Shown here piece after piece: positions 1-64,000 of a DNA stretch of 64,000 nt. The stretch's first letter is position 1, and every line of letters begins with the position of its first letter. The notes under the pieces are model-generated. The model did no database searches. It was not told where the DNA came from and saw only the letters and a program-made list of their open reading frames with translations. The DNA lies in NCBI RefSeq assembly GCF_017603825.1, contig NZ_CP072014.1:3968001-4032000 (forward strand). Reading direction: 5' to 3'. This DNA comes from Arthrobacter crystallopoietes (lineage in GTDB: Bacteria; Actinomycetota; Actinomycetes; Actinomycetales; Micrococcaceae). Made by a program: the position numbers and the translations under genes.

Positions 1-2
1 TC

Positions 3-494
3 TTCTGGCTGCTGCTTGGCCGGCTCCAAGTCGTTGAACCCGCCGACACTCCGTTCTTCGCCGTCGTGCTGGCGCTAACGCTTTACAACGGTTCGGTAAT
101 CGCGGAACTGGTCCGTTCCGGCGTCTACGGCCTGCCTAAGGGACAGCGCGAGGCGGGAATGGCCATCGGTATGACCCGCGGCCAGTCGCTGCGCAACATC
201 GAGCTTCCGCAGGCTCTGGTAGCCATGCTGCCCTCGCTGATCAGCCAGTTCGTGGTCATCCTTAAGGACTCGGCGCTCGGCTCCATCATCACCTACTCCG
301 AACTACTGCGTGGCATGCAGATCTACGGCTCGGCCGGCCCCATTCTGCAGGCCCTCACCGTGGCCGCGGTGCTGTTCATCATCGTGAACTTTGCGCTTTC
401 GTGGGTGGCGCAGAAACTTTCCGGGCTGCTCAGCAGCCGCACGTCCGGAAAGACACGGCCCGTCAGCGTGCCGACGCTGGTCGCCAAAGTCTGA
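3..494 (+). CDS. Amino-acid ABC transporter permease (3' end, partial)
   Basis: This is the C-terminal 163 residues of a polar amino-acid permease of the HisM/GluD type; the reading frame is already open at the window edge, so the true start lies upstream. It would form the membrane channel of an ABC importer. The cytoplasmic EAA loop that docks the ATPase is visible as [20 protein letters not shown] (encoded from about position 150). Hydrophobic helices lie before and after the loop. The last 25 residues are hydrophilic and basic. A strong hairpin follows 13 bases after the stop. The exact substrate (glutamate in the Corynebacterium GluD system, or another polar amino acid) cannot be decided from this fragment. 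Confidence 0.85.
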
Positions 495-506
495 CAGAAA
501 GAACAA

Positions 507-555
507 AACGGCTGAGGGTCCCCGGCAGGCATGCTGCCGGGGACCCTCAGCCGTT
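507..555. terminator. Bidirectional terminator between permease gene and dapE
   Basis: A perfect 22-base inverted repeat (arms 507-528 and 534-555, loop gcatg) sits between two convergent genes. The arms begin and end with AAC/GTT, so short A/U tracts occur on both strands. It can terminate transcription from either side. Confidence 0.85.
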
Positions 556-568
556 AAGAACCGGAAGG

Positions 569-1660
569 CTAGGCCGAGAGCCACCTTTCCAAGGCCCGGA
601 AGCATTCGCGGATGGCCTCTGCCGGAACATGCTCATTGTCCGTGTGGGCCAGGAGTGCATCCCCGGGGCCGAAATTAACGGCGGGAATACCCAACGCGCT
701 GAAGCGGGCCACATCGGTCCAACCGTATTTAGGCTTCGGCTCCGCGCCCACAGCCGCCACGAAGTCTGCGGCAGCCGGATGGTGCAGGCCGGGCCGGGCG
801 CCCGCTGCCGCATCGGTCCGGACCACGGCGAAGCCGTCCAGCAGGTTCCGGACGTAGGCCTCGGCATCGTCCGGAGACTTATCCGGGGCGAAGCGGTAGT
901 TGATTTCGACGACAGTACGGTCCGGAATGACGTTACCGGCGGTGCCGCCGTGGATCTTCACCGCATTCAGGCTCTCCCGGTACTCGAGGCCGTCCACAGT
1001 GACCGTGGCCGGCTCGTGGTCCCGCAGCCGGGCCAGTATCTCCGCCGCCGCATGTATGGCGTTTTGCCCCATCCAGGCGCGGGCGGAATGGGCTGCCTTG
1101 CCCACCGTGGTCACTTCGAACCGGCTGGTGCCGTTGCAACCGCCCTCCACCGTGCCGTCCGTCGGCTCCAGCAGAATGGCGAAATCACCCTGCAGCAATT
1201 CCGGATAGTTGTCGACCAACCGGCCCAATCCGCTGAGCGAAGCTTCGACTTCTTCATGGTCATAAAAGACATAGGTCACGTCCCTGGCCGGATTGGCCAA
1301 GCGGGCGGCCAGTGCCAGCTGGACGGCGACGCCGCCCTTCATGTCCGTGGTGCCGCGGCCATAGAGGACCTCACCGTCCCAGCTGGACGGGACGGTTCCT
1401 CGGGATCCGGCCGCCAACGGCAGCGGGACAGTGTCCAGGTGGCCGGCCAGGATAACGCGCTCGTCGCGGCCAACATTGGTCCGGGCAACAATGGCATCGC
1501 CGTCGCGCGTGACCTCAAGGTGCGGCAGTGCCCGCAGCGCCGTCTCCACAGCATCGGCCAGTTCCCGTTCATTACCGGAGACACTATTTATATCAATGAG
1601 CGCCGCCGTAAGGTCGGCAACATCGGAGGTCAGATCCAGGGCAGTGGTGAAAGCAGTCAC
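569..1660 (-). CDS. dapE: Succinyl-diaminopimelate desuccinylase
   Basis: DapE hydrolyses N-succinyl-LL-2,6-diaminopimelate to LL-diaminopimelate and succinate in lysine and peptidoglycan synthesis. The 363-residue protein is a typical M20 metallopeptidase. The metal site is visible: HLDTVP (His74, Asp76), the bridging Asp106 in TDMKGG, the EE pair (Glu136-137), Glu165 and a C-terminal His339 in HTDNEH. The start is GTG at 1660. A TACGCT hexamer lies six bases upstream of that GTG, so the message is probably leaderless. It is divergent from dapD, with only 54 bases between the two starts, so two steps of one pathway share a promoter region. Length and motifs are normal for the family. Confidence 0.93.
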
Positions 1661-1666
1661 TCCCCT

Positions 1667-1672
1667 AGCGTA
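1667..1672 (-). promoter_or_regulatory. -10 hexamer of leaderless dapE promoter
   Basis: TACGCT on the minus strand, six bases before the GTG start of dapE. The spacing puts the transcription start at or next to the start codon. Confidence 0.55.
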
Positions 1673-1701
1673 ACCGTGTCAGGACGCTCAGATCTCGTCG
1701 G

Positions 1702-1707
1702 TAGACT
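1702..1707 (+). promoter_or_regulatory. -10 hexamer of leaderless dapD promoter
   Basis: TAGACT followed by exactly seven bases and then the dapD ATG at 1715. No Shine-Dalgarno sequence is present. The opposing dapE hexamer is 29 bases away, so the two -35 regions must overlap. Confidence 0.6.
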
Positions 1708-1714
1708 TGAATGC

Positions 1715-2683
1715 ATGCCTGAGAACAACACCGCTGCAACTGTCTCCCGTACCGCCTACGGCACCGGCCTTGCCACCGTCGCTTCCAACGGAACCGTTCT
1801 GGATGTCTGGTACCCGGCTCCCGGCCTCGGCCAGGCTCCCGCCGCTGCTGAGACCGATGCCGAACTGAAGTCCCTCGCAGAGCAGGGCGACGACGCCGAG
1901 CGCGGCACCCGGCTTGAGCTGGTCAGCCGGAGCATTGAGCTTGACGCCGCCCCGGCCGACACGGCCGATGCCTACCTGCGGCTGCACCTGCTCTCGCACC
2001 GCCTTGTCACCCCCAACTCGCTGAACATGGACGGCATTTTCGGCCTGCTGGCCAATGTCGTCTGGACCAACTTCGGTCCCTGTTCCGCGGAGAACTTCGA
2101 GGCAACGCGTCTGCGGCTGCGCCGCCGCGGCGCAGTCACCGTCTATGGCGTGGACAAGTTCCCGCGCATGGTGGACTACGTCCTGCCCTCCGGCGTGCGG
2201 GTTGCGGATGCGGACCGCGTGCGGCTCGGCGCACACCTGGCGGCAGGCACCACGGTCATGCACGAAGGCTTCGTCAACTTCAACGCCGGCACACTCGGCA
2301 CGTCCATGGTCGAGGGCCGGATCTCCGCCGGCGTCATAGTCGCGGACGGCTCCGATGTGGGCGGCGGCGCCTCCATCATGGGTACCCTCTCGGGCGGCGG
2401 CAAGGAACGCATCAGGATCGGCGAACGCGTCCTGCTCGGCGCCAACTCCGGCGTCGGCATCAGCATCGGCGATGACTGTGTGGTGGAGGCCGGTCTTTAC
2501 GTCACCGCCGGCACCCGGGTCAACCTGCTGTCGGCCGACGGCGAAGCCCGCCAGGTGAAGGCAGTGGAGCTGTCCGGCGTATCGAACCTGCTTTTCCGCC
2601 GCAACTCCATTTCCGGCGTCGTTGAAGTCCTGCCCCGCAAGGGCCAGACCGTTGAGCTCAACGCTGCCCTGCACGCCAACTAG
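1715..2683 (+). CDS. dapD: Tetrahydrodipicolinate N-succinyltransferase
   Basis: DapD transfers succinyl from succinyl-CoA to tetrahydrodipicolinate, opening the succinylase branch of diaminopimelate synthesis. The 322-residue protein has the long actinobacterial N-terminal domain, followed by a left-handed beta-helix of hexapeptide repeats (for example [20 protein letters not shown] and the [15 protein letters not shown] turn) and a short C-terminal extension. The frame is open much further upstream (from 401), but that region is antisense to dapE. The protein start [12 protein letters not shown] at 1715 matches family length and follows a leaderless-type promoter. The partner genes dapE (divergent) and dapC (about 6.9 kb) are in the same window. 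Confidence 0.93.
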
Positions 2684-2701
2684 AAGGTACGTGTAACCAC
2701 A

Positions 2702-3550
2702 ATGGCCCGTTCACGGCGGCGCCGTCGCAGCCTTCTCGTGCTGCTGGTGCTGCTTGCCTTGGTAGTGGGTGGCCTCTGGCTGGCTGCCACCTCCATCGAC
2801 CGTTCCCAGTTGCTCGTCCGTGAGCGCTGCACCGCTGTGGTGGGTCCGGAGACCTTTGAACTGGCACCGGACCAGGCGGCCAACGCAGCCCTCATCGCCG
2901 GTATTTCCATGCAGCGCGGGCTGCCCGCCCGCGCTGCCTCGATTGCCCTGGCCACGGCGATCCAGGAGTCGAAGCTGCGCAACATTGAGCACGGAGACGA
3001 CGCTGGTCCGGATTCGCGCGGCCTGTTCCAGCAGCGGCCCACGCAGGGCTGGGGCAGCGAGGAGCAGGTCATGGATCCGGTCTATGCGACCAACCGTTTT
3101 TTCTCGGTGCTGGAAGAGATTCCCCACTACGAAAGCCTGCCGGTTACCGTCGCAGCGCAGCAGGTTCAGCGCAGCGCTTATCCCGAAGCCTATGCAGACC
3201 ATGAGGGCGAGGGCAAAGCCTTCGCCTCAGCGTTGACCGGCCACTCCCCCGCCGCCTTGAACTGCGTGCTCAAGGAAGCCGAGTCAGCGGGCGACCCTGT
3301 CGAGGTTGAAGGCGCCCTGGAGGTCTCGCACCCCGGGTTGGAAACTGCGGTCGAGGACGGGACCCTGCGCGTGAAGGCCGGCGACAGGAAAGGTTGGGCG
3401 GTAGCCCAATGGGCCGTGGCGTCAGCCAAGGAACTCAATATCGACTCGGTGTCCTTTGCCGGCCTGAGCTGGCAGCGTTCCCACGGCGAGTGGCTCGCCG
3501 CCGGATCGGAAACCGGAACTGTGGTCATCACGGTGGCGGACCGGCCCTGA
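2702..3550 (+). CDS. Membrane-anchored lysozyme-fold protein (putative lytic transglycosylase-like)
   Basis: The 282-residue protein starts with a run of arginines (residues 4-9) and one hydrophobic helix (about 11-28), so it is a type II membrane or secreted protein. The following domain carries ATAIQESKLRN (Glu89 as candidate catalytic acid) and DSRGLFQQRPTQGWGS (residues 104-119), a pattern seen in lysozyme-like murein transglycosylases and phage tail lysozymes. The C-terminal third (about 200-282) has no motif I recognise. It starts 18 bases after dapD and may be read with it. Its role would be cutting or remodelling peptidoglycan, but enzymatic activity is inferred from the motif only. 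It is convergent with the next gene. Confidence 0.65.
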   Translation: MARSRRRRRSLLVLLVLLALVVGGLWLAATSIDRSQLLVRERCTAVVGPETFELAPDQAANAALIAGISMQRGLPARAASIALATAIQESKLRNIEHGDDAGPDSRGLFQQRPTQGWGSEEQVMDPVYATNRFFSVLEEIPHYESLPVTVAAQQVQRSAYPEAYADHEGEGKAFASALTGHSPAALNCVLKEAESAGDPVEVEGALEVSHPGLETAVEDGTLRVKAGDRKGWAVAQWAVASAKELNIDSVSFAGLSWQRSHGEWLAAGSETGTVVITVADRP

Positions 3551-3572
3551 AGCCGGCCAGCGGTAGCCGTGA

Positions 3573-4184
3573 CTAGACGAGCAGTTCAACGATCGGCTGG
3601 ATGAAGCTCCGGTACGCCCCCTCGTCATCGATCAGGGACTGGTTCAGAAGAACCTTGTCAGGTTCCACATACCAGGCGCGGCGTTCCCGCAGTGGCAGTT
3701 CGATGAACTTGAGTTCGAAACCGCGGGCATCGCGGCCCAGCTCCATTTCCCGGTCCTGCACCATCTGCCCGATCAGTTTGGTCTTGCCGCTGGCTTCGCG
3801 CTCCTCGGCCAGCTGGCGGTAATCCGCCACGCGCTCGCTGGACCAGCTCATCGCCGCCCCGAAATGGGCCTGCAGCAGCTTCTGCAGTGCTGGACTGCCG
3901 TCGAAGGCCGGGAAGGCAGGCGGCACCAACGCCTCTGCCGCGGCATGGTCCTCCTGGATCAGGAGCGACCACCATTGCTCCCATTCCCGCCGCAACGCCC
4001 GCGTCCCGCCGACATGCGCGGTCAGCTGGCGCGGATCGGCTTTCCTGACCGGTGGATCAGCACCGCACACGGCAGGCAAGCCTGCGCCGTCCAGGCCGGC
4101 CACATCATGCAAGTACAAGGCCAGAAGCAAATGCGCCGAGGTGTCGGTTGTTATCCGCCACCCGGGCCCGCCGGTGTGATGCAT
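3573..4184 (-). CDS. Conserved hypothetical protein (203 aa)
   Basis: I do not recognise a domain in this 203-residue soluble protein. It is rich in Trp and charged residues (REWEQWWSLL near residue 68) and has no signal peptide or membrane helix. The start at 4184 is preceded by AAAGGA nine bases upstream on the minus strand, a normal ribosome-binding site. It is convergent with the lysozyme-fold gene (22 bases between stops) and divergent from galE. Codon use looks like that of the neighbours, so it is probably a real actinobacterial family gene of unknown role. Confidence 0.7.
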   Translation of the reverse strand: MHHTGGPGWRITTDTSAHLLLALYLHDVAGLDGAGLPAVCGADPPVRKADPRQLTAHVGGTRALRREWEQWWSLLIQEDHAAAEALVPPAFPAFDGSPALQKLLQAHFGAAMSWSSERVADYRQLAEEREASGKTKLIGQMVQDREMELGRDARGFELKFIELPLRERRAWYVEPDKVLLNQSLIDDEGAYRSFIQPIVELLV

Positions 4185-4267
4185 AGACCAAGATCCTTTC
4201 GAACCGCCCTAAGATCCACTCTAGACCGTGGTGAGGCAGGCGACCACCGCAAAATGTCAGCGCATTA

Positions 4268-4292
4268 GGCATCAGCTACTAGGCTTGATGCC
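4268..4292 (+). promoter_or_regulatory. Leaderless galE promoter with a 7-base inverted repeat
   Basis: TAGGCT at 4280-4285 lies seven bases before the galE ATG (4293), and no Shine-Dalgarno sequence exists. The segment is bracketed by ggcatca (4268-4274) and tgatgcc (4286-4292), a perfect inverted repeat across the -10 element that could be an operator or chance. Confidence 0.5.
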
Positions 4293-5306
4293 ATGAAGAT
4301 TCTGGTCACCGGGGGCACCGGCTACATCGGCTCGCACACAACATTGGCCTTACTTGAGGCGGGACACGACGTGGTAGTCGTGGATAATCTGGCCAACTCC
4401 AGCGAGGAATCGCTGCGCCGTGTGCAGGAGCTGGCTGGACGGAAGGCCGCGTTCCATAAGGTGGATCTTCTCGACGAGGTCCGCCTCGGCGAAGTCTTCG
4501 ATGCCGAGCGCGTCGATGCGGTGATCCATTTCGCCGGTCTGAAGGCCGTGGGCGAATCCGTGGACCAGCCGCTGCACTACTACCACAACAACGTGGGCGG
4601 CACACTCAACCTGCTGCGCACCATGGAAGCGCACAACGTACGCACCATCGTTTTCAGCTCATCCGCCACCGTCTACGGCAACTCCGATGAGGTGCCGCTA
4701 ACGGAGAAGATGCCGCTGGATGCCACCAACCCCTACGGCCGGACCAAGGAACAGATCGAGGACATCCTCTCCGACCTCGGCGCCTCGGACGAGCGCTGGC
4801 ACGTTGCCCTGCTGCGTTACTTCAATCCCGTAGGCGCGCACGAGTCCGGCCGGATTGGCGAGGATCCTACGGGCGTCCCCAACAACCTGCTGCCATTCGT
4901 CGCCCAAGTGGCCGTGGGCCGCCGCGACAAGGTGCGGGTCTTCGGCAGCGACTATCCGACGCCGGACGGCACCGGTGTGCGCGACTATATCCACGTGATG
5001 GACCTGGCCTCAGGGCACCTGGCGGCGTTGGACTTCATCGCCGGCAGGCCGGGCGTGCGGCGGTGGAACCTGGGCACCGGCCGCGGATCCTCGGTCCTGG
5101 AAGTCCTCGCGGCGTTCGGCAAGGCCGCGGGCTTTGAGATTCCGTACGAGCTCGCCGACCGCCGGCCCGGCGATGCCGCCATCAGCTACGCCGACGCTTC
5201 CGCCGCGTTGGCGGAACTGGGCTGGTCCGCGCACCGGACGCTGGAGACGATGTGCGAAGACCACTGGCGCTGGCAGAAGAACAACCCCAACGGCTACGCC
5301 GAATAA
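4293..5306 (+). CDS. galE: UDP-glucose 4-epimerase
   Basis: GalE interconverts UDP-glucose and UDP-galactose using bound NAD. The 337-residue protein is an extended short-chain dehydrogenase. The Rossmann motif TGGTGYIGSHT is at residues 6-16, the catalytic Ser in FSSSATVYG near 122-124, and the Tyr-x3-Lys pair at Tyr148/Lys152 (NPYGRTK). The substrate-binding NPVGAH and NLGTGRGSSVLE segments are also present. Length is standard. The gene stands alone, with leaderless-type promoter sequence upstream and two hairpins downstream. No other Leloir-pathway gene is adjacent; galU lies about 40 kb further on in this window. Confidence 0.95.
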   Translation: MKILVTGGTGYIGSHTTLALLEAGHDVVVVDNLANSSEESLRRVQELAGRKAAFHKVDLLDEVRLGEVFDAERVDAVIHFAGLKAVGESVDQPLHYYHNNVGGTLNLLRTMEAHNVRTIVFSSSATVYGNSDEVPLTEKMPLDATNPYGRTKEQIEDILSDLGASDERWHVALLRYFNPVGAHESGRIGEDPTGVPNNLLPFVAQVAVGRRDKVRVFGSDYPTPDGTGVRDYIHVMDLASGHLAALDFIAGRPGVRRWNLGTGRGSSVLEVLAAFGKAAGFEIPYELADRRPGDAAISYADASAALAELGWSAHRTLETMCEDHWRWQKNNPNGYAE

Positions 5307-5329
5307 AGCCCCACGGCATAAAGCCAACA

Positions 5330-5380
5330 ACGACGCCGGCGGCAGCCTCCCAGCGCAAGGAGGACTGCCGCCGCCGTCGT
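5330..5380. terminator. Hairpin downstream of galE
   Basis: Arms of about 21 bases starting acgacgccggcggcag and ending ctgccgccgccgtcgt, with one or two mismatches and an 8-base loop. It lies 24 bases after the galE stop and probably terminates galE. Confidence 0.65.
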
Positions 5381-5408
5381 CCAAGCAATAAATCGCCGGT
5401 CGAGCGTT

Positions 5409-5448
5409 AAAGCGCCAGGGCCCCGGACAACCGGAGCCCTGGCGCTTT
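5409..5448. terminator. Hairpin downstream of gltA
   Basis: An 18-base stem with one mismatch (5409-5426 with 5431-5448, loop acaa) flanked by AAA/TTT. It lies 13 bases after the gltA stop on the minus strand and so fits a gltA terminator. The arms begin AAAGCGCCAGGG. Confidence 0.8.
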
Positions 5449-5461
5449 GCACAACTGCGGG

Positions 5462-6745
5462 TTAGCGCATGGGGTACTGGCGCTCGCCCTCGCCCGTGTA
5501 GAGCTGGCGCGGTCGGCCGATCTTGGTCTGCGGGTCCTTCATCATTTCGCGCCACTGGGCGATCCAGCCCGGCAGGCGGCCGATGGCGAACAGGACCGTG
5601 AACATCTTCTCCGGGAAGCCCATGGCCTTGTAGATCAGGCCGGTATAGAAGTCCACGTTCGGGTACAGCTTGCGCTCGATGAAGTAATCATCGGCCAGGG
5701 CCTTTTCTTCCAGCCGCATGGCGATGTCCAGCAGTTCGTCGTTGCCGCCGAGCTTGCTGAGAATCTCGTGTGCGGTTGCCTTCACGATCCTGGCGCGCGG
5801 ATCGTAGTTCTTGTAGACCCGGTGGCCGAAGCCCATCAACCGGACGCCGGCTTCCTTGTTCTTGACCTTCTCCATGAAGTCCTCGGGCTGCATGTCGGAG
5901 GACTGGATCTGGCGCAGCATGTTGAGGACGGCCTCGTTGGCGCCGCCGTGCAGCGGGCCGAAGAGGGCATTGATGCCGGCGGAGACGGAGGCGAACATGT
6001 TCGCGTTCGAGCTGCCCACCAAACGCACCGTGGAGGTCGAGCAGTTCTGCTCGTGGTCTGCGTGCAGGATCAGCAGCAGATCCAGCGCCTTGACCATCGT
6101 GGGGTCCATTTCATACGGCTCGGCCGGAAGCCCGAAGCTCAGCCGCATGAAGTTCTCCACGAGGTTCATGGAGTTGTCCGGGTACAGCAGCGCCTGGCCG
6201 ATGGACTTCTTGTGCGCGTAGGCCGCGATCACGGGCATCTTCGCCATCAGGCGGATGGTGGACAGTTCCACCTGCTCGTCGTCGAACGGGTCCAGGGAGT
6301 CCTGGTAGAACGTGGACAGCGCGGAAACGGCCGAGGAGAGCACCGGCATCGGGTGCGCGTCACGCGGGAAGCCACCGAAGAAGCCCTTGAGCTCTTCGTG
6401 CAGCAGGGTGTGGCGGCGGATGCGCTGGTCGAAGTTTTCCAGTTCCGAAGGGGTGGGCAGGTTGCCGTAGATCAGCAGGTAGGAAACCTCGAGGAAGCTC
6501 GAGTTCTCGGCCAGCTGGTCAATGGGGTACCCGCGGTAGCGCAGGATGCCGGCATCGCCGTCAATGTACGTGATGGCCGAGGTGGTGGCCGCGGTGTTCA
6601 TGAAACCGGGGTCAAAGGTGACGGCACCGGTCTGCTTCAGCAGCTTCGAAACGTCGTAGCCGTCGTTGCCTTCGGCCGCTTTGAGCCGCGGGAGGTCGAG
6701 TTCGCCGCCATCGTAATGCAGGGTAGCACCGGATTGCTCAGTCAT
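5462..6745 (-). CDS. gltA: Citrate synthase
   Basis: Citrate synthase condenses oxaloacetate and acetyl-CoA to citrate at the entry of the TCA cycle. The 427-residue protein has the expected active-site triad: His266 in GPLHGGANEAV, His308 in MGFGHRVYKNYDPRA, and Asp365 in YPNVDFYTG. The start at 6745 (MTEQSGATLHYD) is preceded by AAGGGGAC about six bases upstream. The upstream AGGAGG is too far away and would add 13 unlikely residues. The sequence is the long type I form (GltA), not the methylcitrate-type paralogue. It is monocistronic, with its own terminator and a repeat-bearing promoter region. Confidence 0.95.
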   Translation of the reverse strand: MTEQSGATLHYDGGELDLPRLKAAEGNDGYDVSKLLKQTGAVTFDPGFMNTAATTSAITYIDGDAGILRYRGYPIDQLAENSSFLEVSYLLIYGNLPTPSELENFDQRIRRHTLLHEELKGFFGGFPRDAHPMPVLSSAVSALSTFYQDSLDPFDDEQVELSTIRLMAKMPVIAAYAHKKSIGQALLYPDNSMNLVENFMRLSFGLPAEPYEMDPTMVKALDLLLILHADHEQNCSTSTVRLVGSSNANMFASVSAGINALFGPLHGGANEAVLNMLRQIQSSDMQPEDFMEKVKNKEAGVRLMGFGHRVYKNYDPRARIVKATAHEILSKLGGNDELLDIAMRLEEKALADDYFIERKLYPNVDFYTGLIYKAMGFPEKMFTVLFAIGRLPGWIAQWREMMKDPQTKIGRPRQLYTGEGERQYPMR

Positions 6746-6863
6746 TGAGTCCCCTTCAGGAGGTGTATGGAAACTAGCGCACACACGGCGGTATCGGGGC
6801 GCCGAACGTATGCATACTCGGGTAAAACGCTACCCGCATAGTGCCCGGGATAACTAATCGTAC

Positions 6864-6880
6864 GGTCACTTTTTGGTCAC
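6864..6880 (-). promoter_or_regulatory. Direct repeat upstream of gltA (candidate operator)
   Basis: On the minus strand GTGACC occurs twice, separated by AAAAA (6875-6880 and 6864-6869). The repeats start 11 bases apart, about one helical turn. The region is AT-richer than its surroundings. The regulator is unknown. Confidence 0.3.
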
Positions 6881-6938
6881 TAACGCAGGCAACATAGGCC
6901 CGGATTCGTGCTTGCGTGACCGCACAAGTCGATCAAAA

Positions 6939-8066
6939 TCAGCTCAGCCGCTCCACGGCGGCGTCGATCCGTTCATCGCTGCCGGTTAGCGCAACCCGGA
7001 TGAAACCCTTGCCCTGTTCGCCGTAGAAGACCCCCGGCCCGACGACGACACCAAGCTGAGCCAGGCGGTCCACCGTGGTCCAGGTATCTTCGCCCGCGGT
7101 TCCCCAGAGATACAGCCCGGCCTCCGAATGCTGGATGTCGATGCCGAATCTCCGCAGGGCCGGCAGCAGGCGTTCGCGGCGCCCGCGGTAGAGATCCTTC
7201 TGCGCCTGCACGTGGCCGTTGTCCGCCAGCGCGGTGCGCATCGCTTCCTGGATGGGGTACGGCACGATCATGCCGGCATGCTTGCGGCTGTTGATCAGGT
7301 TCGGCATCAACACCGGGTCGCCCGCGATGAACGCTGCACGGTAGCCGGCCAGGTTCGACTGCTTGCTGAGCGAGTAGATGCTCAAGAGCCCCTCGTGGCT
7401 GCCTTGGGCCACCAGCGGATCCAGCACGCTGGGAACGGTTTCCCCGCCGCGTTCGGGATCCCACTGGCCCCAGCCCAGTTCGGCATAGCATTCGTCCGAC
7501 GCAACGACGGCGCCGATGGCACGGGCCTGGTCCACGATCTCGCGCAGCGATTCGCGGTTCCGGACGATGCCGGTGGGATTACCGGGAGAGTTCACCCACA
7601 CCAGCTTGACGCGGCGGCGGAGGTCGGGCTCGAGGTCGTCCAGGTTGTCCGCGGCAACCGGAGTGGCACCTGCCAGCAGCGCACCGATGTCGTAAGTCGG
7701 ATAGGCCACCACGGGCCGCACAACGACGTCGTTCTTACCCAGGCCCAGCAGCAGCGGCAGCCACGCCACCAGCTCCTTGGAACCGACGGTGGGCATGATG
7801 GCCGCTGGATCCAGATCGGAAACGTTGCGGCGGCTGGCAAACCAGTCGGCGATGGCTTCACGCAGCGCCGGTGTACCGTGCGTTGTGGGATAGCCGGGGG
7901 CGTCCGAAGCTGCCTTCAGGGCATCCTGCACCACGGCCGGCGTGGGATCCACCGGCGTACCGATGGAGAGATTGACTGCCCCGTCCGGATGCAGCGAGGC
8001 CTTTTCCAGATAAGGCTGCATCGCGTTCCACGGGTACTCGGGCAGGCGGAGACCAAAACCTTCCAT
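6939..8066 (-). CDS. dapC: Succinyldiaminopimelate transaminase (DapC)
   Basis: This is a 375-residue class I/II PLP aminotransferase. It probably makes N-succinyl-LL-diaminopimelate from N-succinyl-2-amino-6-ketopimelate with glutamate as donor. The PLP-binding Lys235 is in SLSKQSNLAGYRAAF; Asp191 (SDECYAE) and NSPGNPTG (residues 159-166) are the other cofactor and fold markers. The start at 8066 is two bases after the fdxA stop, so it is translated from the fdxA message. The fdxA-dapC pairing is the usual actinobacterial arrangement, and together with dapD and dapE here it supports DapC over a generic aminotransferase. Residues encoded upstream of MEGFGLRLPEYPW are fdxA in another frame and are excluded. 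Confidence 0.9.
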   Translation of the reverse strand: MEGFGLRLPEYPWNAMQPYLEKASLHPDGAVNLSIGTPVDPTPAVVQDALKAASDAPGYPTTHGTPALREAIADWFASRRNVSDLDPAAIMPTVGSKELVAWLPLLLGLGKNDVVVRPVVAYPTYDIGALLAGATPVAADNLDDLEPDLRRRVKLVWVNSPGNPTGIVRNRESLREIVDQARAIGAVVASDECYAELGWGQWDPERGGETVPSVLDPLVAQGSHEGLLSIYSLSKQSNLAGYRAAFIAGDPVLMPNLINSRKHAGMIVPYPIQEAMRTALADNGHVQAQKDLYRGRRERLLPALRRFGIDIQHSEAGLYLWGTAGEDTWTTVDRLAQLGVVVGPGVFYGEQGKGFIRVALTGSDERIDAAVERLS

Positions 8067-8068
8067 GC

Positions 8069-8392
8069 CTACTCTTGGTTCTGGGGAGGCAGCACGGCGA
8101 TGATCGGGTGGTCCTTGTGGGTGTTGCCGATCTTGGCGGCACCGCCCGGAGAGCCGAGATCGTCGAAGAACTCGACGTTGGCCTTGTAGTACTCGGCCCA
8201 CTCCTCGGGGGTGTCATCTTCGTAATAAATGGCCTCGACGGGACACACGGGTTCACACGCGCCGCAGTCCACACACTCGTCGGGGTGGATGTAGAGAGAA
8301 CGCTCGCCTTCATAGATGCAGTCCACCGGGCATTCTTCAATGCACGCCTTGTCTTTGACATCCACGCACGGCTGTGCGATTACATACGTCAC
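8069..8392 (-). CDS. fdxA: Seven-iron ferredoxin
   Basis: FdxA is a small electron carrier with one [3Fe-4S] and one [4Fe-4S] cluster. The 107-residue protein has the diagnostic cysteines Cys9, Cys17, Cys21, Cys25, Cys40, Cys43, Cys46 and Cys50 (QPCVD, ACIEECPVDC, ECVDCGACEPVCP). I chose the GTG at 8392 because family members begin at MTYVIAQPC. A GTG four codons upstream (8404) is possible, but its ribosome-binding sequence would overlap the codon. The C-terminal half is acidic, as in other actinobacterial FdxA. dapC follows directly in the same operon. Confidence 0.93.
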   Translation of the reverse strand: MTYVIAQPCVDVKDKACIEECPVDCIYEGERSLYIHPDECVDCGACEPVCPVEAIYYEDDTPEEWAEYYKANVEFFDDLGSPGGAAKIGNTHKDHPIIAVLPPQNQE

Positions 8393-8471
8393 GTCCTTGA
8401 GCACCTTTCGTTGTCAGCTACCACCAAGGGTATCGCTTGGTCCATTATCCAACAGCGGCCGAGGTCACACG

Positions 8472-8477
8472 TACTAT
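8472..8477 (+). promoter_or_regulatory. -10 hexamer, leaderless promoter of the 8484 gene
   Basis: TACTAT, then six bases (gaaggg), then the GTG start. The gaagggg would sit too close to the start to act as a Shine-Dalgarno site. Confidence 0.45.
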
Positions 8478-8483
8478 GAAGGG

Positions 8484-8726
8484 GTGAGATCGGCTACGCC
8501 CTTGGACTTCCTGCGAGGAGCCGCGCCCGGAACCCGGGTAGTGGTACGCTACCGCATCGACGACGGCGTCACGGACGCGCTGGGCTACCTGGCCAGCGTC
8601 GGAACCGCCGAGTGCACGGTCCGCACCCGCCGCGGCGACGTGGTGGTCCCGCTGGACCGGGTCGAGGCCGCGAAGGAAGTGCCTCCTCCCCCGGCGCCGA
8701 GGGCACCCCGCGACCCGGCCCGGTAG
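8484..8726 (+). CDS. Small SH3-like protein resembling the N-terminal domain of Rv0428c-type acetyltransferases
   Basis: The 80-residue protein contains TRVVVRYRID, TDALGYLASVG, VRTRRGDVVVPLDRVEAAK and a proline-rich end (PPPPAPRAPR). From memory this pattern is the N-terminal barrel of actinobacterial GNAT proteins of the Rv0428c kind, but the acetyltransferase domain that normally follows is absent here. The next gene starts 73 bases later and is a regulator. It is therefore a stand-alone domain, either a natural short family member or the remnant of a fusion. The GTG start at 8484 is supported by the leaderless promoter spacing. Function is unknown. Confidence 0.6.
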   Translation: MRSATPLDFLRGAAPGTRVVVRYRIDDGVTDALGYLASVGTAECTVRTRRGDVVVPLDRVEAAKEVPPPPAPRAPRDPAR

Positions 8727-8786
8727 CTTTACGCACAGAGTCCGGACTTGTGATTGGGGATCGTCAATCATCTGCCCTGCCTCACG

Positions 8787-8792
8787 TATGCT
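8787..8792 (+). promoter_or_regulatory. -10 hexamer, leaderless promoter of the ArsR-type regulator
   Basis: TATGCT followed by six bases and the ATG at 8799. Confidence 0.45.
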
Positions 8793-8798
8793 GGAAAC

Positions 8799-9293
8799 AT
8801 GCCATCGGACCAGGATCTTCAAGCTACCGGACGCGCGCTCAGCTCCCCTGTCCGCCTCCGCATACTCCGTCTCTGCCTGCACCGCTCGCGGACCAATAAG
8901 GAGATTGCGGAACTGCTGGAGATGAATCCGGCCACCTCGCTGCACCACGTGCGGACCCTGCTCAACACCGGGTTCCTCGAAGCGGAAGAGCCGCGCAAGG
9001 GCAACCGCGGAGCCAAAGAAGTGCCGTATCGGGCCACCCGGATGTCCTGGGGCGCCAAAATGCCCGACGCCGCACCCGTGCTGGTCGAGACGTTCCTGCA
9101 AGAGATCGACGGGCTGGCCCCGGACGAGATCGAAACCACCCGGATGGGCATCAAGCTCAATGATGCCAACCGCAAGGAAATGATGGACAAGATCCGCGCC
9201 GTGCTGGAAGAGTATGCCCGCCGCCCGGCGGATGAGGACGGCACTGCGACGTCGATCTTCCTGGCCCACCACGTGGACCGTACGGCCAACTAG
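8799..9293 (+). CDS. ArsR-family winged-helix transcriptional regulator
   Basis: The 164-residue protein has an N-terminal winged helix-turn-helix (about residues 8-70): LSSPVRLRILRLCLHRSRTN, then EIAELLEMNPATSLHHVRTL, where the second part is the recognition helix. The pattern is that of the ArsR/HTH_20 group. The C-terminal half (about 75-164) is helical and charged and lacks the cysteine metal sites of true metal sensors, so it probably senses something else or only dimerises. The start at 8799 follows a TATGCT hexamer by six bases. It overlaps the next, convergent gene by four bases. The target genes are not evident from context. Confidence 0.8.
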   Translation: MPSDQDLQATGRALSSPVRLRILRLCLHRSRTNKEIAELLEMNPATSLHHVRTLLNTGFLEAEEPRKGNRGAKEVPYRATRMSWGAKMPDAAPVLVETFLQEIDGLAPDEIETTRMGIKLNDANRKEMMDKIRAVLEEYARRPADEDGTATSIFLAHHVDRTAN

Positions 9294-9781
9294 CGCCGCG
9301 GTTTGAACGCCCAGGCGGCGGCCATGATGGCCAGCACGACGGCGACCGCCAGCCCGATCATCCAGATCTTTCCGGCGAGTTCGATGCCCAGCTGCATCTC
9401 GGCCGTGGTCTCGGTAACGATGAGCGGGTCCCCGAAGACACTGGTGGCCATGATGCCCACCAGCAGGTAGGTCACCATGCCGGTCAGGCCGGTGGCGAGG
9501 ACATTATTCGCCCGCATGCCGACCCAGACCATCACCGCGAAAGCGAAAACCAGCGCCAGGACCGCTCCCCAGGGGTAAGCCTGGTCCCCCGCATAGGCAA
9601 TCCGGCCGTGGAGATTGGTGCCCAGCACGGCGGCGATAACGCCACCAACGACGGCGGTGCCCCACCCTGCGAACGGATGTTGCCGCCGTCGTACTCTGGT
9701 TCCCGGTTCCCGGGCATCCGGGGATTTAAACGCCGGAGGCAACCCACTTCCATAGTCCGTGGGTTGCCTCTGCTCAGTCAT
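9290..9781 (-). CDS. Conserved membrane protein, four predicted helices
   Basis: The 163-residue protein has a hydrophilic, proline-containing N terminus (about residues 1-37) and four hydrophobic stretches at about 40-56, 70-88, 95-114 and 137-158, ending in a basic FKPRR. I recognise no functional motif. Its promoter appears to overlap the end of typA: a TAAACT hexamer lies six bases before the ATG. It ends convergently with the regulator gene, overlapping by four bases. It could be co-expressed with typA, which ends nine bases upstream of its start. Confidence 0.7.
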   Translation of the reverse strand: MTEQRQPTDYGSGLPPAFKSPDAREPGTRVRRRQHPFAGWGTAVVGGVIAAVLGTNLHGRIAYAGDQAYPWGAVLALVFAFAVMVWVGMRANNVLATGLTGMVTYLLVGIMATSVFGDPLIVTETTAEMQLGIELAGKIWMIGLAVAVVLAIMAAAWAFKPRR

Positions 9782-9790
9782 AGGACCAGT

Positions 9791-11713
<1,923 letters not shown>

Positions 11714-11846
11714 GCGAGAAGGCTCAATTCAGGTGGAGAACTAAAGGGACGGCGCAATGCACAGCCGTGCGCCCTCAAAAGGGGGCATGTACATTCTAGC
11801 GGTACAGGCAAATCCTCACCTAATGCAGATTTTCCGGGCACGCCGA

Positions 11847-11877
11847 ACCGGGGCTGCGGACAACGCGCAGCCCCGGT
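11847..11877 (-). terminator. Terminator of the first peptide importer operon
   Basis: A perfect 12-base stem (accggggctgcg with cgcagccccggt, 7-base loop) lies 29 bases beyond the stop of the double ATPase gene. Confidence 0.75.
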
Positions 11878-11905
11878 CCGGCCATCCACTCAGGTGGGAT
11901 CCGGG

Positions 11906-13597
11906 TCAGACTACCTGGGGAGGCAGCTCCAGACTTGATCCCGGAATAGCCGCCAGCAATGCGCGGGTGTATTCCTGCTCAGGTTCGTCAAAAACCGCAT
12001 CCGTAGTGCCGGCTTCGACCACCCGGCCCTTCTCCATGACGCAAACATGATCCGCAATCTGCCGCACCACCGCGAGGTCATGGGTGATGAACAAATAGCT
12101 CAGCCCCAGTTCGTGCTGCAGATCGGCCAGCAGGTTCAGGATCTGGTCCTGCACCAGCACGTCCAGAGCCGATACCGCTTCGTCGCAGATCACCACTTCG
12201 GGGTCGAGAGCCAAAGCACGGGCAATGGCGATTCTTTGCCGCTGGCCGCCCGAGAGCTCGTTCGGGAACCGCCGCATGACTGAGGCGGGCAAGGCCACTT
12301 GGTCCAGCAGTTTGCGCACTTTGGCTTCGCGGCTCTTTTTGTCGCCGATGTTGTGGACGCGCAACGGCTCCTCGATGGTGCGGAAAATGTTGTACATCGG
12401 ATCCAGCGAGCCGTACGGGTCTTGGAAGATCGGCTGGACCCGCCGGCGGAAAGCCAGCAATTCCTTGCCCTTGAGCGAGCCCATATCGACGCCGTCGAAC
12501 CGGATCTTCCCGCTCGTCGGATCCTCGAGATTCAGCACCATCCTGGCGACGGTGGATTTGCCCGAGCCGGACTCCCCCACCACCGCCGTCGTGGTTCCGC
12601 GTTTGATCGCAAAGGACACGTCATCCACAGCTGTGAAGTCGGTGGACTTACCGAACCCTCCCCGTAACTTAAACACCTTGGTCAAGTTGCTGACCTCGAT
12701 AACGTTGTCGGCCGTTTCCGCGGCTGCCTCTGCCGGAGCGAGCAACTCCCCGGTCTCGATTCCGGCTGCCTTGGCCGATTGGATCCGGCGGGAAGCGAGC
12801 GAGGGCGCCGCCTCCACCAACCGCTTGGTGTACGGGTGGCGCGGGTTGGTCAGAATCTCTTGGGCGGGACCGGATTCCACTACGCGGCCCTTGTACATGA
12901 CCACCACTTTCCGCGCGCGTTCGGCGGCCAGTCCCAGGTCGTGGGTGATCAGCAGCACCGCCGTGCCCAGCTCCGCCGTCATGGTTTCCAGATGGTCCAG
13001 GATCTGCCGTTGCACGGTGACGTCCAAGGCCGACGTGGGCTCATCGGCGATCAGCAGCCGCGGACGGCAGGACAGTCCGATGGCGATCAGCGCGCGCTGA
13101 CGCATGCCGCCGGAGAACTCATGCGGGAATTGCCTGGCGCGCCGTTCGGCGTCCGGCAGCCCCGCCTCGGCCAGCACCTTGGCGACGTCGGAAGGCCCGG
13201 CCGGGAGACCGTTGACCTTCAGCGTCTCCCGTACTTGGAAACCGATCTTCCAGACCGGGTTCAGATTGGACATGGGATCCTGCGGGACCATGCCGATGGA
13301 ACTGCCCCGCAGTTCCACAATTCGCTTGCCGCTGGCCCCCGTCAGATCTTCGCCGGCGAAGGTAATCCGGCCGCCGCTGACCCTGCCGTTTCCCGGCAGC
13401 AGTCCGATGGCGGCCAGTGCCGTCGTGGACTTTCCCGATCCGGACTCCCCCACGATGGCCACCGTCTCGCCCGGCATGACTGTCAGATGGGCATCCTTGA
13501 CTGCCTGCACCTCGCCCGTGGACGTGGCGAAGCTGATGGCCAGGTCGCGGATCTCCAGCAGGGGTTCGTTGCTATTGGCTTCGTTGATTACTGTCAT
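11906..13597 (-). CDS. Fused double ATPase of peptide ABC importer 1 (DppD-DppF type)
   Basis: The 563-residue protein carries two complete ABC ATPase modules in one chain. Module 1 has Walker A GESGSGKS (residues 50-57), signature FSGGMRQR and Walker B LLIADEP. Module 2 starts near residue 297 and has Walker A GESGSGKS (341-348), signature LSGGQRQR and VVICDEA. Each module ends with the oligopeptide-type HPYT or EQEYT region. It powers di/oligopeptide uptake with the two permeases upstream. The start at 13597 overlaps the permease stop by four bases (ATGA), so translation is coupled. The operon order is binding protein, permease, permease, ATPase. Confidence 0.9.
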   Translation of the reverse strand: MTVINEANSNEPLLEIRDLAISFATSTGEVQAVKDAHLTVMPGETVAIVGESGSGKSTTALAAIGLLPGNGRVSGGRITFAGEDLTGASGKRIVELRGSSIGMVPQDPMSNLNPVWKIGFQVRETLKVNGLPAGPSDVAKVLAEAGLPDAERRARQFPHEFSGGMRQRALIAIGLSCRPRLLIADEPTSALDVTVQRQILDHLETMTAELGTAVLLITHDLGLAAERARKVVVMYKGRVVESGPAQEILTNPRHPYTKRLVEAAPSLASRRIQSAKAAGIETGELLAPAEAAAETADNVIEVSNLTKVFKLRGGFGKSTDFTAVDDVSFAIKRGTTTAVVGESGSGKSTVARMVLNLEDPTSGKIRFDGVDMGSLKGKELLAFRRRVQPIFQDPYGSLDPMYNIFRTIEEPLRVHNIGDKKSREAKVRKLLDQVALPASVMRRFPNELSGGQRQRIAIARALALDPEVVICDEAVSALDVLVQDQILNLLADLQHELGLSYLFITHDLAVVRQIADHVCVMEKGRVVEAGTTDAVFDEPEQEYTRALLAAIPGSSLELPPQVV

Positions 13598-14550
13598 CGT
13601 TTTCTGGCCTTCGGGTCCAGGGCATCCCGCAGCGCGTCCCCAAGCATGATGAAGCTCAGGACGGTCACGGAGAGTGCGGCAGCGGGCCACAGCAGGGTGG
13701 AGGGATTCGAGCGAAGGGAAACCTGCGCCGAGGAGATGTCGTTGCCCCAGCTCATCACGTCCGGCGGCAGTCCGATACCGAGGAAGGACAGCGTTGCCTC
13801 GGCGACGATGAAGATGCCGAGGTTAACGGTGGCCACAACGATGACCGGCGCCAGCGAGTTCGGAATGACATGGCGCACCAGCGCGGCGGGCCGGGAGACG
13901 CCCAACGATCTGGCCGCGGTCACGAAGTCTGCGTTCCGCACGGAAAGGACCGCGCCACGGGTGATCCGGGCAATCTGTGGCCATCCGAAAACCGTCAACG
14001 TGATCACCACTGTCCAGACGTTTCGGTTTTCCCGGAAGAACGGCAACTGCATAATGATGATGGCGCCAAGAATCAGCGGCAGGGCAAAGAATACGTCGCC
14101 CAGACGCGCGATCACGGAGTCGAGCCAGCCGCCATAGAAGCCTGCGATGGCGCCTAGGGTTCCACCGATAATTAGTGCCCCCAGGGTGGCGAAGATGCCC
14201 ACGGTGAGGGACGCCTGCGTACCGTAGACAATCCGGGAAAAGACGTCACAGCCCTGGAGCGTGAAGCCCAGCGGGTGTCCGGGTGCCGGGTCGCCGTCGG
14301 AATTCGCCAGCAGGCAGTTCTGGTTGGGCGGCGTCTGGGTGAAGACGCCGGGGAACACCGCCACGAAGACAATCAGGACAATCAACAGGGTGGAAATGAT
14401 GAACAGTGGTTGCTTGCGCAGATTACGCCAGGCCTCGGCCCAGAGGCTCAGCGGCTGTACGTCCTCGGCCACATTGTCCGTGGCCTGGAGCGGGGTCTCA
14501 TCCAGCGGAGCGACGTAGTGTTCGATCTTTTCAGTGGGTTTCTCAGGCAT
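13594..14550 (-). CDS. Peptide ABC importer 1, DppC/OppC-type permease
   Basis: The 318-residue inner-membrane permease has the OppC N-terminal domain (SLWAEAWRNLRKQPLFIIST) and a first helix ending before FPGVFTQTPPN. A periplasmic segment follows, with the HPLGFTLQGCDVFSRIVYG sequence that matches the family's HPLGTDxxGRDxxSR pattern. Five more helices and the EAA loop AARSLGVSRPAALVRHVIPN come next. The usual D-x-x-G-R-D is altered to LQGCDVFSR. The start MPEKPTEK at 14550 overlaps the upstream permease stop by eight bases. It ends in the usual LGDALRDALDPKARKR. Confidence 0.9.
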   Translation of the reverse strand: MPEKPTEKIEHYVAPLDETPLQATDNVAEDVQPLSLWAEAWRNLRKQPLFIISTLLIVLIVFVAVFPGVFTQTPPNQNCLLANSDGDPAPGHPLGFTLQGCDVFSRIVYGTQASLTVGIFATLGALIIGGTLGAIAGFYGGWLDSVIARLGDVFFALPLILGAIIIMQLPFFRENRNVWTVVITLTVFGWPQIARITRGAVLSVRNADFVTAARSLGVSRPAALVRHVIPNSLAPVIVVATVNLGIFIVAEATLSFLGIGLPPDVMSWGNDISSAQVSLRSNPSTLLWPAAALSVTVLSFIMLGDALRDALDPKARKR

Positions 14551-15469
14551 AACGAATCCTCGGATCAAGCCAGGCGTACAGAACATCGACCAGCAGGTTG
14601 GCCAGGATGTAGACCATCACCAGCACGCTGACAATGGACACAATGGTCGGCCCTTCGCCGCGGAGCACGGACTGATAGAGCCGCTGGCCGACACCGGGCA
14701 CATTGAAGATTCCTTCCGTGACAATCGCGCCGCCCATGAGGGCACCGAGATCCGCTCCAAGGAAGGTGACCACAGGAATCATCGAGTTCCGCAGGATATG
14801 AACGACGACGACGCGTTGCCGGCTCAAGCCCTTGGCCGTCGCGGTGCGCACGTAGTCCGCGTGCATGTTTTCGATAATCGACGTTCGGGTTAGGCGCAGC
14901 ACATAGGCAAAGGACACCAGCCCCAGCACGATCGCCGGCAGGATCAGGTCAAGCCAGCCCGCATCGCCGCCGACCGTGGGTTTGGCCCAGCCAAGTTTCA
15001 CTCCGACCACAAACTGCATCACGAAACCCAGCACGAAGATGGGGATGGCGATGACGACCAGCGAGGCCACCAGGACGGTGCCGTCGAACAACTTGCCCTT
15101 CCGCAGGCCGGCGATGACGCCGAAAATGATGCCGAATACGGCCTCGAAGATCAGTGCCAGGATCGCCAGCCTGATCGTCACGGGGAAGATCTGGACCAGC
15201 ACTTCGGCGACCGGCCTGCCCGAGAAATCATTGCCTAGGTTAAAGGTGACCAGATTCTTCAGGTACAGGAAATACTGCACCAGGAAGGGCTCGTCGAGGT
15301 TGTACTGCTCTCTGAGCTGGGCGGCAACTGCTTCATTGACCGGACGGTCGCCGAACAGCGCCTGGATGGGGTCGCCCGGCAGCGAAAATACCAGGAAATA
15401 TACGAGAAAGGTTGCCCCGAAGAAGACGGGGATCATTTGGAGGAACCGCCGGATGATGTACCACGTCAT
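14543..15469 (-). CDS. Peptide ABC importer 1, DppB/OppB-type permease
   Basis: The 308-residue permease begins with the standard MTWYIIRRFLQMIPVFFG helix and continues with FLVFSLPGDPIQALFG. It has six helices and the EAA loop TATAKGLSRQRVVVVHILRN, ending in DVLYAWLDPRIRYA. Length is typical, in contrast to the 513-residue counterpart in importer 2. It overlaps the following permease gene by eight bases. A hairpin separates it from the binding-protein gene upstream, so it is probably read at a lower level than that gene. Confidence 0.9.
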   Translation of the reverse strand: MTWYIIRRFLQMIPVFFGATFLVYFLVFSLPGDPIQALFGDRPVNEAVAAQLREQYNLDEPFLVQYFLYLKNLVTFNLGNDFSGRPVAEVLVQIFPVTIRLAILALIFEAVFGIIFGVIAGLRKGKLFDGTVLVASLVVIAIPIFVLGFVMQFVVGVKLGWAKPTVGGDAGWLDLILPAIVLGLVSFAYVLRLTRTSIIENMHADYVRTATAKGLSRQRVVVVHILRNSMIPVVTFLGADLGALMGGAIVTEGIFNVPGVGQRLYQSVLRGEGPTIVSIVSVLVMVYILANLLVDVLYAWLDPRIRYA

Positions 15470-15545
15470 TGCATAGCTTCTTCCGACGGAACCAGCAGGA
15501 GACTAGTCATTCACATGCCTGTTCTTTGCGAGTCCGGCACAGCAC

Positions 15546-15574
15546 GGGGGCCGGCCAAAGGATGGCCGGCCCCC
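15546..15574 (-). terminator. Hairpin between binding-protein gene and permeases, importer 1
   Basis: A perfect 11-base GC-rich stem (gggggccggcc with ggccggccccc, 7-base loop) lies just after the binding-protein stop. There is no strong U-tract. It probably acts as a partial terminator or 3'-end stabiliser that keeps the binding protein in excess over the permeases. Confidence 0.65.
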
Positions 15575-15594
15575 GAACAGCCGATAGTTGGTTC

Positions 15595-17226
15595 TTACTT
15601 CCCGGTGATGTTGTGGTAGATGGGAACACCGTTCCAGGCGGTATCAACGTTCTCAACGTTCTCGCTCCAACCCACCTGCCGAACCTGGTACCACAGCGGG
15701 ATCGCGGGCAGATCCTGAAGCAGGATCTCCTGCGCCTCGTTGAAGATAGCGTTGCCCTCTTCCGGAGTTTCGGCATTCAGACCCTCGTTGAGCTTCTTAT
15801 CGAACTCTTCGCTGGAATAGTCGCCGTCGTTGGAACCGGCACCTGTACCGAACAGCGGGCCGAGGAAGTTGTACAGTGACGGATAGTCTGCCTGCCAGCC
15901 AGTGCGGAATGCTCCGGTCATGTTCTTCGCCGTGATCTTGGTGCGGGCTTCGGCGAAGGTTGCGTACGGTTCGAACTGCGCGTCGATGCCCAGGTCGTTC
16001 TTCAGGCCGTTGACCACGGCTTCGATCCATTCCTTGTGTCCGCCGTCGGCATTCGATGCGATGGTGAACGTCTTGTCGCCCCAGGGATCGATTTCATCGG
16101 CCTGCGCCCAAAGCTTCTTGGCTTCTTCGGGGTTGTATTCGAGCACTTCGCTGCCCGGAATGCTCTCGTCGTATCCGTCGAGCACGGGCGCAGTAAATTC
16201 TGTTGCCGGCTGGCGTCCGCCGGAGAAAATGACCTCGGTAATTTCGTCCCGGTTGATGGCCATCGAAATGGCCTTGCGGCGCAGTTCGCCGGCCTCGCCG
16301 GTCCACTCATCGAGGTACTGCGGAATGGTGATGGTCTGGTTGCCCGCGTAGGCCTTTTCCAGCCAGCGGCCCTCTCCGAGGTCCGTCTTGAAGTTCGCCA
16401 GCGAGCTCGGCGGGATCGTATCGAGCAGATCGAGGTTGTTCGCTAGCAGGTCCTGGTACGCCGCTTCGAAGCCGGAGTAGAACTTAAAGGTGATGCCACC
16501 GTTCTTCGGCGTCCGGGATCCTTGGTAATCAGGGTTGGGCGTCAACGCGATCTCGACATCGTGCTGCCAGGCGCCCTCGTCTGCCAGCATGTACGGGCCG
16601 TTGCCCACCGGGTTGTTGCCAAAGGCTTTCATGTCTTCGAAGGCGACCTCCGGAAGCGGCGAGAAGGCCGTGTAGCCAAGCCGCAGCGGCCAGTCGGATT
16701 CCGGCTGGGCCAGTTCGGCGGTGAACGTCAGGTCATCGACGACCTTCAAACCGGACATCTCAGTCTGGGTACTGCCTTCGGCGCTGACTTCGTCATACCC
16801 GGCGATGCTCTCGAAAAAGTACTGGCCCAGCTGCGCGTTCTCGGCTGCGGCGCCATAGTTCCAGGCATTCACGAAGGAGTTGGCAGTAACGGGCTCGCCG
16901 TTGGTAAACGTCTGGTCGGCCTTGAGCTTGATTGTGTAGGTCTGCGAATCCTCGGTCTCGATCGACTCCGCCATCTCGTTGACCGGTTTGCCCTCGGCGT
17001 CGTAACTGATCAGCCCTTCGAAGAGGAGGTCCACCACGCGGCCGCCGCCGACCTCGTTCGTGTTGGTTGGGATCAACGGATTCTGCGGCTCCGTACTGTT
17101 GGCGGTAATAACTGCAGCAGCGTTGCCCTCTCCGCCTTCGGTGCCACCTCCCCCGCCGCATGCACTCAGGGCCAAGGCAGCAGCTGCGGCCAGACCGATC
17201 AGTTTCGATGTTCGCGCGAAACGCAT
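15595..17226 (-). CDS. Peptide ABC importer 1, substrate-binding lipoprotein
   Basis: The 543-residue protein is a family 5 extracellular solute-binding protein (DppA/OppA type). The signal peptide MRFARTSKLIGLAAAAALAL ends in the lipobox LSAC, so the mature protein would be lipid-anchored at the cysteine. Family features include the GGRVVDLLFEGLISYD start of the mature domain and the FTNGEPVTANSFVNAWNYGA segment. The start at 17226 has a good ribosome-binding site (AAAGAGGAAT), and a TTGCAA-N17-TACTGT promoter lies about 130 bases upstream. Its signal peptide is nearly the same as that of the importer 2 binding protein. Confidence 0.9.
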   Translation of the reverse strand: MRFARTSKLIGLAAAAALALSACGGGGGTEGGEGNAAAVITANSTEPQNPLIPTNTNEVGGGRVVDLLFEGLISYDAEGKPVNEMAESIETEDSQTYTIKLKADQTFTNGEPVTANSFVNAWNYGAAAENAQLGQYFFESIAGYDEVSAEGSTQTEMSGLKVVDDLTFTAELAQPESDWPLRLGYTAFSPLPEVAFEDMKAFGNNPVGNGPYMLADEGAWQHDVEIALTPNPDYQGSRTPKNGGITFKFYSGFEAAYQDLLANNLDLLDTIPPSSLANFKTDLGEGRWLEKAYAGNQTITIPQYLDEWTGEAGELRRKAISMAINRDEITEVIFSGGRQPATEFTAPVLDGYDESIPGSEVLEYNPEEAKKLWAQADEIDPWGDKTFTIASNADGGHKEWIEAVVNGLKNDLGIDAQFEPYATFAEARTKITAKNMTGAFRTGWQADYPSLYNFLGPLFGTGAGSNDGDYSSEEFDKKLNEGLNAETPEEGNAIFNEAQEILLQDLPAIPLWYQVRQVGWSENVENVDTAWNGVPIYHNITGK

Positions 17227-17534
17227 GTCGATTCCTCTTTGCAGTCGGAACGCCCGGCATCGGATTGCGCCGGACCAGCCAGTGCGGACTTGAATCTGAG
17301 TCCGCCCCAGCTCTTGGTCGTGATCAGGATATTCCCGACTTGTGACCTCGGTAACAGTATTGGCTTTTCGATTGGGTTGCAATTTGCCCCGAAGAGGCGG
17401 CAGCAAGCCCTTTCAGCGCCATTCTCCCGCGCCAGTACGGGAAAGTGGCGGCATTAGCCAAAATCGAGATGTAACGTTATTGCATCGGCTAAGTGAGAGG
17501 GCACCCGGGCGTGTCAAAACCCTTGGTAAGGCGG
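17227..17534. other. 308-base intergenic region upstream of importer 1
   Basis: No gene is visible. It holds the promoter described at 17354-17382 and a 5' leader of about 120 bases for the importer 1 binding-protein gene. I see no clear riboswitch or attenuator in the leader. Confidence 0.5.
17354..17382 (-). promoter_or_regulatory. Sigma-A-type promoter of peptide importer 1
   Basis: On the minus strand TTGCAA (17377-17382), a 17-base spacer, and TACTGT (17354-17359). Hexamers and spacing fit a housekeeping promoter. Transcription would start about 120 bases before the binding-protein ATG. Confidence 0.6.
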
Positions 17535-18071
17535 CTATGAGAGTCCGCTTAGCGTCGCCTTCCAGAAGGACTTCCAATGATCCAGCTGCTCCGGCGTCTC
17601 CAGCTTCTCGTGCTGCAGGGACAGCGCCGACTTACCCGGGGCCTTTTCATAGATGTTGACGTTCACGCGTGAGCCGTCGGCCAGTCCGCAGCGCCAGTAC
17701 CGCCACTTGACGGTTTCGCTCAGTTCCGGGCCTCTGCTTATGCCGACTCCGGAGAAATCCTCAGCGGCACCGATCAGGGCCAGCCACTTATCCCTCGCCT
17801 CGTCCATGGTGCCGGCCACTGTCTTGCTCGCAGAAGTCTGGAACCTGCCATCGCAGTCCTGCCCCGGCACACGCCGCCCAATCAACTGCTCAAAAGCGAC
17901 TGTGGCAGATTGCGCCCACCAATCCTTGGCCAGACCGGCATCCTGCAGGGCTTGGGCTATCTCCTTATGGCTCTTGTCTTTGGCATCGATGGAGGCCAGG
18001 AACTCTTCAACCTCGGTCCATGACCGTCCGATGCCGCGTTCGATCGCCTCAATGTTCATGGTGCGGATCAT
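17535..18071 (-). CDS. Conserved hypothetical protein (178 aa), DUF4287-like N terminus
   Basis: The N-terminal 80 residues (IGRSWTEVEEFLASIDAKD, SHKEIAQALQDAGL, WWAQSATVAFEQLIGRR) match, from memory, a small actinobacterial family with a DUF4287-like helical domain. The C-terminal half (EARDKWLALIG through KWRYWRCGLADGSRVNV) looks like a compact beta domain that other members also carry. No catalytic motif is evident. The start at 18071 has an excellent GAAGGAG site six bases upstream. It lies between the two peptide importers but is separated from each by a hairpin or long leader, so no functional link is implied. Confidence 0.7.
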   Translation of the reverse strand: MIRTMNIEAIERGIGRSWTEVEEFLASIDAKDKSHKEIAQALQDAGLAKDWWAQSATVAFEQLIGRRVPGQDCDGRFQTSASKTVAGTMDEARDKWLALIGAAEDFSGVGISRGPELSETVKWRYWRCGLADGSRVNVNIYEKAPGKSALSLQHEKLETPEQLDHWKSFWKATLSGLS

Positions 18072-18107
18072 CGGTCACTCCTTCGTTTCGACCATTCAGC
18101 GGGGGAC

Positions 18108-18151
18108 CACAGGGGTCCGGACAGCATCCTTTCACGGTCCGGACCCCTGTG
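18108..18151 (-). terminator. Terminator of the second peptide importer operon
   Basis: A perfect 15-base stem (cacaggggtccggac with its complement, 14-base loop) lies 32 bases after the stop of the importer 2 ATPase gene. Confidence 0.75.
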
Positions 18152-18182
18152 CTATGGATGGTGGAGATCGTAGGATGGCCGC

Positions 18183-20009
18183 CTAATCCGCTGTGGCCAG
18201 CAGTTGGGCGCGCAATTCCCTGCGCTCACGCTGCTTGTCCGGATCCGGCAGCGGTACCGCTGCCAGCAGACGCTGCGTATACAGCTCCTGAGGATGGCGG
18301 AGTATCTGGTCGCGTGTACCCTGCTCAACAATGTTGCCGTGCCGCATAACGCAGATCCGGTCGGCCAGGACATCGATGACTGCGAGGTCGTGGGTGACGA
18401 AGAGACAGGCGAAACCTAGTTCGCGCTGCAGATTCTGGAAAAGTTCCAGCACAGTGGCTTGGACGGACACGTCAAGCGCCGAAGTCGGTTCGTCTGCAAC
18501 CATCAGCTTCGGTTCCAATGACAGGGCCCGGGCAATGCCTACACGCTGCTTCTGCCCGCCGGAGAGCTCGTGCGGATAACGGTTCCGGTAGCCATGGGGC
18601 AGCTCAACTTGATCCAGCAGTGTCTCGATGTTCCGCTGCAGGGCCGCACCTTTGGCGACACCGGCAAGGAACATGGGCTCGCCAATGCTTTCTCCAATAG
18701 GGAGCCTCGGATTCAGCGACGAAGAAGGATCCTGGAAGACCATGCCGACTTGACGCCGGAGTGCGTGCAGTTGCTTGCGGCTGGCTCCCGCTATCTCGCG
18801 TCCGACGACCTTCAGGGAGCCCTCTGCCACCGGCAGCAGTCCGACGGCGGCACGGCCGATGGTTGTTTTCCCGGAGCCCGATTCACCGACAAGGCCTACG
18901 ACCTGACCCGGATAGATCGCCAGGTTCGCTCCTTCCACCGCCCGAAACGCCGGTACTCTGCCTTGCTTGGGGTATTCGATGGCGACGTTGGTCAGCTCCA
19001 GGACCGGCTCGCCGTGTGTGCTTTCTCTGGCAGCCATGTCCAGCGCCGCCTCGTTGGCAGCTTCCCTGCGCTGCAACTCCGTCTCATCAATCTCGTGAAG
19101 CGTAATGCCCGTTGCTGCAGCGAGGGCTGCGGTGATATCGATGTCGTCGCTGCCTGTGTTGTGGCCTCCCAAGTGAGGAACGGCAGCCAGCAGTTGCTGG
19201 GTGTATTCATGCCGCGGATCGTTGAAGATCTCCTGCGCCGTTCCCGTTTCGACGATCCGGCCACGACGCATCACGGCGATGCGGTCCGCCAGATCAGCGA
19301 CCACACCCATGTCATGGGTAATCAGGACGATGGCGCTATCCAGCTTGTTGCGGAGATTGCGCATCAGGTCCAGGATCTCCGCCTGAACCGTCACGTCGAG
19401 AGCAGTGGTCGGTTCGTCGGCGATCAGCAGCTTGGGATCACATGACAGCGACTGCGCGATCATGGCGCGCTGCCGTTGCCCGCCAGACAACTGGTGAGGA
19501 TAGGACCTGAATGCCTTCTCCGGATCGGGCAGTTCGACCAGCTCGAGCAGGCGGATGGCGCGGTCCTTGGCATCCTCGGGAGAAATAGCGTTGTGCAGGC
19601 GCAACGTCTCCACAATCTGAAAACCGATGGTGTAGACCGGGTTCATCGCCGTCATCGGTTCCTGGAAAATGACGGCCACGTCATTGCCGCGAAGCTGCCG
19701 CAGCTTGTTGGGGTTGAGTCCCAGGATCTCCTTGCCATTGAGCTTCACACTGCCGCTCACTCGGCTATTGGCCGGCAGCAGTCCCAGAAGCGCCATGGAG
19801 CTGGCGCTTTTTCCCGAACCGGACTCACCGACAATGGCGAGCACCTCCCCTGCCGAAACGTGATAGTTCAGACCGATGGCGGCCGGCACCCATTCCTTCT
19901 CAACACCAAAATCGACGCTCAGATCCGAAACCTCCAGCACCGGCGGTTCTGACCCGCCAGCGGGGAATCCGGTATAAATGGGGATGGCAGGATCGATCAT
20001 TTCAGTCAT
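18183..20009 (-). CDS. Fused double ATPase of peptide ABC importer 2 (DppD-DppF type)
   Basis: This 608-residue protein has two ABC modules. Module 1 has Walker A GESGSGKS and signature LSGGQRQR; module 2 has GESGSGKT and LSGGQKQR. Both have LxxADEPTxALDV Walker B regions. The linker between modules (roughly residues 270-340, containing GSDDIDITAALAAATGI) is longer than in importer 1. A GGAAGGA sequence lies ten bases before the ATG at 20009. Unlike importer 1, it is not overlapped by a permease gene: an opposite-strand gene of 624 bases lies between it and its permeases. It therefore depends on read-through across that gene or on a promoter inside it. Confidence 0.9.
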   Translation of the reverse strand: MTEMIDPAIPIYTGFPAGGSEPPVLEVSDLSVDFGVEKEWVPAAIGLNYHVSAGEVLAIVGESGSGKSASSMALLGLLPANSRVSGSVKLNGKEILGLNPNKLRQLRGNDVAVIFQEPMTAMNPVYTIGFQIVETLRLHNAISPEDAKDRAIRLLELVELPDPEKAFRSYPHQLSGGQRQRAMIAQSLSCDPKLLIADEPTTALDVTVQAEILDLMRNLRNKLDSAIVLITHDMGVVADLADRIAVMRRGRIVETGTAQEIFNDPRHEYTQQLLAAVPHLGGHNTGSDDIDITAALAAATGITLHEIDETELQRREAANEAALDMAARESTHGEPVLELTNVAIEYPKQGRVPAFRAVEGANLAIYPGQVVGLVGESGSGKTTIGRAAVGLLPVAEGSLKVVGREIAGASRKQLHALRRQVGMVFQDPSSSLNPRLPIGESIGEPMFLAGVAKGAALQRNIETLLDQVELPHGYRNRYPHELSGGQKQRVGIARALSLEPKLMVADEPTSALDVSVQATVLELFQNLQRELGFACLFVTHDLAVIDVLADRICVMRHGNIVEQGTRDQILRHPQELYTQRLLAAVPLPDPDKQRERRELRAQLLATAD

Positions 20010-20088
20010 TGCGGGTTTGTCCTTCCAACTGCTCGCAGCCGGCTTGTTCCATTAGTGATGTGGCGCACGACCCTGACACGATGGAAGC

Positions 20089-20712
20089 ATGTCCAGTCAT
20101 GCCACCGACGCTCCTGTTGTTTTCCGGCCGAGAAGTGCCGCTTGGTTGACGGGTGTTGTCTGGCTCATCGTGTTGTTCAGCGCGGCCTCTACGGCCGTGA
20201 CGCATGGTTTCCCGGCTCTCGTGCAGCTTGCGCCGTTGGTGGCCCTCGGGTATCTGGCGTGGTGGCTGGCCTGGTACCCCGCCGTCGTTGTTTCCGATGC
20301 CGGGGTGGCCTTGCGCAATCCGCTGCTGACAGTTCAGGTCCCGTGGAACGCACTGATCATGGTTGATACGAAATACGCGCTGACACTGGTCACGCCGAAG
20401 GGAAAGTTCGCCGCATGGGCGGCGCCGGCGCCTGGCATCTTCGGCGTCCAGCGCGCACAGCCGGGGCATGTCCGCGGGCTGCCGGAGGTGACCTATGGGC
20501 CGGGCGAGTCCGTGCGTCCCGGTGACCTTTCCAATTCCGATTCCGGTGCCGCGGCCTTCCATGTCCGCTCCCGTTGGGCCGAACTGATCGCTTCCGGCAC
20601 GGTGGCGACTGGCGAGGCAGACACTGCTACAGTCGCGAAAAGGCCGAACTGGCTGGTTCTCATTGCCGCAGCAGTCCTGATTGTAGCCAGCATGCTGTCG
20701 TTGACCGGCTGA
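20089..20712 (+). CDS. PH-domain-like membrane protein, opposite strand within importer 2
   Basis: The 207-residue protein has two hydrophobic helices near the N terminus (about residues 19-36 and 45-63). A short domain follows (VVVSDAGVALRNPLLTVQVPWNALIMVD) that matches the bacterial PH-like fold found in small actinobacterial antigens, and there is a C-terminal helix (about 185-203). It is probably membrane-anchored, with the PH-like domain facing the cytoplasm. It is convergent with the importer 2 permease and divergent from the ATPase gene, splitting an operon that is contiguous in importer 1. Function is unknown. No clear promoter or ribosome-binding site was found before the ATG at 20089. 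Confidence 0.7.
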   Translation: MSSHATDAPVVFRPRSAAWLTGVVWLIVLFSAASTAVTHGFPALVQLAPLVALGYLAWWLAWYPAVVVSDAGVALRNPLLTVQVPWNALIMVDTKYALTLVTPKGKFAAWAAPAPGIFGVQRAQPGHVRGLPEVTYGPGESVRPGDLSNSDSGAAAFHVRSRWAELIASGTVATGEADTATVAKRPNWLVLIAAAVLIVASMLSLTG

Positions 20713-20746
20713 ACAGCGCGAGCTCAGTAGATTTTCAGTCATCATG

Positions 20747-21781
20747 TCAGACCTTCGTTGTCCGGAAGCCTTCAGCTCCACGACCATCATCCGCTGCAGC
20801 TGCCGCACCGGCTTTCCTGGCATTGAACTTCTTCTGTCGGGGGTCAAAAGCATCCCGCAGTCCGTCGCCGATGAAGTTGATGCACAAGCAGATGGCCACA
20901 ATGAAAATTCCCGGCCACCAGAAGAGCCACGGACGGGTGGAAAACGCTTCCTGATTCTGGCTGATCAGCGAGCCCAGTGAAACGTCGGGTGCCTTCACTC
21001 CCATGCCGATATAGGACAGGCTGGTCTCCAGCAGAATGGCAGCGGACATACTCAGCGTCACACTGACAATGATGACGCCGACGGCGTTGGGCAGAATGTG
21101 CTTAAAGATGATCCGGGCGTTCGAAGCGCCGGCGATACGGGCTGCATCCACGAATTCGCGCTCGCGCAGCGAGAGGAATTCTGCTCGCACCAGCCGGGCG
21201 AGACCGGTCCACGCGACGAGCCCGACAAAGAGGCCCAGAAAATAGGGCTGGATTCCCGCTGGTATCCAGCGCGCAGCAAGCTGCCCGAGAACGGCTGCCA
21301 GAATGATCAGCGGAATCACGATGACGACGTCCGTAAGGCGCATGAGCACCGCTTCGATCCTGCCGCGGAAGAAGCCGGAGACAGCTCCAACCACGACGCC
21401 AATTGCGCCGCCGACGACGCCGATGATAAACATCACGGCTACAGAAATTTGCACACCCCGCATCGTCTGGGCAAAGGTATCCCGGCCCAGCCGGTCCTGG
21501 CCGAACGGGTGCTCGCCCAAGCTGAACGGGAAGAGCTGCAGTGTTGGCTTTCCTCCATTGGCCAGGTCATTGACCTCGTTGTAGGTGAATTTCCACCAGC
21601 CCGGCAGGCCGAAGAATCCGCCGGCTGAGTAAGCCAGAACCAGAATGAGCAAGAACAGCACCAAGCTGATAAGCGCCGCAGTGTTGCCCATGAACCGCTT
21701 GCGGACAATCTGGCCTTGGCTTAGTCCTGCTTTTTCTTGAGGTACCGCAGGCTCGGTTGAAACAGTACTCGTGGTGGTCAT
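20747..21781 (-). CDS. Peptide ABC importer 2, DppC/OppC-type permease
   Basis: The 344-residue permease has the typical OppC elements: a cytoplasmic N terminus with VRKRFMGNTAALISLVLF, the motif HPFGQDRLGRDTFAQTMRG in the periplasmic part, six helices, and the EAA loop AARIAGASNARIIFKHILPN. The conserved DxxGRD is intact here, unlike in importer 1. The C terminus ends LRDAFDPRQKKFNARKAGAA with an Ala/Asp-rich tail. It overlaps the upstream permease by four bases (translational coupling). The expected ATPase gene does not follow directly; an opposite-strand gene does. Confidence 0.9.
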   Translation of the reverse strand: MTTTSTVSTEPAVPQEKAGLSQGQIVRKRFMGNTAALISLVLFLLILVLAYSAGGFFGLPGWWKFTYNEVNDLANGGKPTLQLFPFSLGEHPFGQDRLGRDTFAQTMRGVQISVAVMFIIGVVGGAIGVVVGAVSGFFRGRIEAVLMRLTDVVIVIPLIILAAVLGQLAARWIPAGIQPYFLGLFVGLVAWTGLARLVRAEFLSLREREFVDAARIAGASNARIIFKHILPNAVGVIIVSVTLSMSAAILLETSLSYIGMGVKAPDVSLGSLISQNQEAFSTRPWLFWWPGIFIVAICLCINFIGDGLRDAFDPRQKKFNARKAGAAAAADDGRGAEGFRTTKV

Positions 21782-23319
21782 GCCTTGACCCTCACTCTCG
21801 GGTCCAGAGCGGAGTAGACGAGGTCCGCTATGAGGTTGAAGACGAGCGCCAGGACGCCCGTGACCAGGAAAACTCCCATGACGGGATTCGGATCGACGCG
21901 ATCGAGTGCCTGGATAAAGAGTTGCCCCATGCCGGCGAATGCGAATACCCGCTCCGTGATGACGGCACCGCCGATCAGTCCGCCGATGTCATAGGCCACG
22001 ATGGTGGCGATGGGAATCAGCGCGTTCCTGAATGCGTGGCGCATAACCACCGTCCGCTCGCCGAGCCCCTTCGCCCGCGCGGTACGGATGTAGTCCATGT
22101 TCATGATTTCCAGCATCGAAGAGCGCGAATACCGGCTGTAGGAAGCCAGTGAAATCAGCAGCAGCGCAATGGTGGGCAGGAGCAGGTGGGTAAAGGTATC
22201 CAGGCCGTGCACCCAGAAGTCACCTTCCAGGTTCGGCGTCTCCGCTCCGATGGTGGCTATTGGCCGACCGTTGACTCTGTTGTTGTTGAAGTAAGCAGGC
22301 CATGCCTGCATGTACCGGTCCAGAAGGACCAGCCCCGCGGTCAGGAACGACGTGATGACTGCCGCGCTCATGTTCTGGCGTCGGTCGTAGCCGCCCATGA
22401 CGTATCCAACGCCCAGCCCCACCAGGATTGTGGCTACGGCCAGCAGGAAAATCATCAGGCCCGTCGCTTGGGCCAGCAACGGCTGGATGGGAAAATACAA
22501 TACGATTCCGACGGCAACCATCGTCAGGGACGAATACAGGGCCCGCCGGTTCTTCAAGCCAGCGGTCAACAAGGTCGCGCCGAAGGCGACTCCTGCACCT
22601 GCGACTGCTATAACCGGTAGCCCAAGCCCTGGCGAGCTGAACCAGGAGGTCGCAGACAGCAGCCAGAGTACGCCGCCGGCCAGCACGAGCCCGATGCCGG
22701 CGGCCTTGAGTCGGACCAGCACTGTTCCACGGGCGCAGATGAACCAGATCAACCCGCTAACCACACTCACGATGATTATGGTTACCAAAGGGATTTGCGG
22801 TTCCCGCAGGAAGTTGTTGAACCCGATGGCAACGTATTCCTTGAGCAGAACTGCCACCCAGAAAACCGGCAGCGAGAAGAAGAGGAACGCCATGAAGGTG
22901 ACGCCATAGTCGAGTGTGCTGTACTGACGCAGCGCTGTCACGATGCCGAGCGAAACGCCGATAAGCACCGCTAGAATTGCGGCCGCGCTGACCAGAAGTA
23001 TCGTCATGCCCATGGCTCTGCCCAGCGCCTCGGTCACGGGCTGTCCCGTGATTGAAAATCCAAGATCACACTGGCCGACGAATGGCACCAGACATTTTGC
23101 CGCGCCCCCCAACCAGTGGAAGTAGCGTACTGGTGCGGGCACATTCAGGTCCAAAAGCTCAATACGCTGCTGGATGAGCTCTTCCTTGTTCGGCTGGTTA
23201 CTTGTCCGAAGGTCAGCAAGAGGGTCGCCGGACAGTGCCGTTAGTTGGTAGACCAAGAATGAGGCACCCAGGAGAATCAGTACGGCTGTGAAGAGCCGCC
23301 GCACAATATAGGTCACCAT
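21778..23319 (-). CDS. Peptide ABC importer 2, enlarged DppB/OppB-type permease (513 aa)
   Basis: The N terminus (YIVRRLFTAVLILLGASFLVY, LSGDPLADL) and the C-terminal half with EAA loop RTARAKGLGERTVVMRHAFR are typical OppB, but the protein is about 200 residues longer than usual. The extra part lies at about residues 171-350 and contains roughly six additional hydrophobic segments, near 178-196, 206-222, 232-252, 262-278, 286-308 and 318-334. A short periplasmic stretch with YFNNNRVNGRPIA follows. The frame is uninterrupted, so this is a true insertion and not a frameshift fusion. From memory, long permeases of this kind recur in actinobacteria. The role of the added helices is unknown. Confidence 0.88.
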   Translation of the reverse strand: MVTYIVRRLFTAVLILLGASFLVYQLTALSGDPLADLRTSNQPNKEELIQQRIELLDLNVPAPVRYFHWLGGAAKCLVPFVGQCDLGFSITGQPVTEALGRAMGMTILLVSAAAILAVLIGVSLGIVTALRQYSTLDYGVTFMAFLFFSLPVFWVAVLLKEYVAIGFNNFLREPQIPLVTIIIVSVVSGLIWFICARGTVLVRLKAAGIGLVLAGGVLWLLSATSWFSSPGLGLPVIAVAGAGVAFGATLLTAGLKNRRALYSSLTMVAVGIVLYFPIQPLLAQATGLMIFLLAVATILVGLGVGYVMGGYDRRQNMSAAVITSFLTAGLVLLDRYMQAWPAYFNNNRVNGRPIATIGAETPNLEGDFWVHGLDTFTHLLLPTIALLLISLASYSRYSRSSMLEIMNMDYIRTARAKGLGERTVVMRHAFRNALIPIATIVAYDIGGLIGGAVITERVFAFAGMGQLFIQALDRVDPNPVMGVFLVTGVLALVFNLIADLVYSALDPRVRVKA

Positions 23320-23434
23320 CGTTTGTATAACCTCGTTTCACTTCCCGGACGACGTAATCCGGTTGCCCGCCGCTGGCACCCCGTTCAGCGAGGGGAGAAC
23401 CAGGGCCGCAATGGGTCAGGGACGTTTCAGGAGA

Positions 23435-23483
23435 CTGCAAAGGCGCCAGGACCGTTGGTGCATATGGTCCCAGCGCCTTGCAG
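23435..23483 (-). terminator. Hairpin between binding-protein gene and permeases, importer 2
   Basis: An imperfect 18-base stem (ctgcaaaggcgccaggacc with ggtcccagcgccttgcag) placed after the binding-protein stop. It is in the same position as the hairpin in importer 1 and likely has the same role of lowering permease expression. Confidence 0.6.
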
Positions 23484-23510
23484 TAGCCTGCGCGTTAGAA
23501 CGTTAGGGAG

Positions 23511-25322
23511 TTACTCGCCCTTGACTTTCCAGTCCCAGAAGTTCCAGAAGACACCGGTCTGGTTCGGCTGGTAAACAACGCCTTCGACACGTTCGCTGTT
23601 GTAAGCATCCAGCCCTACCGACTGGAAGAGCGGCAGGCCATAGAACGAGTCCCACACCAGCTTGTCGATCTTGGTGATGATCTCATCCTGTGCAGCAGCG
23701 TCCGTCGTCACCATGAGTTCGTCCATCAGCTTGTCGGCTTCGGGATCGGAGAAGCCGTTGTAGTTTGAGCCGCTGTCCGTGCGGAAGATCTGCGGCACGC
23801 CGCTGACACCGACGCCGGAGTTGATCCAGCCGTAGATGGATGCATCATAGGTGCCGGTTCCCAGAGCAGCACCCCAGTCAGAGGCTCCCAGACCGCCGTC
23901 GACAATTTCGAACCCTGCCTGCTCGGCAGATTCCTGAATCAGTGCGAAGGCATCCACGCGGTTCGGGTTGTCCTTGTTGTACATGATCCGAACTTCGGGA
24001 GTCTCACCGTTGAGCAGCTTCTTGGCGCCCTCGATGTCAGCCTCCTGGTAGGCGTCGGAGCCGTTGGAGGCAGCGGACGTCTCATAGGCTTCCTGGGCAG
24101 GAACGAAGAACTGCGAGTCCAGCGGTGCAGCGTCTTCCTTCAGCGGCTTCACGATGCGGTCCACGATGGTCTGCCGGGGAACAGCTTTCATGAAGGCTTC
24201 CCGGACGTTCTCGTCCGCGAAAACGCCGGTGTAATTGAGGTCGATATGGTCATAGGCCAGCTGGTCATCGACTTCTACCGTGACGCCTTCGATGGATTCG
24301 AGCAGCTCGACTGTGTCCGCGGAGGGCTGGGGTGCAATGATGTCCACCTCGCCGTTCTCCAGGGCCTGGACCTGGTCGGGGGCAGCGCCGATGAACCGGA
24401 CGGTAATTTCGTTCACGTTCGGGGTCGGGCCCCAGTCATAGGACTCATTGCGTACCAGAGTGATTGACTGGTCCGGCGTGATGCTGTCCACTACGAAAGG
24501 CCCGCTGGAGAGGTACAGGGATTCCTCGTTGGGCAGCGACTTCGTGTCGAATCCGGTGTTATAAACGTCGGCGACTGACTGCAGCTCGGCATTCGGATCC
24601 GCAGGGTTGGCCGCGTCACCGCGTTCGAGTCCCTGGATCAGATCAATGAGGGCTTGCTCGTCAGCCAGGCCGGCCTTTTCTGCAATGACATGGGCCGGCA
24701 TGCCGACCCCGCCGTCGTTCAGTCCGCCGAAGACAATTTCCCAGTCGGCGTACGGCTTGGAGTAGGTCAATGTGATGGAGCGCCCGTCGTCGCCGATCTC
24801 GGGGATCTCGGTCAGTGCCAGGCCGCTGGTGTCGCCGGCATAATCGAAGTAGGAAGTCCCTTCGGTTACTTCGCCGGTTTCAGGATCGACAGTCGCATCG
24901 TTGGCGTAGCCGGATTCGGAGACCCAGTTCAGCATGAGGTCAGCCGCGTCGACAGCATTGCCGTCAGACCACTGGACTCCCTCGTTGACGGTGTATTTCA
25001 CGACCAGCGGGTCGTCGGAAAGCTTTTCGTACGTTCCGAATTCTTCGTTCCGGACGACGTTGAGTTCACTATCGATGTGGTAAAAACCGCCGCGGGTCAT
25101 GTAAGCAATCTTGCCGTTGATATCAACGTTGCCTGCGGCGGTGTCCGAGTTGAACGAACTGAACGCATTGGTCTCAGCGACACTAATGGTTCCACCGGCA
25201 GCCGCGGTATCACCTGCGCCTTCGGATGCGGTATTTCCGCCACCCGTCGACGCGCAGGCACTCAATGCCATGGCCGCAACAGCAGCAACACCGATTGCTT
25301 TGGAAGTACGTCCGAAACGCAT
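23511..25322 (-). CDS. Peptide ABC importer 2, substrate-binding lipoprotein
   Basis: This is a 603-residue family 5 extracellular binding protein. The signal peptide MRFGRTSKAIGVAAVAAMA leads to the lipobox LSAC, with lipidation expected at the cysteine. A Gly/Ala/Thr-rich linker follows, then the mature domain (GGTISVAETNAFSSFNSDTA). The segment VKYTVNEGVQWSDGNAVDAA is typical of the peptide/nickel binding family. The start at 25322 has a strong AGGAGG site. Its signal peptide closely resembles that of importer 1, which suggests the two systems are paralogues. Ligand specificity cannot be told from sequence alone. Confidence 0.9.
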   Translation of the reverse strand: MRFGRTSKAIGVAAVAAMALSACASTGGGNTASEGAGDTAAAGGTISVAETNAFSSFNSDTAAGNVDINGKIAYMTRGGFYHIDSELNVVRNEEFGTYEKLSDDPLVVKYTVNEGVQWSDGNAVDAADLMLNWVSESGYANDATVDPETGEVTEGTSYFDYAGDTSGLALTEIPEIGDDGRSITLTYSKPYADWEIVFGGLNDGGVGMPAHVIAEKAGLADEQALIDLIQGLERGDAANPADPNAELQSVADVYNTGFDTKSLPNEESLYLSSGPFVVDSITPDQSITLVRNESYDWGPTPNVNEITVRFIGAAPDQVQALENGEVDIIAPQPSADTVELLESIEGVTVEVDDQLAYDHIDLNYTGVFADENVREAFMKAVPRQTIVDRIVKPLKEDAAPLDSQFFVPAQEAYETSAASNGSDAYQEADIEGAKKLLNGETPEVRIMYNKDNPNRVDAFALIQESAEQAGFEIVDGGLGASDWGAALGTGTYDASIYGWINSGVGVSGVPQIFRTDSGSNYNGFSDPEADKLMDELMVTTDAAAQDEIITKIDKLVWDSFYGLPLFQSVGLDAYNSERVEGVVYQPNQTGVFWNFWDWKVKGE

Positions 25323-25712
25323 TCCGCCTCCTAGTTCCTCAGAGTGATGTGTGTGGCCGGTTCGCCGATAGGCATCCGGGAAGCACGATTTGGCTGCCCC
25401 CCGAAAGACTGCCGTAAAGTGGCGTGCCTCACATGCATAAGAGCGTAAACCGCGATACCTACTCATGGGTATAAAAAAGTTGCTTCAGAACGGGTTGTTA
25501 TAGAGATGCAATCAAAGCGGCTGGCAAGCTAGCGCCCTGAAACAGCTTCTTCGCATCGAACACAAAGCAGACTAATCCCTGCAATCACGGGGCAGAACGG
25601 GGCACAAAAGACCCAGCGGCCCGGTTCTATTCGAAACGGAGCCGCTGGGCAAGTCGATATTTAGTTATTGGCCGCTAACCGGTTTGCATGTGTGGCGCCG
25701 ACACGCGGGCAG
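25323..25712. other. 390-base intergenic region upstream of importer 2
   Basis: No convincing gene is visible. The part nearest the binding-protein gene is AT-richer than average (around 25455-25510, including ataaaaaagt) and probably holds its promoter, but I cannot assign hexamers with confidence. The far end holds the terminator at 25612-25649. Confidence 0.45.
25612..25649 (-). terminator. Terminator downstream of the DUF1801 gene
   Basis: cccagcggc pairs with gccgctggg, and an inner ccggtt/aaacgg stem continues it across a mismatch and a one-base bulge. It lies 64 bases after the stop of the 25713 gene. Confidence 0.6.
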
Positions 25713-26081
25713 CTACATCCACTTCACGCCGTCTTCCTCGTACTCCTGTATCCGGTAGGCAATCATTGTGGTGAGAACGTCTGTGGGTACAGGCGCATCG
25801 TACGGAAGCTGTACCGATCCTTTGCCGGTCTTGTATCCACTGAGCCTGCCGCTGAAAGTAGCCAGGGTGGACGGAGTAAAGACGAAATTTGCGTGCTTTT
25901 GATGTCCGCTGAAGACGAACAGGATTGTTCCCAGCGAGTAGGCCGGGCTACCCCACTTGAGTCCTTCGGTCGCATGTGGAGCGCCGGCGCGGCTTATTCT
26001 TCGCAATTCCCGAAGCCGCGGTTGGACGGCCACGGGGAACGAATCTATGTACTCGTCAACGCTCTTATGTTGTATCGCCAT
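25713..26081 (-). CDS. DUF1801 (YdhG-like) domain protein
   Basis: The 122-residue protein has the DUF1801 pattern: the opening HKSVDEYIDSFP, the central GLKWGSPAYSLGTILFVFSG with a conserved GxPxY, and HANFVFTP. Members of this fold are small soluble proteins, some linked to iron chaperoning by similarity to frataxin-like folds, but no activity is established for this branch. I chose the ATG at 26081 (MAIQHKSVDEY), preceded by a weak AAGG. An ATG 33 bases upstream would overlap the ychF end. It is 29 bases after ychF and probably transcribed with it. Confidence 0.75.
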   Translation of the reverse strand: MAIQHKSVDEYIDSFPVAVQPRLRELRRISRAGAPHATEGLKWGSPAYSLGTILFVFSGHQKHANFVFTPSTLATFSGRLSGYKTGKGSVQLPYDAPVPTDVLTTMIAYRIQEYEEDGVKWM

Positions 26082-26110
26082 AGGACTACCTTGCCGGCAT
26101 CGATACAAAC

Positions 26111-27196
26111 TCAAACGTTGAAGCGGAACTCCACGACGTCGCCGTCGGACATGACGTACTCTTTGCCTTCGATCCTGACCTTGCCGCGGGCCTTAGCCTC
26201 AGCCATCGAACCGGCATCTACGAGGTCAGCGAAGGAGACGACTTCAGCTTTGATGAAGCCACGCTGGAAATCGGAGTGGATAACACCGGCTGCCTGTGGA
26301 GCGGTATCGCCCTGGTTGATCGTCCAAGCGCGTGCTTCCTTCGGCCCGGCCGTCAGGTAAGTCTGGAGGCCCAGCGTATGGAATCCGACCCTTGCCAGCT
26401 GGTCCAAGCCGGATTCGTCCTGGCCGTTCATCTCCAGCATCTCACGGGCTTCTTCCGGTTCCAGCTCCACCAGATCCGACTCCAGCTTCGCGTCAAGGAA
26501 CACGCAGTCCGCCGGAGCAACCAGTTCGCGCAACTCCGCCTGGCGCTCGGCGCTGCCCAAAATAGTGTCATCGACATTGAAGACATAGATAAAGGGCTTG
26601 GCCGTCAACAGGCTCAGCTCACGCAGGTTCTCGACGTCGAGCTTGTCGCTCTCGACAGACGAGAAGATCGTATCCCCGCGCTCAAGCACCTTCCGGGCTG
26701 CCTCCATGGCGGCCAGTTCGGCGGCGTCGCGCTTCTTGATCTTCACTTCCTTTTCAACCCGGGGCAGTGCCTTTTCCAGCGTCTGCAGATCCGCGAGGAT
26801 CAGTTCGGTGTTGATAGTTTCCAGGTCGGAACGCGGATTTACCTTGCCTTCTACGTGGACCACATCGGGGTCATCGAACACGCGGATGACCTGGGCAATG
26901 GCCTGGGCTTCACGAATGTTGGCAAGGAACTGGTTGCCCAGCCCTTCGCCTTCGGAGGCACCCCGGACGATCCCGGCGATGTCGACAAAAGACACGGTCG
27001 CCGGCAGGATGCGCTGCGAGCCGAAGATTTCCGCAAGCTTATCCAGCCGGGAATCCGGCAGGGGCACTACGCCGACATTCGGCTCGATGGTCGCGAACGG
27101 GTAATTCGCCGCCAGGACCTGGTTGCGGGTCAGTGCGTTGAAGAGAGTTGATTTGCCGACGTTGGGCAGTCCGACGATGCCAATAGTAAGAGCCAC
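26111..27196 (-). CDS. ychF: Redox-regulated ribosome-binding ATPase YchF (Obg-like)
   Basis: YchF is a universally conserved P-loop protein of the Obg family that prefers ATP and associates with the ribosome. The 361-residue length is exactly typical. Visible motifs are G1 GLPNVGKST (residues 9-17), G3 DIAGIVRGAS, the NVDD segment in place of the usual G4 NKxD, and the C-terminal TGS domain ending in GDVVEFRFNV. The start is GTG at 27196 (MALTIGIVG); a TTG three codons upstream is less likely because family members begin at this residue. TATCCT lies eight bases before the GTG. Confidence 0.95.
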   Translation of the reverse strand: MALTIGIVGLPNVGKSTLFNALTRNQVLAANYPFATIEPNVGVVPLPDSRLDKLAEIFGSQRILPATVSFVDIAGIVRGASEGEGLGNQFLANIREAQAIAQVIRVFDDPDVVHVEGKVNPRSDLETINTELILADLQTLEKALPRVEKEVKIKKRDAAELAAMEAARKVLERGDTIFSSVESDKLDVENLRELSLLTAKPFIYVFNVDDTILGSAERQAELRELVAPADCVFLDAKLESDLVELEPEEAREMLEMNGQDESGLDQLARVGFHTLGLQTYLTAGPKEARAWTINQGDTAPQAAGVIHSDFQRGFIKAEVVSFADLVDAGSMAEAKARGKVRIEGKEYVMSDGDVVEFRFNV

Positions 27197-27204
27197 GGTA
27201 TCCA

Positions 27205-27210
27205 AGGATA
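27205..27210 (-). promoter_or_regulatory. -10 hexamer, candidate leaderless ychF promoter
   Basis: TATCCT on the minus strand, eight bases before the GTG. The spacing is at the long end of the leaderless pattern. Confidence 0.35.
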
Positions 27211-27309
27211 CCGGTGAGGTACCCGGCTGAGCGATTCGGCGGGAAACGGTAGCGCAAACGACGCTTCGGCTTCGCCTAAATTGTCATAGCCGGCTGGCAT
27301 GGTTGAGCT

Positions 27310-28521
27310 ATGGATGCGTTTCAGATTGTGCTCACATTGCTCATGCTGGTTTTAGGGGCAGCGGCCGGGGCTGCGGGAACTGCGGTGGCATACCGGCGTA
27401 GGGTCGCAGTGCTGGTGGAAGAAATTGACGACGCCGGTGCCCGGCTCGGCAACGCAACGGCCCGTTTGGCGGCAGCCGAGGCGGAAAGCCGTTTGCTCGC
27501 CCAGCAGAACCGGCAGCTTACCGCCAGCAGCGAGCAGGACAACTCCGTCCTCCGCGCCCTGGTCCCGGTCGGGGAAAAACTGAAGACCGTCCAGCAGCAG
27601 GTCAATGTGCTCGAGCGGGACCGCGTCGAGCAATTCGGCCAGCTGGCCGAACAATTGCGCGCTGCCCAACTCAACGACGAGCAGTTGCTGCGCTCCACAC
27701 AGACCCTGACTGCGGCGTTGCAGTCCAACTCCGCCCGCGGACAGTGGGGAGAGGTTCAGCTCCGCCGGGTGGTGGAGGCCGCCGGCATGCTGGCCCACGT
27801 GGACTTTAGCGAGCAGGTCCATCTGGTGGGGACCGAGCGCACCCTTCGACCCGACATGCTGATCCATTTGCCCGGCTCCAAATCCCTCGTGGTGGATGCC
27901 AAGGTGCCGCTGCGGGCATATCTGGAAGCCCAGGAACTTCCGTCCTTCGGATCGGCTGAGGAACGTGAAAAGCGTGCCAGCCTGCTGACTGCACATGCCA
28001 AGGCCGTCAAGTCACACGTTGATGCCCTGGCAAACAAGAAATACTGGGACGTAGTGGACGCCTCGCCAGAACTCGTGCTGTGTTTCCTGCCCGCCGAGTC
28101 CGTTCTTTCAGCAGCCTTGCACAGTGAGCCGGGCCTGTTGGATTACGCGTTCTCGCGCAATGTCGCTCTGGTCTCCCCCGTCTCCCTTCTGGCCACACTG
28201 AAGTCGGTTGCCTTCACCTGGCGCCAGGAAGTCCTCACCGAGAACGCCCGGGAGATCTTCGAGCTCTCGCGCCAGCTCTACGACCGGCTGGGCACCCTTG
28301 GGGAGCATGTGACGAAGCTCGGCTCGTCCCTGAAGGGATCGGTGGAAAAGTACAACGCCTTCGTCGGAACACTGGAGTCGAGGGTCCTGCCGACAGCGCG
28401 GAAGATCAGTGCGTATGATCCGTCTTCGCTGAAGGAAGCACCCGCGCCCCAGTCGTTGGAGAGCACCCCGCGGCTGCTGGCCGCACCGGAGCTCATTGCA
28501 GACCAGGAGCGCAGCGCCTAG
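27310..28521 (+). CDS. rmuC: DNA recombination protein RmuC
   Basis: RmuC limits rearrangements between inverted repeats and is a predicted nuclease-fold protein. The 403-residue protein starts with a membrane helix (about residues 5-27), followed by a coiled coil (about 30-120, with heptads such as LGNATARLAAAEAESRLLAQ). The RmuC domain follows, with RGQWGEVQLRRVVEAAGM, LRPDMLIHLPGSKSLVVDAK (the D and VDAK match the nuclease-like core) and ALHSEPGLLDYAFSRNVALV. The order and length are normal. It is divergent from ychF and convergent with ispH, with 33 bases between stops. Confidence 0.92.
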   Translation: MDAFQIVLTLLMLVLGAAAGAAGTAVAYRRRVAVLVEEIDDAGARLGNATARLAAAEAESRLLAQQNRQLTASSEQDNSVLRALVPVGEKLKTVQQQVNVLERDRVEQFGQLAEQLRAAQLNDEQLLRSTQTLTAALQSNSARGQWGEVQLRRVVEAAGMLAHVDFSEQVHLVGTERTLRPDMLIHLPGSKSLVVDAKVPLRAYLEAQELPSFGSAEEREKRASLLTAHAKAVKSHVDALANKKYWDVVDASPELVLCFLPAESVLSAALHSEPGLLDYAFSRNVALVSPVSLLATLKSVAFTWRQEVLTENAREIFELSRQLYDRLGTLGEHVTKLGSSLKGSVEKYNAFVGTLESRVLPTARKISAYDPSSLKEAPAPQSLESTPRLLAAPELIADQERSA

Positions 28522-28554
28522 CCATCGAAGCGCAGGTGCCCTGTCCCGCCACTT

Positions 28555-29640
28555 CTAGCGTGCGGGCCGGGCGCCCCTGCCGCCAAGACCGCGTGAAACG
28601 TCGCCCTTTTCCTTCAGAGTGGCGCGCAATTCCTTGGGCAGCGAGAACAAGATGTCTTCTTCTGCGGTAACGACTTCCTCAACATCGGCATAACCGTAGT
28701 CAGCGAGCAGGCTCAGAACTTCGCGCACGAGGACCTCCGGCACGGAGGCTCCTGAGGTCACCCCGACGGTGGAGATGCCTTCAAACCAAGACTCGTCGAC
28801 CTGGTTCGCGAAGTCGACGCGGTAGGAAGCCTTGGCGCCGTATTCCAGAGCCACTTCCACCAGGCGCACGGAGTTGGAGGAATTCGCAGACCCCACCACG
28901 ATGACCAGTTCCGCCTGCGGGGCGATCTTCTTAATCGCAGCCTGCCGGTTCGAGGTTGCATAGCAAATGTCGTCGCTGGGCGGATCCTGCAGGGTCGGGA
29001 AGCGCTCCTTGAGCAGGTTGACGGTCAGCATTGTCTCGTCCACGCTCAGCGTGGTCTGCGACAGCCAGATCACCTTGTTCGGATCCCGGACCTCAACCTT
29101 GTCGACATCTTCAGGGCCGTTCACGATCTGAATGTGCTCGGGAGCCTCCCCGGCGGTTCCCTCGACCTCCTCGTGGCCCTCATGTCCGATGAGGAGAATG
29201 TCGAAATCGTCCTTTGCGAAACGGACGGCCTCCCGGTGCACCTTCGTCACTAGGGGGCACGTCGCGTCGATCGTTTGCAGTCCGCGATCGTTGGCAGACT
29301 GCACGACGGCCGGCGATACACCGTGGGCGGAGAAGATAACCAGTGCGCCCTCGGGCACCTCGTCCGTCTCCTCGACGAAGATCGCGCCCTTTTCTTCCAA
29401 TGTGCTGACCACATGGAGGTTGTGCACAATCTGCTTACGCACGTAAACCGGCGGGCCGTAATGCTCGAGGGCCTTTTCGACGGCGATGACGGCGCGGTCC
29501 ACCCCGGCGCAATATCCACGCGGGGCAGCAAGCAGGACCTTGCGGCGGCCTTCGACCGGTGCGGCGGAGGCAATGTCTTCGGGGCTGCGGCGCCTGCGCG
29601 GAATAGTGGGCATCGGAACGGAGACAGCAGTGCTACTCAT
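28555..29640 (-). CDS. ispH: 4-hydroxy-3-methylbut-2-enyl diphosphate reductase
   Basis: IspH performs the last step of the MEP isoprenoid pathway, giving IPP and DMAPP with a [4Fe-4S] cluster. The 361-residue protein has the three cluster cysteines: Cys44 ([11 protein letters not shown]), Cys128 ([11 protein letters not shown]) and Cys226 ([11 protein letters not shown]). The active-site motifs [17 protein letters not shown] and [12 protein letters not shown] are also present. The C terminus has a short Gly/Arg tail ([11 protein letters not shown]). The ATG at 29640 is six bases after TAGCAT. The GGAG between them is only two bases from the ATG, so the gene is probably leaderless. Confidence 0.95.
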
Positions 29641-29646
29641 ATCTCC

Positions 29647-29652
29647 ATGCTA
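29647..29652 (-). promoter_or_regulatory. -10 hexamer, leaderless ispH promoter
   Basis: TAGCAT on the minus strand, six bases before the ispH ATG. Confidence 0.45.
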
Positions 29653-29656
29653 GCCG

Positions 29657-30481
29657 TTAGGCCCTTCGACCCGAGAGTTGGCGGGCTGTTACACCAATCA
29701 CCGCAGCAGCCAATCCCGCCCCCGCGAGCACAACGGCCCAGGGCTGGAATGACGTTGCCGCGAGTTCGACGAACCGAGACGTGAACGCATCGGCAACAGG
29801 GCCGGCGGCATCGTGTTGCGCCGCCGTATCCGGGGCCGCCTCTGCTGCCAGCCAGAACCCGACGCCTAGAATGACGGCGCCAATACCAAGCCAGGCGAGG
29901 GCCGTCGACGCCCTCCGCGCTACCAACAGGGTCAGCAACAGGCCGGCCAACGCTCCTGCCGCGATCCAGCGCCACTCGTTGGCAATACGCTGTACAAGGT
30001 CGATGGATTGCTGCTGACCTGCCTGGCCGATATCGACGATCAGCTCCTCTTGCACGGGGATCTCTGTGCCCAAGGTGTCCGCTACGCGCTGAATCGCCAA
30101 GGCCACAATGGGAGCGATATCAAGCCGGAGGGCCCCTTCACCCGGGCCTTCGGCCTCCAGCGTCAGGGCATGGGACTTCGCCAAAGCTTCATTCCACGCC
30201 TGCGGGAACTCTTCCAGTCCGGTGACGGCTCCGGCCGCCCTGGCGATAATCGGATCAACCAGCTCCTGGAGCCCCGGCGGCAACTGGCTTTGATTGCGCA
30301 CCTCTTCCGCAATCGCCGCTGCCAGGGCACTGCGGAACTTGGCGTCCTGCCCCATGGGTGCCGCCAATTCAACGAAGCCTTGCTGGTTCGTCAGGTGCTG
30401 GCTGGTCCATGCCGCCGGCACCGCGACGGCTGTCATCACCAATGTGACCAGGCCAATCACCAAGGCAAGGACGGAACGCAT
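29657..30481 (-). CDS. Conserved membrane protein (274 aa), unknown function
   Basis: The protein begins with a long hydrophobic segment (residues 3-24, possibly an uncleaved signal anchor). An extracytoplasmic helical domain of about 150 residues follows (for example SALAAAIAEEVRNQSQLPPG), then three hydrophobic helices in the last third, and it ends in QLSGRRA. I do not recognise a family. The start at 30481 has a GAGGAG site seven bases upstream. It lies between ispH (same strand, 16 bases downstream) and divergent xseA. The ispH hexamer lies in this short gap, so ispH can have its own promoter. Confidence 0.7.
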   Translation of the reverse strand: MRSVLALVIGLVTLVMTAVAVPAAWTSQHLTNQQGFVELAAPMGQDAKFRSALAAAIAEEVRNQSQLPPGLQELVDPIIARAAGAVTGLEEFPQAWNEALAKSHALTLEAEGPGEGALRLDIAPIVALAIQRVADTLGTEIPVQEELIVDIGQAGQQQSIDLVQRIANEWRWIAAGALAGLLLTLLVARRASTALAWLGIGAVILGVGFWLAAEAAPDTAAQHDAAGPVADAFTSRFVELAATSFQPWAVVLAGAGLAAAVIGVTARQLSGRRA

Positions 30482-30527
30482 CCGCAGGCTCCTCTCCGCC
30501 GGCTTCCCGAGAGGCGCAGGATGCCTC

Positions 30528-30557
30528 TTGGGATAAGTAGAACAGAATCAATAATGT
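30528..30557 (+). promoter_or_regulatory. Candidate promoter of xseA-xseB
   Basis: TTGGGA (30528-30533), an 18-base spacer, and TAATGT (30552-30557) lie about 70 bases before the xseA start. Confidence 0.4.
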
Positions 30558-30629
30558 CTGCGATAGCTGATAAGAATGTAAGGATCGCTGTACTGCAGCT
30601 GCGCCAAGCACCGCCGAGAGGGACACTAC

Positions 30630-31910
30630 GTGAACCAGAACCCGGGGCCACCCACCGGTGGCCAGCTGGATGCCCCGGCCAAGCCATCCACGCTGCCTGC
30701 TACCGCCATGGAGACGTCGGCGGAGAACCCCTGGCCATTGCGGCTACTTTCGCAAAAGCTCAAGAGCCACATTGACCGTGTCCCGCCCACCTGGATCGAA
30801 GGCCAGGTCATTGAGCTCAACAGGCGAAACAATGTCACGTACCTCACCCTGCGGGACACAGAAGCGGAAGCATCGTTCAGCCTCGTGGCCTGGGGCAGTG
30901 TCATGGCCCGGCTGGAGTTTCCCCTTGAGCCCGGATCGCGCGTCGTGGCGCAGTTGAAGCCGGACCTGTATGTAAAGACGGGCCGGCTTTCGATGCAGAC
31001 CCGCGATATCCGCCCTGTGGGGCTGGGCGATCTGCTGGCGCGGCTCGAACGGCTTCGCCAGGCCCTTGCTGCCGAGGGCCTCTTCGCGCTCGAACGAAAG
31101 AAAGCGCTTCCCATGCTGCCGCACCGCATCGGGCTGATTACCGGCCGCGATTCGGATGCCATGAAAGACGTTATCCGCAACGCTTCCCTGCGCTGGCCCG
31201 CAGTGGCCTTCGAAGTACGGGAGGTCGCTGTCCAGGGTGTAAATGCCGTAACCCAGATCCAGCGCGCACTCGTGGAGCTGGACGCCCGCGAGGATGTCGA
31301 CGTCATCGTCATCGCCCGCGGCGGCGGGTCCCTTGAAGACCTGCTGCCGTTCAGCAGCGAGGATCTGATTCGCGCGGTTGCTGCTGCCCGCACGCCGGTG
31401 GTCAGCGCCATCGGACACGAAGCGGACCGTCCCCTGCTGGACGAGGTGGCGGATCTGCGCGCTTCCACTCCCACGGATGCCGCAAAGCGAATTGTCCCGG
31501 ATGTCAACGAGGAGCTCGCCAGGATAGCCCAGGCACGGCAGATGCTGGACCGCAGGGTGGACCAGTTGATCCGGGTCGAGAGCGAGCGGCTGACCGCAAT
31601 CCGTTCCCGTCCCGTGCTGGCCAATCCGGCCAGCATGGTGGAAGCCCGGCACGAAGACCTGCAGCGACTGACCACACGCGCCTATAACTGCATCTCGGCC
31701 GCCGTACACCGGGACTCGGACCGGATCGCCCATCTCAGGGCACAGGTTCGATCCCTCTCGCCGCAAAACACTCTGGACCGCGGCTACGCCGTCGTACAGC
31801 TTCCGGATGGCAGCGTCCTGCGCAACAGCTCTGACGCTGCAGCTGGAACGCGGCTGCGCGTGCGTGTTGCCGTCGGCGAACTGTCAGCCGACGTCGCTCC
31901 GAAACACTGA
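30630..31910 (+). CDS. xseA: Exodeoxyribonuclease VII large subunit
   Basis: XseA with XseB degrades single-stranded DNA in both directions. The 426-residue protein has an N-terminal OB-fold (about residues 50-145, PPTWIEGQVIELNRRNNVTY), then the catalytic domain. That domain has HRIGLITGRDSDAMKDVIRN, the hallmark VIARGGGSLEDLLPFSSEDL and SAIGHEADRPLLDEVADLRA. A helical C terminus follows, with NTLDRGYAVVQ. The start is GTG at 30630 with GAGAGGGA six bases upstream. It is followed by xseB after 32 bases, the standard pair. Confidence 0.95.
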   Translation: MNQNPGPPTGGQLDAPAKPSTLPATAMETSAENPWPLRLLSQKLKSHIDRVPPTWIEGQVIELNRRNNVTYLTLRDTEAEASFSLVAWGSVMARLEFPLEPGSRVVAQLKPDLYVKTGRLSMQTRDIRPVGLGDLLARLERLRQALAAEGLFALERKKALPMLPHRIGLITGRDSDAMKDVIRNASLRWPAVAFEVREVAVQGVNAVTQIQRALVELDAREDVDVIVIARGGGSLEDLLPFSSEDLIRAVAAARTPVVSAIGHEADRPLLDEVADLRASTPTDAAKRIVPDVNEELARIAQARQMLDRRVDQLIRVESERLTAIRSRPVLANPASMVEARHEDLQRLTTRAYNCISAAVHRDSDRIAHLRAQVRSLSPQNTLDRGYAVVQLPDGSVLRNSSDAAAGTRLRVRVAVGELSADVAPKH

Positions 31911-31942
31911 ACAACACCATCAATCCGAAAGCGGGAACCAGC

Positions 31943-32209
31943 GTGGATGCAAAGAATTCCGTCGAAAATGCCGATGTCGCATCGCTGAGCTACGAGCAGG
32001 CACGGGAGGAGCTTGTCGCCGTCGTAAGCCAGCTCGAAACCGGCGGAGCCAGTCTCGAACAGTCGTTGGCCTTGTGGGAACGCGGCGAAGCCCTGGCGGC
32101 CCGCTGCGAAGCGTGGCTGGAAGGGGCCAGGCAACGCCTCGACGCAGCCAGGGCCAACGCGGCAGACGGAACTGCGGCGACGGGAATGACGGAACCAGGC
32201 AGCGACTGA
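31943..32209 (+). CDS. xseB: Exodeoxyribonuclease VII small subunit
   Basis: The 88-residue protein has the XseB signature LSYEQAREELVAVVSQLETG, then SLEQSLALWERGEALAARCE, two helices that wrap around XseA. The start is GTG at 31943 (protein MDAKNSVENAD). The C-terminal 20 residues are a flexible Ala/Thr/Gly tail. It is co-transcribed with xseA and ends convergently with ppk2, ten bases away. Confidence 0.93.
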   Translation: MDAKNSVENADVASLSYEQAREELVAVVSQLETGGASLEQSLALWERGEALAARCEAWLEGARQRLDAARANAADGTAATGMTEPGSD

Positions 32210-32219
32210 CCTTCGCGGG

Positions 32220-33071
32220 TCAGCTTTCAGCCAGGCGCTTTTTCTCTGCCGCCACGTCGAAATCCGCGCTGGGCCACTGGGGATTGATGTCTTCGAGTGC
32301 GTCGATCAGCAACTGCTGGACGGCAATCCGGGCGTACCATTTCTTGTCCGCCGGGACCACGTACCAGGGCGCGGTAGCTGTGCTGGTACGCTCCAGGGCG
32401 ATCTGGTACGCCTGCTGGTACTGGTCCCAGAATGAGCGGTCATCAACGTCGCCGGGGTTGTACTTCCAGTGCTTGTCCGGCCGGTCCAGCCGTTCCTGCA
32501 GGCGGCGTTTCTGCTCGTCTTTGCTGATGTGCAGCATGACTTTGATGATGCGGGTACCGCCCGCGGCGACCTTGGCCTCAAAGTCCCTGATGAGGTTGTA
32601 GCGCTGTTCGATCTCGTCGGCCGGAGAGAGCTTGCGGACCCGCTGAACCAGCACATCCTCGTAGTGCGAGCGGTCGAAGACACCGATGATTCCAGGCTCC
32701 GGCAGCTCTTTTTCGATCCGCCATAGGAAGCCCTTGGATTGTTCTTCCGCCGTCGGTGCCTTGAACGCCTTGTGGTGGATGCCTTGCGGGTCGGCCGCGC
32801 CGATGACATGGCGGACGATGCCGCCTTTGCCGCCGGTATCCATGGCCTGCAGGACCAGCAGCACGCTGTCGCGGGCGCCGAACCGGCTCTGCGCGAAGAG
32901 CTTCTCCTGCAGTTCCGTGAGCTGTTCGTCCTCCCTGCCGAGCAGTTCCTTGCCAGCATCCTTATCGCCGGTGAACCCCGGGGTCGATCCGGCGTCGACA
33001 TGGCGCAGGTCGAAGCCCTGCTGCACGCGCAGCAGGGCGGTCGGACTCTGGCTGAACGCGGTTGTCTCCAA
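32220..33071 (-). CDS. ppk2: Polyphosphate kinase 2 family protein
   Basis: PPK2 enzymes transfer phosphate between polyphosphate and nucleoside mono- or diphosphates. The 283-residue single-domain protein has Walker A LQAMDTGGKGG (Asp78, Lys82), the catalytic FDRSHYEDVLVQRVRKL (Asp133, Arg134) and lid helix KRRLQERLDRPDKHWK. Size and motifs fit a one-domain class I or III enzyme. I cannot decide whether AMP or ADP is the acceptor. The start is TTG at 33071 with a strong GAGGAAGG site about five bases upstream. It is 25 bases after alaA and probably in the same transcript. Confidence 0.9.
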   Translation of the reverse strand: METTAFSQSPTALLRVQQGFDLRHVDAGSTPGFTGDKDAGKELLGREDEQLTELQEKLFAQSRFGARDSVLLVLQAMDTGGKGGIVRHVIGAADPQGIHHKAFKAPTAEEQSKGFLWRIEKELPEPGIIGVFDRSHYEDVLVQRVRKLSPADEIEQRYNLIRDFEAKVAAGGTRIIKVMLHISKDEQKRRLQERLDRPDKHWKYNPGDVDDRSFWDQYQQAYQIALERTSTATAPWYVVPADKKWYARIAVQQLLIDALEDINPQWPSADFDVAAEKKRLAES

Positions 33072-33096
33072 GGTGGCCTTCCTCTGCGCGTGCCGC

Positions 33097-34311
33097 TTAC
33101 GGTTTGTACGTACTCAAGAATTCGGCGATCCGGTTCACGGCTTCCTCGAGGATGCCGACATTGGGCAGGGTCACCAGCCGGAAATGGTCCGGTTTATGCC
33201 AGTTGAAAGCGCTCCCGTGGGAGACGAGGATCTTTTGCTGCTTGAGAAGATCCAGCGCAAACTTCTCGTCGTCCTTGATCGGGTACACTTCCGGATCCAG
33301 CTTGGGAAACAGGTAGAGCGCCCCCCTGGCCTGCTGGGTGCTGACGCCTGGAATGGCGTTGAGCATCTCAAAGGCCTTGTCCCGCTGTTCCAGCAGCCGG
33401 CCCCCGGGCAGGATCAGATCGTTGATGCTTTGGTAGCCCCCGAGTGCTGTCTGGATGGCATGCTGTGCGGGAACGTTCGCGCACAAACGCATGTTGGTCA
33501 ACAGGTTGATGCCTTCGATGTAATCCGTAGCCAGGTGTTTCGGCCCGGAGATGGCCATCCACCCGCTGCGGAATCCGCAGACGCGGTAGGCCTTGGACAG
33601 CCCGCTGAAGGTCATGACCAGCACGTCGTCGGCCAGCAAAGCTGTATTTATATGCTGGGCATCCTCATAAAGGATCTTCTCGTAGATTTCGTCCGAGAAC
33701 ACCACCAGATTGTGCTTCCGGGCCAATTCGAGCATGCCCTCGAGCACTTGCTTCGGGTACACCGCGCCGGTGGGGTTGTTCGGGTTGATGATCACGATGC
33801 CCTTGGTATTGGGCGTGATTTTCCGTTCCAGATCCTCCAGATCGGGCAGCCATCCTTCTTCCTCCACACACAGGTAGTGGATGGGATGGCCGCCGGCCAG
33901 GCTCACGGAGGCAGTCCAGAGGGGATAGTCCGGCGCGGGGATCAGCACCTCGTCGCCGTTATTGAGCAAAGCCTGCAGGCTCATGGTGATCAGTTCGCTG
34001 ACTCCGTTGCCCAGGTAGACATCGTCAACGCCGATGTCCTGGATGCCGCGGGTCTGGTAGTACTGCGAGACCGCGGTCCTGGCCGAGAAGATCCCGCGGG
34101 AATCGCTGTAGCCCTGGGCATCGGGCAGGTTCCGGATCATGTCCACGAGGATGGCATCCGGCGCTTCGAACCCGAAGGGCGCCGGATTGCCGATATTCAG
34201 CTTCAGGATCCGGTGGCCCTCGGACTCCATGCGGTGGGCATGCTCAAGCAATGGACCGCGGATATCGTAAAGGACGTTATGAAGCTTGTTGGACTGCTTG
34301 AACTGGGCCAT
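33097..34311 (-). CDS. alaA: Pyridoxal-phosphate aminotransferase, AlaA/AlaT type (glutamate-pyruvate)
   Basis: The 404-residue class I aminotransferase has the features of alanine-forming AlaA: LNIGNPAPFGFEAPD, GNGVSELITMSLQALLNNGD, PNNPTGAVYPKQ, SDEIYEKILY and the PLP lysine Lys240 in SGLSKAYRVCGFRSGWM. It makes alanine from pyruvate and glutamate, feeding peptidoglycan and protein synthesis. It starts 27 bases after the OpuC-type binding-protein gene with no hairpin between, so it may be the sixth gene of that transcript. No strong ribosome-binding site precedes the ATG; GAAG lies about eight bases upstream. Confidence 0.9.
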   Translation of the reverse strand: MAQFKQSNKLHNVLYDIRGPLLEHAHRMESEGHRILKLNIGNPAPFGFEAPDAILVDMIRNLPDAQGYSDSRGIFSARTAVSQYYQTRGIQDIGVDDVYLGNGVSELITMSLQALLNNGDEVLIPAPDYPLWTASVSLAGGHPIHYLCVEEEGWLPDLEDLERKITPNTKGIVIINPNNPTGAVYPKQVLEGMLELARKHNLVVFSDEIYEKILYEDAQHINTALLADDVLVMTFSGLSKAYRVCGFRSGWMAISGPKHLATDYIEGINLLTNMRLCANVPAQHAIQTALGGYQSINDLILPGGRLLEQRDKAFEMLNAIPGVSTQQARGALYLFPKLDPEVYPIKDDEKFALDLLKQQKILVSHGSAFNWHKPDHFRLVTLPNVGILEEAVNRIAEFLSTYKP

Positions 34312-34338
34312 TTAAGCATCTTCGCATATCGGATGGGT

Positions 34339-35289
34339 TTACTTGGTCAGCCCGTTTTCGCTCAGCCAGTCGGCCGCCGCGTCTGCCGGATTGCGCTTTT
34401 CGTCCCCGCTGACCTGTCGGTTGAGGTCAACCAGGTCTTCGGTGGTCAGCGCGGCCGAAACGTCGTTCAGCACTTCTGCTGCTTCCTCGCTGACCTTGTC
34501 CTGACTAACCAAAGGAAGCACCTGCTGGGCGATAAAGTTGTTCTTCGGGTCCTCCAGCACCACCAGGTCGTTATCCTCGATCGACGGGGTGGTCGTGTAG
34601 ATGTCGGCGATCTGGATCTGGTCGTTAATCAGCGCCTGCAGAGTGGCGGGGCCGCCGCCGTCGTTAATCGGTTCGAAGGATTTCGGCTCGCAGCCGTAAT
34701 TCTCCTTCAGCCCGGGCAATCCGTATTCCCGCTCGGCGAATTCAGGATTGGCGCCGAGCACCAGTTCGTCACACGCCGGCCCCAAATCTGCGATGCTCTT
34801 GAGCTGGTACTTTTCAGCGGTGGCTTTGGTGACCACCATGGCGTCCTTGCTTTCGGCTGACGCCGCCTCCAGGACGCCCAGCCCCTCCGGCAGGGCCGCG
34901 GGCAGGGCATCCATGATGTCCCCGGCGGAAGCGGCCGTTGCCTCCGGATCCAGGAACAGCAGCAGGTTGCCGCTGTAGTCCGGAATGATGTCCACAGATC
35001 CTTCTTCGACCGCCTTGACATACACCTCACGGGAGCCGATGCCGGGCTTGGTGGTGGCGTCGAAACCAGCAGCGGTAAGCGCCCCGGCATAGATCTCGGC
35101 GACGATCTGGCTTTCAGGGAAGTTGGCGGATCCGACCACCAGCGAACCGGTTGCGCCTGAAGAGGCGGCCATATCGGATGAACCCTCCAACGGATTGGAA
35201 TTGGCGCCGCATGCCGTCAGCGTGACGGTCAGGGCAGTCATGGCTGCTGCCGCCAACATTGCCCGGCGGGAGGATGTCTGGTTCTTCAA
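34339..35289 (-). CDS. opuCC: OpuC-type compatible-solute binding lipoprotein
   Basis: This 316-residue glycine betaine/choline/carnitine binding protein (OpuAC/ProX group) should deliver osmoprotectants to the two permeases upstream. After a signal peptide with a lipobox (TLTACGANS) comes VVGSANFPESQIVAEIYAG, the family's typical mature start, followed by GSREVYVKAVEEGSVDIIPD. The start is a TTG at 35289: it has AAGGAG five bases upstream, whereas the nearest ATG inside the signal peptide would remove the charged N region. It begins 10 bases after the preceding permease stop. Confidence 0.88.
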   Translation of the reverse strand: MKNQTSSRRAMLAAAAMTALTVTLTACGANSNPLEGSSDMAASSGATGSLVVGSANFPESQIVAEIYAGALTAAGFDATTKPGIGSREVYVKAVEEGSVDIIPDYSGNLLLFLDPEATAASAGDIMDALPAALPEGLGVLEAASAESKDAMVVTKATAEKYQLKSIADLGPACDELVLGANPEFAEREYGLPGLKENYGCEPKSFEPINDGGGPATLQALINDQIQIADIYTTTPSIEDNDLVVLEDPKNNFIAQQVLPLVSQDKVSEEAAEVLNDVSAALTTEDLVDLNRQVSGDEKRNPADAAADWLSENGLTK

Positions 35290-35299
35290 GGCTTCTCCT

Positions 35300-36019
35300 T
35301 TACTGGCCGGCACCCGTGGCGCCAACATTCTTCGTTCCCTGCCCCGGCGAGGCCGGGGAAGACTTCAAACCTGGTGACACCGCGTACTTTTGCACCAATG
35401 ACAGGATCAAATCGACAATCAGCGCCAGCACCGCAATCAGAATAGCGCCCGCAAACAGCCGGACGGGGTCGCTGACGGCCAATCCGTCAATTAAATACCG
35501 GCCCAGCCCGCCGAGATTGATATAAGCAACGACGGCGACAGTGGAGATGACCTGCAGTACCGCGGCCCGCAGACCGCCGAGCATAACCGGCAGGGCGTTG
35601 GGCAGTTCCACCCGCAGCAGAACCTGCCACTCGGTCATGCCGAGACCGCGTGCGGCGTCCAGCAACTGCCGGTCCACCGCCGCGATCCCCGAGTAGGTGC
35701 CGGCCAGCAGCGGCGGGACAGTCAGGATGACGAGCGCGTAAATGGGTGGCATCAGGCCCAGGCCCATTAGGATGACAAACAGCGTCAGCAGGCCCAGCGT
35801 GGGCAGTGCCCGCAGTGCGCTGGCCACAGAGACGACGGCGACCTTGCCCTTGCCAGTGTGCCCGACGTACATTCCGGCGGGAATCGCGATCGCTGCGGCG
35901 ATCAGCAGCGTCAGGACCGTATACCAGAGGTGCTCCCCCAGCCGGGCCGGAATTCCGGCGGGCCCGGCCCATTGCGCGGGGTCTGCGAACCACAGACCAA
36001 CCTGCTCAAAGAGATTCAT
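35300..36019 (-). CDS. OpuC-type transporter permease 2
   Basis: The 239-residue permease has about six helices and the EAA loop DAARGLGMTEWQVLLRVELP of the ProW/OpuCB-OpuCD group. The segment VISTVAVVAYINLGGLGRYL is family-typical. It starts at 36019 inside the end of the previous permease gene (14-base overlap), so the two are translationally linked. The C-terminal 25 residues are hydrophilic (SSPASPGQGTKN). Two different permeases flanked by an ATPase and a lipoprotein make this an OpuC-type rather than a ProU-type system. Confidence 0.88.
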   Translation of the reverse strand: MNLFEQVGLWFADPAQWAGPAGIPARLGEHLWYTVLTLLIAAAIAIPAGMYVGHTGKGKVAVVSVASALRALPTLGLLTLFVILMGLGLMPPIYALVILTVPPLLAGTYSGIAAVDRQLLDAARGLGMTEWQVLLRVELPNALPVMLGGLRAAVLQVISTVAVVAYINLGGLGRYLIDGLAVSDPVRLFAGAILIAVLALIVDLILSLVQKYAVSPGLKSSPASPGQGTKNVGATGAGQ

Positions 36020-36761
36020 GCAGCACCGCCGTTTCAGCCGCATCTGGACGGCGCGCGGTACCGGCGCTGTCCCCACTGCCGTGGTTCCCGGGACCGGACG
36101 TGGCCGTCCGCTGTTTGCGTCCGGCCTTGCGGTGCCGGTTCCAGGGCGTCAGCAGGTGCTCCAGGCCCACCAGGACAAAGTCCATCAACAGCGCCAGGAC
36201 CAGCGTCATCACGATACCGACGACGATCTCGGTCAGGAAGTGGCGCAGCAGCCCGTCCGTAAAGAGCACGCCGAGATTTCGTATCCCGATCAGTGCGCCC
36301 ACGCTGGCCAGCGAAATATTGCTGACCGACACCACGCGCAGGCCGGCAAACAGGACAGGCACGGCCAGCGGCAGGTCCACGGCGAAGAACCGCCTCAACG
36401 GCCGGTATCCCATGGCCACGGCGGCCTGCCGGACGCCGTCGTCAATGGACTCCAGCGCGTCCACGACGGAGCGTACCAGCAAGGCGACGGCATAGACGGT
36501 CAGGGCGACAATCAGATTGGCCGGATCCAGGATCCTGGTGCCCAGGATGACCGGAAGAATGACGAACAGGGCCAGGGACGGAATGGTGTAGAGCACCGAA
36601 CTGGCCGACAGGATGACGCCGCGGACCATCGGAATCCGCCAGGCCAGGTAGCCGAGGGGTACCGATATCAGCAAGCCCAGCACAAGCGGCAGCACCGACT
36701 GGTAGAGATGGTGCCCGGAGAGCTCCAGCACAAAGGGCAGATTGGCCAGGAACCAGTCCAT
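36006..36761 (-). CDS. OpuC-type transporter permease 1
   Basis: The 251-residue permease starts MDWFLANLPFVLELSGHHLY and has about six helices, with the EAA loop AAVAMGYRPLRRFFAVDLPL. The family segment VVSVSNISLASVGALIGIRN (beside IRNLGVLF) is present. The C-terminal 40 residues are basic and hydrophilic (NRHRKAGRKQRT). It overlaps the ATPase stop by one base and the next permease by 14 bases, so all four transporter genes are tightly packed. The long in-frame stretch upstream of 36761 is antisense-like extension within the ATPase gene and is not used. Confidence 0.88.
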   Translation of the reverse strand: MDWFLANLPFVLELSGHHLYQSVLPLVLGLLISVPLGYLAWRIPMVRGVILSASSVLYTIPSLALFVILPVILGTRILDPANLIVALTVYAVALLVRSVVDALESIDDGVRQAAVAMGYRPLRRFFAVDLPLAVPVLFAGLRVVSVSNISLASVGALIGIRNLGVLFTDGLLRHFLTEIVVGIVMTLVLALLMDFVLVGLEHLLTPWNRHRKAGRKQRTATSGPGNHGSGDSAGTARRPDAAETAVLHESL

Positions 36762-37879
36762 CAGCCGCGGCGCTCCGCGTCCAGCCGTTGCAGTAACTCG
36801 CCGGCGTCCACCAGCCCTGCTACCTTGCCGGCGGCGTCCACTGCCACGCCTTGGCCGGAGGGAGAGGACAGCGCAGCATCCAGCGCCTGCCGGAGCGAAC
36901 TGCCTACGGTGAACAGCGAGCCGCCGGTGACCACGGCTGCGGACGTGCGCTGTCCGGGCGGCAGCCACCCGAGGGGAGCACCGCCGTCGTCGGTTATCAG
37001 CAGCCAGCCTTCGGCAGGCGCAGACGCCAGCGTCCCAGCCGTCGCCGTGACCGCGGGCTGCAGCGGCAAGTTCCGGGCGGAGGCAAACGAGAGCGAGCGG
37101 AATCCGCGGTCCCGGCCGACGAACCCGGCCACGAAATCGTCCACCGGCGCACGCAAGAGCTCCTCCGGCGGCGCGTACTGCGCCAGGCGGCCGCCGGTGG
37201 CGAAGACGGCCACCTTGTCCCCGATGACCGTGGCCTCGTCGATGTCGTGGGTGACAAACACGATGGTTTTCGCCAGTTCCTGCTGCAACCGCAGCAACTC
37301 CTGCTGCAGTTCCGCGCGCACCACCGGATCCACTGCGCTGAAGGGCTCGTCCATCAGCAGGATCGGCGGATCCGCTGCGAGCGCCCGTGCTACGCCCACC
37401 CGCTGCTGCTGGCCACCGGAGAGCTGCGCCGGGTAGCGCTTACCCAGCGCCGGAGAAAGACCGACGACGGCGAGCAGCTCCTCGGCGCGGATTCTCGCCT
37501 GCCGCCGAGGGACACCATTGAGGCGGGGAACGGTGGCGATGTTGTCCAGCACGCTACGATGGGGCAACAGGCCCGAGGACTGCAGCACGTAGCCCATTGA
37601 ACGCCGCAGTGCCGCAGCGGGCTGCTCCGAGACGTCCTGCCCGTCCACCAGAACTGTTCCCTGCGTGGGCTCCACCATGCGGTTGATCATCCGCAAGGAT
37701 GTAGTCTTGCCGCAGCCGGACGGACCGACAAACACGGTGATGGCACCGCGGTTGATCTCCAGGTTCAGGTCATGCACCGCCGGCTGCCCCGAAGCATAGC
37801 TTTTCGATACGTTGCGGAACTGGACCATGGGCGAGTTGCCCGGGCTGGCCAGCGGGGCCATCGACTGTGCTTCGGTCAT
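36761..37879 (-). CDS. opuCA: OpuC-type transporter ATPase with C-terminal CBS region
   Basis: The 372-residue ATPase has Walker A GPSGCGKTT (residues 52-60), signature LSGGQQQRVGVARAL and Walker B ILLMDEPFSAVD, then THDIDEATVIGD. The C-terminal 130 residues contain a CBS-like region (SLFTVGSSLRQALDAALS then VAVDAAGKVAGLVDAGEL). In OpuA/OpuC ATPases that region senses ionic strength. Only one CBS-like repeat is clear; the first half (AGTLASAPAEGWLLITDDGG) is weaker. The start at 37879 overlaps the Nudix gene stop by four bases. Confidence 0.88.
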   Translation of the reverse strand: MTEAQSMAPLASPGNSPMVQFRNVSKSYASGQPAVHDLNLEINRGAITVFVGPSGCGKTTSLRMINRMVEPTQGTVLVDGQDVSEQPAAALRRSMGYVLQSSGLLPHRSVLDNIATVPRLNGVPRRQARIRAEELLAVVGLSPALGKRYPAQLSGGQQQRVGVARALAADPPILLMDEPFSAVDPVVRAELQQELLRLQQELAKTIVFVTHDIDEATVIGDKVAVFATGGRLAQYAPPEELLRAPVDDFVAGFVGRDRGFRSLSFASARNLPLQPAVTATAGTLASAPAEGWLLITDDGGAPLGWLPPGQRTSAAVVTGGSLFTVGSSLRQALDAALSSPSGQGVAVDAAGKVAGLVDAGELLQRLDAERRG

Positions 37880-38397
37880 CGCGTTTCGCTCTCTGTCCTG
37901 ATCGGGGAACCGTTTTGCACGGCGGCCTCGGAACTGCTGACAGCTTGCCTGACGGCGGCTGGCGCCGCAGCAGGTTCCGCAAAATAGAGGTTCAGGCCGA
38001 CGTCCACCAGGTCCACCCGGTCGAGTGCTGGCACCTCGTCCAAGGGGATCCACTTTGCCTGGTCCGTGGACCCCTGGAGCTCATGGGTTAAATCGCCGCC
38101 GGTTACCGTCGCAGCGTAAATGATCCGCAGCGCGTGCAGCGGCACATTCCGGCCGTGCAGCCGTCGTTCCGCCGGGATGAATTTACTGTCGACGCCGAGC
38201 AGGCGGCCCAGTTCCACGGTGTAGCCGGTTTCTTCGGTGATTTCCCGCAAGGCGGCCGTGGGAGCATCTTCCCCCGCTTCAAGCCCTCCGCCGGGCAACG
38301 TCCAGCGCGGGGTGCCCGATCCGGTCCATCGTGCCAGCAGCACGGCATTCTCCTGAACAATCACGCCGTAGGCGCCGATGCGGGTATCGAAGGACAT
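37876..38397 (-). CDS. Nudix hydrolase
   Basis: The 173-residue protein has a full Nudix box at about residues 37-59, starting GGLEAGEDAPTAALREITEE and matching GX5EX7REUXEEXGU. It would hydrolyse a nucleoside diphosphate-linked compound, with substrate unknown. The N terminus (IGAYGVIVQENAVLLARWTG) is normal; the last 30 residues are Ala/Ser-rich. It is the first gene of a tight run: its stop overlaps the OpuC ATPase start by four bases. TAGACT lies seven bases before its ATG, so its message is probably leaderless. Confidence 0.88.
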   Translation of the reverse strand: MSFDTRIGAYGVIVQENAVLLARWTGSGTPRWTLPGGGLEAGEDAPTAALREITEETGYTVELGRLLGVDSKFIPAERRLHGRNVPLHALRIIYAATVTGGDLTHELQGSTDQAKWIPLDEVPALDRVDLVDVGLNLYFAEPAAAPAAVRQAVSSSEAAVQNGSPIRTESETR

Positions 38398-38404
38398 GCC
38401 TTTC

Positions 38405-38410
38405 AGTCTA
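38405..38410 (-). promoter_or_regulatory. -10 hexamer, leaderless promoter of the Nudix-OpuC run
   Basis: TAGACT on the minus strand, seven bases before the Nudix ATG. It has the same hexamer and spacing as dapD. Confidence 0.5.
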
Positions 38411-38601
38411 TGCGGGCTTCATCCTGCACCCCGGAAGTGCCGGGCCGCGTTTGGCAATGAATCCGCAGCCATGCTTTCGCCAACGTATCTTTGGCGGCCC
38501 GAGCGTTGCGTCCGGGGCCAGCGGGGACTACAACTGAATGCATGGGGATCAGGCCAGCAAGGCATCGCGCGGACCCCGTCCCGCCGGATTGGAGCGTGGC
38601 T

Positions 38602-40317
38602 ATGCCCGCCATCGAGCGGCGGCTTCTGGAAGTCCTCGCTGCCGCCGGGCCGGACCCTGCCGCAACGCCGGCGAATCCCCGTGACTGCCTGGACCGGGCC
38701 TATGAAGCGGCCTACGCGGAGGACCACCATGGCGCGGTTACCTTGGCACGCCTCGGACTTGAGCAGGCTACCGAATCCGACACCGACACCGTGCTGGCGT
38801 TGTATTCGGTCCTGATAGCCGTGGCCCAGATCCAAGACCAGACTTCGGATGCCGAGTACTATCTGGCGCAGCGGGTGGACCGGCTGCGCAGCGCCGGACG
38901 CAATGTCCAAGCCTCCGTCGAGGCGGACCTCGGGACGGTCCTCTTCCGCGAAGCGACCGCCGCGGAACTGCCCGTGCTCGAAGCGGCTTTGGAGCAGCTT
39001 CAGGCAGCCAAGGCCCCCGTTGGCGTCCTGGCCGACGTCAAGCTGGCCATCGCCGTCGCACATTCGCAAAAAGGGGTGAGATCCACGGCGGTCGCCTTGC
39101 TTGAGGACGCGGTGGAGGGCTATGCTGCCGGCGAGCGCACCGACAGTCTCGCCGGGGCACTGATGTATCTGGCGCACACCTACCTGCAGATGGACCAGCC
39201 CGGGCAGGCTGTCGCCGCGGCAGACCGGCTGCTCGCCATTCCGGCCAACCGCGCACTGGCGGCCTCCATGTGGTTGCTGAAGGCCAACCTCGCCAACACC
39301 GGGGAGCATGACGACGACGCCATCGAGTATGCCCTGACGGCTCTTGAACTCTACGCTGCCTGCGGCGTCCGCAAGGGCGCCATTTCCGCGGCGGTCGTCG
39401 TGGCACAGCTCTGTGCTGCCGCCGGGGACGCGGAGAGTTCGGTACTGGCCTGGCGCGCGGCCGTGCAGCAGGCCGAACGCGGCGAAGTCCAGGAGGAACT
39501 GACTCTGCGCCTGGCGCTGGGCAACCAACTGCTGGAGGCGGAGGAGTATGAACTCGCTGCCCAGGTACTGGGCAAGCTGCTGCAGCGACAGCGGCTGACC
39601 GACGCCCCGCACTCGGACAAGGCCCGAACCCTGATGAGCCTGGGACATGCACACCGCCATGCCGAACGCACCGCCGACACCCTGGACTGCTGGCGCGAGG
39701 CAGTAGCCGAGTTCACTGGCGGCGGAGAGTACGGCGAGGCCGCCCGGTCGCTGCTGGCCATCGGCACCCTGCTGTCGCGGGAAGACCATGACGCTGACGC
39801 GATCGTCTGCTTCGAGGCGGCCGTTGCTGCCGCCCGCAAGTCTTCCGACGACGCAGCGGCCCTGCCGCAGGCCCTCCATGCCCTCGGCCATGCGATGTGC
39901 GAAGCCGGTGACCAGGACGGGATCACCCAGCTGGACGAGGCAATCCGGCTGGCGCGGGACTACGGCGCGCACTGGTACGAGGCGGACTACAGCGACACCA
40001 GGGCACGCGGGCTGTGGGCCCTCGACCATGGGCCTGCCGCCGTCTCCGCGGCTCTGCAGGCCGCGGACTTGTACTCCGCGGCGGACGACGCTGCCTCGGC
40101 CGGCAACTCCGAACTTTTCGCCGCGCACGTCCTGGCGGAGCTTGACCGTCCCGCGGACGCGGTACCGATGTTCCGGATGGTGCTGGCCCAACCCGAGGTC
40201 AGCCGAATGTTGCGTGTGGCTGCCAACCTCGGGCTGTCAGCGGCCCTGGACTCGCTCGGCCGCAAGGATGAGGCCGAGGAGGCACGCCGCGCGGCGGAAG
40301 AAGCAGCCGAGAACTGA
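38602..40317 (+). CDS. Large tetratricopeptide-repeat-like helical protein
   Basis: The 571-residue protein is almost entirely amphipathic helices in about 34-36-residue units: repeated L/A-A-E pairs such as TLARLGLEQATESDTDTVLA, QAVAAADRLLAIPANRALAA and ALQAADLYSAADDAASAGNS. This is typical of TPR scaffolds. There is no signal peptide, membrane segment or enzymatic motif, so it is probably a cytoplasmic protein-protein interaction platform. I chose the ATG at 38602 (GGAG seven bases upstream). An in-frame ATG at 38542 would add 20 residues but has no binding site. A small gene and a two-component system follow on the same strand. Confidence 0.75.
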   Translation: MPAIERRLLEVLAAAGPDPAATPANPRDCLDRAYEAAYAEDHHGAVTLARLGLEQATESDTDTVLALYSVLIAVAQIQDQTSDAEYYLAQRVDRLRSAGRNVQASVEADLGTVLFREATAAELPVLEAALEQLQAAKAPVGVLADVKLAIAVAHSQKGVRSTAVALLEDAVEGYAAGERTDSLAGALMYLAHTYLQMDQPGQAVAAADRLLAIPANRALAASMWLLKANLANTGEHDDDAIEYALTALELYAACGVRKGAISAAVVVAQLCAAAGDAESSVLAWRAAVQQAERGEVQEELTLRLALGNQLLEAEEYELAAQVLGKLLQRQRLTDAPHSDKARTLMSLGHAHRHAERTADTLDCWREAVAEFTGGGEYGEAARSLLAIGTLLSREDHDADAIVCFEAAVAAARKSSDDAAALPQALHALGHAMCEAGDQDGITQLDEAIRLARDYGAHWYEADYSDTRARGLWALDHGPAAVSAALQAADLYSAADDAASAGNSELFAAHVLAELDRPADAVPMFRMVLAQPEVSRMLRVAANLGLSAALDSLGRKDEAEEARRAAEEAAEN

Positions 40318-40360
40318 CGCTTCTCATATTCGTCTCATCTTGCGTCGGAATACTTGAAGC

Positions 40361-40792
40361 ATGCAGCGCGCGACCATCCGTTATGTGCTCATGGCCGTTG
40401 GCATCGTGCTCGTCATGGGGCTGGCAGGCTATGCCGTGGCGAGCACTCTCCGCAGCCCGGCCCCCTCCGATCTGGGACCGTCGATAGTCTTCACGCCCTC
40501 CCCCTCGGCCTCCACGGCGCCGGCTGAATCGCCGGGTGCCGGTTCCGGGGACAACGCTTCGGCAGCACCCGATCCCGACGCCGGAAGGCCTTCGAAGCCG
40601 GAAGCGCCGGATCCCGACCCGGCACCTGATCCTGCGCCGGCCCCGACCCCTGCCCCCGAGCCGCCTCCCGCGCCCGCTCCGCCACCTGCCCCCGCTCCTG
40701 CGCCCGTCCCGGTGCCACCCGCACCGCCGGTTGATTACGACGACGGAGACGACGATTTCCATGATGACGACGGCGGTGACGATGACGACTAA
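40361..40792 (+). CDS. Small anchored protein: one membrane helix, proline-rich stalk, acidic tail
   Basis: The 143-residue protein has a single helix (about residues 8-28, YVLMAVGIVLVMGLAGYAVA). A low-complexity Pro/Ala/Ser region follows (about 35-123, with many PAPAP and PDP units), and the last 20 residues are almost all Asp and Gly with one His (DYDDGDDDFHDDDGGDDDD). It is predicted to sit outside the membrane with a long stalk and a polyanionic end. No enzymatic domain is present. It lies 26 bases before a sensor kinase and response regulator on the same strand and is probably transcribed with them. It resembles proteins called small secreted hydrophilic proteins in streptomycetes. Confidence 0.65.
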   Translation: MQRATIRYVLMAVGIVLVMGLAGYAVASTLRSPAPSDLGPSIVFTPSPSASTAPAESPGAGSGDNASAAPDPDAGRPSKPEAPDPDPAPDPAPAPTPAPEPPPAPAPPPAPAPAPVPVPPAPPVDYDDGDDDFHDDDGGDDDD

Positions 40793-40818
40793 AATCGACC
40801 TGATGATGACCGGGACGG

Positions 40819-42255
40819 ATGTTTAGGCGCCTGGACGGCCTGTCCGTCCGCACCCGTGTCCTCGCGGCCGTACTCGCACTTTCCGCGTTGGGCCTCGCAG
40901 TAGCCGGCGCCGTGCTCTTTGGTCTCCAGCGTGGGCAGATTATTCAACGCATCGATGACTCGCTGAGACGGTCCGTCGAAGAGTTCGATACCTTGGCCGA
41001 CATCGGCATCGACCCCGAAACGGGACAGGAATTCACCCGGGGCAGCCAGTTGGTCCGGACCGTGATGGCGCGTACGGCACCGGCGGAAAACGAAGGCATG
41101 GTTGGCATCGTTAATGGTCAGGTTGCGCTGACCGCCAACAACTCGGTCCAGCTGCGGCTGGAAAACGATCAGGAACTTATCGACAAAGTCGTGGCTCAGC
41201 CGGAGACTGAACGGATCATCCTCACCTCCATCCAAACCGAGCAGACTACGTACCGGGCCGTGACGGTACCTGTCCAGCTCTCCTCGGATCCCACCCACAG
41301 CATATTTTTGCTGGCCTTCGACTACGATGCGGAACTCGAGGAGCTCGGCGACAACTTCCGGACCTACACACTGATCAGCCTGGCCGCGCTTGTACTCATT
41401 TCCGGAGTGGGCTGGTTGGTGGCCGGAAGGTTACTGGCACCTATCCGACTAGTGCGGGAAACCGCCCAGAAGATCACCGAAACCGATCTGTCCCGCCGCA
41501 TACCGGTCAGTGGGAACGATGACCTCTCCGAGCTTTCGCAGACCTTCAACGAGATGCTGGACAGGCTTCAGGGCTCAATGACAGCCCAGCGCCAGCTGCT
41601 CGACGACGTCGGACACGAGCTGCGTACGCCGATCACGATCGTCCAGGGGCACCTGGAACTGCAGGACTCGCGCGATCCGGAAGATGTTGACTCCGTCCGC
41701 GCTATTGCCCTCGACGAACTGGACCGCATGCGGCTGCTGGTTGATGACCTTGTTACGCTCGCGGGCGCCGAACGTCCCGAATTCGTCAAACCCCGCCCTC
41801 TGGAGGTCGGGCAGCTGACGGATGACGTGCTGGACAAAGCCCGCACACTGGGCGACCGGCGGTGGGTTGTCGACTCCCGCGCCGAACACATGTGGAGCCT
41901 CGATCCGAAACGCATGACCCAAGCCTGGCTGCAACTGGCTGCGAACGCGGTCAAGTTTTCGCCGATAGGTTCAACCATTGCCGTCGGATCCCGTGCCACC
42001 CCTGGAGAACTGCGCCTTTGGATCCGCGACGAGGGCGCCGGCATCGCCTCCGAGGACCAGAGCCGGATCTTCGAGCGCTTCGCCCGCGGCGCCAACGGGA
42101 CCAGGGCCGAAGGATCCGGACTGGGATTGACCATCGTCAACGCCATCGCCCATGCCCACGGCGGGACGGTTGAACTGGCCAGCGCGCCCGGACACGGTTC
42201 CACTTTCACCATCGTTATCCAAGAACACGAGCCTGAGCAGGAGGATCAAGTATGA
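40819..42255 (+). CDS. Sensor histidine kinase
   Basis: The 478-residue kinase has a helix at about residues 14-36 and an extracytoplasmic sensor region of about 145 residues (37-183) rich in acidic residues. A second helix is at about 185-204, followed by a HAMP domain (205-257, LLAPIRLVRETAQKI). The H-box LLDDVGHELRTPITIVQGHL holds the phospho-acceptor His266. The ATP-binding domain has the N-box LQLAANAVKFSP, G1 DEGAGI and G2 GSGLGLTIVNAIAHAHGG. The partner regulator overlaps its stop by four bases. No ligand can be named; the neighbouring anchored acidic protein is a candidate accessory. Confidence 0.9.
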   Translation: MFRRLDGLSVRTRVLAAVLALSALGLAVAGAVLFGLQRGQIIQRIDDSLRRSVEEFDTLADIGIDPETGQEFTRGSQLVRTVMARTAPAENEGMVGIVNGQVALTANNSVQLRLENDQELIDKVVAQPETERIILTSIQTEQTTYRAVTVPVQLSSDPTHSIFLLAFDYDAELEELGDNFRTYTLISLAALVLISGVGWLVAGRLLAPIRLVRETAQKITETDLSRRIPVSGNDDLSELSQTFNEMLDRLQGSMTAQRQLLDDVGHELRTPITIVQGHLELQDSRDPEDVDSVRAIALDELDRMRLLVDDLVTLAGAERPEFVKPRPLEVGQLTDDVLDKARTLGDRRWVVDSRAEHMWSLDPKRMTQAWLQLAANAVKFSPIGSTIAVGSRATPGELRLWIRDEGAGIASEDQSRIFERFARGANGTRAEGSGLGLTIVNAIAHAHGGTVELASAPGHGSTFTIVIQEHEPEQEDQV

Positions 42256-42920
42256 GCCAGATTCTGGTTATCGAGGACGAGGACAGGATCAGTTCGTTTG
42301 TCGCCAAGGGCCTGAAATCGGCCGGCTACGTACCTACTGTTGCAGCCACGGGCCGTGAGGGCTATCACCTGGCCATGACGGGTGATTTCGAGTTGATCGT
42401 GCTGGATCTCGGTCTGCCGGACCAGGATGGTTTTACGGTGCTCCGCCGGATCCGCGAGGCCAGGAACGATACTCCGGTCATCATCCTGACCGCACGCAGT
42501 TCCGTCGACGACACGGTGGCCGGCCTCGAAAACGGTGCCGACGACTATATGGCCAAGCCCTTCCGCTTTGAAGAGCTGCTCGCCCGGGTGCGCTTACGGC
42601 TGCGGACGGAAGCACCGACGTCGGATATGAGCACTCTCAGCAGCGGAAACCTGCAGCTCGACCTGCGCACCCGGCGTGCCGCCATTGACGGCAAAGAGAT
42701 AGACCTGTCGGCCCGCGAATTCGCTTTGGCTGAAGCCTTTCTGCGCAACCCCGGCCAGGTCCTCAGCCGCGAGCAGCTCCTCTCCCGTGTCTGGGGCTAC
42801 GATTTCGACCCCGGTTCGAATGTGGTCGATGTGTACGTACGCTACCTGCGCAACAAGCTTGGGGCCGAGCGCTTCGCCACGGTACGGGGCATGGGTTACC
42901 GGCTGGCCTCGGACAGCTGA
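42252..42920 (+). CDS. OmpR/PhoB-family response regulator
   Basis: The 222-residue regulator has the receiver domain with DED-type acidic pocket (EDED near residues 8-11), phospho-acceptor Asp52 in VLDLGLPDQDG, and Lys102 in YMAKPFRFEEL. The winged-helix DNA-binding domain follows (about 130-222): REFALAEAFLRNPGQVLSRE, then VDVYVRYLRNKLG, ending RGMGYRLASDS. An AGGAGG site precedes the ATG. It pairs with the kinase through a four-base overlap. It ends convergently, overlapping the next gene by 25 bases. Confidence 0.93.
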   Translation: MSQILVIEDEDRISSFVAKGLKSAGYVPTVAATGREGYHLAMTGDFELIVLDLGLPDQDGFTVLRRIREARNDTPVIILTARSSVDDTVAGLENGADDYMAKPFRFEELLARVRLRLRTEAPTSDMSTLSSGNLQLDLRTRRAAIDGKEIDLSAREFALAEAFLRNPGQVLSREQLLSRVWGYDFDPGSNVVDVYVRYLRNKLGAERFATVRGMGYRLASDS

Positions 42921-44140
42921 ACCGCTTCGACAGCAAGCCGCTCCGCAATGGCCAGGCGCTCCAGTGCGTCACGTTGCCAGCCTTCGCCCTGGCCAAAGGT
43001 CTTGGCGCCGGCCACCAGGGACAAGGCCACGCCGGCGGAGCGGGCTCTCAGCCCTGCCGGATCGACAGCTTTGTCAAAGGCGGCCAGGTAACGCTCCATA
43101 GCCTGCGGTACGTGGATGTATCCCTCATGAACAGCCGGCAGTACCGCCAGGTGGCCGATGAAGCAGGCGAGATCATCGATCCGGTAGCCGGGCCCCAGCG
43201 AGTCCACGTCCAGCACTCCCGTGACCGTGCCGCCGTCGATCAACAGATTCGCTTCGTAAAAGTCGCCGTGCGTTGGTACCAACGGACCAGACCTCGTCGC
43301 CGCCAGCACTTTCGAGATCTTCTCCTCCAGGCGGAAAATCCGATCCTGCTCCAGCGGAAGAGCGGCTGCGGCCGCCCGAGCGTAGTCTGCCGCGCGTTCG
43401 GCCCATGCCGGGCGGCGGGACAGCTTCATCACCCCGGCGGGCAACCGGTCCAGAAGCTCCAGCAGGGTGTCGGGGGCCAATTGCGATGCACCGTCATTCA
43501 TCAGCCCTTGGGCCAGCGGCGTGCCCTGGACCTCACGCAGCAGCACCACGCCGGTAGCCGGGCCGGGAATCAGCTCCGGCGACGGGAGTCCGGCCTCCGT
43601 GAGCAGCCGATGGCGCCGCAACAACGCGTCGGCCTTGTCGGGGCGGACCACTTTAATGAACACGCGCGATGCTCCCTGCGAGGCTTCCAACACCGCCCGG
43701 CGGAGAGGACGGTAGTTGACCATCCGCAGGTCGGCGTCTCCACCGCCGAAGGCGGCGCGTGCCATAGCGGCGGAATCACAGGCAGTCGCCAACCCGGTCA
43801 ACACCGGATCCGCGGGATACAGCCAAGCGGTCAACGCCATGTTCCCGTCATCCAGCCGCACCACGGGAACGCCAGTATCCGGAACCACTGAAGTAGTGAT
43901 GCAGACGTATTCGGTGCGTACAGTCCCGTCAGGGACCCGCACGTCCACACTGTAGATCCCGGTCGCTCCGGCGCCCGGTCGGTGCTGCAGCTTGGCCAGT
44001 TTCCATCCCTGGATACTTGCGCCGAGAGTGCCGACCGCGATTTCCAGCGGCTGCTGCATCTTCCTGCTCTCCAACAGGTCGATGCCATCGGTCTCGGCCC
44101 GCATCAGGTCGCGGCTCGGAGCGTTCATACTCCTTTTCAT
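42896..44140 (-). CDS. APH-type phosphotransferase (maltokinase-like N-terminal cap)
   Basis: The 414-residue protein has the aminoglycoside-phosphotransferase kinase fold: THGDFYEANLLID with His291, Asp293 and Asn298, then GVLDVDSLGPGYRIDDLACF with the metal-binding Asp311. The N-terminal 130 residues (AVGTLGASIQGWKLAKLQHR, VVRLDDGNMALTAWLYPADP) resemble the cap domain of maltokinases and related Arthrobacter phosphotransferases. The substrate is unknown and antibiotic resistance should not be assumed. The start is uncertain: ATG 44140 (MKRSM) or ATG 44128, where AAAAGGAG lies only one base before the codon. I report the longer form. Confidence 0.75.
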   Translation of the reverse strand: MKRSMNAPSRDLMRAETDGIDLLESRKMQQPLEIAVGTLGASIQGWKLAKLQHRPGAGATGIYSVDVRVPDGTVRTEYVCITTSVVPDTGVPVVRLDDGNMALTAWLYPADPVLTGLATACDSAAMARAAFGGGDADLRMVNYRPLRRAVLEASQGASRVFIKVVRPDKADALLRRHRLLTEAGLPSPELIPGPATGVVLLREVQGTPLAQGLMNDGASQLAPDTLLELLDRLPAGVMKLSRRPAWAERAADYARAAAAALPLEQDRIFRLEEKISKVLAATRSGPLVPTHGDFYEANLLIDGGTVTGVLDVDSLGPGYRIDDLACFIGHLAVLPAVHEGYIHVPQAMERYLAAFDKAVDPAGLRARSAGVALSLVAGAKTFGQGEGWQRDALERLAIAERLAVEAVQLSEASR

Positions 44141-44242
44141 ATCATCCCGGCGCAGGAACGGCTTCCTCCGGCCGGAGAAAAGCAGAAGGCCCGCCCTTAC
44201 CGGAGCGGACCCTCTGATCGCCACTTGCCAGCGCTGCGGCCG

Positions 44243-45232
44243 TCACGCCCGGCGCCGCTGCAGCACCGCGTCCAGATTGATCTTGCCCGCCGGCGACGCC
44301 GCTTCCTTGGCAGCCGGAGACGCGCCGTCCTTCGCGGCGACCGGCAGATCGGTTTTCGGAGCCACGGCGCCCTGCTTGATGGGCGTCTTCGCCGTTGGCT
44401 TTTTTACTTCCGGGGCCGGAAGCGGTGCGGGGGCCGGCCGTTCCGCTTTGGCCGATGCAACATAGGTCGGTTTCGGCACCTCTACGGGCTCCCAGGTGGG
44501 ACCGGTTCCGGGCGCGGAATTCGCTGCGTTTTTTGACTCGGCTTCGGCAGCAACTTTGAGTGCTTCCGCGCGGAGTTCCTCCGGTGTCAGACGCCTTGGT
44601 TCAGGCGCGGCAGCCTGTTCCTGGTTTTCCGAACCCGACGCTGCTTCGGCTTCCGCTTCGGCCGCCGCATCGAAAAGCACCGTTTCCCTCTGCGGAAGTG
44701 GTGAAAGATGGTGGACCGGCGGATTCATCGCTTCTTCGAAGGCCCTGTTCACGCGGGCGGCTGCGCGGCGGCGCCGGTCACGCCGCACCAGCGCACGCAG
44801 CATAAGTACGACGGTGGCAACAGCCAGCAGTGCGACCCCCGGGACACTGCCCGAGACCACCCCGAAGAGGGCCAGTCCCCCGCCGATGACGAAAGTCAGC
44901 AATGCACCGGCTCCCACCAGAGCCAGAACAGTACGGCCGTAGCGGATGTTCAAGGGCGCGGGCGCATGTTGCTCCGGGGCAGCGCCCTCCGGGGCGACGC
45001 GCCCAGGCCCGGAGGCGGCGCGGGCTGTTCCGGAATGGGCGTTGTTTTCCATGATGATCCCCTGAGCTGCACTGCCTGTGGCCGTGACGGGTCCTGAGTC
45101 GAATGATATTCCCTGGCCCGGAAGCGCCTCGGCCAGCGTTGCGGTTCCAAGAAAGCGAAGTAAGTACGGTCCTACCCAGACAAGCCAAAGCCCCACGATC
45201 ACCACGAAGATCACTGAGCTTTGAATGTCCAC
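44243..45232 (-). CDS. GlpR-like (Rv0996-type) membrane protein
   Basis: The 329-residue protein starts with a helix (SSVIFVVIVGLWLVWVGPYL) and has a second pair of hydrophobic segments around residues 100-140. Its long cytoplasmic C-terminal half is Ala/Pro/Lys-rich and disordered (PAPAPLPAPEVKKPTAKTPI) and ends in INLDAVLQRRRA. Position next to a RimJ-like acetyltransferase and galU matches the mycobacterial Rv0993-Rv0996 order. There the membrane protein is GlpR, the membrane receptor of the divisome protein Glp. I chose the GTG at 45232 because TACGGT lies seven bases upstream; a TTG two codons earlier is also open. The GlpR identity rests on gene order and topology only. Confidence 0.6.
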   Translation of the reverse strand: MDIQSSVIFVVIVGLWLVWVGPYLLRFLGTATLAEALPGQGISFDSGPVTATGSAAQGIIMENNAHSGTARAASGPGRVAPEGAAPEQHAPAPLNIRYGRTVLALVGAGALLTFVIGGGLALFGVVSGSVPGVALLAVATVVLMLRALVRRDRRRRAAARVNRAFEEAMNPPVHHLSPLPQRETVLFDAAAEAEAEAASGSENQEQAAAPEPRRLTPEELRAEALKVAAEAESKNAANSAPGTGPTWEPVEVPKPTYVASAKAERPAPAPLPAPEVKKPTAKTPIKQGAVAPKTDLPVAAKDGASPAAKEAASPAGKINLDAVLQRRRA

Positions 45233-45239
45233 AATCAAA

Positions 45240-45245
45240 ACCGTA
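45240..45245 (-). promoter_or_regulatory. -10 hexamer, leaderless promoter of the GlpR-like gene
   Basis: TACGGT on the minus strand, seven bases before the GTG at 45232. Confidence 0.4.
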
Positions 45246-45321
45246 GAAGCTAAAACATGCCGGATGCGGTATTAGTCACGGTGTGTCGGCGAAAGTCACC
45301 GGAAATTGATAAACCAGCAGG

Positions 45322-45948
45322 TCAGCACGAACGTCCGCTACTTTCGAGCCAGCCGGGAAGAAGTCCGTCCGGAACTTCCTCCGCAGTCAGCGCGAAAGAC
45401 CTGTGGTCGGCCCATGAACCATTGATGTGCAGGTATCGCGGACGCAGCCCTTCATCCCGGAAGCCAAGTTTTTCCACTACCCGCAAGCTGGCGGAATTCT
45501 CCGGTCGGATATTGATTTCCATCCGATGCAGCCCCAGATCGCGAAAGCAGTGGTCCGTGGCCATTGCTACTGCCGTTGGCGCGATGCCGCGACCGGCCGA
45601 CGCCTGATCCACCCAATAACCGAGCGTAGCCATCATGGCCGATCCCCAGACAATGCTGGATACGGTCAACTGCCCGACGATCACCGGTGCAGGCCGGCCC
45701 GGCTGGATCTCGGTGATGATCCACGGCAGCGCTGTTGCCAGCTTCGCCTGCCTGTTCAGCGATCGAACCATCTCGGCGAACTGCGGCAAGGAACCGTTGG
45801 GATCCGGATTGGAGGCTTCCCAAGGGGCGAGCCACGCCGCGTTCTGCTGGCGCAACTGCAGCCACTCACGCTTGTCCCGACGGGAGATCGGGCGCAGCGC
45901 CAAACTACCGCATTCAACTCTGACGGGCCAGATGGCCGAACTCAGCAC
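45322..45948 (-). CDS. rimJ: RimJ/RimL-type GNAT N-acetyltransferase
   Basis: The 208-residue protein has the GNAT fold of the RimJ/RimL protein N-terminal acetyltransferase group: SLALRPISRRDKREWLQLRQ at the N terminus, LGYWVDQASAGRGIAPTAVA (the acetyl-CoA-binding Q/RxxGxG/A loop), and HRMEINIRPENSASLRVVEK followed by LGFRDEGLRPRYLHING. It likely acetylates a protein N terminus, target unknown. It starts 16 bases after galU on the same strand and is probably co-transcribed with it. In the mycobacterial order a moeA/glp gene separates galU and rimJ; here it is absent. Confidence 0.85.
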   Translation of the reverse strand: MLSSAIWPVRVECGSLALRPISRRDKREWLQLRQQNAAWLAPWEASNPDPNGSLPQFAEMVRSLNRQAKLATALPWIITEIQPGRPAPVIVGQLTVSSIVWGSAMMATLGYWVDQASAGRGIAPTAVAMATDHCFRDLGLHRMEINIRPENSASLRVVEKLGFRDEGLRPRYLHINGSWADHRSFALTAEEVPDGLLPGWLESSGRSC

Positions 45949-45964
45949 CGCCGCCCGCCTGGTC

Positions 45965-46867
45965 TCAGCCCTGTGCGCCTTCGGTGAATTCCTTCAGCCA
46001 GGAGCGCAGATCCTCACCGATGTCGGCGCGTTCCGAGGCGATGGTCACTACAGCCTTCAGGTAGCTCAGCTTGTCACCGGTGTCGTACCGCCGTCCACGG
46101 AAGACCACACCGTAGACGCCCCCGCCTTCGCCTTCACGGGACGCCAGGGTCTCGAGCGCATCGGTGAGCTGGATTTCTCCGCCCCGTCCGGGACCGGTCT
46201 CTTCCAGCACGTCGAAGACCGACGGATGCAGTACGTACCGACCGATGATGGCCAGGTTCGAGGGGGCCTCTTCGGGCGACGGCTTTTCAACCAGCCGGTT
46301 GACCTGCACGCAGTCGATACCGTCCATCTCGCTGACGTCGGCACAACCGTAGGCACTGATCTGCGCGGGCTCGACCTCCATCAGTGCGACGACGGATCCA
46401 CCGGTCTTCTCCTGGACGTCGATCATCCGGCGCAGCAGCTCATCGTTTTCGTCGATCAGGTCATCACCGAGCAGCACGGCAAAGGGCTCGTCGCCAACGT
46501 GCTGGCGGCTGCGCAGCACGGCATGTCCCAGTCCCTTGGGATCGCCTTGGCGCACGTAGTGGATATCAGCCAGGTTCGATGCCTCGCGCACCAAGGCCAG
46601 CTTGTCGAGGTCACCCTTTTCCTCGAGGACGAACTCGATGTTGGGCACCCGGTCGAAGTGGTCTTCCAGCGGTCGCTTGTTCCGTCCGGTAATCATCAGG
46701 ATGTCCGTGATGTCCGCGCGGACCGCTTCCTCAACCACATACTGGATGGCCGGTTTATCCACTACCGGCAGCATCTCTTTGGGCATGGCTTTGGTTGCGG
46801 GCAGGAAGCGGGTGCCGAGACCGGCGGCCGGAATGACGGCCTTACGTACGGTGCGAAGAGACTTCAT
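45965..46867 (-). CDS. galU: UTP-glucose-1-phosphate uridylyltransferase
   Basis: GalU makes UDP-glucose from UTP and glucose-1-phosphate for cell-envelope polysaccharides and trehalose. The 300-residue protein has the nucleotide-binding AVIPAAGLGTRFLPATKAMP, then KEMLPVVDKPAIQYVVEEAV, the LLGDDLID metal site, the VEKPSPEEAPSN segment and RGRRYDTGDKLSYL near the C terminus. I chose ATG 46867 (MKSLRTVRKAVIPAAG). It has no ribosome-binding site, but TAATCT lies exactly seven bases upstream, so leaderless translation is likely; the in-frame ATG at 46885 has neither. It is divergent from fau and followed by rimJ. Confidence 0.95.
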   Translation of the reverse strand: MKSLRTVRKAVIPAAGLGTRFLPATKAMPKEMLPVVDKPAIQYVVEEAVRADITDILMITGRNKRPLEDHFDRVPNIEFVLEEKGDLDKLALVREASNLADIHYVRQGDPKGLGHAVLRSRQHVGDEPFAVLLGDDLIDENDELLRRMIDVQEKTGGSVVALMEVEPAQISAYGCADVSEMDGIDCVQVNRLVEKPSPEEAPSNLAIIGRYVLHPSVFDVLEETGPGRGGEIQLTDALETLASREGEGGGVYGVVFRGRRYDTGDKLSYLKAVVTIASERADIGEDLRSWLKEFTEGAQG

Positions 46868-46874
46868 GGAAATA

Positions 46875-46880
46875 AGATTA
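46875..46880 (-). promoter_or_regulatory. -10 hexamer, leaderless galU promoter
   Basis: TAATCT on the minus strand, seven bases before the galU ATG. No Shine-Dalgarno sequence is present. Confidence 0.55.
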
Positions 46881-46971
46881 CCCATCCGCGGCGTCAAAAT
46901 ATGAATTAGCATGACAGCTGCCGCCTAAGTGCATTCGACGGCGGCAATGAGCCCTTCGAACAAGGATTGCC

Positions 46972-47586
46972 GTGACACCTCTGGATAAAGACTCCGCCCG
47001 TGCACATTTCCGCAAGCTGCGGCAGGATCTGCCCGAGACCGACCGGCGCGCGGCTGCCGAACAGTTGGCCAGCCACGTCATGGCGGGGCTGGAAGCGGCC
47101 GGGGCGGAACGCGGCAGTACCGTTGCCGGCTATCTCTCAACCGGCGCGGAGCCCTCCACCGAACTGCTGCTGCCTGCTCTGACCCGGGCCGGTTACCGAG
47201 TGGTCGTCCCCGTCTGCGAGCCGGAGTACCAGCTCAGCTGGGTGCAGTGGTACGACGGAGTGGAGCTGGTGCGCAGTCCACGGGCCTGGGTCTATGAGCC
47301 GGTTGGGGAACGACTGCCGTCAGCCATCATGGCCGATGTCCCGCTGATCTTGCTACCCGGTCTGGCGGTCGACGCCGATGGCAACCGGATAGGCCAGGGC
47401 GGCGGTTACTACGACCGTTTCCTTGCAGGGGTCGCCCGGCTGCCCGAGCAACCGAAGGAAGTCGGGGTCTTTTACCCTCACGAGGTCGTGGCTCCCGGCA
47501 GCTTCGAGGTCACTGAACTGGACGCCCCGCTGGACGGTGCCGTGACCGCAGAGGGTTGGATATGGTTCGGGCCCGGGACAGTGTAG
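46972..47586 (+). CDS. fau: 5-formyltetrahydrofolate cyclo-ligase
   Basis: The enzyme converts 5-formyltetrahydrofolate to 5,10-methenyltetrahydrofolate with ATP. The 204-residue protein has KDSARAHFRKLRQDLPETDR at the N terminus, the ATP and folate site VPLILLPGLAVDADGNRIGQ (continuing GGGYYDRFL), and VGVFYPHEVV near the end. The start is GTG at 46972 with AAGGA five bases upstream. It is first of three same-strand genes (fau, fmdB, SAF protein). Its 3' end contains the promoter of fmdB. Gene order fau-fmdB matches Rv0992c-Rv0991c of mycobacteria. Confidence 0.92.
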   Translation: MTPLDKDSARAHFRKLRQDLPETDRRAAAEQLASHVMAGLEAAGAERGSTVAGYLSTGAEPSTELLLPALTRAGYRVVVPVCEPEYQLSWVQWYDGVELVRSPRAWVYEPVGERLPSAIMADVPLILLPGLAVDADGNRIGQGGGYYDRFLAGVARLPEQPKEVGVFYPHEVVAPGSFEVTELDAPLDGAVTAEGWIWFGPGTV

Positions 47587-47589
47587 AAT
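47584..47589 (+). promoter_or_regulatory. -10 hexamer of the fmdB promoter
   Basis: TAGAAT overlaps the fau stop codon; transcription would start near 47596, inside the CIRCE operator. The -35 region is poor. Confidence 0.45.
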
Positions 47590-47615
47590 TAGCACTCGGA
47601 ACTATCGAGTGCCAG
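47589..47615 (+). promoter_or_regulatory. CIRCE (HrcA) operator upstream of fmdB
   Basis: TTAGCACTC, nine bases, GAGTGCCAG. The left arm is a perfect CIRCE half-site, and the right arm has seven of nine consensus bases (consensus GAGTGCTAA). The arms and spacer are like those of the two operators at groES in this window. Confidence 0.85.
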
Positions 47616-47666
47616 CCCAGGGGGTAGCCCCGGATATGTTCCCCGGGAATTTTCAGGAGGATTCAA

Positions 47667-47948
47667 GTGCCCACGTACGCCTATGCCTGCAAAGATTGCA
47701 GCCACGCTTTCGAGATCCAGCAGTCCTTCAGCGATAACTCGCTGAGCGTTTGCCCTGAGTGCAGCGGCAACCTGCGCAAAAAGTTCAACAGTGTCGGCGT
47801 CGTTTTCAAGGGTTCCGGCTTCTACCGGACCGATTCACGCGATACGAAGAGCACCAGCACGGTTCCGGCCGCCAGCAAGTCCGAAAGCCCGGCGTCGGCG
47901 CCTGCCGCGGCACCCGCACCGGCCACTGCCGCCCCCGCTGCCAGCTAG
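47667..47948 (+). CDS. FmdB-family zinc-ribbon protein (Rv0991c/Ruc-like)
   Basis: The 93-residue protein has a CxxC...CxxC zinc ribbon at Cys8, Cys11, Cys29 and Cys32 (YACKDCSHAF, VCPECSG), then a GFYRTDSR segment and a disordered Ser/Ala/Pro tail. The mycobacterial relative Rv0991c is a redox-regulated chaperone whose partner is Hsp70. The gene order (next to fau) and the CIRCE operator upstream support the same role here: a heat- and oxidation-responsive holdase. The start is GTG at 47667 with AGGAGG six bases upstream. The leader from the -10 region is about 70 bases. Confidence 0.85.
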   Translation: MPTYAYACKDCSHAFEIQQSFSDNSLSVCPECSGNLRKKFNSVGVVFKGSGFYRTDSRDTKSTSTVPAASKSESPASAPAAAPAPATAAPAAS

Positions 47949-48097
47949 AAACCTGCCTTAGCAGTACGCCACCCGGGATGCCACGGCACCCCGGGTGTTC
48001 TGCGTCCGGTGACGTTCCTTTCCTCCACAACAGGAACTACCGCAGCCCCCGTGCACAATCCGCGGCAAACCCCTGCCCCGCTGGCTCCCGGCGTCCT

Positions 48098-48103
48098 TAC
48101 TGT
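48098..48103 (+). promoter_or_regulatory. -10 hexamer, leaderless promoter of the SAF-domain gene
   Basis: TACTGT, six bases, then the ATG at 48110. No Shine-Dalgarno sequence precedes the ATG. Confidence 0.45.
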
Positions 48104-48109
48104 GGCCCT

Positions 48110-48769
48110 ATGCAGCATTCACCCCGGGCGACCCTCCCGTTCCTTGTCCGGCGTCTGATCAGGCGCCATTACCGACTTATCGCAGCTGCCCTGCTCTGCG
48201 CAGCCGCCGGACTCACGGTCCATGAGCTCACTCCGGCCCCGCATGAGACCGTTCCCGTGGTCACTGCGGCCGCAGACCTGGCTGCGGGAACCGTCCTGGC
48301 CGATTCGGATCTGGTGACCGGCAGACTTCCCGCCTCGGCCGTGCCCTCCGGATCAACTGCTTCAGTCCACGACCTGACGGGAAAACGGCTGGCCACGGCG
48401 TTGCGGGCCGGTTCCCCTGTCCTGGATACCTCGATCGTGGGTCCCGGGCTCCTGGCCGGTAGCCCGCCGGGCACCGTCGCGGTTCCGGTTAGGCCGGCTG
48501 ACCAGTCGACGGTGCAACTGCTCAGCCCCGGCCAACGGGTGGACATCGTGCTCAGCACCGGCAACGGTTATGAAGAACCGGCAGCCTCGGAAGTGCTGGC
48601 AAGCGACGTGCCCGTGCTGTGGAAGGCCGGGAGCACCACCGACGGTTCCGGGCTGTTGGGCCGCCAGGAAAGCGAAGGCCTCGTGGTGGTGGCAGCATCA
48701 CCGACCGAAGCCACGGCGCTGGCAAGTGCGTCGAGCCGGGGCACGGTCTTCCTGGTCCTTGTGGGTTAG
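48110..48769 (+). CDS. SAF-domain membrane protein (CpaB/RcpC-like)
   Basis: The 219-residue protein has one membrane helix (about residues 21-37), then a SAF domain (about 45-110: VPVVTAAADLAAGTVLADSD, GKRLATALRAGSPVL). A CpaB-type region follows (VAVPVRPADQSTVQLLSPGQ, then RVDIVLSTG). CpaB proteins are pilus-assembly components, but there are no tad/pilus genes here, and isolated SAF proteins next to fmdB are common in actinobacteria from memory. It is therefore better called a SAF-domain membrane protein of unknown role. It is convergent with the helicase-like gene, three bases apart. Confidence 0.78.
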   Translation: MQHSPRATLPFLVRRLIRRHYRLIAAALLCAAAGLTVHELTPAPHETVPVVTAAADLAAGTVLADSDLVTGRLPASAVPSGSTASVHDLTGKRLATALRAGSPVLDTSIVGPGLLAGSPPGTVAVPVRPADQSTVQLLSPGQRVDIVLSTGNGYEEPAASEVLASDVPVLWKAGSTTDGSGLLGRQESEGLVVVAASPTEATALASASSRGTVFLVLVG

Positions 48770-48772
48770 GAG

Positions 48773-51700
48773 TCAGCCCCAGTGAGGCGGGCGCTGTTCC
48801 TTCAGCCAGGCGTCCCGGTCCTCCCGGTTGTCGCCCCAGGCACTCGGATCGTCCTCTTTGGCCCGGTCCGGAATGGCACTTTCGCGAAGCGCCGCCGCGG
48901 CGGCCTTCCGTGTTTGCGGTTGCTGGTCCTGGGGTTCCGCCTGGGCTGCGGCGCCTTCGGTGGGGTCGACGGAATTGTCCGTGCCGCCTGCCTGCCGGTC
49001 CCCGGAACGTTCCGCAGGCTTGTCCTCCTTGGCCAAGTGCCTTCCCGTCCCTTCTTGATCCGGATCCTGTAGTCCCAAGTATCCTCCGATCAGCCGCGCG
49101 CACTTCTCCGGGTCGGCAAAAACTTCGATGGTCCACAACGTCAGCGGACGCCATCCGAGCCGCTCCAGCAGCTGTGGCCGCAGCCGGCTGCGCTCGCGCA
49201 CACTCATCTTCCGGTACTGCGACGTGCCGTCCGACTCCAACGCCACCGGCAGGGTCGGATGGTGGTCTCCCGGCAACTGCAAGGGGTCTGCCGCTGCGAC
49301 AATGTCCAGGATTCCCCGGTAGTGGTCCTGCACCTGCGCGCCGCGGCTGCGGATCCGCTCGACCAGATCCGCGACGAGCGGATCATCAATCCCGGCAGAG
49401 GCAGCTGATACGGTTACCCCGCCGGTACCGAGCTTGCGGTTGATCAGTTCATAGAAATCGATGGCACCATGGCTCAGCCGATCGGGATCAAGGTCTTCGG
49501 GTCGGAAACATGTGAGCACCCGCAGCGAACGCCGGGCCCGCGTCATAGCCATGGCGAACCTGCTCCGGCCATCCGGCTCCGACAAAGGGCCGAAGTTATG
49601 CACTGCCCGGCCATGCGGCGTGCGGCCGTAACCAAGTGAAAAGACGATGTCGTCTCGGACCAGCCCGGAGGACCGCTCCACGGGAACCACGCGGAAGGAA
49701 TCCTCCGCCCGCTTGAAGAACTCCGAAGCCGCAGGATAATTGGGCATTTGCAGACGGATCGCCTCAGCCACGCGTGCCGCGTGGCGGACCGTGGAGGTGA
49801 TGACGGCAAGCGAACGCTGGGGCCGGTGACGTGCGTGTTCAAACACCAGATCCACAACCCGGTTGATTTCCGCCGGAACGCTTTCAACACCCTCATGGCC
49901 GGCACCGGGCAGGCCTGTTCCGTCCGGCAGGTATTCCACCACGAGTCCATCACCGCCGGTGATTTCGCAGGCGGAGGGGAGCCGGGTGAGGGCGCCGTCG
50001 TAAAATTCCTTGCTCAACGACTGCGCCAGTTCCATGTCGACCGCGCGGTACAAGGTGGTCAGCGGAAGTACCGGCAGGACACGTGCCAGCGCGTGATAGC
50101 TGCTGATGACCGGATCCGTCTCGGTGCCCGGCGCTAGGTCGCGCTTCCGGTCCACATTGACTTCAAACGGTTCCGCCATGCCCAGCTGGCCGTCGCCGAA
50201 GGCGATGACCTGCTCTGCCCGTGCCATGGCTCCGACCGCGGACTGCAGGCTAGTGGCTTCGGCGTCGAGAATAATAACGGCATCGAACCGTTTCTGGGCC
50301 GGCAGTACCATCGGCAGAACCAGCGGTGAGGCCGCCCAGACAGGCATCAATGACGATACCAACTGGCCCGACTGCTCGCTCAAGGACCGCAGGGTCGGTT
50401 CGGAGGTCTTGAGCATCTCCCGCAGCCGCTCCGCCGCCTTGGGCTGGCTCTTGATGGCGTGCCGCCAGTTCTGGGCCAGCTCCCACCGCAGACGTGCCGC
50501 GCCGGACGCGATATGGGCGTTATCGGCCAGCCGGTAGACCGCTTCCAGCTTGCGCAGGTTGTCGCCGTCGGACATGGCCAGATAGTCGTCACCGCTGATC
50601 ATGGCTTCCAGGGCCGACTGCCACCAAGCAAGGTCCAGTTCGGCGCCGACATTCTCGGTAGCCACTTCACGCTCGGCCAGATCATCCAGCAGTTCGCCCA
50701 GACCGTGCTCGCGCATCTGCTCCAACAGCAGGGTCCGCTCCGGCAGGTTCACCAGCGTCTCGCGGTCCGCCGCCAGTGCTTCCAACCGCTCCACCAGTGC
50801 GTCCTGGTCCAGGTCGGCCAGCAGCACGCCGTCGGCCGGTTCCGCAAGGAGCCCGGAAAGCTTTTGCAGCTTCTTGTGGATGCCGAGGTAGAAACTGTTC
50901 AGTTCCGCCAAGCCGGACGGCACCGACGGATGACGCTGCGTGGTGGCGTATTCGGCCCACTTGCTGCGCTGCTGCTGCACGTCCGCCAGGGACTCGTGCA
51001 GGTCCGAGATATGAACGCCGGGACGCACATATTCCTTGGCCACCCGCCGCAGTCGGGACCGGGTCATGGAGCTCATTTCGATCCCGCGCTCGCGCCGCCA
51101 CCCGGAAGAGGCCGTTGCGGAAATCAGGTCCGTGACCGGCCTGTCGAAAATGTCCGGCGTGAACTTGTCCAGGCTGCCGCGCACGGCGACCAGCAGCAGG
51201 AGCTGCTGCCCCCATTCGCGGAAGCTGGTACCCAGGGAAATCTGGGAATGCTCCGCCACCCGGTTCATCTGCTCGCGCAGCTTGGGAATGTCGCGAGCCA
51301 GATCAACAGAAAGCTGGTGGGCGTCTTCGGTTTCCTTGCGGTTGAGCAGCTTGGCACCGAACCACGGGCTGTTGGTCGAGGACTTGCTGAAGCTGCCTAG
51401 TTCCGCCGCGCGGCGCAGCCGGCCGGTCAGTTCGGCCCGGTCGGCGATGCTGTCCAGCACGGAGCGCTTGAGCCGGACTGTGGTGGCCGGAGCCGGATCC
51501 AGCGAGGTGAGCTTGGCCAGCGACTGCATGGCTTGGTACGGCGAGCAGTTCCAGCGCTTGCGGACATTGTGCAGCGACTGAACATGGTCCATCAGCTGGT
51601 GGCGGTGGTCGTTGAGCGTGCTGTGCAGTTTTTCCAGCTGCGGCGCCGTGGCCTGCTCATTGCGCATGATGGCCCGGACCAGCTGGTCCTTAAGCTGCTG

Positions 51701-52795
51701 GCTGGTGATATTGGCGTTCAGCTGCAGCACCAGGGAACCGAGCTTGAGCTCGTCGAGCTGCTTGGCGAACTGGTTCAGCGTAGTGCGCCGCTCCGCCACC
51801 ACCAGGACGGATTTGCCTTCGAAGGCCAGCGTCGCCGCGGCATTGATGGCGGTCTGGGTCTGGCCTGTGCCCGGCGGCGCGGAGACGACCACCGAGTGGC
51901 CGCTCTGGACCAGATCCAGGACGTGCTGCTGGGCCGGGTCCGCGTCAAGCACCAGGAACTCGTCCTGCGGTGCGCGCTCGTCCAGCGGCGGCAGGTCCAC
52001 CTCGGGCACGGGCACGTGGTAGCCGGTTTCCGGATCCAGATCTGCCGCCATCATGGCGTTCAGCAGCGGATGCGCGGAATCCAGCACGGAGGTATCGGCA
52101 GTGTTCGCCACATCGGCGAAGGTGGAGACCAGCAGGTGATGCTCGATGGTCATGCTGCGCACATCCTGCGTCAGCGACCGCAGCCGCTCCAGCACCGGAT
52201 GCGGATCGAACCGTGCGGTGCTGTACGCCAGCCGGGCCACGCCTTCGGGGTCGATGTCGAGGCCCTGTTCGGCTTCAAGGTGCCTCACCAGCGCCGGGTT
52301 GAGCCTGGCCTGGTCTGTGAGCTGGAGTTCGTAGTCATCCTGGCTGGGCCGGACCGTCAGCGCCACCGGGGTGAGCATGATCGGGGCGTTCAGGGTCTCG
52401 GACCGGCCAACCTCGGGAACACGCCAGGAGGCCGTGCCCGCCGCAAGATAGCCGACGTCGATGCCGCGCTCCGTGCCGAGCTCGAAGATTTTGGAGCGTA
52501 GGCTGCGGGCGGTCTTCATCGCCGCCGAGTACTGCGCCTGGTCCCGCAGCAACGTGGACAGCCGGGTACGCCGACCGGTCAGCAGCTGGGCAAGACCGGA
52601 CGGATGGGCATGGGTGAGGTCGATGCTGTTCGTCGAGGATGGCGCGAAGTACAGCAGGGTATCTGTTCCCGCGTGCTGGCCCAGCTGTTTCAGCCAGTGC
52701 GTCAGAATATCCTCGGCAGCCTCGTCAGTGCGATCGCGCGACACGGCTACTCTCTTTTCTTCACTCTCGGGCACAAGCCTTGACCAAATTGGCAT
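48773..52795 (-). CDS. Large helicase-nuclease-like protein with degenerate ATPase motifs
   Basis: The 1,340-residue protein has the plan of DUF4011-type SF1 helicases joined to a Vsr/EDxHD-like nuclease. After about 280 N-terminal residues comes a Walker A region, SAPPGTGQTQTAINAAATL (about 305-323), where the catalytic Lys is Gln312 (codon 51860-51862). Next come a long coiled region and a motif II region, VIILDAEATSLQ, where DEAS is changed to DAEA. GDGQL (motif III), DIVFSLGYGRTPHGRA (motif V region) and FAMAMTRARRSL (motif VI) follow. The nuclease-like end (about 1155-1245) has VALESDGTSQYR and RERSRLRPQLLERLGW. The last 95 residues are hydrophilic. The ATG at 52795 is seven bases after TAGTTT; GTG 52744 is an alternative start. 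Confidence 0.8.
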   Translation of the reverse strand: MPIWSRLVPESEEKRVAVSRDRTDEAAEDILTHWLKQLGQHAGTDTLLYFAPSSTNSIDLTHAHPSGLAQLLTGRRTRLSTLLRDQAQYSAAMKTARSLRSKIFELGTERGIDVGYLAAGTASWRVPEVGRSETLNAPIMLTPVALTVRPSQDDYELQLTDQARLNPALVRHLEAEQGLDIDPEGVARLAYSTARFDPHPVLERLRSLTQDVRSMTIEHHLLVSTFADVANTADTSVLDSAHPLLNAMMAADLDPETGYHVPVPEVDLPPLDERAPQDEFLVLDADPAQQHVLDLVQSGHSVVVSAPPGTGQTQTAINAAATLAFEGKSVLVVAERRTTLNQFAKQLDELKLGSLVLQLNANITSQQLKDQLVRAIMRNEQATAPQLEKLHSTLNDHRHQLMDHVQSLHNVRKRWNCSPYQAMQSLAKLTSLDPAPATTVRLKRSVLDSIADRAELTGRLRRAAELGSFSKSSTNSPWFGAKLLNRKETEDAHQLSVDLARDIPKLREQMNRVAEHSQISLGTSFREWGQQLLLLVAVRGSLDKFTPDIFDRPVTDLISATASSGWRRERGIEMSSMTRSRLRRVAKEYVRPGVHISDLHESLADVQQQRSKWAEYATTQRHPSVPSGLAELNSFYLGIHKKLQKLSGLLAEPADGVLLADLDQDALVERLEALAADRETLVNLPERTLLLEQMREHGLGELLDDLAEREVATENVGAELDLAWWQSALEAMISGDDYLAMSDGDNLRKLEAVYRLADNAHIASGAARLRWELAQNWRHAIKSQPKAAERLREMLKTSEPTLRSLSEQSGQLVSSLMPVWAASPLVLPMVLPAQKRFDAVIILDAEATSLQSAVGAMARAEQVIAFGDGQLGMAEPFEVNVDRKRDLAPGTETDPVISSYHALARVLPVLPLTTLYRAVDMELAQSLSKEFYDGALTRLPSACEITGGDGLVVEYLPDGTGLPGAGHEGVESVPAEINRVVDLVFEHARHRPQRSLAVITSTVRHAARVAEAIRLQMPNYPAASEFFKRAEDSFRVVPVERSSGLVRDDIVFSLGYGRTPHGRAVHNFGPLSEPDGRSRFAMAMTRARRSLRVLTCFRPEDLDPDRLSHGAIDFYELINRKLGTGGVTVSAASAGIDDPLVADLVERIRSRGAQVQDHYRGILDIVAAADPLQLPGDHHPTLPVALESDGTSQYRKMSVRERSRLRPQLLERLGWRPLTLWTIEVFADPEKCARLIGGYLGLQDPDQEGTGRHLAKEDKPAERSGDRQAGGTDNSVDPTEGAAAQAEPQDQQPQTRKAAAAALRESAIPDRAKEDDPSAWGDNREDRDAWLKEQRPPHWG

Positions 52796-52802
52796 GTGTC
52801 TC

Positions 52803-52808
52803 AAACTA
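52803..52808 (-). promoter_or_regulatory. -10 hexamer, leaderless promoter of the helicase-like gene
   Basis: TAGTTT on the minus strand, seven bases before the ATG at 52795. Confidence 0.45.
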
Positions 52809-52842
52809 TCCGATAGGACATGGCAAACGGGTGACCGCAACG

Positions 52843-52867
52843 CTCCCCGGCAGAATTTGCCGGGGAG
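52843..52867 (-). terminator. guaA terminator
   Basis: A perfect 10-base stem (ctccccggca with tgccggggag, loop gaatt) lies 43 bases after the guaA stop. A larger outer pairing of 52827-52838 with 52894-52905 (11 of 12 bases) could enclose it. Confidence 0.7.
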
Positions 52868-52910
52868 TTCACAGCTTTACCTGCTGCGAGGCTGCGGCCA
52901 CCCGTCAGGG

Positions 52911-54500
<1,590 letters not shown>

Positions 54501-54506
54501 CCACTA

Positions 54507-54512
54507 AGGATA
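54507..54512 (-). promoter_or_regulatory. -10 hexamer, leaderless guaA promoter
   Basis: TATCCT on the minus strand, six bases before the guaA GTG. Confidence 0.55.
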
Positions 54513-54581
54513 GTCGCCGCGCGCGGCTGCTTGCACATTGGGCTCGAGCGGAGCCGCCACCTACTGATCCGGCTGTTAACG

Positions 54582-54625
54582 CCAAGCGGACGACGGCGGG
54601 TGGGTACCCGCCGTCGTCCGCTTGG
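54582..54625 (-). terminator. Terminator of the SURF1-DUF3817 operon
   Basis: A perfect 20-base stem (54582-54601 with 54606-54625, loop gggt) lies 44 bases after the DUF3817 stop. Confidence 0.85.
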
Positions 54626-54669
54626 GTTTGATGCGTTGAGGTTTATCCGTTTGGGTTGGCCTTGCTGGC

Positions 54670-55179
54670 TTAGTAGCGCTTGGCCGCTTCGGGATGTTCG
54701 GCCAGGTCTTCTTCCACCTGCCGGTGGACGCGCTTTTCCAGCAGGATCGAGAGGAACGGGATGACACCGCCCAAAGCGATCAGGATGAACCGTGTGAAGG
54801 GCCAGCGCATCAGGGACCACAGGCGGAAGTCGGCGATCAGGTACAGCACGTACAGCCAGCCGTGGGCAATCAGGACGGCGATGGAGAGATTCACACCTTC
54901 TACCACCGACGGTTCTGCCTGCGCCAGACCGAGCGCGAACGTCTCCCCGGTGAGCGTATTGGTGGCTCCGGCGAAGAGGAACAGGTTGAAGCCGTAGCGC
55001 AGGATCATCTCCGCGCAGAGCAGCAGCAGCATGACGCCGGTGATGTAGGAAGTGACCTTGTAGAACGTCAGTGCCGAGCGGATCTGCGCGTGCGTGCCGC
55101 CGTACCGCCGCTTGGCAGGGCGGGCCTTGGCGGGAGCCTGCGGGGCATCCGGGTTCGGCTGGTTCACGTTATCTGTCAC
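54670..55179 (-). CDS. DUF3817 membrane protein
   Basis: The 169-residue protein has a hydrophilic N terminus with a Lys/Arg/Pro-rich stretch (KARPAKRRYGG). Three or four hydrophobic helices follow (about 38-60, 91-115 and 127-146), with the family motif AHGWLYVLYLIADFRLW. DUF3817 proteins are small integral membrane proteins of unknown function, often near cytochrome or guanine-nucleotide genes in actinobacteria. The start is GTG at 55179, overlapping the SURF1 stop by four bases, so the two are co-translated. The tail (VEEDLAEHPEAAKRY) is charged. Confidence 0.85.
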   Translation of the reverse strand: MTDNVNQPNPDAPQAPAKARPAKRRYGGTHAQIRSALTFYKVTSYITGVMLLLLCAEMILRYGFNLFLFAGATNTLTGETFALGLAQAEPSVVEGVNLSIAVLIAHGWLYVLYLIADFRLWSLMRWPFTRFILIALGGVIPFLSILLEKRVHRQVEEDLAEHPEAAKRY

Positions 55180-56012
55180 TTGCTTACCTCGTTGTTTTTA
55201 TCGGTGCCGCCTGGAAGGCCGGCCAGATAGCGGGCCTCTTCGGCGGCGAATTCTTCGTCCTCGAGCGTCCGGCGGTAGTCGTCAGCGACGAGCCGCCACC
55301 AAAGGAAGATGGCGAAGCCGGCGAAGACTACCCACTCCACCGCGTAGAAGATGTTCATCCAGTTGACCGGTGTCTCCTGCGGCTGCGGGCCCACGACAAC
55401 CGGCTCCATGGAGGTGCCGGCGGTGGCCGTGTCCAGATCCTCGCCCGCCACGGTGAAGTCGGTGCCGACCACAAAACCTGCATACGCCGGGGCGTTCCAG
55501 AGGTTGATCAGTTCCGCCACGGACAGGGTGGCCACTTCCCCCGGAGGGGTCTGCCCCGGCACTGGTGCTTCGGTCGGCAACAGGCGTCCGACGACGGTCG
55601 CCTCACCCTCCGGTGCCGTCGTCGCGTCCGCCGGATCCGCCACCCAACCGCGGACTACGGGGATGAAAACGTCTTCGCCGTTCTGTTCGGGAGCACCATC
55701 GACGGTAAACGCGGTGACTACCCAGTGCCCCTCCTCGCCGTCCTGCAGCCGGGTCTGCACCAGCACCTGGTCCCGCGGGCGGAACCGGCCGCCGAGGCTG
55801 ACCATCTGGTCGGCCTGCGACGCATGCATCGGCGTGCCGGGCTCAAAGACCTCGGTCAGCGGCTGGACCGTTTCGGTCTGGCCGGGCGGCGGCGGGGCCT
55901 CGCTTTGGGATGCAGAAAACTGCCACTGGCTCAAGAGTACAAAGACTGTCGAAACGACCAGTGCCAGCACCAACGCCGCGATCCAGCGGGGTTTGAGGGC
56001 AGTTTTCAGCAC
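55176..56012 (-). CDS. SURF1-family cytochrome oxidase assembly protein
   Basis: SURF1 proteins assist heme a insertion or maturation of aa3-type cytochrome oxidase. The 278-residue protein has an N-terminal helix (about residues 9-28, followed by QWQFS), an external domain with the family features VSLGGRFRPRDQVLVQTRLQ and VIPVVRGWV-like (FIPVVRGWVAD), and a second helix near 222-244 (WMNIFYAVEWVVFAGFAIFL). The C terminus is acidic. The start is GTG at 56012 with TAGGGT six bases upstream. It forms an operon with DUF3817. Confidence 0.88.
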   Translation of the reverse strand: MLKTALKPRWIAALVLALVVSTVFVLLSQWQFSASQSEAPPPPGQTETVQPLTEVFEPGTPMHASQADQMVSLGGRFRPRDQVLVQTRLQDGEEGHWVVTAFTVDGAPEQNGEDVFIPVVRGWVADPADATTAPEGEATVVGRLLPTEAPVPGQTPPGEVATLSVAELINLWNAPAYAGFVVGTDFTVAGEDLDTATAGTSMEPVVVGPQPQETPVNWMNIFYAVEWVVFAGFAIFLWWRLVADDYRRTLEDEEFAAEEARYLAGLPGGTDKNNEVSK

Positions 56013-56018
56013 CTATTA

Positions 56019-56024
56019 ACCCTA
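56019..56024 (-). promoter_or_regulatory. -10 hexamer, leaderless SURF1 promoter
   Basis: TAGGGT on the minus strand, six bases before the GTG at 56012. Confidence 0.45.
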
Positions 56025-56090
56025 CTTCGTGCCTCTGTAGAAAACGAATCTGCCTGCGCATCCGGAAGCCTTCCCGGGACCGGCGGTGAC

Positions 56091-56561
56091 TCAGGAATCG
56101 GAGAAGTCGATCGTGGAGTTGATCAGCTCGGCAATGACGCCCGGGTCATAGGCACGGCGCAGCGACTCCCGGAAGTTCTCTTTCATCAGGGACCGCGCCA
56201 GCGTGGCCAGCACCTCGAGATGCTCCGAAAACGACGCGGCCGGCGTCGCCATCAGCAGTACGAGGTTGGCTGGCCCGTCCACGGCGCCGAAATCGAGGCT
56301 GTGGCCGAATTTCGTCACCCCCACGGCGATGGATGTGTGCTGCACGAACTCGCTGCGTGCGTGCGGCAGGCCCACGCCGCCGGGGAGTCCTGTGGCCAAC
56401 TGGTGTTCCCGGGCATTGACCTGCGCCAGAAAACCCTCCAGATCCGAGATGCGGCCGGCGGCATGCAGTGTTCCGGCCAGCTGCGCTGCGGCGTCTTGCT
56501 TGTCCACCGCCACCAGGTCCAGCAGCACCAGTGCCGGCGTGGTGAGATCGAGCTCAGTCAT
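56091..56561 (-). CDS. Stand-alone PTS EIIA domain (fructose/nitrogen type)
   Basis: The 156-residue protein is a single PTS EIIA type-2 domain. The phospho-accepting His67 is in GGVGLPHARSEFVQHTSIAV, and NLVLLMATPAASFSEHLEVL is the other family segment. No EIIB or EIIC gene is next to it, so it either serves a permease elsewhere or has a regulatory role like EIIA-Ntr. The start at 56561 has GGAGG 11 bases upstream, rather far. It follows glpD by 38 bases and may be co-transcribed, which would link PTS state to glycerol use, but that is only inferred from position. Confidence 0.85.
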   Translation of the reverse strand: MTELDLTTPALVLLDLVAVDKQDAAAQLAGTLHAAGRISDLEGFLAQVNAREHQLATGLPGGVGLPHARSEFVQHTSIAVGVTKFGHSLDFGAVDGPANLVLLMATPAASFSEHLEVLATLARSLMKENFRESLRRAYDPGVIAELINSTIDFSDS

Positions 56562-56599
56562 TCGCGTCAGCGCCTCCGTCCGTGCTCACAGCCGGCGCC

Positions 56600-58324
56600 T
56601 CAGCTGAGCGGAACAATGTCTTCCACACCCATGCGTGCGCTGTCCGCGGTGACATCGTCAGGCTGTTCCTGGCTCAGCCGTTCGGCTTCCACCCGGGCAA
56701 GGTAGTGCTTAACTTCCCGCGCTTCCTGCTCGTCGCTCCACTTCAGCAGCGGCGCCATCAGCGCCGCTACCACGGGGGCGGCGGAGACACCGCGGTCCCA
56801 CGCCTCAATGGAGATCCGGGTACGCCGGGTCAGCACGTCGTCGATATGGCGGGCACCCTCATGCGTGGTGGCGTAGACGATTTCGGCCTTCAGATAGTCA
56901 TCGGCGCCCGGCAGCGGCTCGGCCAGTTCCGGGCTGCCGGTGATGATGTCCAGCACTTCGTCCGTCATGGATCCGTAGCGGTTGAGCAGGTGCTCCACCC
57001 GTGCCACATGGATTCCCGCGCGGTCGGCCATGCGGCTGCGCTTGTTCCACTTCGCTTTGAACCCGGAGGCGCCGAGCAGCGGAACAATCTCCGTGCAGCT
57101 CTGCGGCACGCGTTCGTCCAGGGCGCGCGCTGCTTCGTCCACCGCATCCTTGGCCATAACACGGTAGGTGGTGTACTTGCCGCCCGCCACCACCACCAGC
57201 CCGGGAACGGGATGCGCAACCACGTGCTCGCGCGAGAGCTTGGCCGTGTCGTCGTTCTCGCCCGCCAGCAGTGGCCGCAGTCCGGCGTAAACGCCCTCCA
57301 CATCCTCGCGGGTCAGCGGGCGGCTGAGCACTTGGTTCACGTGCTCGAGCAGATAGTCAATGTCCTTGGACGACGCCGCTGGGTGGGCCTTGTCCAGGTC
57401 CCAGCTGGTATCCGTGGTGCCGATGATCCAGTGCCGGCCCCACGGGATAACGAACAGCACGGACTTTTCGGTCCGCAGGATCAGCCCCACGGTGGACTGG
57501 AAGCGATCGCGGGGCACCACCAGGTGGATGCCCTTCGAGGCCCGCACCTTCAGCTGGCCGCGCTCGGTAACCATGGCCTGGGTTTCGTCGGTCCAGACTC
57601 CCGTGGCATTGACCACCTGTTTGGCCCGGATGTCGAACTCGGTGCCGTCCTCCTGGTTGCGGACGCGTGCGCCGACCACGCGTTCGCCCTCGCGCAGGAA
57701 GTTGATGACCTTCAGCCGGTTGGCGGCATGCGCTCCGTACTCCGCCGCCGTCCGGACAAGGTTGACTACCAGCCGCGCGTCGTCGACCTGCGCATCGTAG
57801 TAGCGGATGGAACCAACGAAGGCGTCCTTCTTCAGGCTCGGCGCCGCCCGCAAGGTGCCGTGCCGCGACAGGTGCTTGTGGAACGGCACCCCGCGCCCGT
57901 GGCCGCTGGCCACCGACAGCGCGTCATAAAGCGCGACGCCGGCACCCACGTAGGGACGCTCAACGAACCGTTTGGTCAGCGGATAGAGGAAAGGCACAGG
58001 GCGGACCAAGTGCGGCGCGATGCGCTGCAGCAGCAGGCCGCGTTCCTGCAGGGCTTCACGGACGAGGGCAAAGTCCAGCATCTCCAGGTAGCGCAGCCCG
58101 CCATGGATGAGCTTGGAGGACCGGGAAGACGTGCCGGACGACCAGTCCCGGGCCTCCACAATGCCGACGTCGAGGCCGCGGGTGACGGCGTCCAGCGCGG
58201 CGCCGGCGCCGACCACTCCCCCGCCGACGATCAGTATGTCCAGCTCCCGGTCGTGGTCCTGCGTGGCCCGCAGGGCGGCCAGGGCCTCCTCACGGCTTTC
58301 AGGACTCATGGCTCCGGAACTCAT
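56600..58324 (-). CDS. glpD: Aerobic glycerol-3-phosphate dehydrogenase
   Basis: GlpD oxidises glycerol-3-phosphate to dihydroxyacetone phosphate and passes electrons to the quinone pool. The 574-residue FAD protein has the dinucleotide-binding ILIVGGGVVGAGAALDAVTR, the GlpD motif SSRSSKLIHGGLRYLE, the IPWGRHWIIGTTDTSWD segment and VVAGGKYTTYRVMAKDAVD. The C-terminal helical domain follows. The ATG at 58324 is ten bases after GGAGGG; an ATG 15 bases later is possible. It begins 29 bases after guaB3 and precedes the EIIA gene. No glpF or glpK is visible. Confidence 0.94.
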   Translation of the reverse strand: MSSGAMSPESREEALAALRATQDHDRELDILIVGGGVVGAGAALDAVTRGLDVGIVEARDWSSGTSSRSSKLIHGGLRYLEMLDFALVREALQERGLLLQRIAPHLVRPVPFLYPLTKRFVERPYVGAGVALYDALSVASGHGRGVPFHKHLSRHGTLRAAPSLKKDAFVGSIRYYDAQVDDARLVVNLVRTAAEYGAHAANRLKVINFLREGERVVGARVRNQEDGTEFDIRAKQVVNATGVWTDETQAMVTERGQLKVRASKGIHLVVPRDRFQSTVGLILRTEKSVLFVIPWGRHWIIGTTDTSWDLDKAHPAASSKDIDYLLEHVNQVLSRPLTREDVEGVYAGLRPLLAGENDDTAKLSREHVVAHPVPGLVVVAGGKYTTYRVMAKDAVDEAARALDERVPQSCTEIVPLLGASGFKAKWNKRSRMADRAGIHVARVEHLLNRYGSMTDEVLDIITGSPELAEPLPGADDYLKAEIVYATTHEGARHIDDVLTRRTRISIEAWDRGVSAAPVVAALMAPLLKWSDEQEAREVKHYLARVEAERLSQEQPDDVTADSARMGVEDIVPLS

Positions 58325-58353
58325 ACTCAGTTAGCCCTCCAGATGTCGGCGGA

Positions 58354-59493
58354 TCACTCGTTGGATATGTACGGCGAGAGGACTACCTCGCACCGCTGGA
58401 ACTCCTTCAGGTCCGAGTAGCCGGTAGTGGCCATGGACCGGCGCAGCGCGCCCACCAGGTTGGATGTGCCGTTGGTGTGGTGTGAGGGCCCATAGAGCAC
58501 CTCGGACAGCGGACCCACCGTACCGATCTTGACCCGGTCACCGCGCGGCAGCTCGTGGTGGTGGGCTTCCTGGCCCCAATGCCAGCCGCGGCCCGGAGCC
58601 TCTTCGGCGCGGGCCAGGGCGGCACCGAGCATGACGGCATCTGCGCCCATGGCGATGGCCTTGACGATGTCCCCGCTGGTGCCCAGTCCGCCGTCGGCAA
58701 TCACGTGGACGTAGCGGCCGCCGGACTCGTCCATGTAGTCGCGGCGTGCCGCGGCCACGTCGGAGATCGCCGAGGCGAGGGGCGAATGGATACCCAGCGC
58801 GCGCCGCGTCGTCGTTGTTGCGCCGCCGCCGAAGCCCACCAGCACACCTGCTGCACCGGTGCGCATCAGGTGCAGCGCAGGGGTGTAGCCCGCGGCGCCG
58901 CCGACGATCACGGGAACGTCGAGTTCGTAGATGAACTGCTTGAGGTTCAGCGGCTCGTGCTCGCGGGAAACGTGCTCGGCAGAAACCGTGGTGCCGCGGA
59001 TCACGAAAATGTCCACGCCGGCGGCGAGCACGGTCTTGTAGAACTCCTGGGTGCGCTGCGGGGTCAGGGAGCCGGCCACCGTCACACCGGCTTCGCGGAT
59101 TTCGGCCAGGCGCGAGGTGATCAGGTCAGCCTGGATCGGAGCCTCGTAGATGTCCTGCATCCGCTTGGTGGCGGCGGGACTGAAGCTCTCTTCGCTCAGT
59201 GCCGTGATCTCATCAAGCATCGGTTCCGGGTCTTCGTAGCGGGTCCACAAACCTTCGAGGTTGAGCACGCCCAGGCCGCCGAGCCTGCCGACCGCGATCG
59301 CGGTGGCCGGGGACATGACCGAGTCCATCGGCGCGGCGATCACCGGCATGTCGAACTGGTAGGCATCGATCTGCCAGCTGACGGAGACATCCTTGGGGTC
59401 ACGCGTGCGCCTCGAGGGAACAATCGCTACGTCATCCAGGGAGTAGGCTCTGCGCCCACGCTTGCCACGGCCAATCTCAATCTCGTAAGTCAC
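58354..59493 (-). CDS. guaB3: GuaB3-family IMP dehydrogenase-related protein
   Basis: The 379-residue TIM-barrel protein resembles IMP dehydrogenase but has no CBS domains. It starts YEIEIGRGKRGRRAYSLDDV, and its segment GRYVHVIADGGLGTSGDIVK matches the IMPDH phosphate-binding region. The catalytic-loop region reads FGGGATTTTRRALGI, where true IMPDH has a Cys (here residue Thr). The flap Arg-Tyr motif is not evident. A cyanobacterial GuaB3 acts as a GMP reductase, but that protein keeps the Cys, so activity here is doubtful. The start is GTG at 59493, six bases after TAACCT. It is just downstream of guaB on the same strand. Confidence 0.88.
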   Translation of the reverse strand: MTYEIEIGRGKRGRRAYSLDDVAIVPSRRTRDPKDVSVSWQIDAYQFDMPVIAAPMDSVMSPATAIAVGRLGGLGVLNLEGLWTRYEDPEPMLDEITALSEESFSPAATKRMQDIYEAPIQADLITSRLAEIREAGVTVAGSLTPQRTQEFYKTVLAAGVDIFVIRGTTVSAEHVSREHEPLNLKQFIYELDVPVIVGGAAGYTPALHLMRTGAAGVLVGFGGGATTTTRRALGIHSPLASAISDVAAARRDYMDESGGRYVHVIADGGLGTSGDIVKAIAMGADAVMLGAALARAEEAPGRGWHWGQEAHHHELPRGDRVKIGTVGPLSEVLYGPSHHTNGTSNLVGALRRSMATTGYSDLKEFQRCEVVLSPYISNE

Positions 59494-59499
59494 GGCTCT

Positions 59500-59505
59500 A
59501 GGTTA
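59500..59505 (-). promoter_or_regulatory. -10 hexamer, leaderless guaB3 promoter
   Basis: TAACCT on the minus strand, six bases before the GTG at 59493. Confidence 0.45.
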
Positions 59506-59630
59506 TCCCACCACGGCGCGCATACCGGGCCCGGGGCGCGGACTGTGGACAGCCGGGGCACCACCGGCAGCACAACACGGCGCAGATAGAGCGCGAAACG
59601 CATGCGGCAACCGGATGCGATTAACCACGA

Positions 59631-59659
59631 CGAAGGCCCGGACTTGCTCCGGGCCTTCG
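59631..59659 (-). terminator. guaB terminator
   Basis: A perfect 12-base stem (cgaaggcccgga with tccgggccttcg, loop cttgc) lies 81 bases after the guaB stop. It separates guaB from guaB3, so the two are probably not one transcript. Confidence 0.75.
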
Positions 59660-59740
59660 TCTGACGCTACTGGCAATGGCGCCATCGGTTGCTGGAAACC
59701 GGGCGCCGCGCAGTGCGGCTACTGCTTGTACTGTTGTTGG

Positions 59741-63103
<3,363 letters not shown>

Positions 63104-63130
63104 TTATTAATTCTCCTTATTGGACCAAAA

Positions 63131-63156
63131 ACCCCGGCCAGTCACCTGGCCGGGGT
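63131..63156 (-). terminator. Intercistronic hairpin between groES and groEL
   Basis: An 11-base perfect stem (accccggccag with ctggccggggt, loop tcac), followed on the minus strand by TTTTTGG. It has the form of an intrinsic terminator inside the operon and could let only part of the transcripts reach groEL. Confidence 0.7.
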
Positions 63157-63166
63157 CATCGGAAAA

Positions 63167-63463
63167 CTACTTGACGACGATCGCCAGTACGTCGCGGGCG
63201 GAGAGTACGAGGTACTCCTGGCCGCTGTGCTTGACTTCGGTTCCGCCGTACTTGGAGTAGATAACGACGTCGCCCTCGGCTACATCGACCGGGACGCGGT
63301 TTCCGTTGTCGTCAACGCGGCCGGGGCCTACTGCAACAACTTCACCTTCCTGCGGCTTTTCCTTGGCGGTGTCCGGGATGACCAGGCCTGAAGCCGTGGT
63401 CTGCTCTGCTTCGAGCGGGCGGACAACAATACGATCCTCAAGAGGCTTAATAGAGACCGACAC
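63167..63463 (-). CDS. groES: 10 kDa co-chaperonin
   Basis: GroES caps GroEL. The 98-residue protein shows [20 protein letters not shown], the mobile loop [40 protein letters not shown] and [20 protein letters not shown]. The start is GTG at 63463 with AAAGGAGA about nine bases upstream; upstream in-frame codons lack this support. It is transcribed from a sigma-A-type promoter set between two CIRCE operators, so HrcA repression and heat induction are expected. groEL follows after a hairpin. Confidence 0.96.
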
Positions 63464-63556
63464 TCGGCTCTCTCCTTTGCATGAGCTACGAATAGGTTCT
63501 TTGGCCAAGGACTTTTCTGCCGTCGTCGCGGTGCCGGCAGGAGGTTCCTTGAGTAA

Positions 63557-63583
63557 TTAGCACCCGCACGGGGAGAGTGCTAA
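63557..63583. promoter_or_regulatory. CIRCE operator 1 of groES
   Basis: TTAGCACCC, nine bases, GAGTGCTAA: 17 of 18 consensus positions. It lies over the predicted transcription start of groES. Confidence 0.9.
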
Positions 63584-63587
63584 TAAG

Positions 63588-63617
63588 ACTCTATGTGCCG
63601 GATTAGCACTCGGTCAA
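63588..63617 (-). promoter_or_regulatory. groES-groEL promoter between two CIRCE operators
   Basis: On the minus strand TTGACC (63612-63617), an 18-base spacer, and TAGAGT (63588-63593). The -35 hexamer is in the spacer of CIRCE operator 2 and the start site falls in operator 1. Confidence 0.7.
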
Positions 63618-63629
63618 GGTGAGTGCCAA
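63603..63629. promoter_or_regulatory. CIRCE operator 2 of groES
   Basis: TTAGCACTC, nine bases, GAGTGCCAA: 17 of 18 consensus positions. It covers the -35 element of groES. Confidence 0.9.
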
Positions 63630-63784
63630 AAGCGTCGCAACGCCCCCTTGCCCGACCCCCAACATCAGCCCCTATAGCCGGCCCGCTGATGGCCCCAAAC
63701 GCCAACGAGAGTCCACACGGATGGCGCCATTCGCCGTCGTTAATTGATGCCGTTGTTGCTTGAGGACATTATTCTGCAAGAAAG

Positions 63785-63803
63785 TTGCCTAAGGCTAACC
63801 TAA
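63785..63803 (+). promoter_or_regulatory. Candidate DtxR/IdeR iron box
   Basis: ttgcctaaggCTAACCTAA: the right half matches the iron-box consensus (TTAGGTTAGSCTAACCTAA) at all nine bases and the left half at five of nine. It lies about 100 bases before a lipoprotein gene. Confidence 0.5.
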
Positions 63804-63905
63804 CCCGATACGGTTCGAAGGCGCGTAAGAATTAGCCAATGATTTTGTGATCTATTGCGGCGGGTACCGGGAGGTGCCCGAGCACCGATTTTCCTGGAGC
63901 CATAT

Positions 63906-64000
63906 ATGAATAAGTCCGTGAAGTCCCGCCTCCTGGCAGTCTCGGCCGTTGCCTCGCTGCTGGCGCTGAGCGCCTGCGGCCAGGACGCCGGGGCAGCCGA
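63906..64000 (+). CDS. Lipoprotein, likely solute-binding protein (5' end, partial)
   Basis: Only the first 31 residues are in the window. They form a lipoprotein signal peptide (MNKSVKSRLLAVSAVASLLA) ending in the lipobox LSAC, then GQDAGAA. GGAG lies six bases before the ATG at 63906. The candidate iron box upstream suggests an iron-siderophore or other metal-related binding protein, but the mature domain is out of view, so this is only a guess from context. Confidence 0.7.
   Translation, partial: MNKSVKSRLLAVSAVASLLALSACGQDAGAA

Follow-up and report, generated by a model that had tools for sequence, protein, structure and literature searches.

A Core Gene of Actinomycetales Encodes a Helicase-Like Protein with Degenerate ATPase Motifs and a Microprotein-Like Tail

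Introduction

Why would a bacterium keep a large helicase gene whose ATPase motifs are damaged? The question is raised by a locus in the window, a 64-kb stretch of Arthrobacter crystallopoietes NZ_CP072014.1 (family Micrococcaceae, order Actinomycetales). A bacterial order that retains a 1,340-codon pseudo-helicase gene without motor motifs is an unusual case. We examined its motifs, distribution, neighborhood, selection, and C-terminal end, and weighed the roles that they suggest.

Results and Discussion

Layout and Fold of the Protein

The gene for the pseudo-helicase/nuclease-like protein (48773..52795, minus strand) is a single open frame of 1,340 aa from an ATG at 52795 to a stop at 48773, in agreement with the intact 1,340-codon frame described in an earlier sequence-only reading of this DNA. 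The MPxWSR N-terminus is conserved across 13 aligned family members, which supports the ATG at 52795 as the start. The protein comprises a DUF4011 region, a probable Upf1-like SF1 core, an MTES_1575/Vsr-like domain, a linker, and a microprotein tail. The N-terminal DUF4011 region (51956..52705, minus strand, cut as aa 31-280) matches PF13195 at aa 84-173 with 36.8 bits, the Pfam gathering score being 22.2. The middle region (aa 421-815; 50351..51535, minus strand) is mostly helical in the structure model and contains the stretch of lowest column entropy in the whole protein, ELDLAWWQSALEAMISGDDYLAMSD (50567-50641). The linker (48881..49075, minus strand) lies outside the structure model and is probably disordered.

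The structure model is confident (pLDDT 84.6, pTM 0.73). The best PDB fold matches listed by Foldseek include senataxin, spliceosomal Aquarius, IGHMBP2, Dna2, and UPF1, with E-values down to 2.5e-12 (senataxin) and 79 matches at E<=0.001; the TM-scores are low (0.15-0.51 in the 50 matches listed), so the matches indicate the fold class and not the details. Upf1, IGHMBP2, senataxin, and Dna2 are active ATPases; among the matches listed, identity to these SF1 helicases is 9-18%. Searching the PDB by sequence returned only matches with E-values of 0.3 or worse.

The ATPase Motifs Are Degenerate throughout Micrococcaceae

An active SF1 helicase has the Walker A Lys, DE in motif II, and QGxE in motif V; the window protein has GTGQTQT, LDAEA, and SSGLVRDD. 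All three replacements had been proposed from the sequence and were borne out by alignment to intact orthologues, which carry GTGKSQT, DEAS, and QGDERD opposite them. In the Walker A motif SAPPGTGQTQT (aa 305-315; 51851..51883, minus strand) the Lys is replaced by Gln312 (codon CAG, 51860-51862). Since GTGKSQT of the intact orthologues aligns at this same position, a genuine Walker A at another place in the protein can be dismissed. Motif II reads ILDAEA (aa 842-847; 50255..50272, minus strand), where the D sits one residue off the D of the canonical FDEAS, so that pairing D with D hinges on a single gap. The degenerate motif V spans aa 1042-1049 (49649..49672, minus strand). Motif VI, TRARRSL (aa 1085-1091; 49523..49543, minus strand), remains as had been stated, and its Arg1088 is retained in 98 of 106 order rows.

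If the damage were a recent decay in one lineage, close relatives should have an intact GKT. Lys is found at Walker A in 0/117 rows of the Micrococcaceae alignment (112 of the 117 rows differ from each other) and Gln312 in 107, so the degenerate state is fixed in the clade and recent decay is ruled out. In the order alignment, the Walker A Lys is missing in 98 of 107 rows. Lys, DEA, and the QG-type motif V are all absent in 107/117 orthologue rows and all present in the other 10, one of which (L087) was counted as intact only since the scoring rule allowed QGF. Two families still have orthologues with intact motifs at this locus. In the tree, 12 of the 15 families with several rows come out as clades, and the Walker A Lys state requires at least 4 changes, a count that, as the tree program states, cannot separate gain from loss. 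Since the motifs are intact in paralogues and in outgroup rows, loss is the probable direction. With helicase descent and catalytic motifs probably lost clade-wide, the protein probably belongs with the pseudohelicases, in the sense used for Deinococcus radiodurans PriA.

The damaged P-loop is itself conserved in Micrococcaceae, and G309 (100%), G311 and T313 (both 97%), D844, G867, D868, R1086, and R1088 are each kept at 97-100% in this family. GTGQTQT together with the shifted acidic motif II could therefore be imagined to bind, and perhaps slowly hydrolyse, a nucleotide. This non-canonical ATPase seems quite unlikely to us: Lys, DEA, and QGxE were lost together, and elsewhere in this clade there are families whose P-loop is unrecognisable (e.g., GADVTGT, PKGTAEQ). 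Excerpts from a study of D. radiodurans PriA (PMC4504706) also argue against it, as this protein, with Arg for the Walker A Lys, does not hydrolyse ATP. The same excerpts describe Walker A and B motifs that are poor phylum-wide in a protein that is nevertheless retained, with DNA binding and evidence for contact with DnaB. PriA is thus a likeness for a bacterial helicase kept despite clade-wide motif degeneration, although, as described there, it belongs to a different helicase family and is without a nuclease-like domain or peptide tail.

A Core Gene under Purifying Selection

Matches to the protein were found in 295/295 sampled family genomes (294 of them strong) and in 197/198 sampled order genomes, a few of these matches being weak. 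The same genes flank it in most families. A gene that we take to be guaA (GMP synthase; 52911..54500, minus strand) adjoins it in 35 of 37 family loci, and the convergent neighbor, presumably a SAF/CpaB-like gene (47759..48769, plus strand), is seen at many order loci and also beside standalone microproteins (see below). The 5-FCL/FmdB/SAF neighborhood is common to intact and degenerate forms and was seen in none of five paralogues. In f38 only one of ten stretches showed the SAF gene, although a longer stretch of one of these loci, L274, has it two genes away.

The gene is under purifying selection. Whole-protein omega over seven pairs was 0.047, 0.079, 0.075, 0.145, 0.097, 0.224, and 0.158. 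The middle region gave 0.015-0.198 and was the lowest region in three of the seven pairs; values for the weakly constrained linker (0.32-0.93) and for the tail (0.036-0.343) were each undefined for one pair. These values (0.05-0.22 for the whole protein) and the near-universal occurrence in family and order uphold the earlier view that the gene is maintained. It is a positionally conserved and probably old core gene of its order.

Relation to Defence Systems

The sequence-only reading had pointed to proposals of DUF4011-helicase-Vsr fusions as antiphage systems. Where they match, DUF4011 systems, ProA (NF058533), Hhe (NF042953), and PDC-S37 are related to the window protein through DUF4011, the SF1 helicase, and the Vsr-like C-terminus. 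The PADLOC model PDC-S37, which has no stated cut-off, matches with 396 bits, and its best stretch pairs aa 599-1261 with model positions 696-1360 of 1550. The scores for ProA (346.7 bits) and Hhe (171.7 bits) are far below the curated cut-offs of 1500 and 2000, and the window protein differs further by the loss of motor motifs and by being near-universal and positionally conserved in the order. Defence genes are usually patchy in distribution. This gene is retained in both 0.8-0.9 Mb genomes seen. A scan of viral contigs, reaching close relatives only, gave no confirmed relative; one phage record matched at only 22.9% identity, and 347 plasmid records matched, all below 60% identity, with a single record, from Actinomyces oris, covering at least 80% of the protein (91% at 30% identity). 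These results speak against a mobile defence gene, and an antiphage assignment is not supported.

A domesticated antiphage gene, acting as a motor-less sensor still in phage defence, would fit the PDC-S37 and ProA matches and the Walker Lys present in all five order paralogues examined. The scores far under the cut-offs, the conserved position, and the retention in reduced genomes make this rather improbable, and the protein may nonetheless have a defence role. It follows for annotation that the defence-gene models PDC-S37, ProA, and Hhe touch a core gene of the order that is probably no defence system.

The Nuclease-Like Domain

The MTES_1575/Vsr-like domain (49076..49384, minus strand) scores 28.8 bits against REase_MTES_1575 (PF18741), under the Pfam gathering score of 38.2. 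Of the residues that count as catalytic in this domain, Asp1164, Glu1187, and Asp1189 are present, and the previously described LESDG (aa 1186-1190) and RERSRLRPQLLERLGW (aa 1200-1215) were found again. Position 1194 is Tyr, where some paralogues have His (2/5 paralogues and 1/105 order rows).

It had been proposed that the protein kept its nuclease function, the helicase part recognising DNA and the Vsr-like domain cutting it. The retained acidic residues and the RERSRLRPQ..LGW core of the window protein favor this, as do the Micrococcaceae rows (Asp1164 91%, Glu1187 82%, Asp1189 100%). Across the order, however, the residues are eroded (Asp1164 in 54/105 rows, Glu1187 in 41/106, besides the scarcity of His at 1194), two of the ten species in the window's own genus have Asn instead of Glu1187, and the Pfam score is under the cut-off. 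Kept nuclease function is thus not supported for the orthologues as a family, nor as the reason why the gene persists, while Micrococcaceae proteins, judged from their residues, may still have activity. On balance we regard a pseudo-motor that still cuts as unlikely.

According to excerpts from PMC3710099, MTES_1575 of Microbacterium testaceum likewise combines an SF1 helicase with a Vsr-type REase but exceeds 2,100 aa and additionally carries a HEPN domain (listed as active), a transglutaminase domain, and a wHTH domain. The window protein, in contrast, is degenerate, has 1,340 aa, and shows no such extra domains by Pfam. Inactivated parts put to use are known from RecC, where a nuclease-like domain, and AddB, where a helicase-like region, serves DNA handling and Chi recognition (excerpts from PMC1185551 and PMC4824097, respectively). 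Those proteins act within RecBCD and AddAB, whereas the window gene is not beside the genome's two adjacent PDDEXK_1 frames. The RecC profile PF04257, which matched in the E. coli control, had no match in the window's genome, ruling out identity with RecC.

The C-Terminal Tail Is Homologous to a Standalone Microprotein

The last ~35 residues of the window protein, a C-terminal module ending AIPDRAKEDDPSAWGDNREDRDAWLKEQRPPHWG (48776..48880, minus strand), are homologous to a standalone actinobacterial microprotein of ~45-60 aa. This homology is new here; the sequence-only reading had not separated the tail as a conserved module. The microprotein has a single match per positive genome, in 89 of 148 class genomes, and five standalone examples had no match in Pfam or NCBIfam, making it a concrete new target. 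Among the matches listed, the literature search gave no paper on the pseudo-helicase gene or the microprotein. In many relatives the microprotein is encoded just downstream of the big gene, with which it is fused in the window; no further protein of the window's genome was found to carry this tail. Of the Micrococcaceae rows, 77 are fused and 39 split (1 unknown), and at least 11 changes between the states are required; tethering is therefore not strictly needed, and the fusion may be a by-product of gene adjacency.

The microprotein also occurs in families for which no big gene was found, stands beside SAF/FmdB genes at 6 of the 10 loci without a nearby DUF4011-profile match, and persists, fused or split, at each of the 80 named loci. 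One could suppose from this that selection acts on the microprotein, the helicase part doing nothing more than support its neighbor's expression or stability. We find this very hard to accept, as the big gene's own omega is low and two reduced genomes keep the big gene with only a divergent, PPHF-containing downstream frame, one of them also having weak matches elsewhere.

A Possible Binding Scaffold

The wrecked ATPase site, the near-universal retention, and a tail matching a class-wide microprotein together suggest a protein that is probably a binding platform and not a motor. Our preferred reading, to which we give a probability of about one half, is a vertically inherited, non-catalytic scaffold that binds nucleic acid and displays the microprotein peptide. 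An ancestral DUF4011-type, Upf1-like SF1 helicase with a C-terminal Vsr-like domain would have stood at the SAF/FmdB locus of the order. Loss of its ATPase motifs would have occurred in an ancestor shared by most families and independently in a few further ones, leaving a protein presumably unable to hydrolyse ATP, whose fold would be kept under selection because it acts as such a scaffold. In the window's lineage the microprotein gene directly downstream would then have been joined by a flexible linker, giving the scaffold a tethered tip, the WG...PPHW peptide, that would bind and recruit a partner.

More tentatively, pseudo-helicase and microprotein might together be a housekeeping unit of Actinomycetia. 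The former could serve the whole order as a nucleic-acid sensor or loading platform, and the PPHW microprotein could be its docking peptide for a central machine such as the replisome, a repair complex, or RNA polymerase; the recurrent fusions and splits would then reflect joint work. In either case, the fusion points to the big protein as a partner of the microprotein, whose function thereby becomes testable.

Start Signals at the Tail

In seven rows the standalone microprotein has a conserved ATG with SD-like bases upstream. A start codon with at least 4 SD-matching bases occurs within 60 codons upstream in 12/23 split loci and within 45 codons upstream in 33/57 fused loci; given its frequency in the latter, this signal argues neither for nor against stop readthrough or programmed frameshift joining the split tails. 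Matches to the short RPPHW DNA pattern numbered 9, compared with 8 for the control, which is chance level. The fused gene of the window has GGAGG upstream of a TTG codon (aa 1240), so that a separate tail product is possible from it as well.

Motif Loss and Conservation

When the sequence was re-checked, the frame of the big gene (48773-52795, complement strand, 1,340 aa), its coordinates and its altered motifs (GTGQTQT, LDAEA, SSGLVRDD) were as the sequence-only reading had described them. In Pfam, DUF4011 scored above its cut-off, DEAD reached 27.1 bits against a cut-off of 26, and MTES_1575 fell below its cut-off; the NCBIfam matches, the antiphage families ProA and Hhe, were far under the curated cut-offs. 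The protein belongs to the DUF4011 helicase-Vsr family, as a pseudo-helicase branch that has become fixed, and the module fused to it comes from a microprotein family that is apparently undescribed.

Recent decay from an intact relative would leave GKT in close homologues, but the P-loop Lys was found in none of 117 Micrococcaceae rows (112 different), where Gln312 occupies the position in 107. Since G309, G311 and T313 are kept at 97-100% in the same rows, the damaged P-loop is itself conserved in Micrococcaceae, unlike in other families, where it is unrecognisable. Among the 107 order (Actinomycetales) rows with a residue there, Lys occurs in 9 (families f5 and f17), Gln in 28, Ala in 18, Val in 14, Gly in 11 and others in the rest. 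When the 117 orthologue rows spanning all three motifs were counted, 107 had none of the Lys, the DEA and a QG-type motif V and 10 had all three, although the motif V rule also took QGF and one locus (L087) is hence only loosely intact. A quick tree of 74 rows, made without the motif columns, with SH-aLRT support only and with some long branches and uneven composition, groups 12 of the 15 families with several rows into clades (exceptions f3, f7 and f13). Lys is missing in 50 rows of one 51-row clade, the other (L045) being gapped at the position, and the Lys state changes at least 4 times, a count that cannot separate gain from loss.

The proposal that the frame is maintained agrees with the whole-protein omega of 0.047-0.224 (NG86, seven within-genus pairs, two of them rough because dS is near 1). 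The middle region gave 0.015-0.198 and was the lowest region in 3 of the 7 pairs; the linker (48881-49075) gave 0.32-0.93 and the tail, the C-terminal 35 or so residues (48776-48880), 0.036-0.343, each undefined in one pair.

Distribution and Locus

At E ≤ 0.001 the gene was matched in 59 of 59 relatives, 295 of 295 family (Micrococcaceae) genomes and 197 of 198 order genomes; strong matches (E ≤ 1e-70, read from the match tables) were present in 294 and 193 of the latter two sets. The weak matches (G101 in the family, at 6.3e-8; G360, G414, G446 and G466 in the order) and the one order genome without a match at E ≤ 0.001 (G347) come from assemblies of 160 to 610 contigs each. Both of the most reduced genomes (0.8-0.9 Mb) carry the gene, and in the genus of the window a genome corresponding to Arthrobacter sp. 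SF27 shows 96% identity. Matches came from 111 of the 148 class-sample genomes; the table gives full-length strength in ten order genomes, ten of family f38, one of f25 and one of f45, and the remainder are paralogue-like or short helicase matches. The genes in two records titled Acidobacteria bacterium G2_11 (L165) and Sporosarcina beigongshangi (L228) nest within Micrococcaceae on the tree; wrong naming or contig contamination is the probable cause. What looks like the core orthologue is also present in Actinomyces oris, on a 415 kb record listed as a plasmid (NZ_CP116225.1), at 381028-384750 (91% covered, 30% identity).

In the window the gene lies between the neighbours we call SAF (47759-48769, forward, convergent) and guaA (52911-54500, complement). 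Within stretches of limited flank, guaA was found at 35 of 37 family loci, SAF at 31 (one of these weak), FmdB at 27 and 5-FCL at 19. By hand count, 54 of 71 loci from other order families hold one or more of SAF, FmdB and 5-FCL, which were not found within the stretches examined at the five loci of f10, f11 and f16. Intact-motif loci share this neighbourhood (SAF in 2 of 3 f5 and 7 of 10 f17 loci) and none of the three genes lies beside any of five paralogues; within the order, intact forms are therefore positional orthologues of the degenerate ones. Only 1 of 10 f38 loci had any of the three inside the stretch examined; a longer f38 stretch (L274) contains FmdB and SAF, with one gene separating SAF from the microprotein and one separating the microprotein from the big gene. 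About 49-53 kb before the window start lie two adjoining large frames with PDDEXK_1 domains (G000:C1:3915217-3919298), which we take to be, probably, AdnAB.

The Nuclease-Like Domain

The window protein has Asp1164, Glu1187 and Asp1189. Across the order these are present in 54/105, 41/106 and 106/106 rows, and His at 1194 occurs in 1/105 compared with 2/5 paralogues. This erosion makes the domain's catalysis an unlikely candidate for what the order conserves. The proposal that nuclease function was kept is thus not supported order-wide, but some Micrococcaceae may still have activity, with Asp1164 at 91% and Glu1187 at 82% across that family.

A Tail Fused or Split

The big frame ends in ..WGD..WLKEQRPPHWG or a close variant at 57 of the 80 named Micrococcaceae loci. 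The peptide lies directly downstream in all 23 others, in the same frame past at least one stop in 8 and in another frame in 15. The stop-interrupted tails (L157, L158, L184, L169, L180, L222, L225 and L220) would be either split genes or cases of readthrough. With a tail profile, 30 of 108 order loci matched in frame, 51 in a separate frame, in every case downstream on the big gene's strand (E ≤ 0.05), and 26 had no match in the stretch examined; the match at L037, one of the 108, is without PPH. Inspection by eye of the 26 loci with no match showed a plausible frame at 13, with PPHW, PPHF or PPHY at or near its end. A genome-wide search of 32 genomes lacking a locus match (26 order, 6 other) gave matches in 26 at E ≤ 0.1, several weak.

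On a FastTree tree the Micrococcaceae rows (77 fused, 39 split, 1 unknown) require at least 11 changes. A start codon with SD-like bases upstream occurs at 12 of 23 split loci and likewise at 33 of 57 fused ones. At L195, L198, L201, L205 and L208 the split frame overlaps the big-gene end and opens with GTG or ATG behind a full AGGAGG, which suggests translational coupling. From aa 1201 on, the only in-frame ATG, GTG or TTG codons in the window are TTG at aa 1220, 1240 and 1254; GGAGG precedes that at 1240, so a second, short tail product is possible.

The Standalone Microprotein

Standalone copies (among loci L234-L274) are about 45-60 aa long and end in PPHW or PPHH. Matches were found in 89 of 148 class-sample genomes, exactly one each (79 of 127 among good genomes), and in 6 of 119 phylum-sample genomes, all six belonging to the class. 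Among 30 loci around the best class matches, SAF was present in 23, on the opposite strand (convergent) every time; a part of the big gene lies in 10 of the loci. SAF occurs with no such part in 13, of which four come from f38 genomes that have the big gene further off. Ten longer stretches gave no DUF4011 match: SAF and FmdB adjoin the microprotein in six (L264-L268, L272) and were not seen beside it in the other four (L269, L270, L271 and L273).

Seven f38 rows have a conserved ATG at the start of the 45-aa frame, preceded by bases that contain GAGG. Over all pairs, 143 of 245 base differences fall at third codon positions, and 118 codon differences are synonymous and 97 not, a pattern that suits a translated gene. 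Five standalone forms matched no Pfam or NCBIfam model. The microprotein is probably a new family and merits study of its own.

Predicted Fold and Possible Role

An AlphaFold2 model of aa 32-1231 (73 sequences) has a pLDDT of 84.6 and a pTM of 0.73. Foldseek returned 79 PDB matches at E ≤ 0.001, the best 50 of which have low TM-scores (0.15-0.51) and include senataxin, spliceosomal entries (Aquarius among them), IGHMBP2, Dna2, UPF1, coronavirus nsp13 and HelD. From motif loss, conservation, fold and tail we infer a non-catalytic scaffold, whose Upf1-like core would bind nucleic acid and which would offer a partner the PPHW peptide. This scaffold reading has precedents in D. radiodurans PriA (PMC4504706), the nuclease-like domain of RecC (PMC1185551) and the helicase-like region of AddB (PMC4824097).

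PMC10250203 places a P. aeruginosa DUF4011 gene at the flank of a defence hotspot and in every isolate studied, so that it is likewise core, as the big gene is in its order. The PADLOC antiphage model PDC-S37 gives 396 bits on the window protein, and because of this score defence scans with that model may flag a core gene order-wide.
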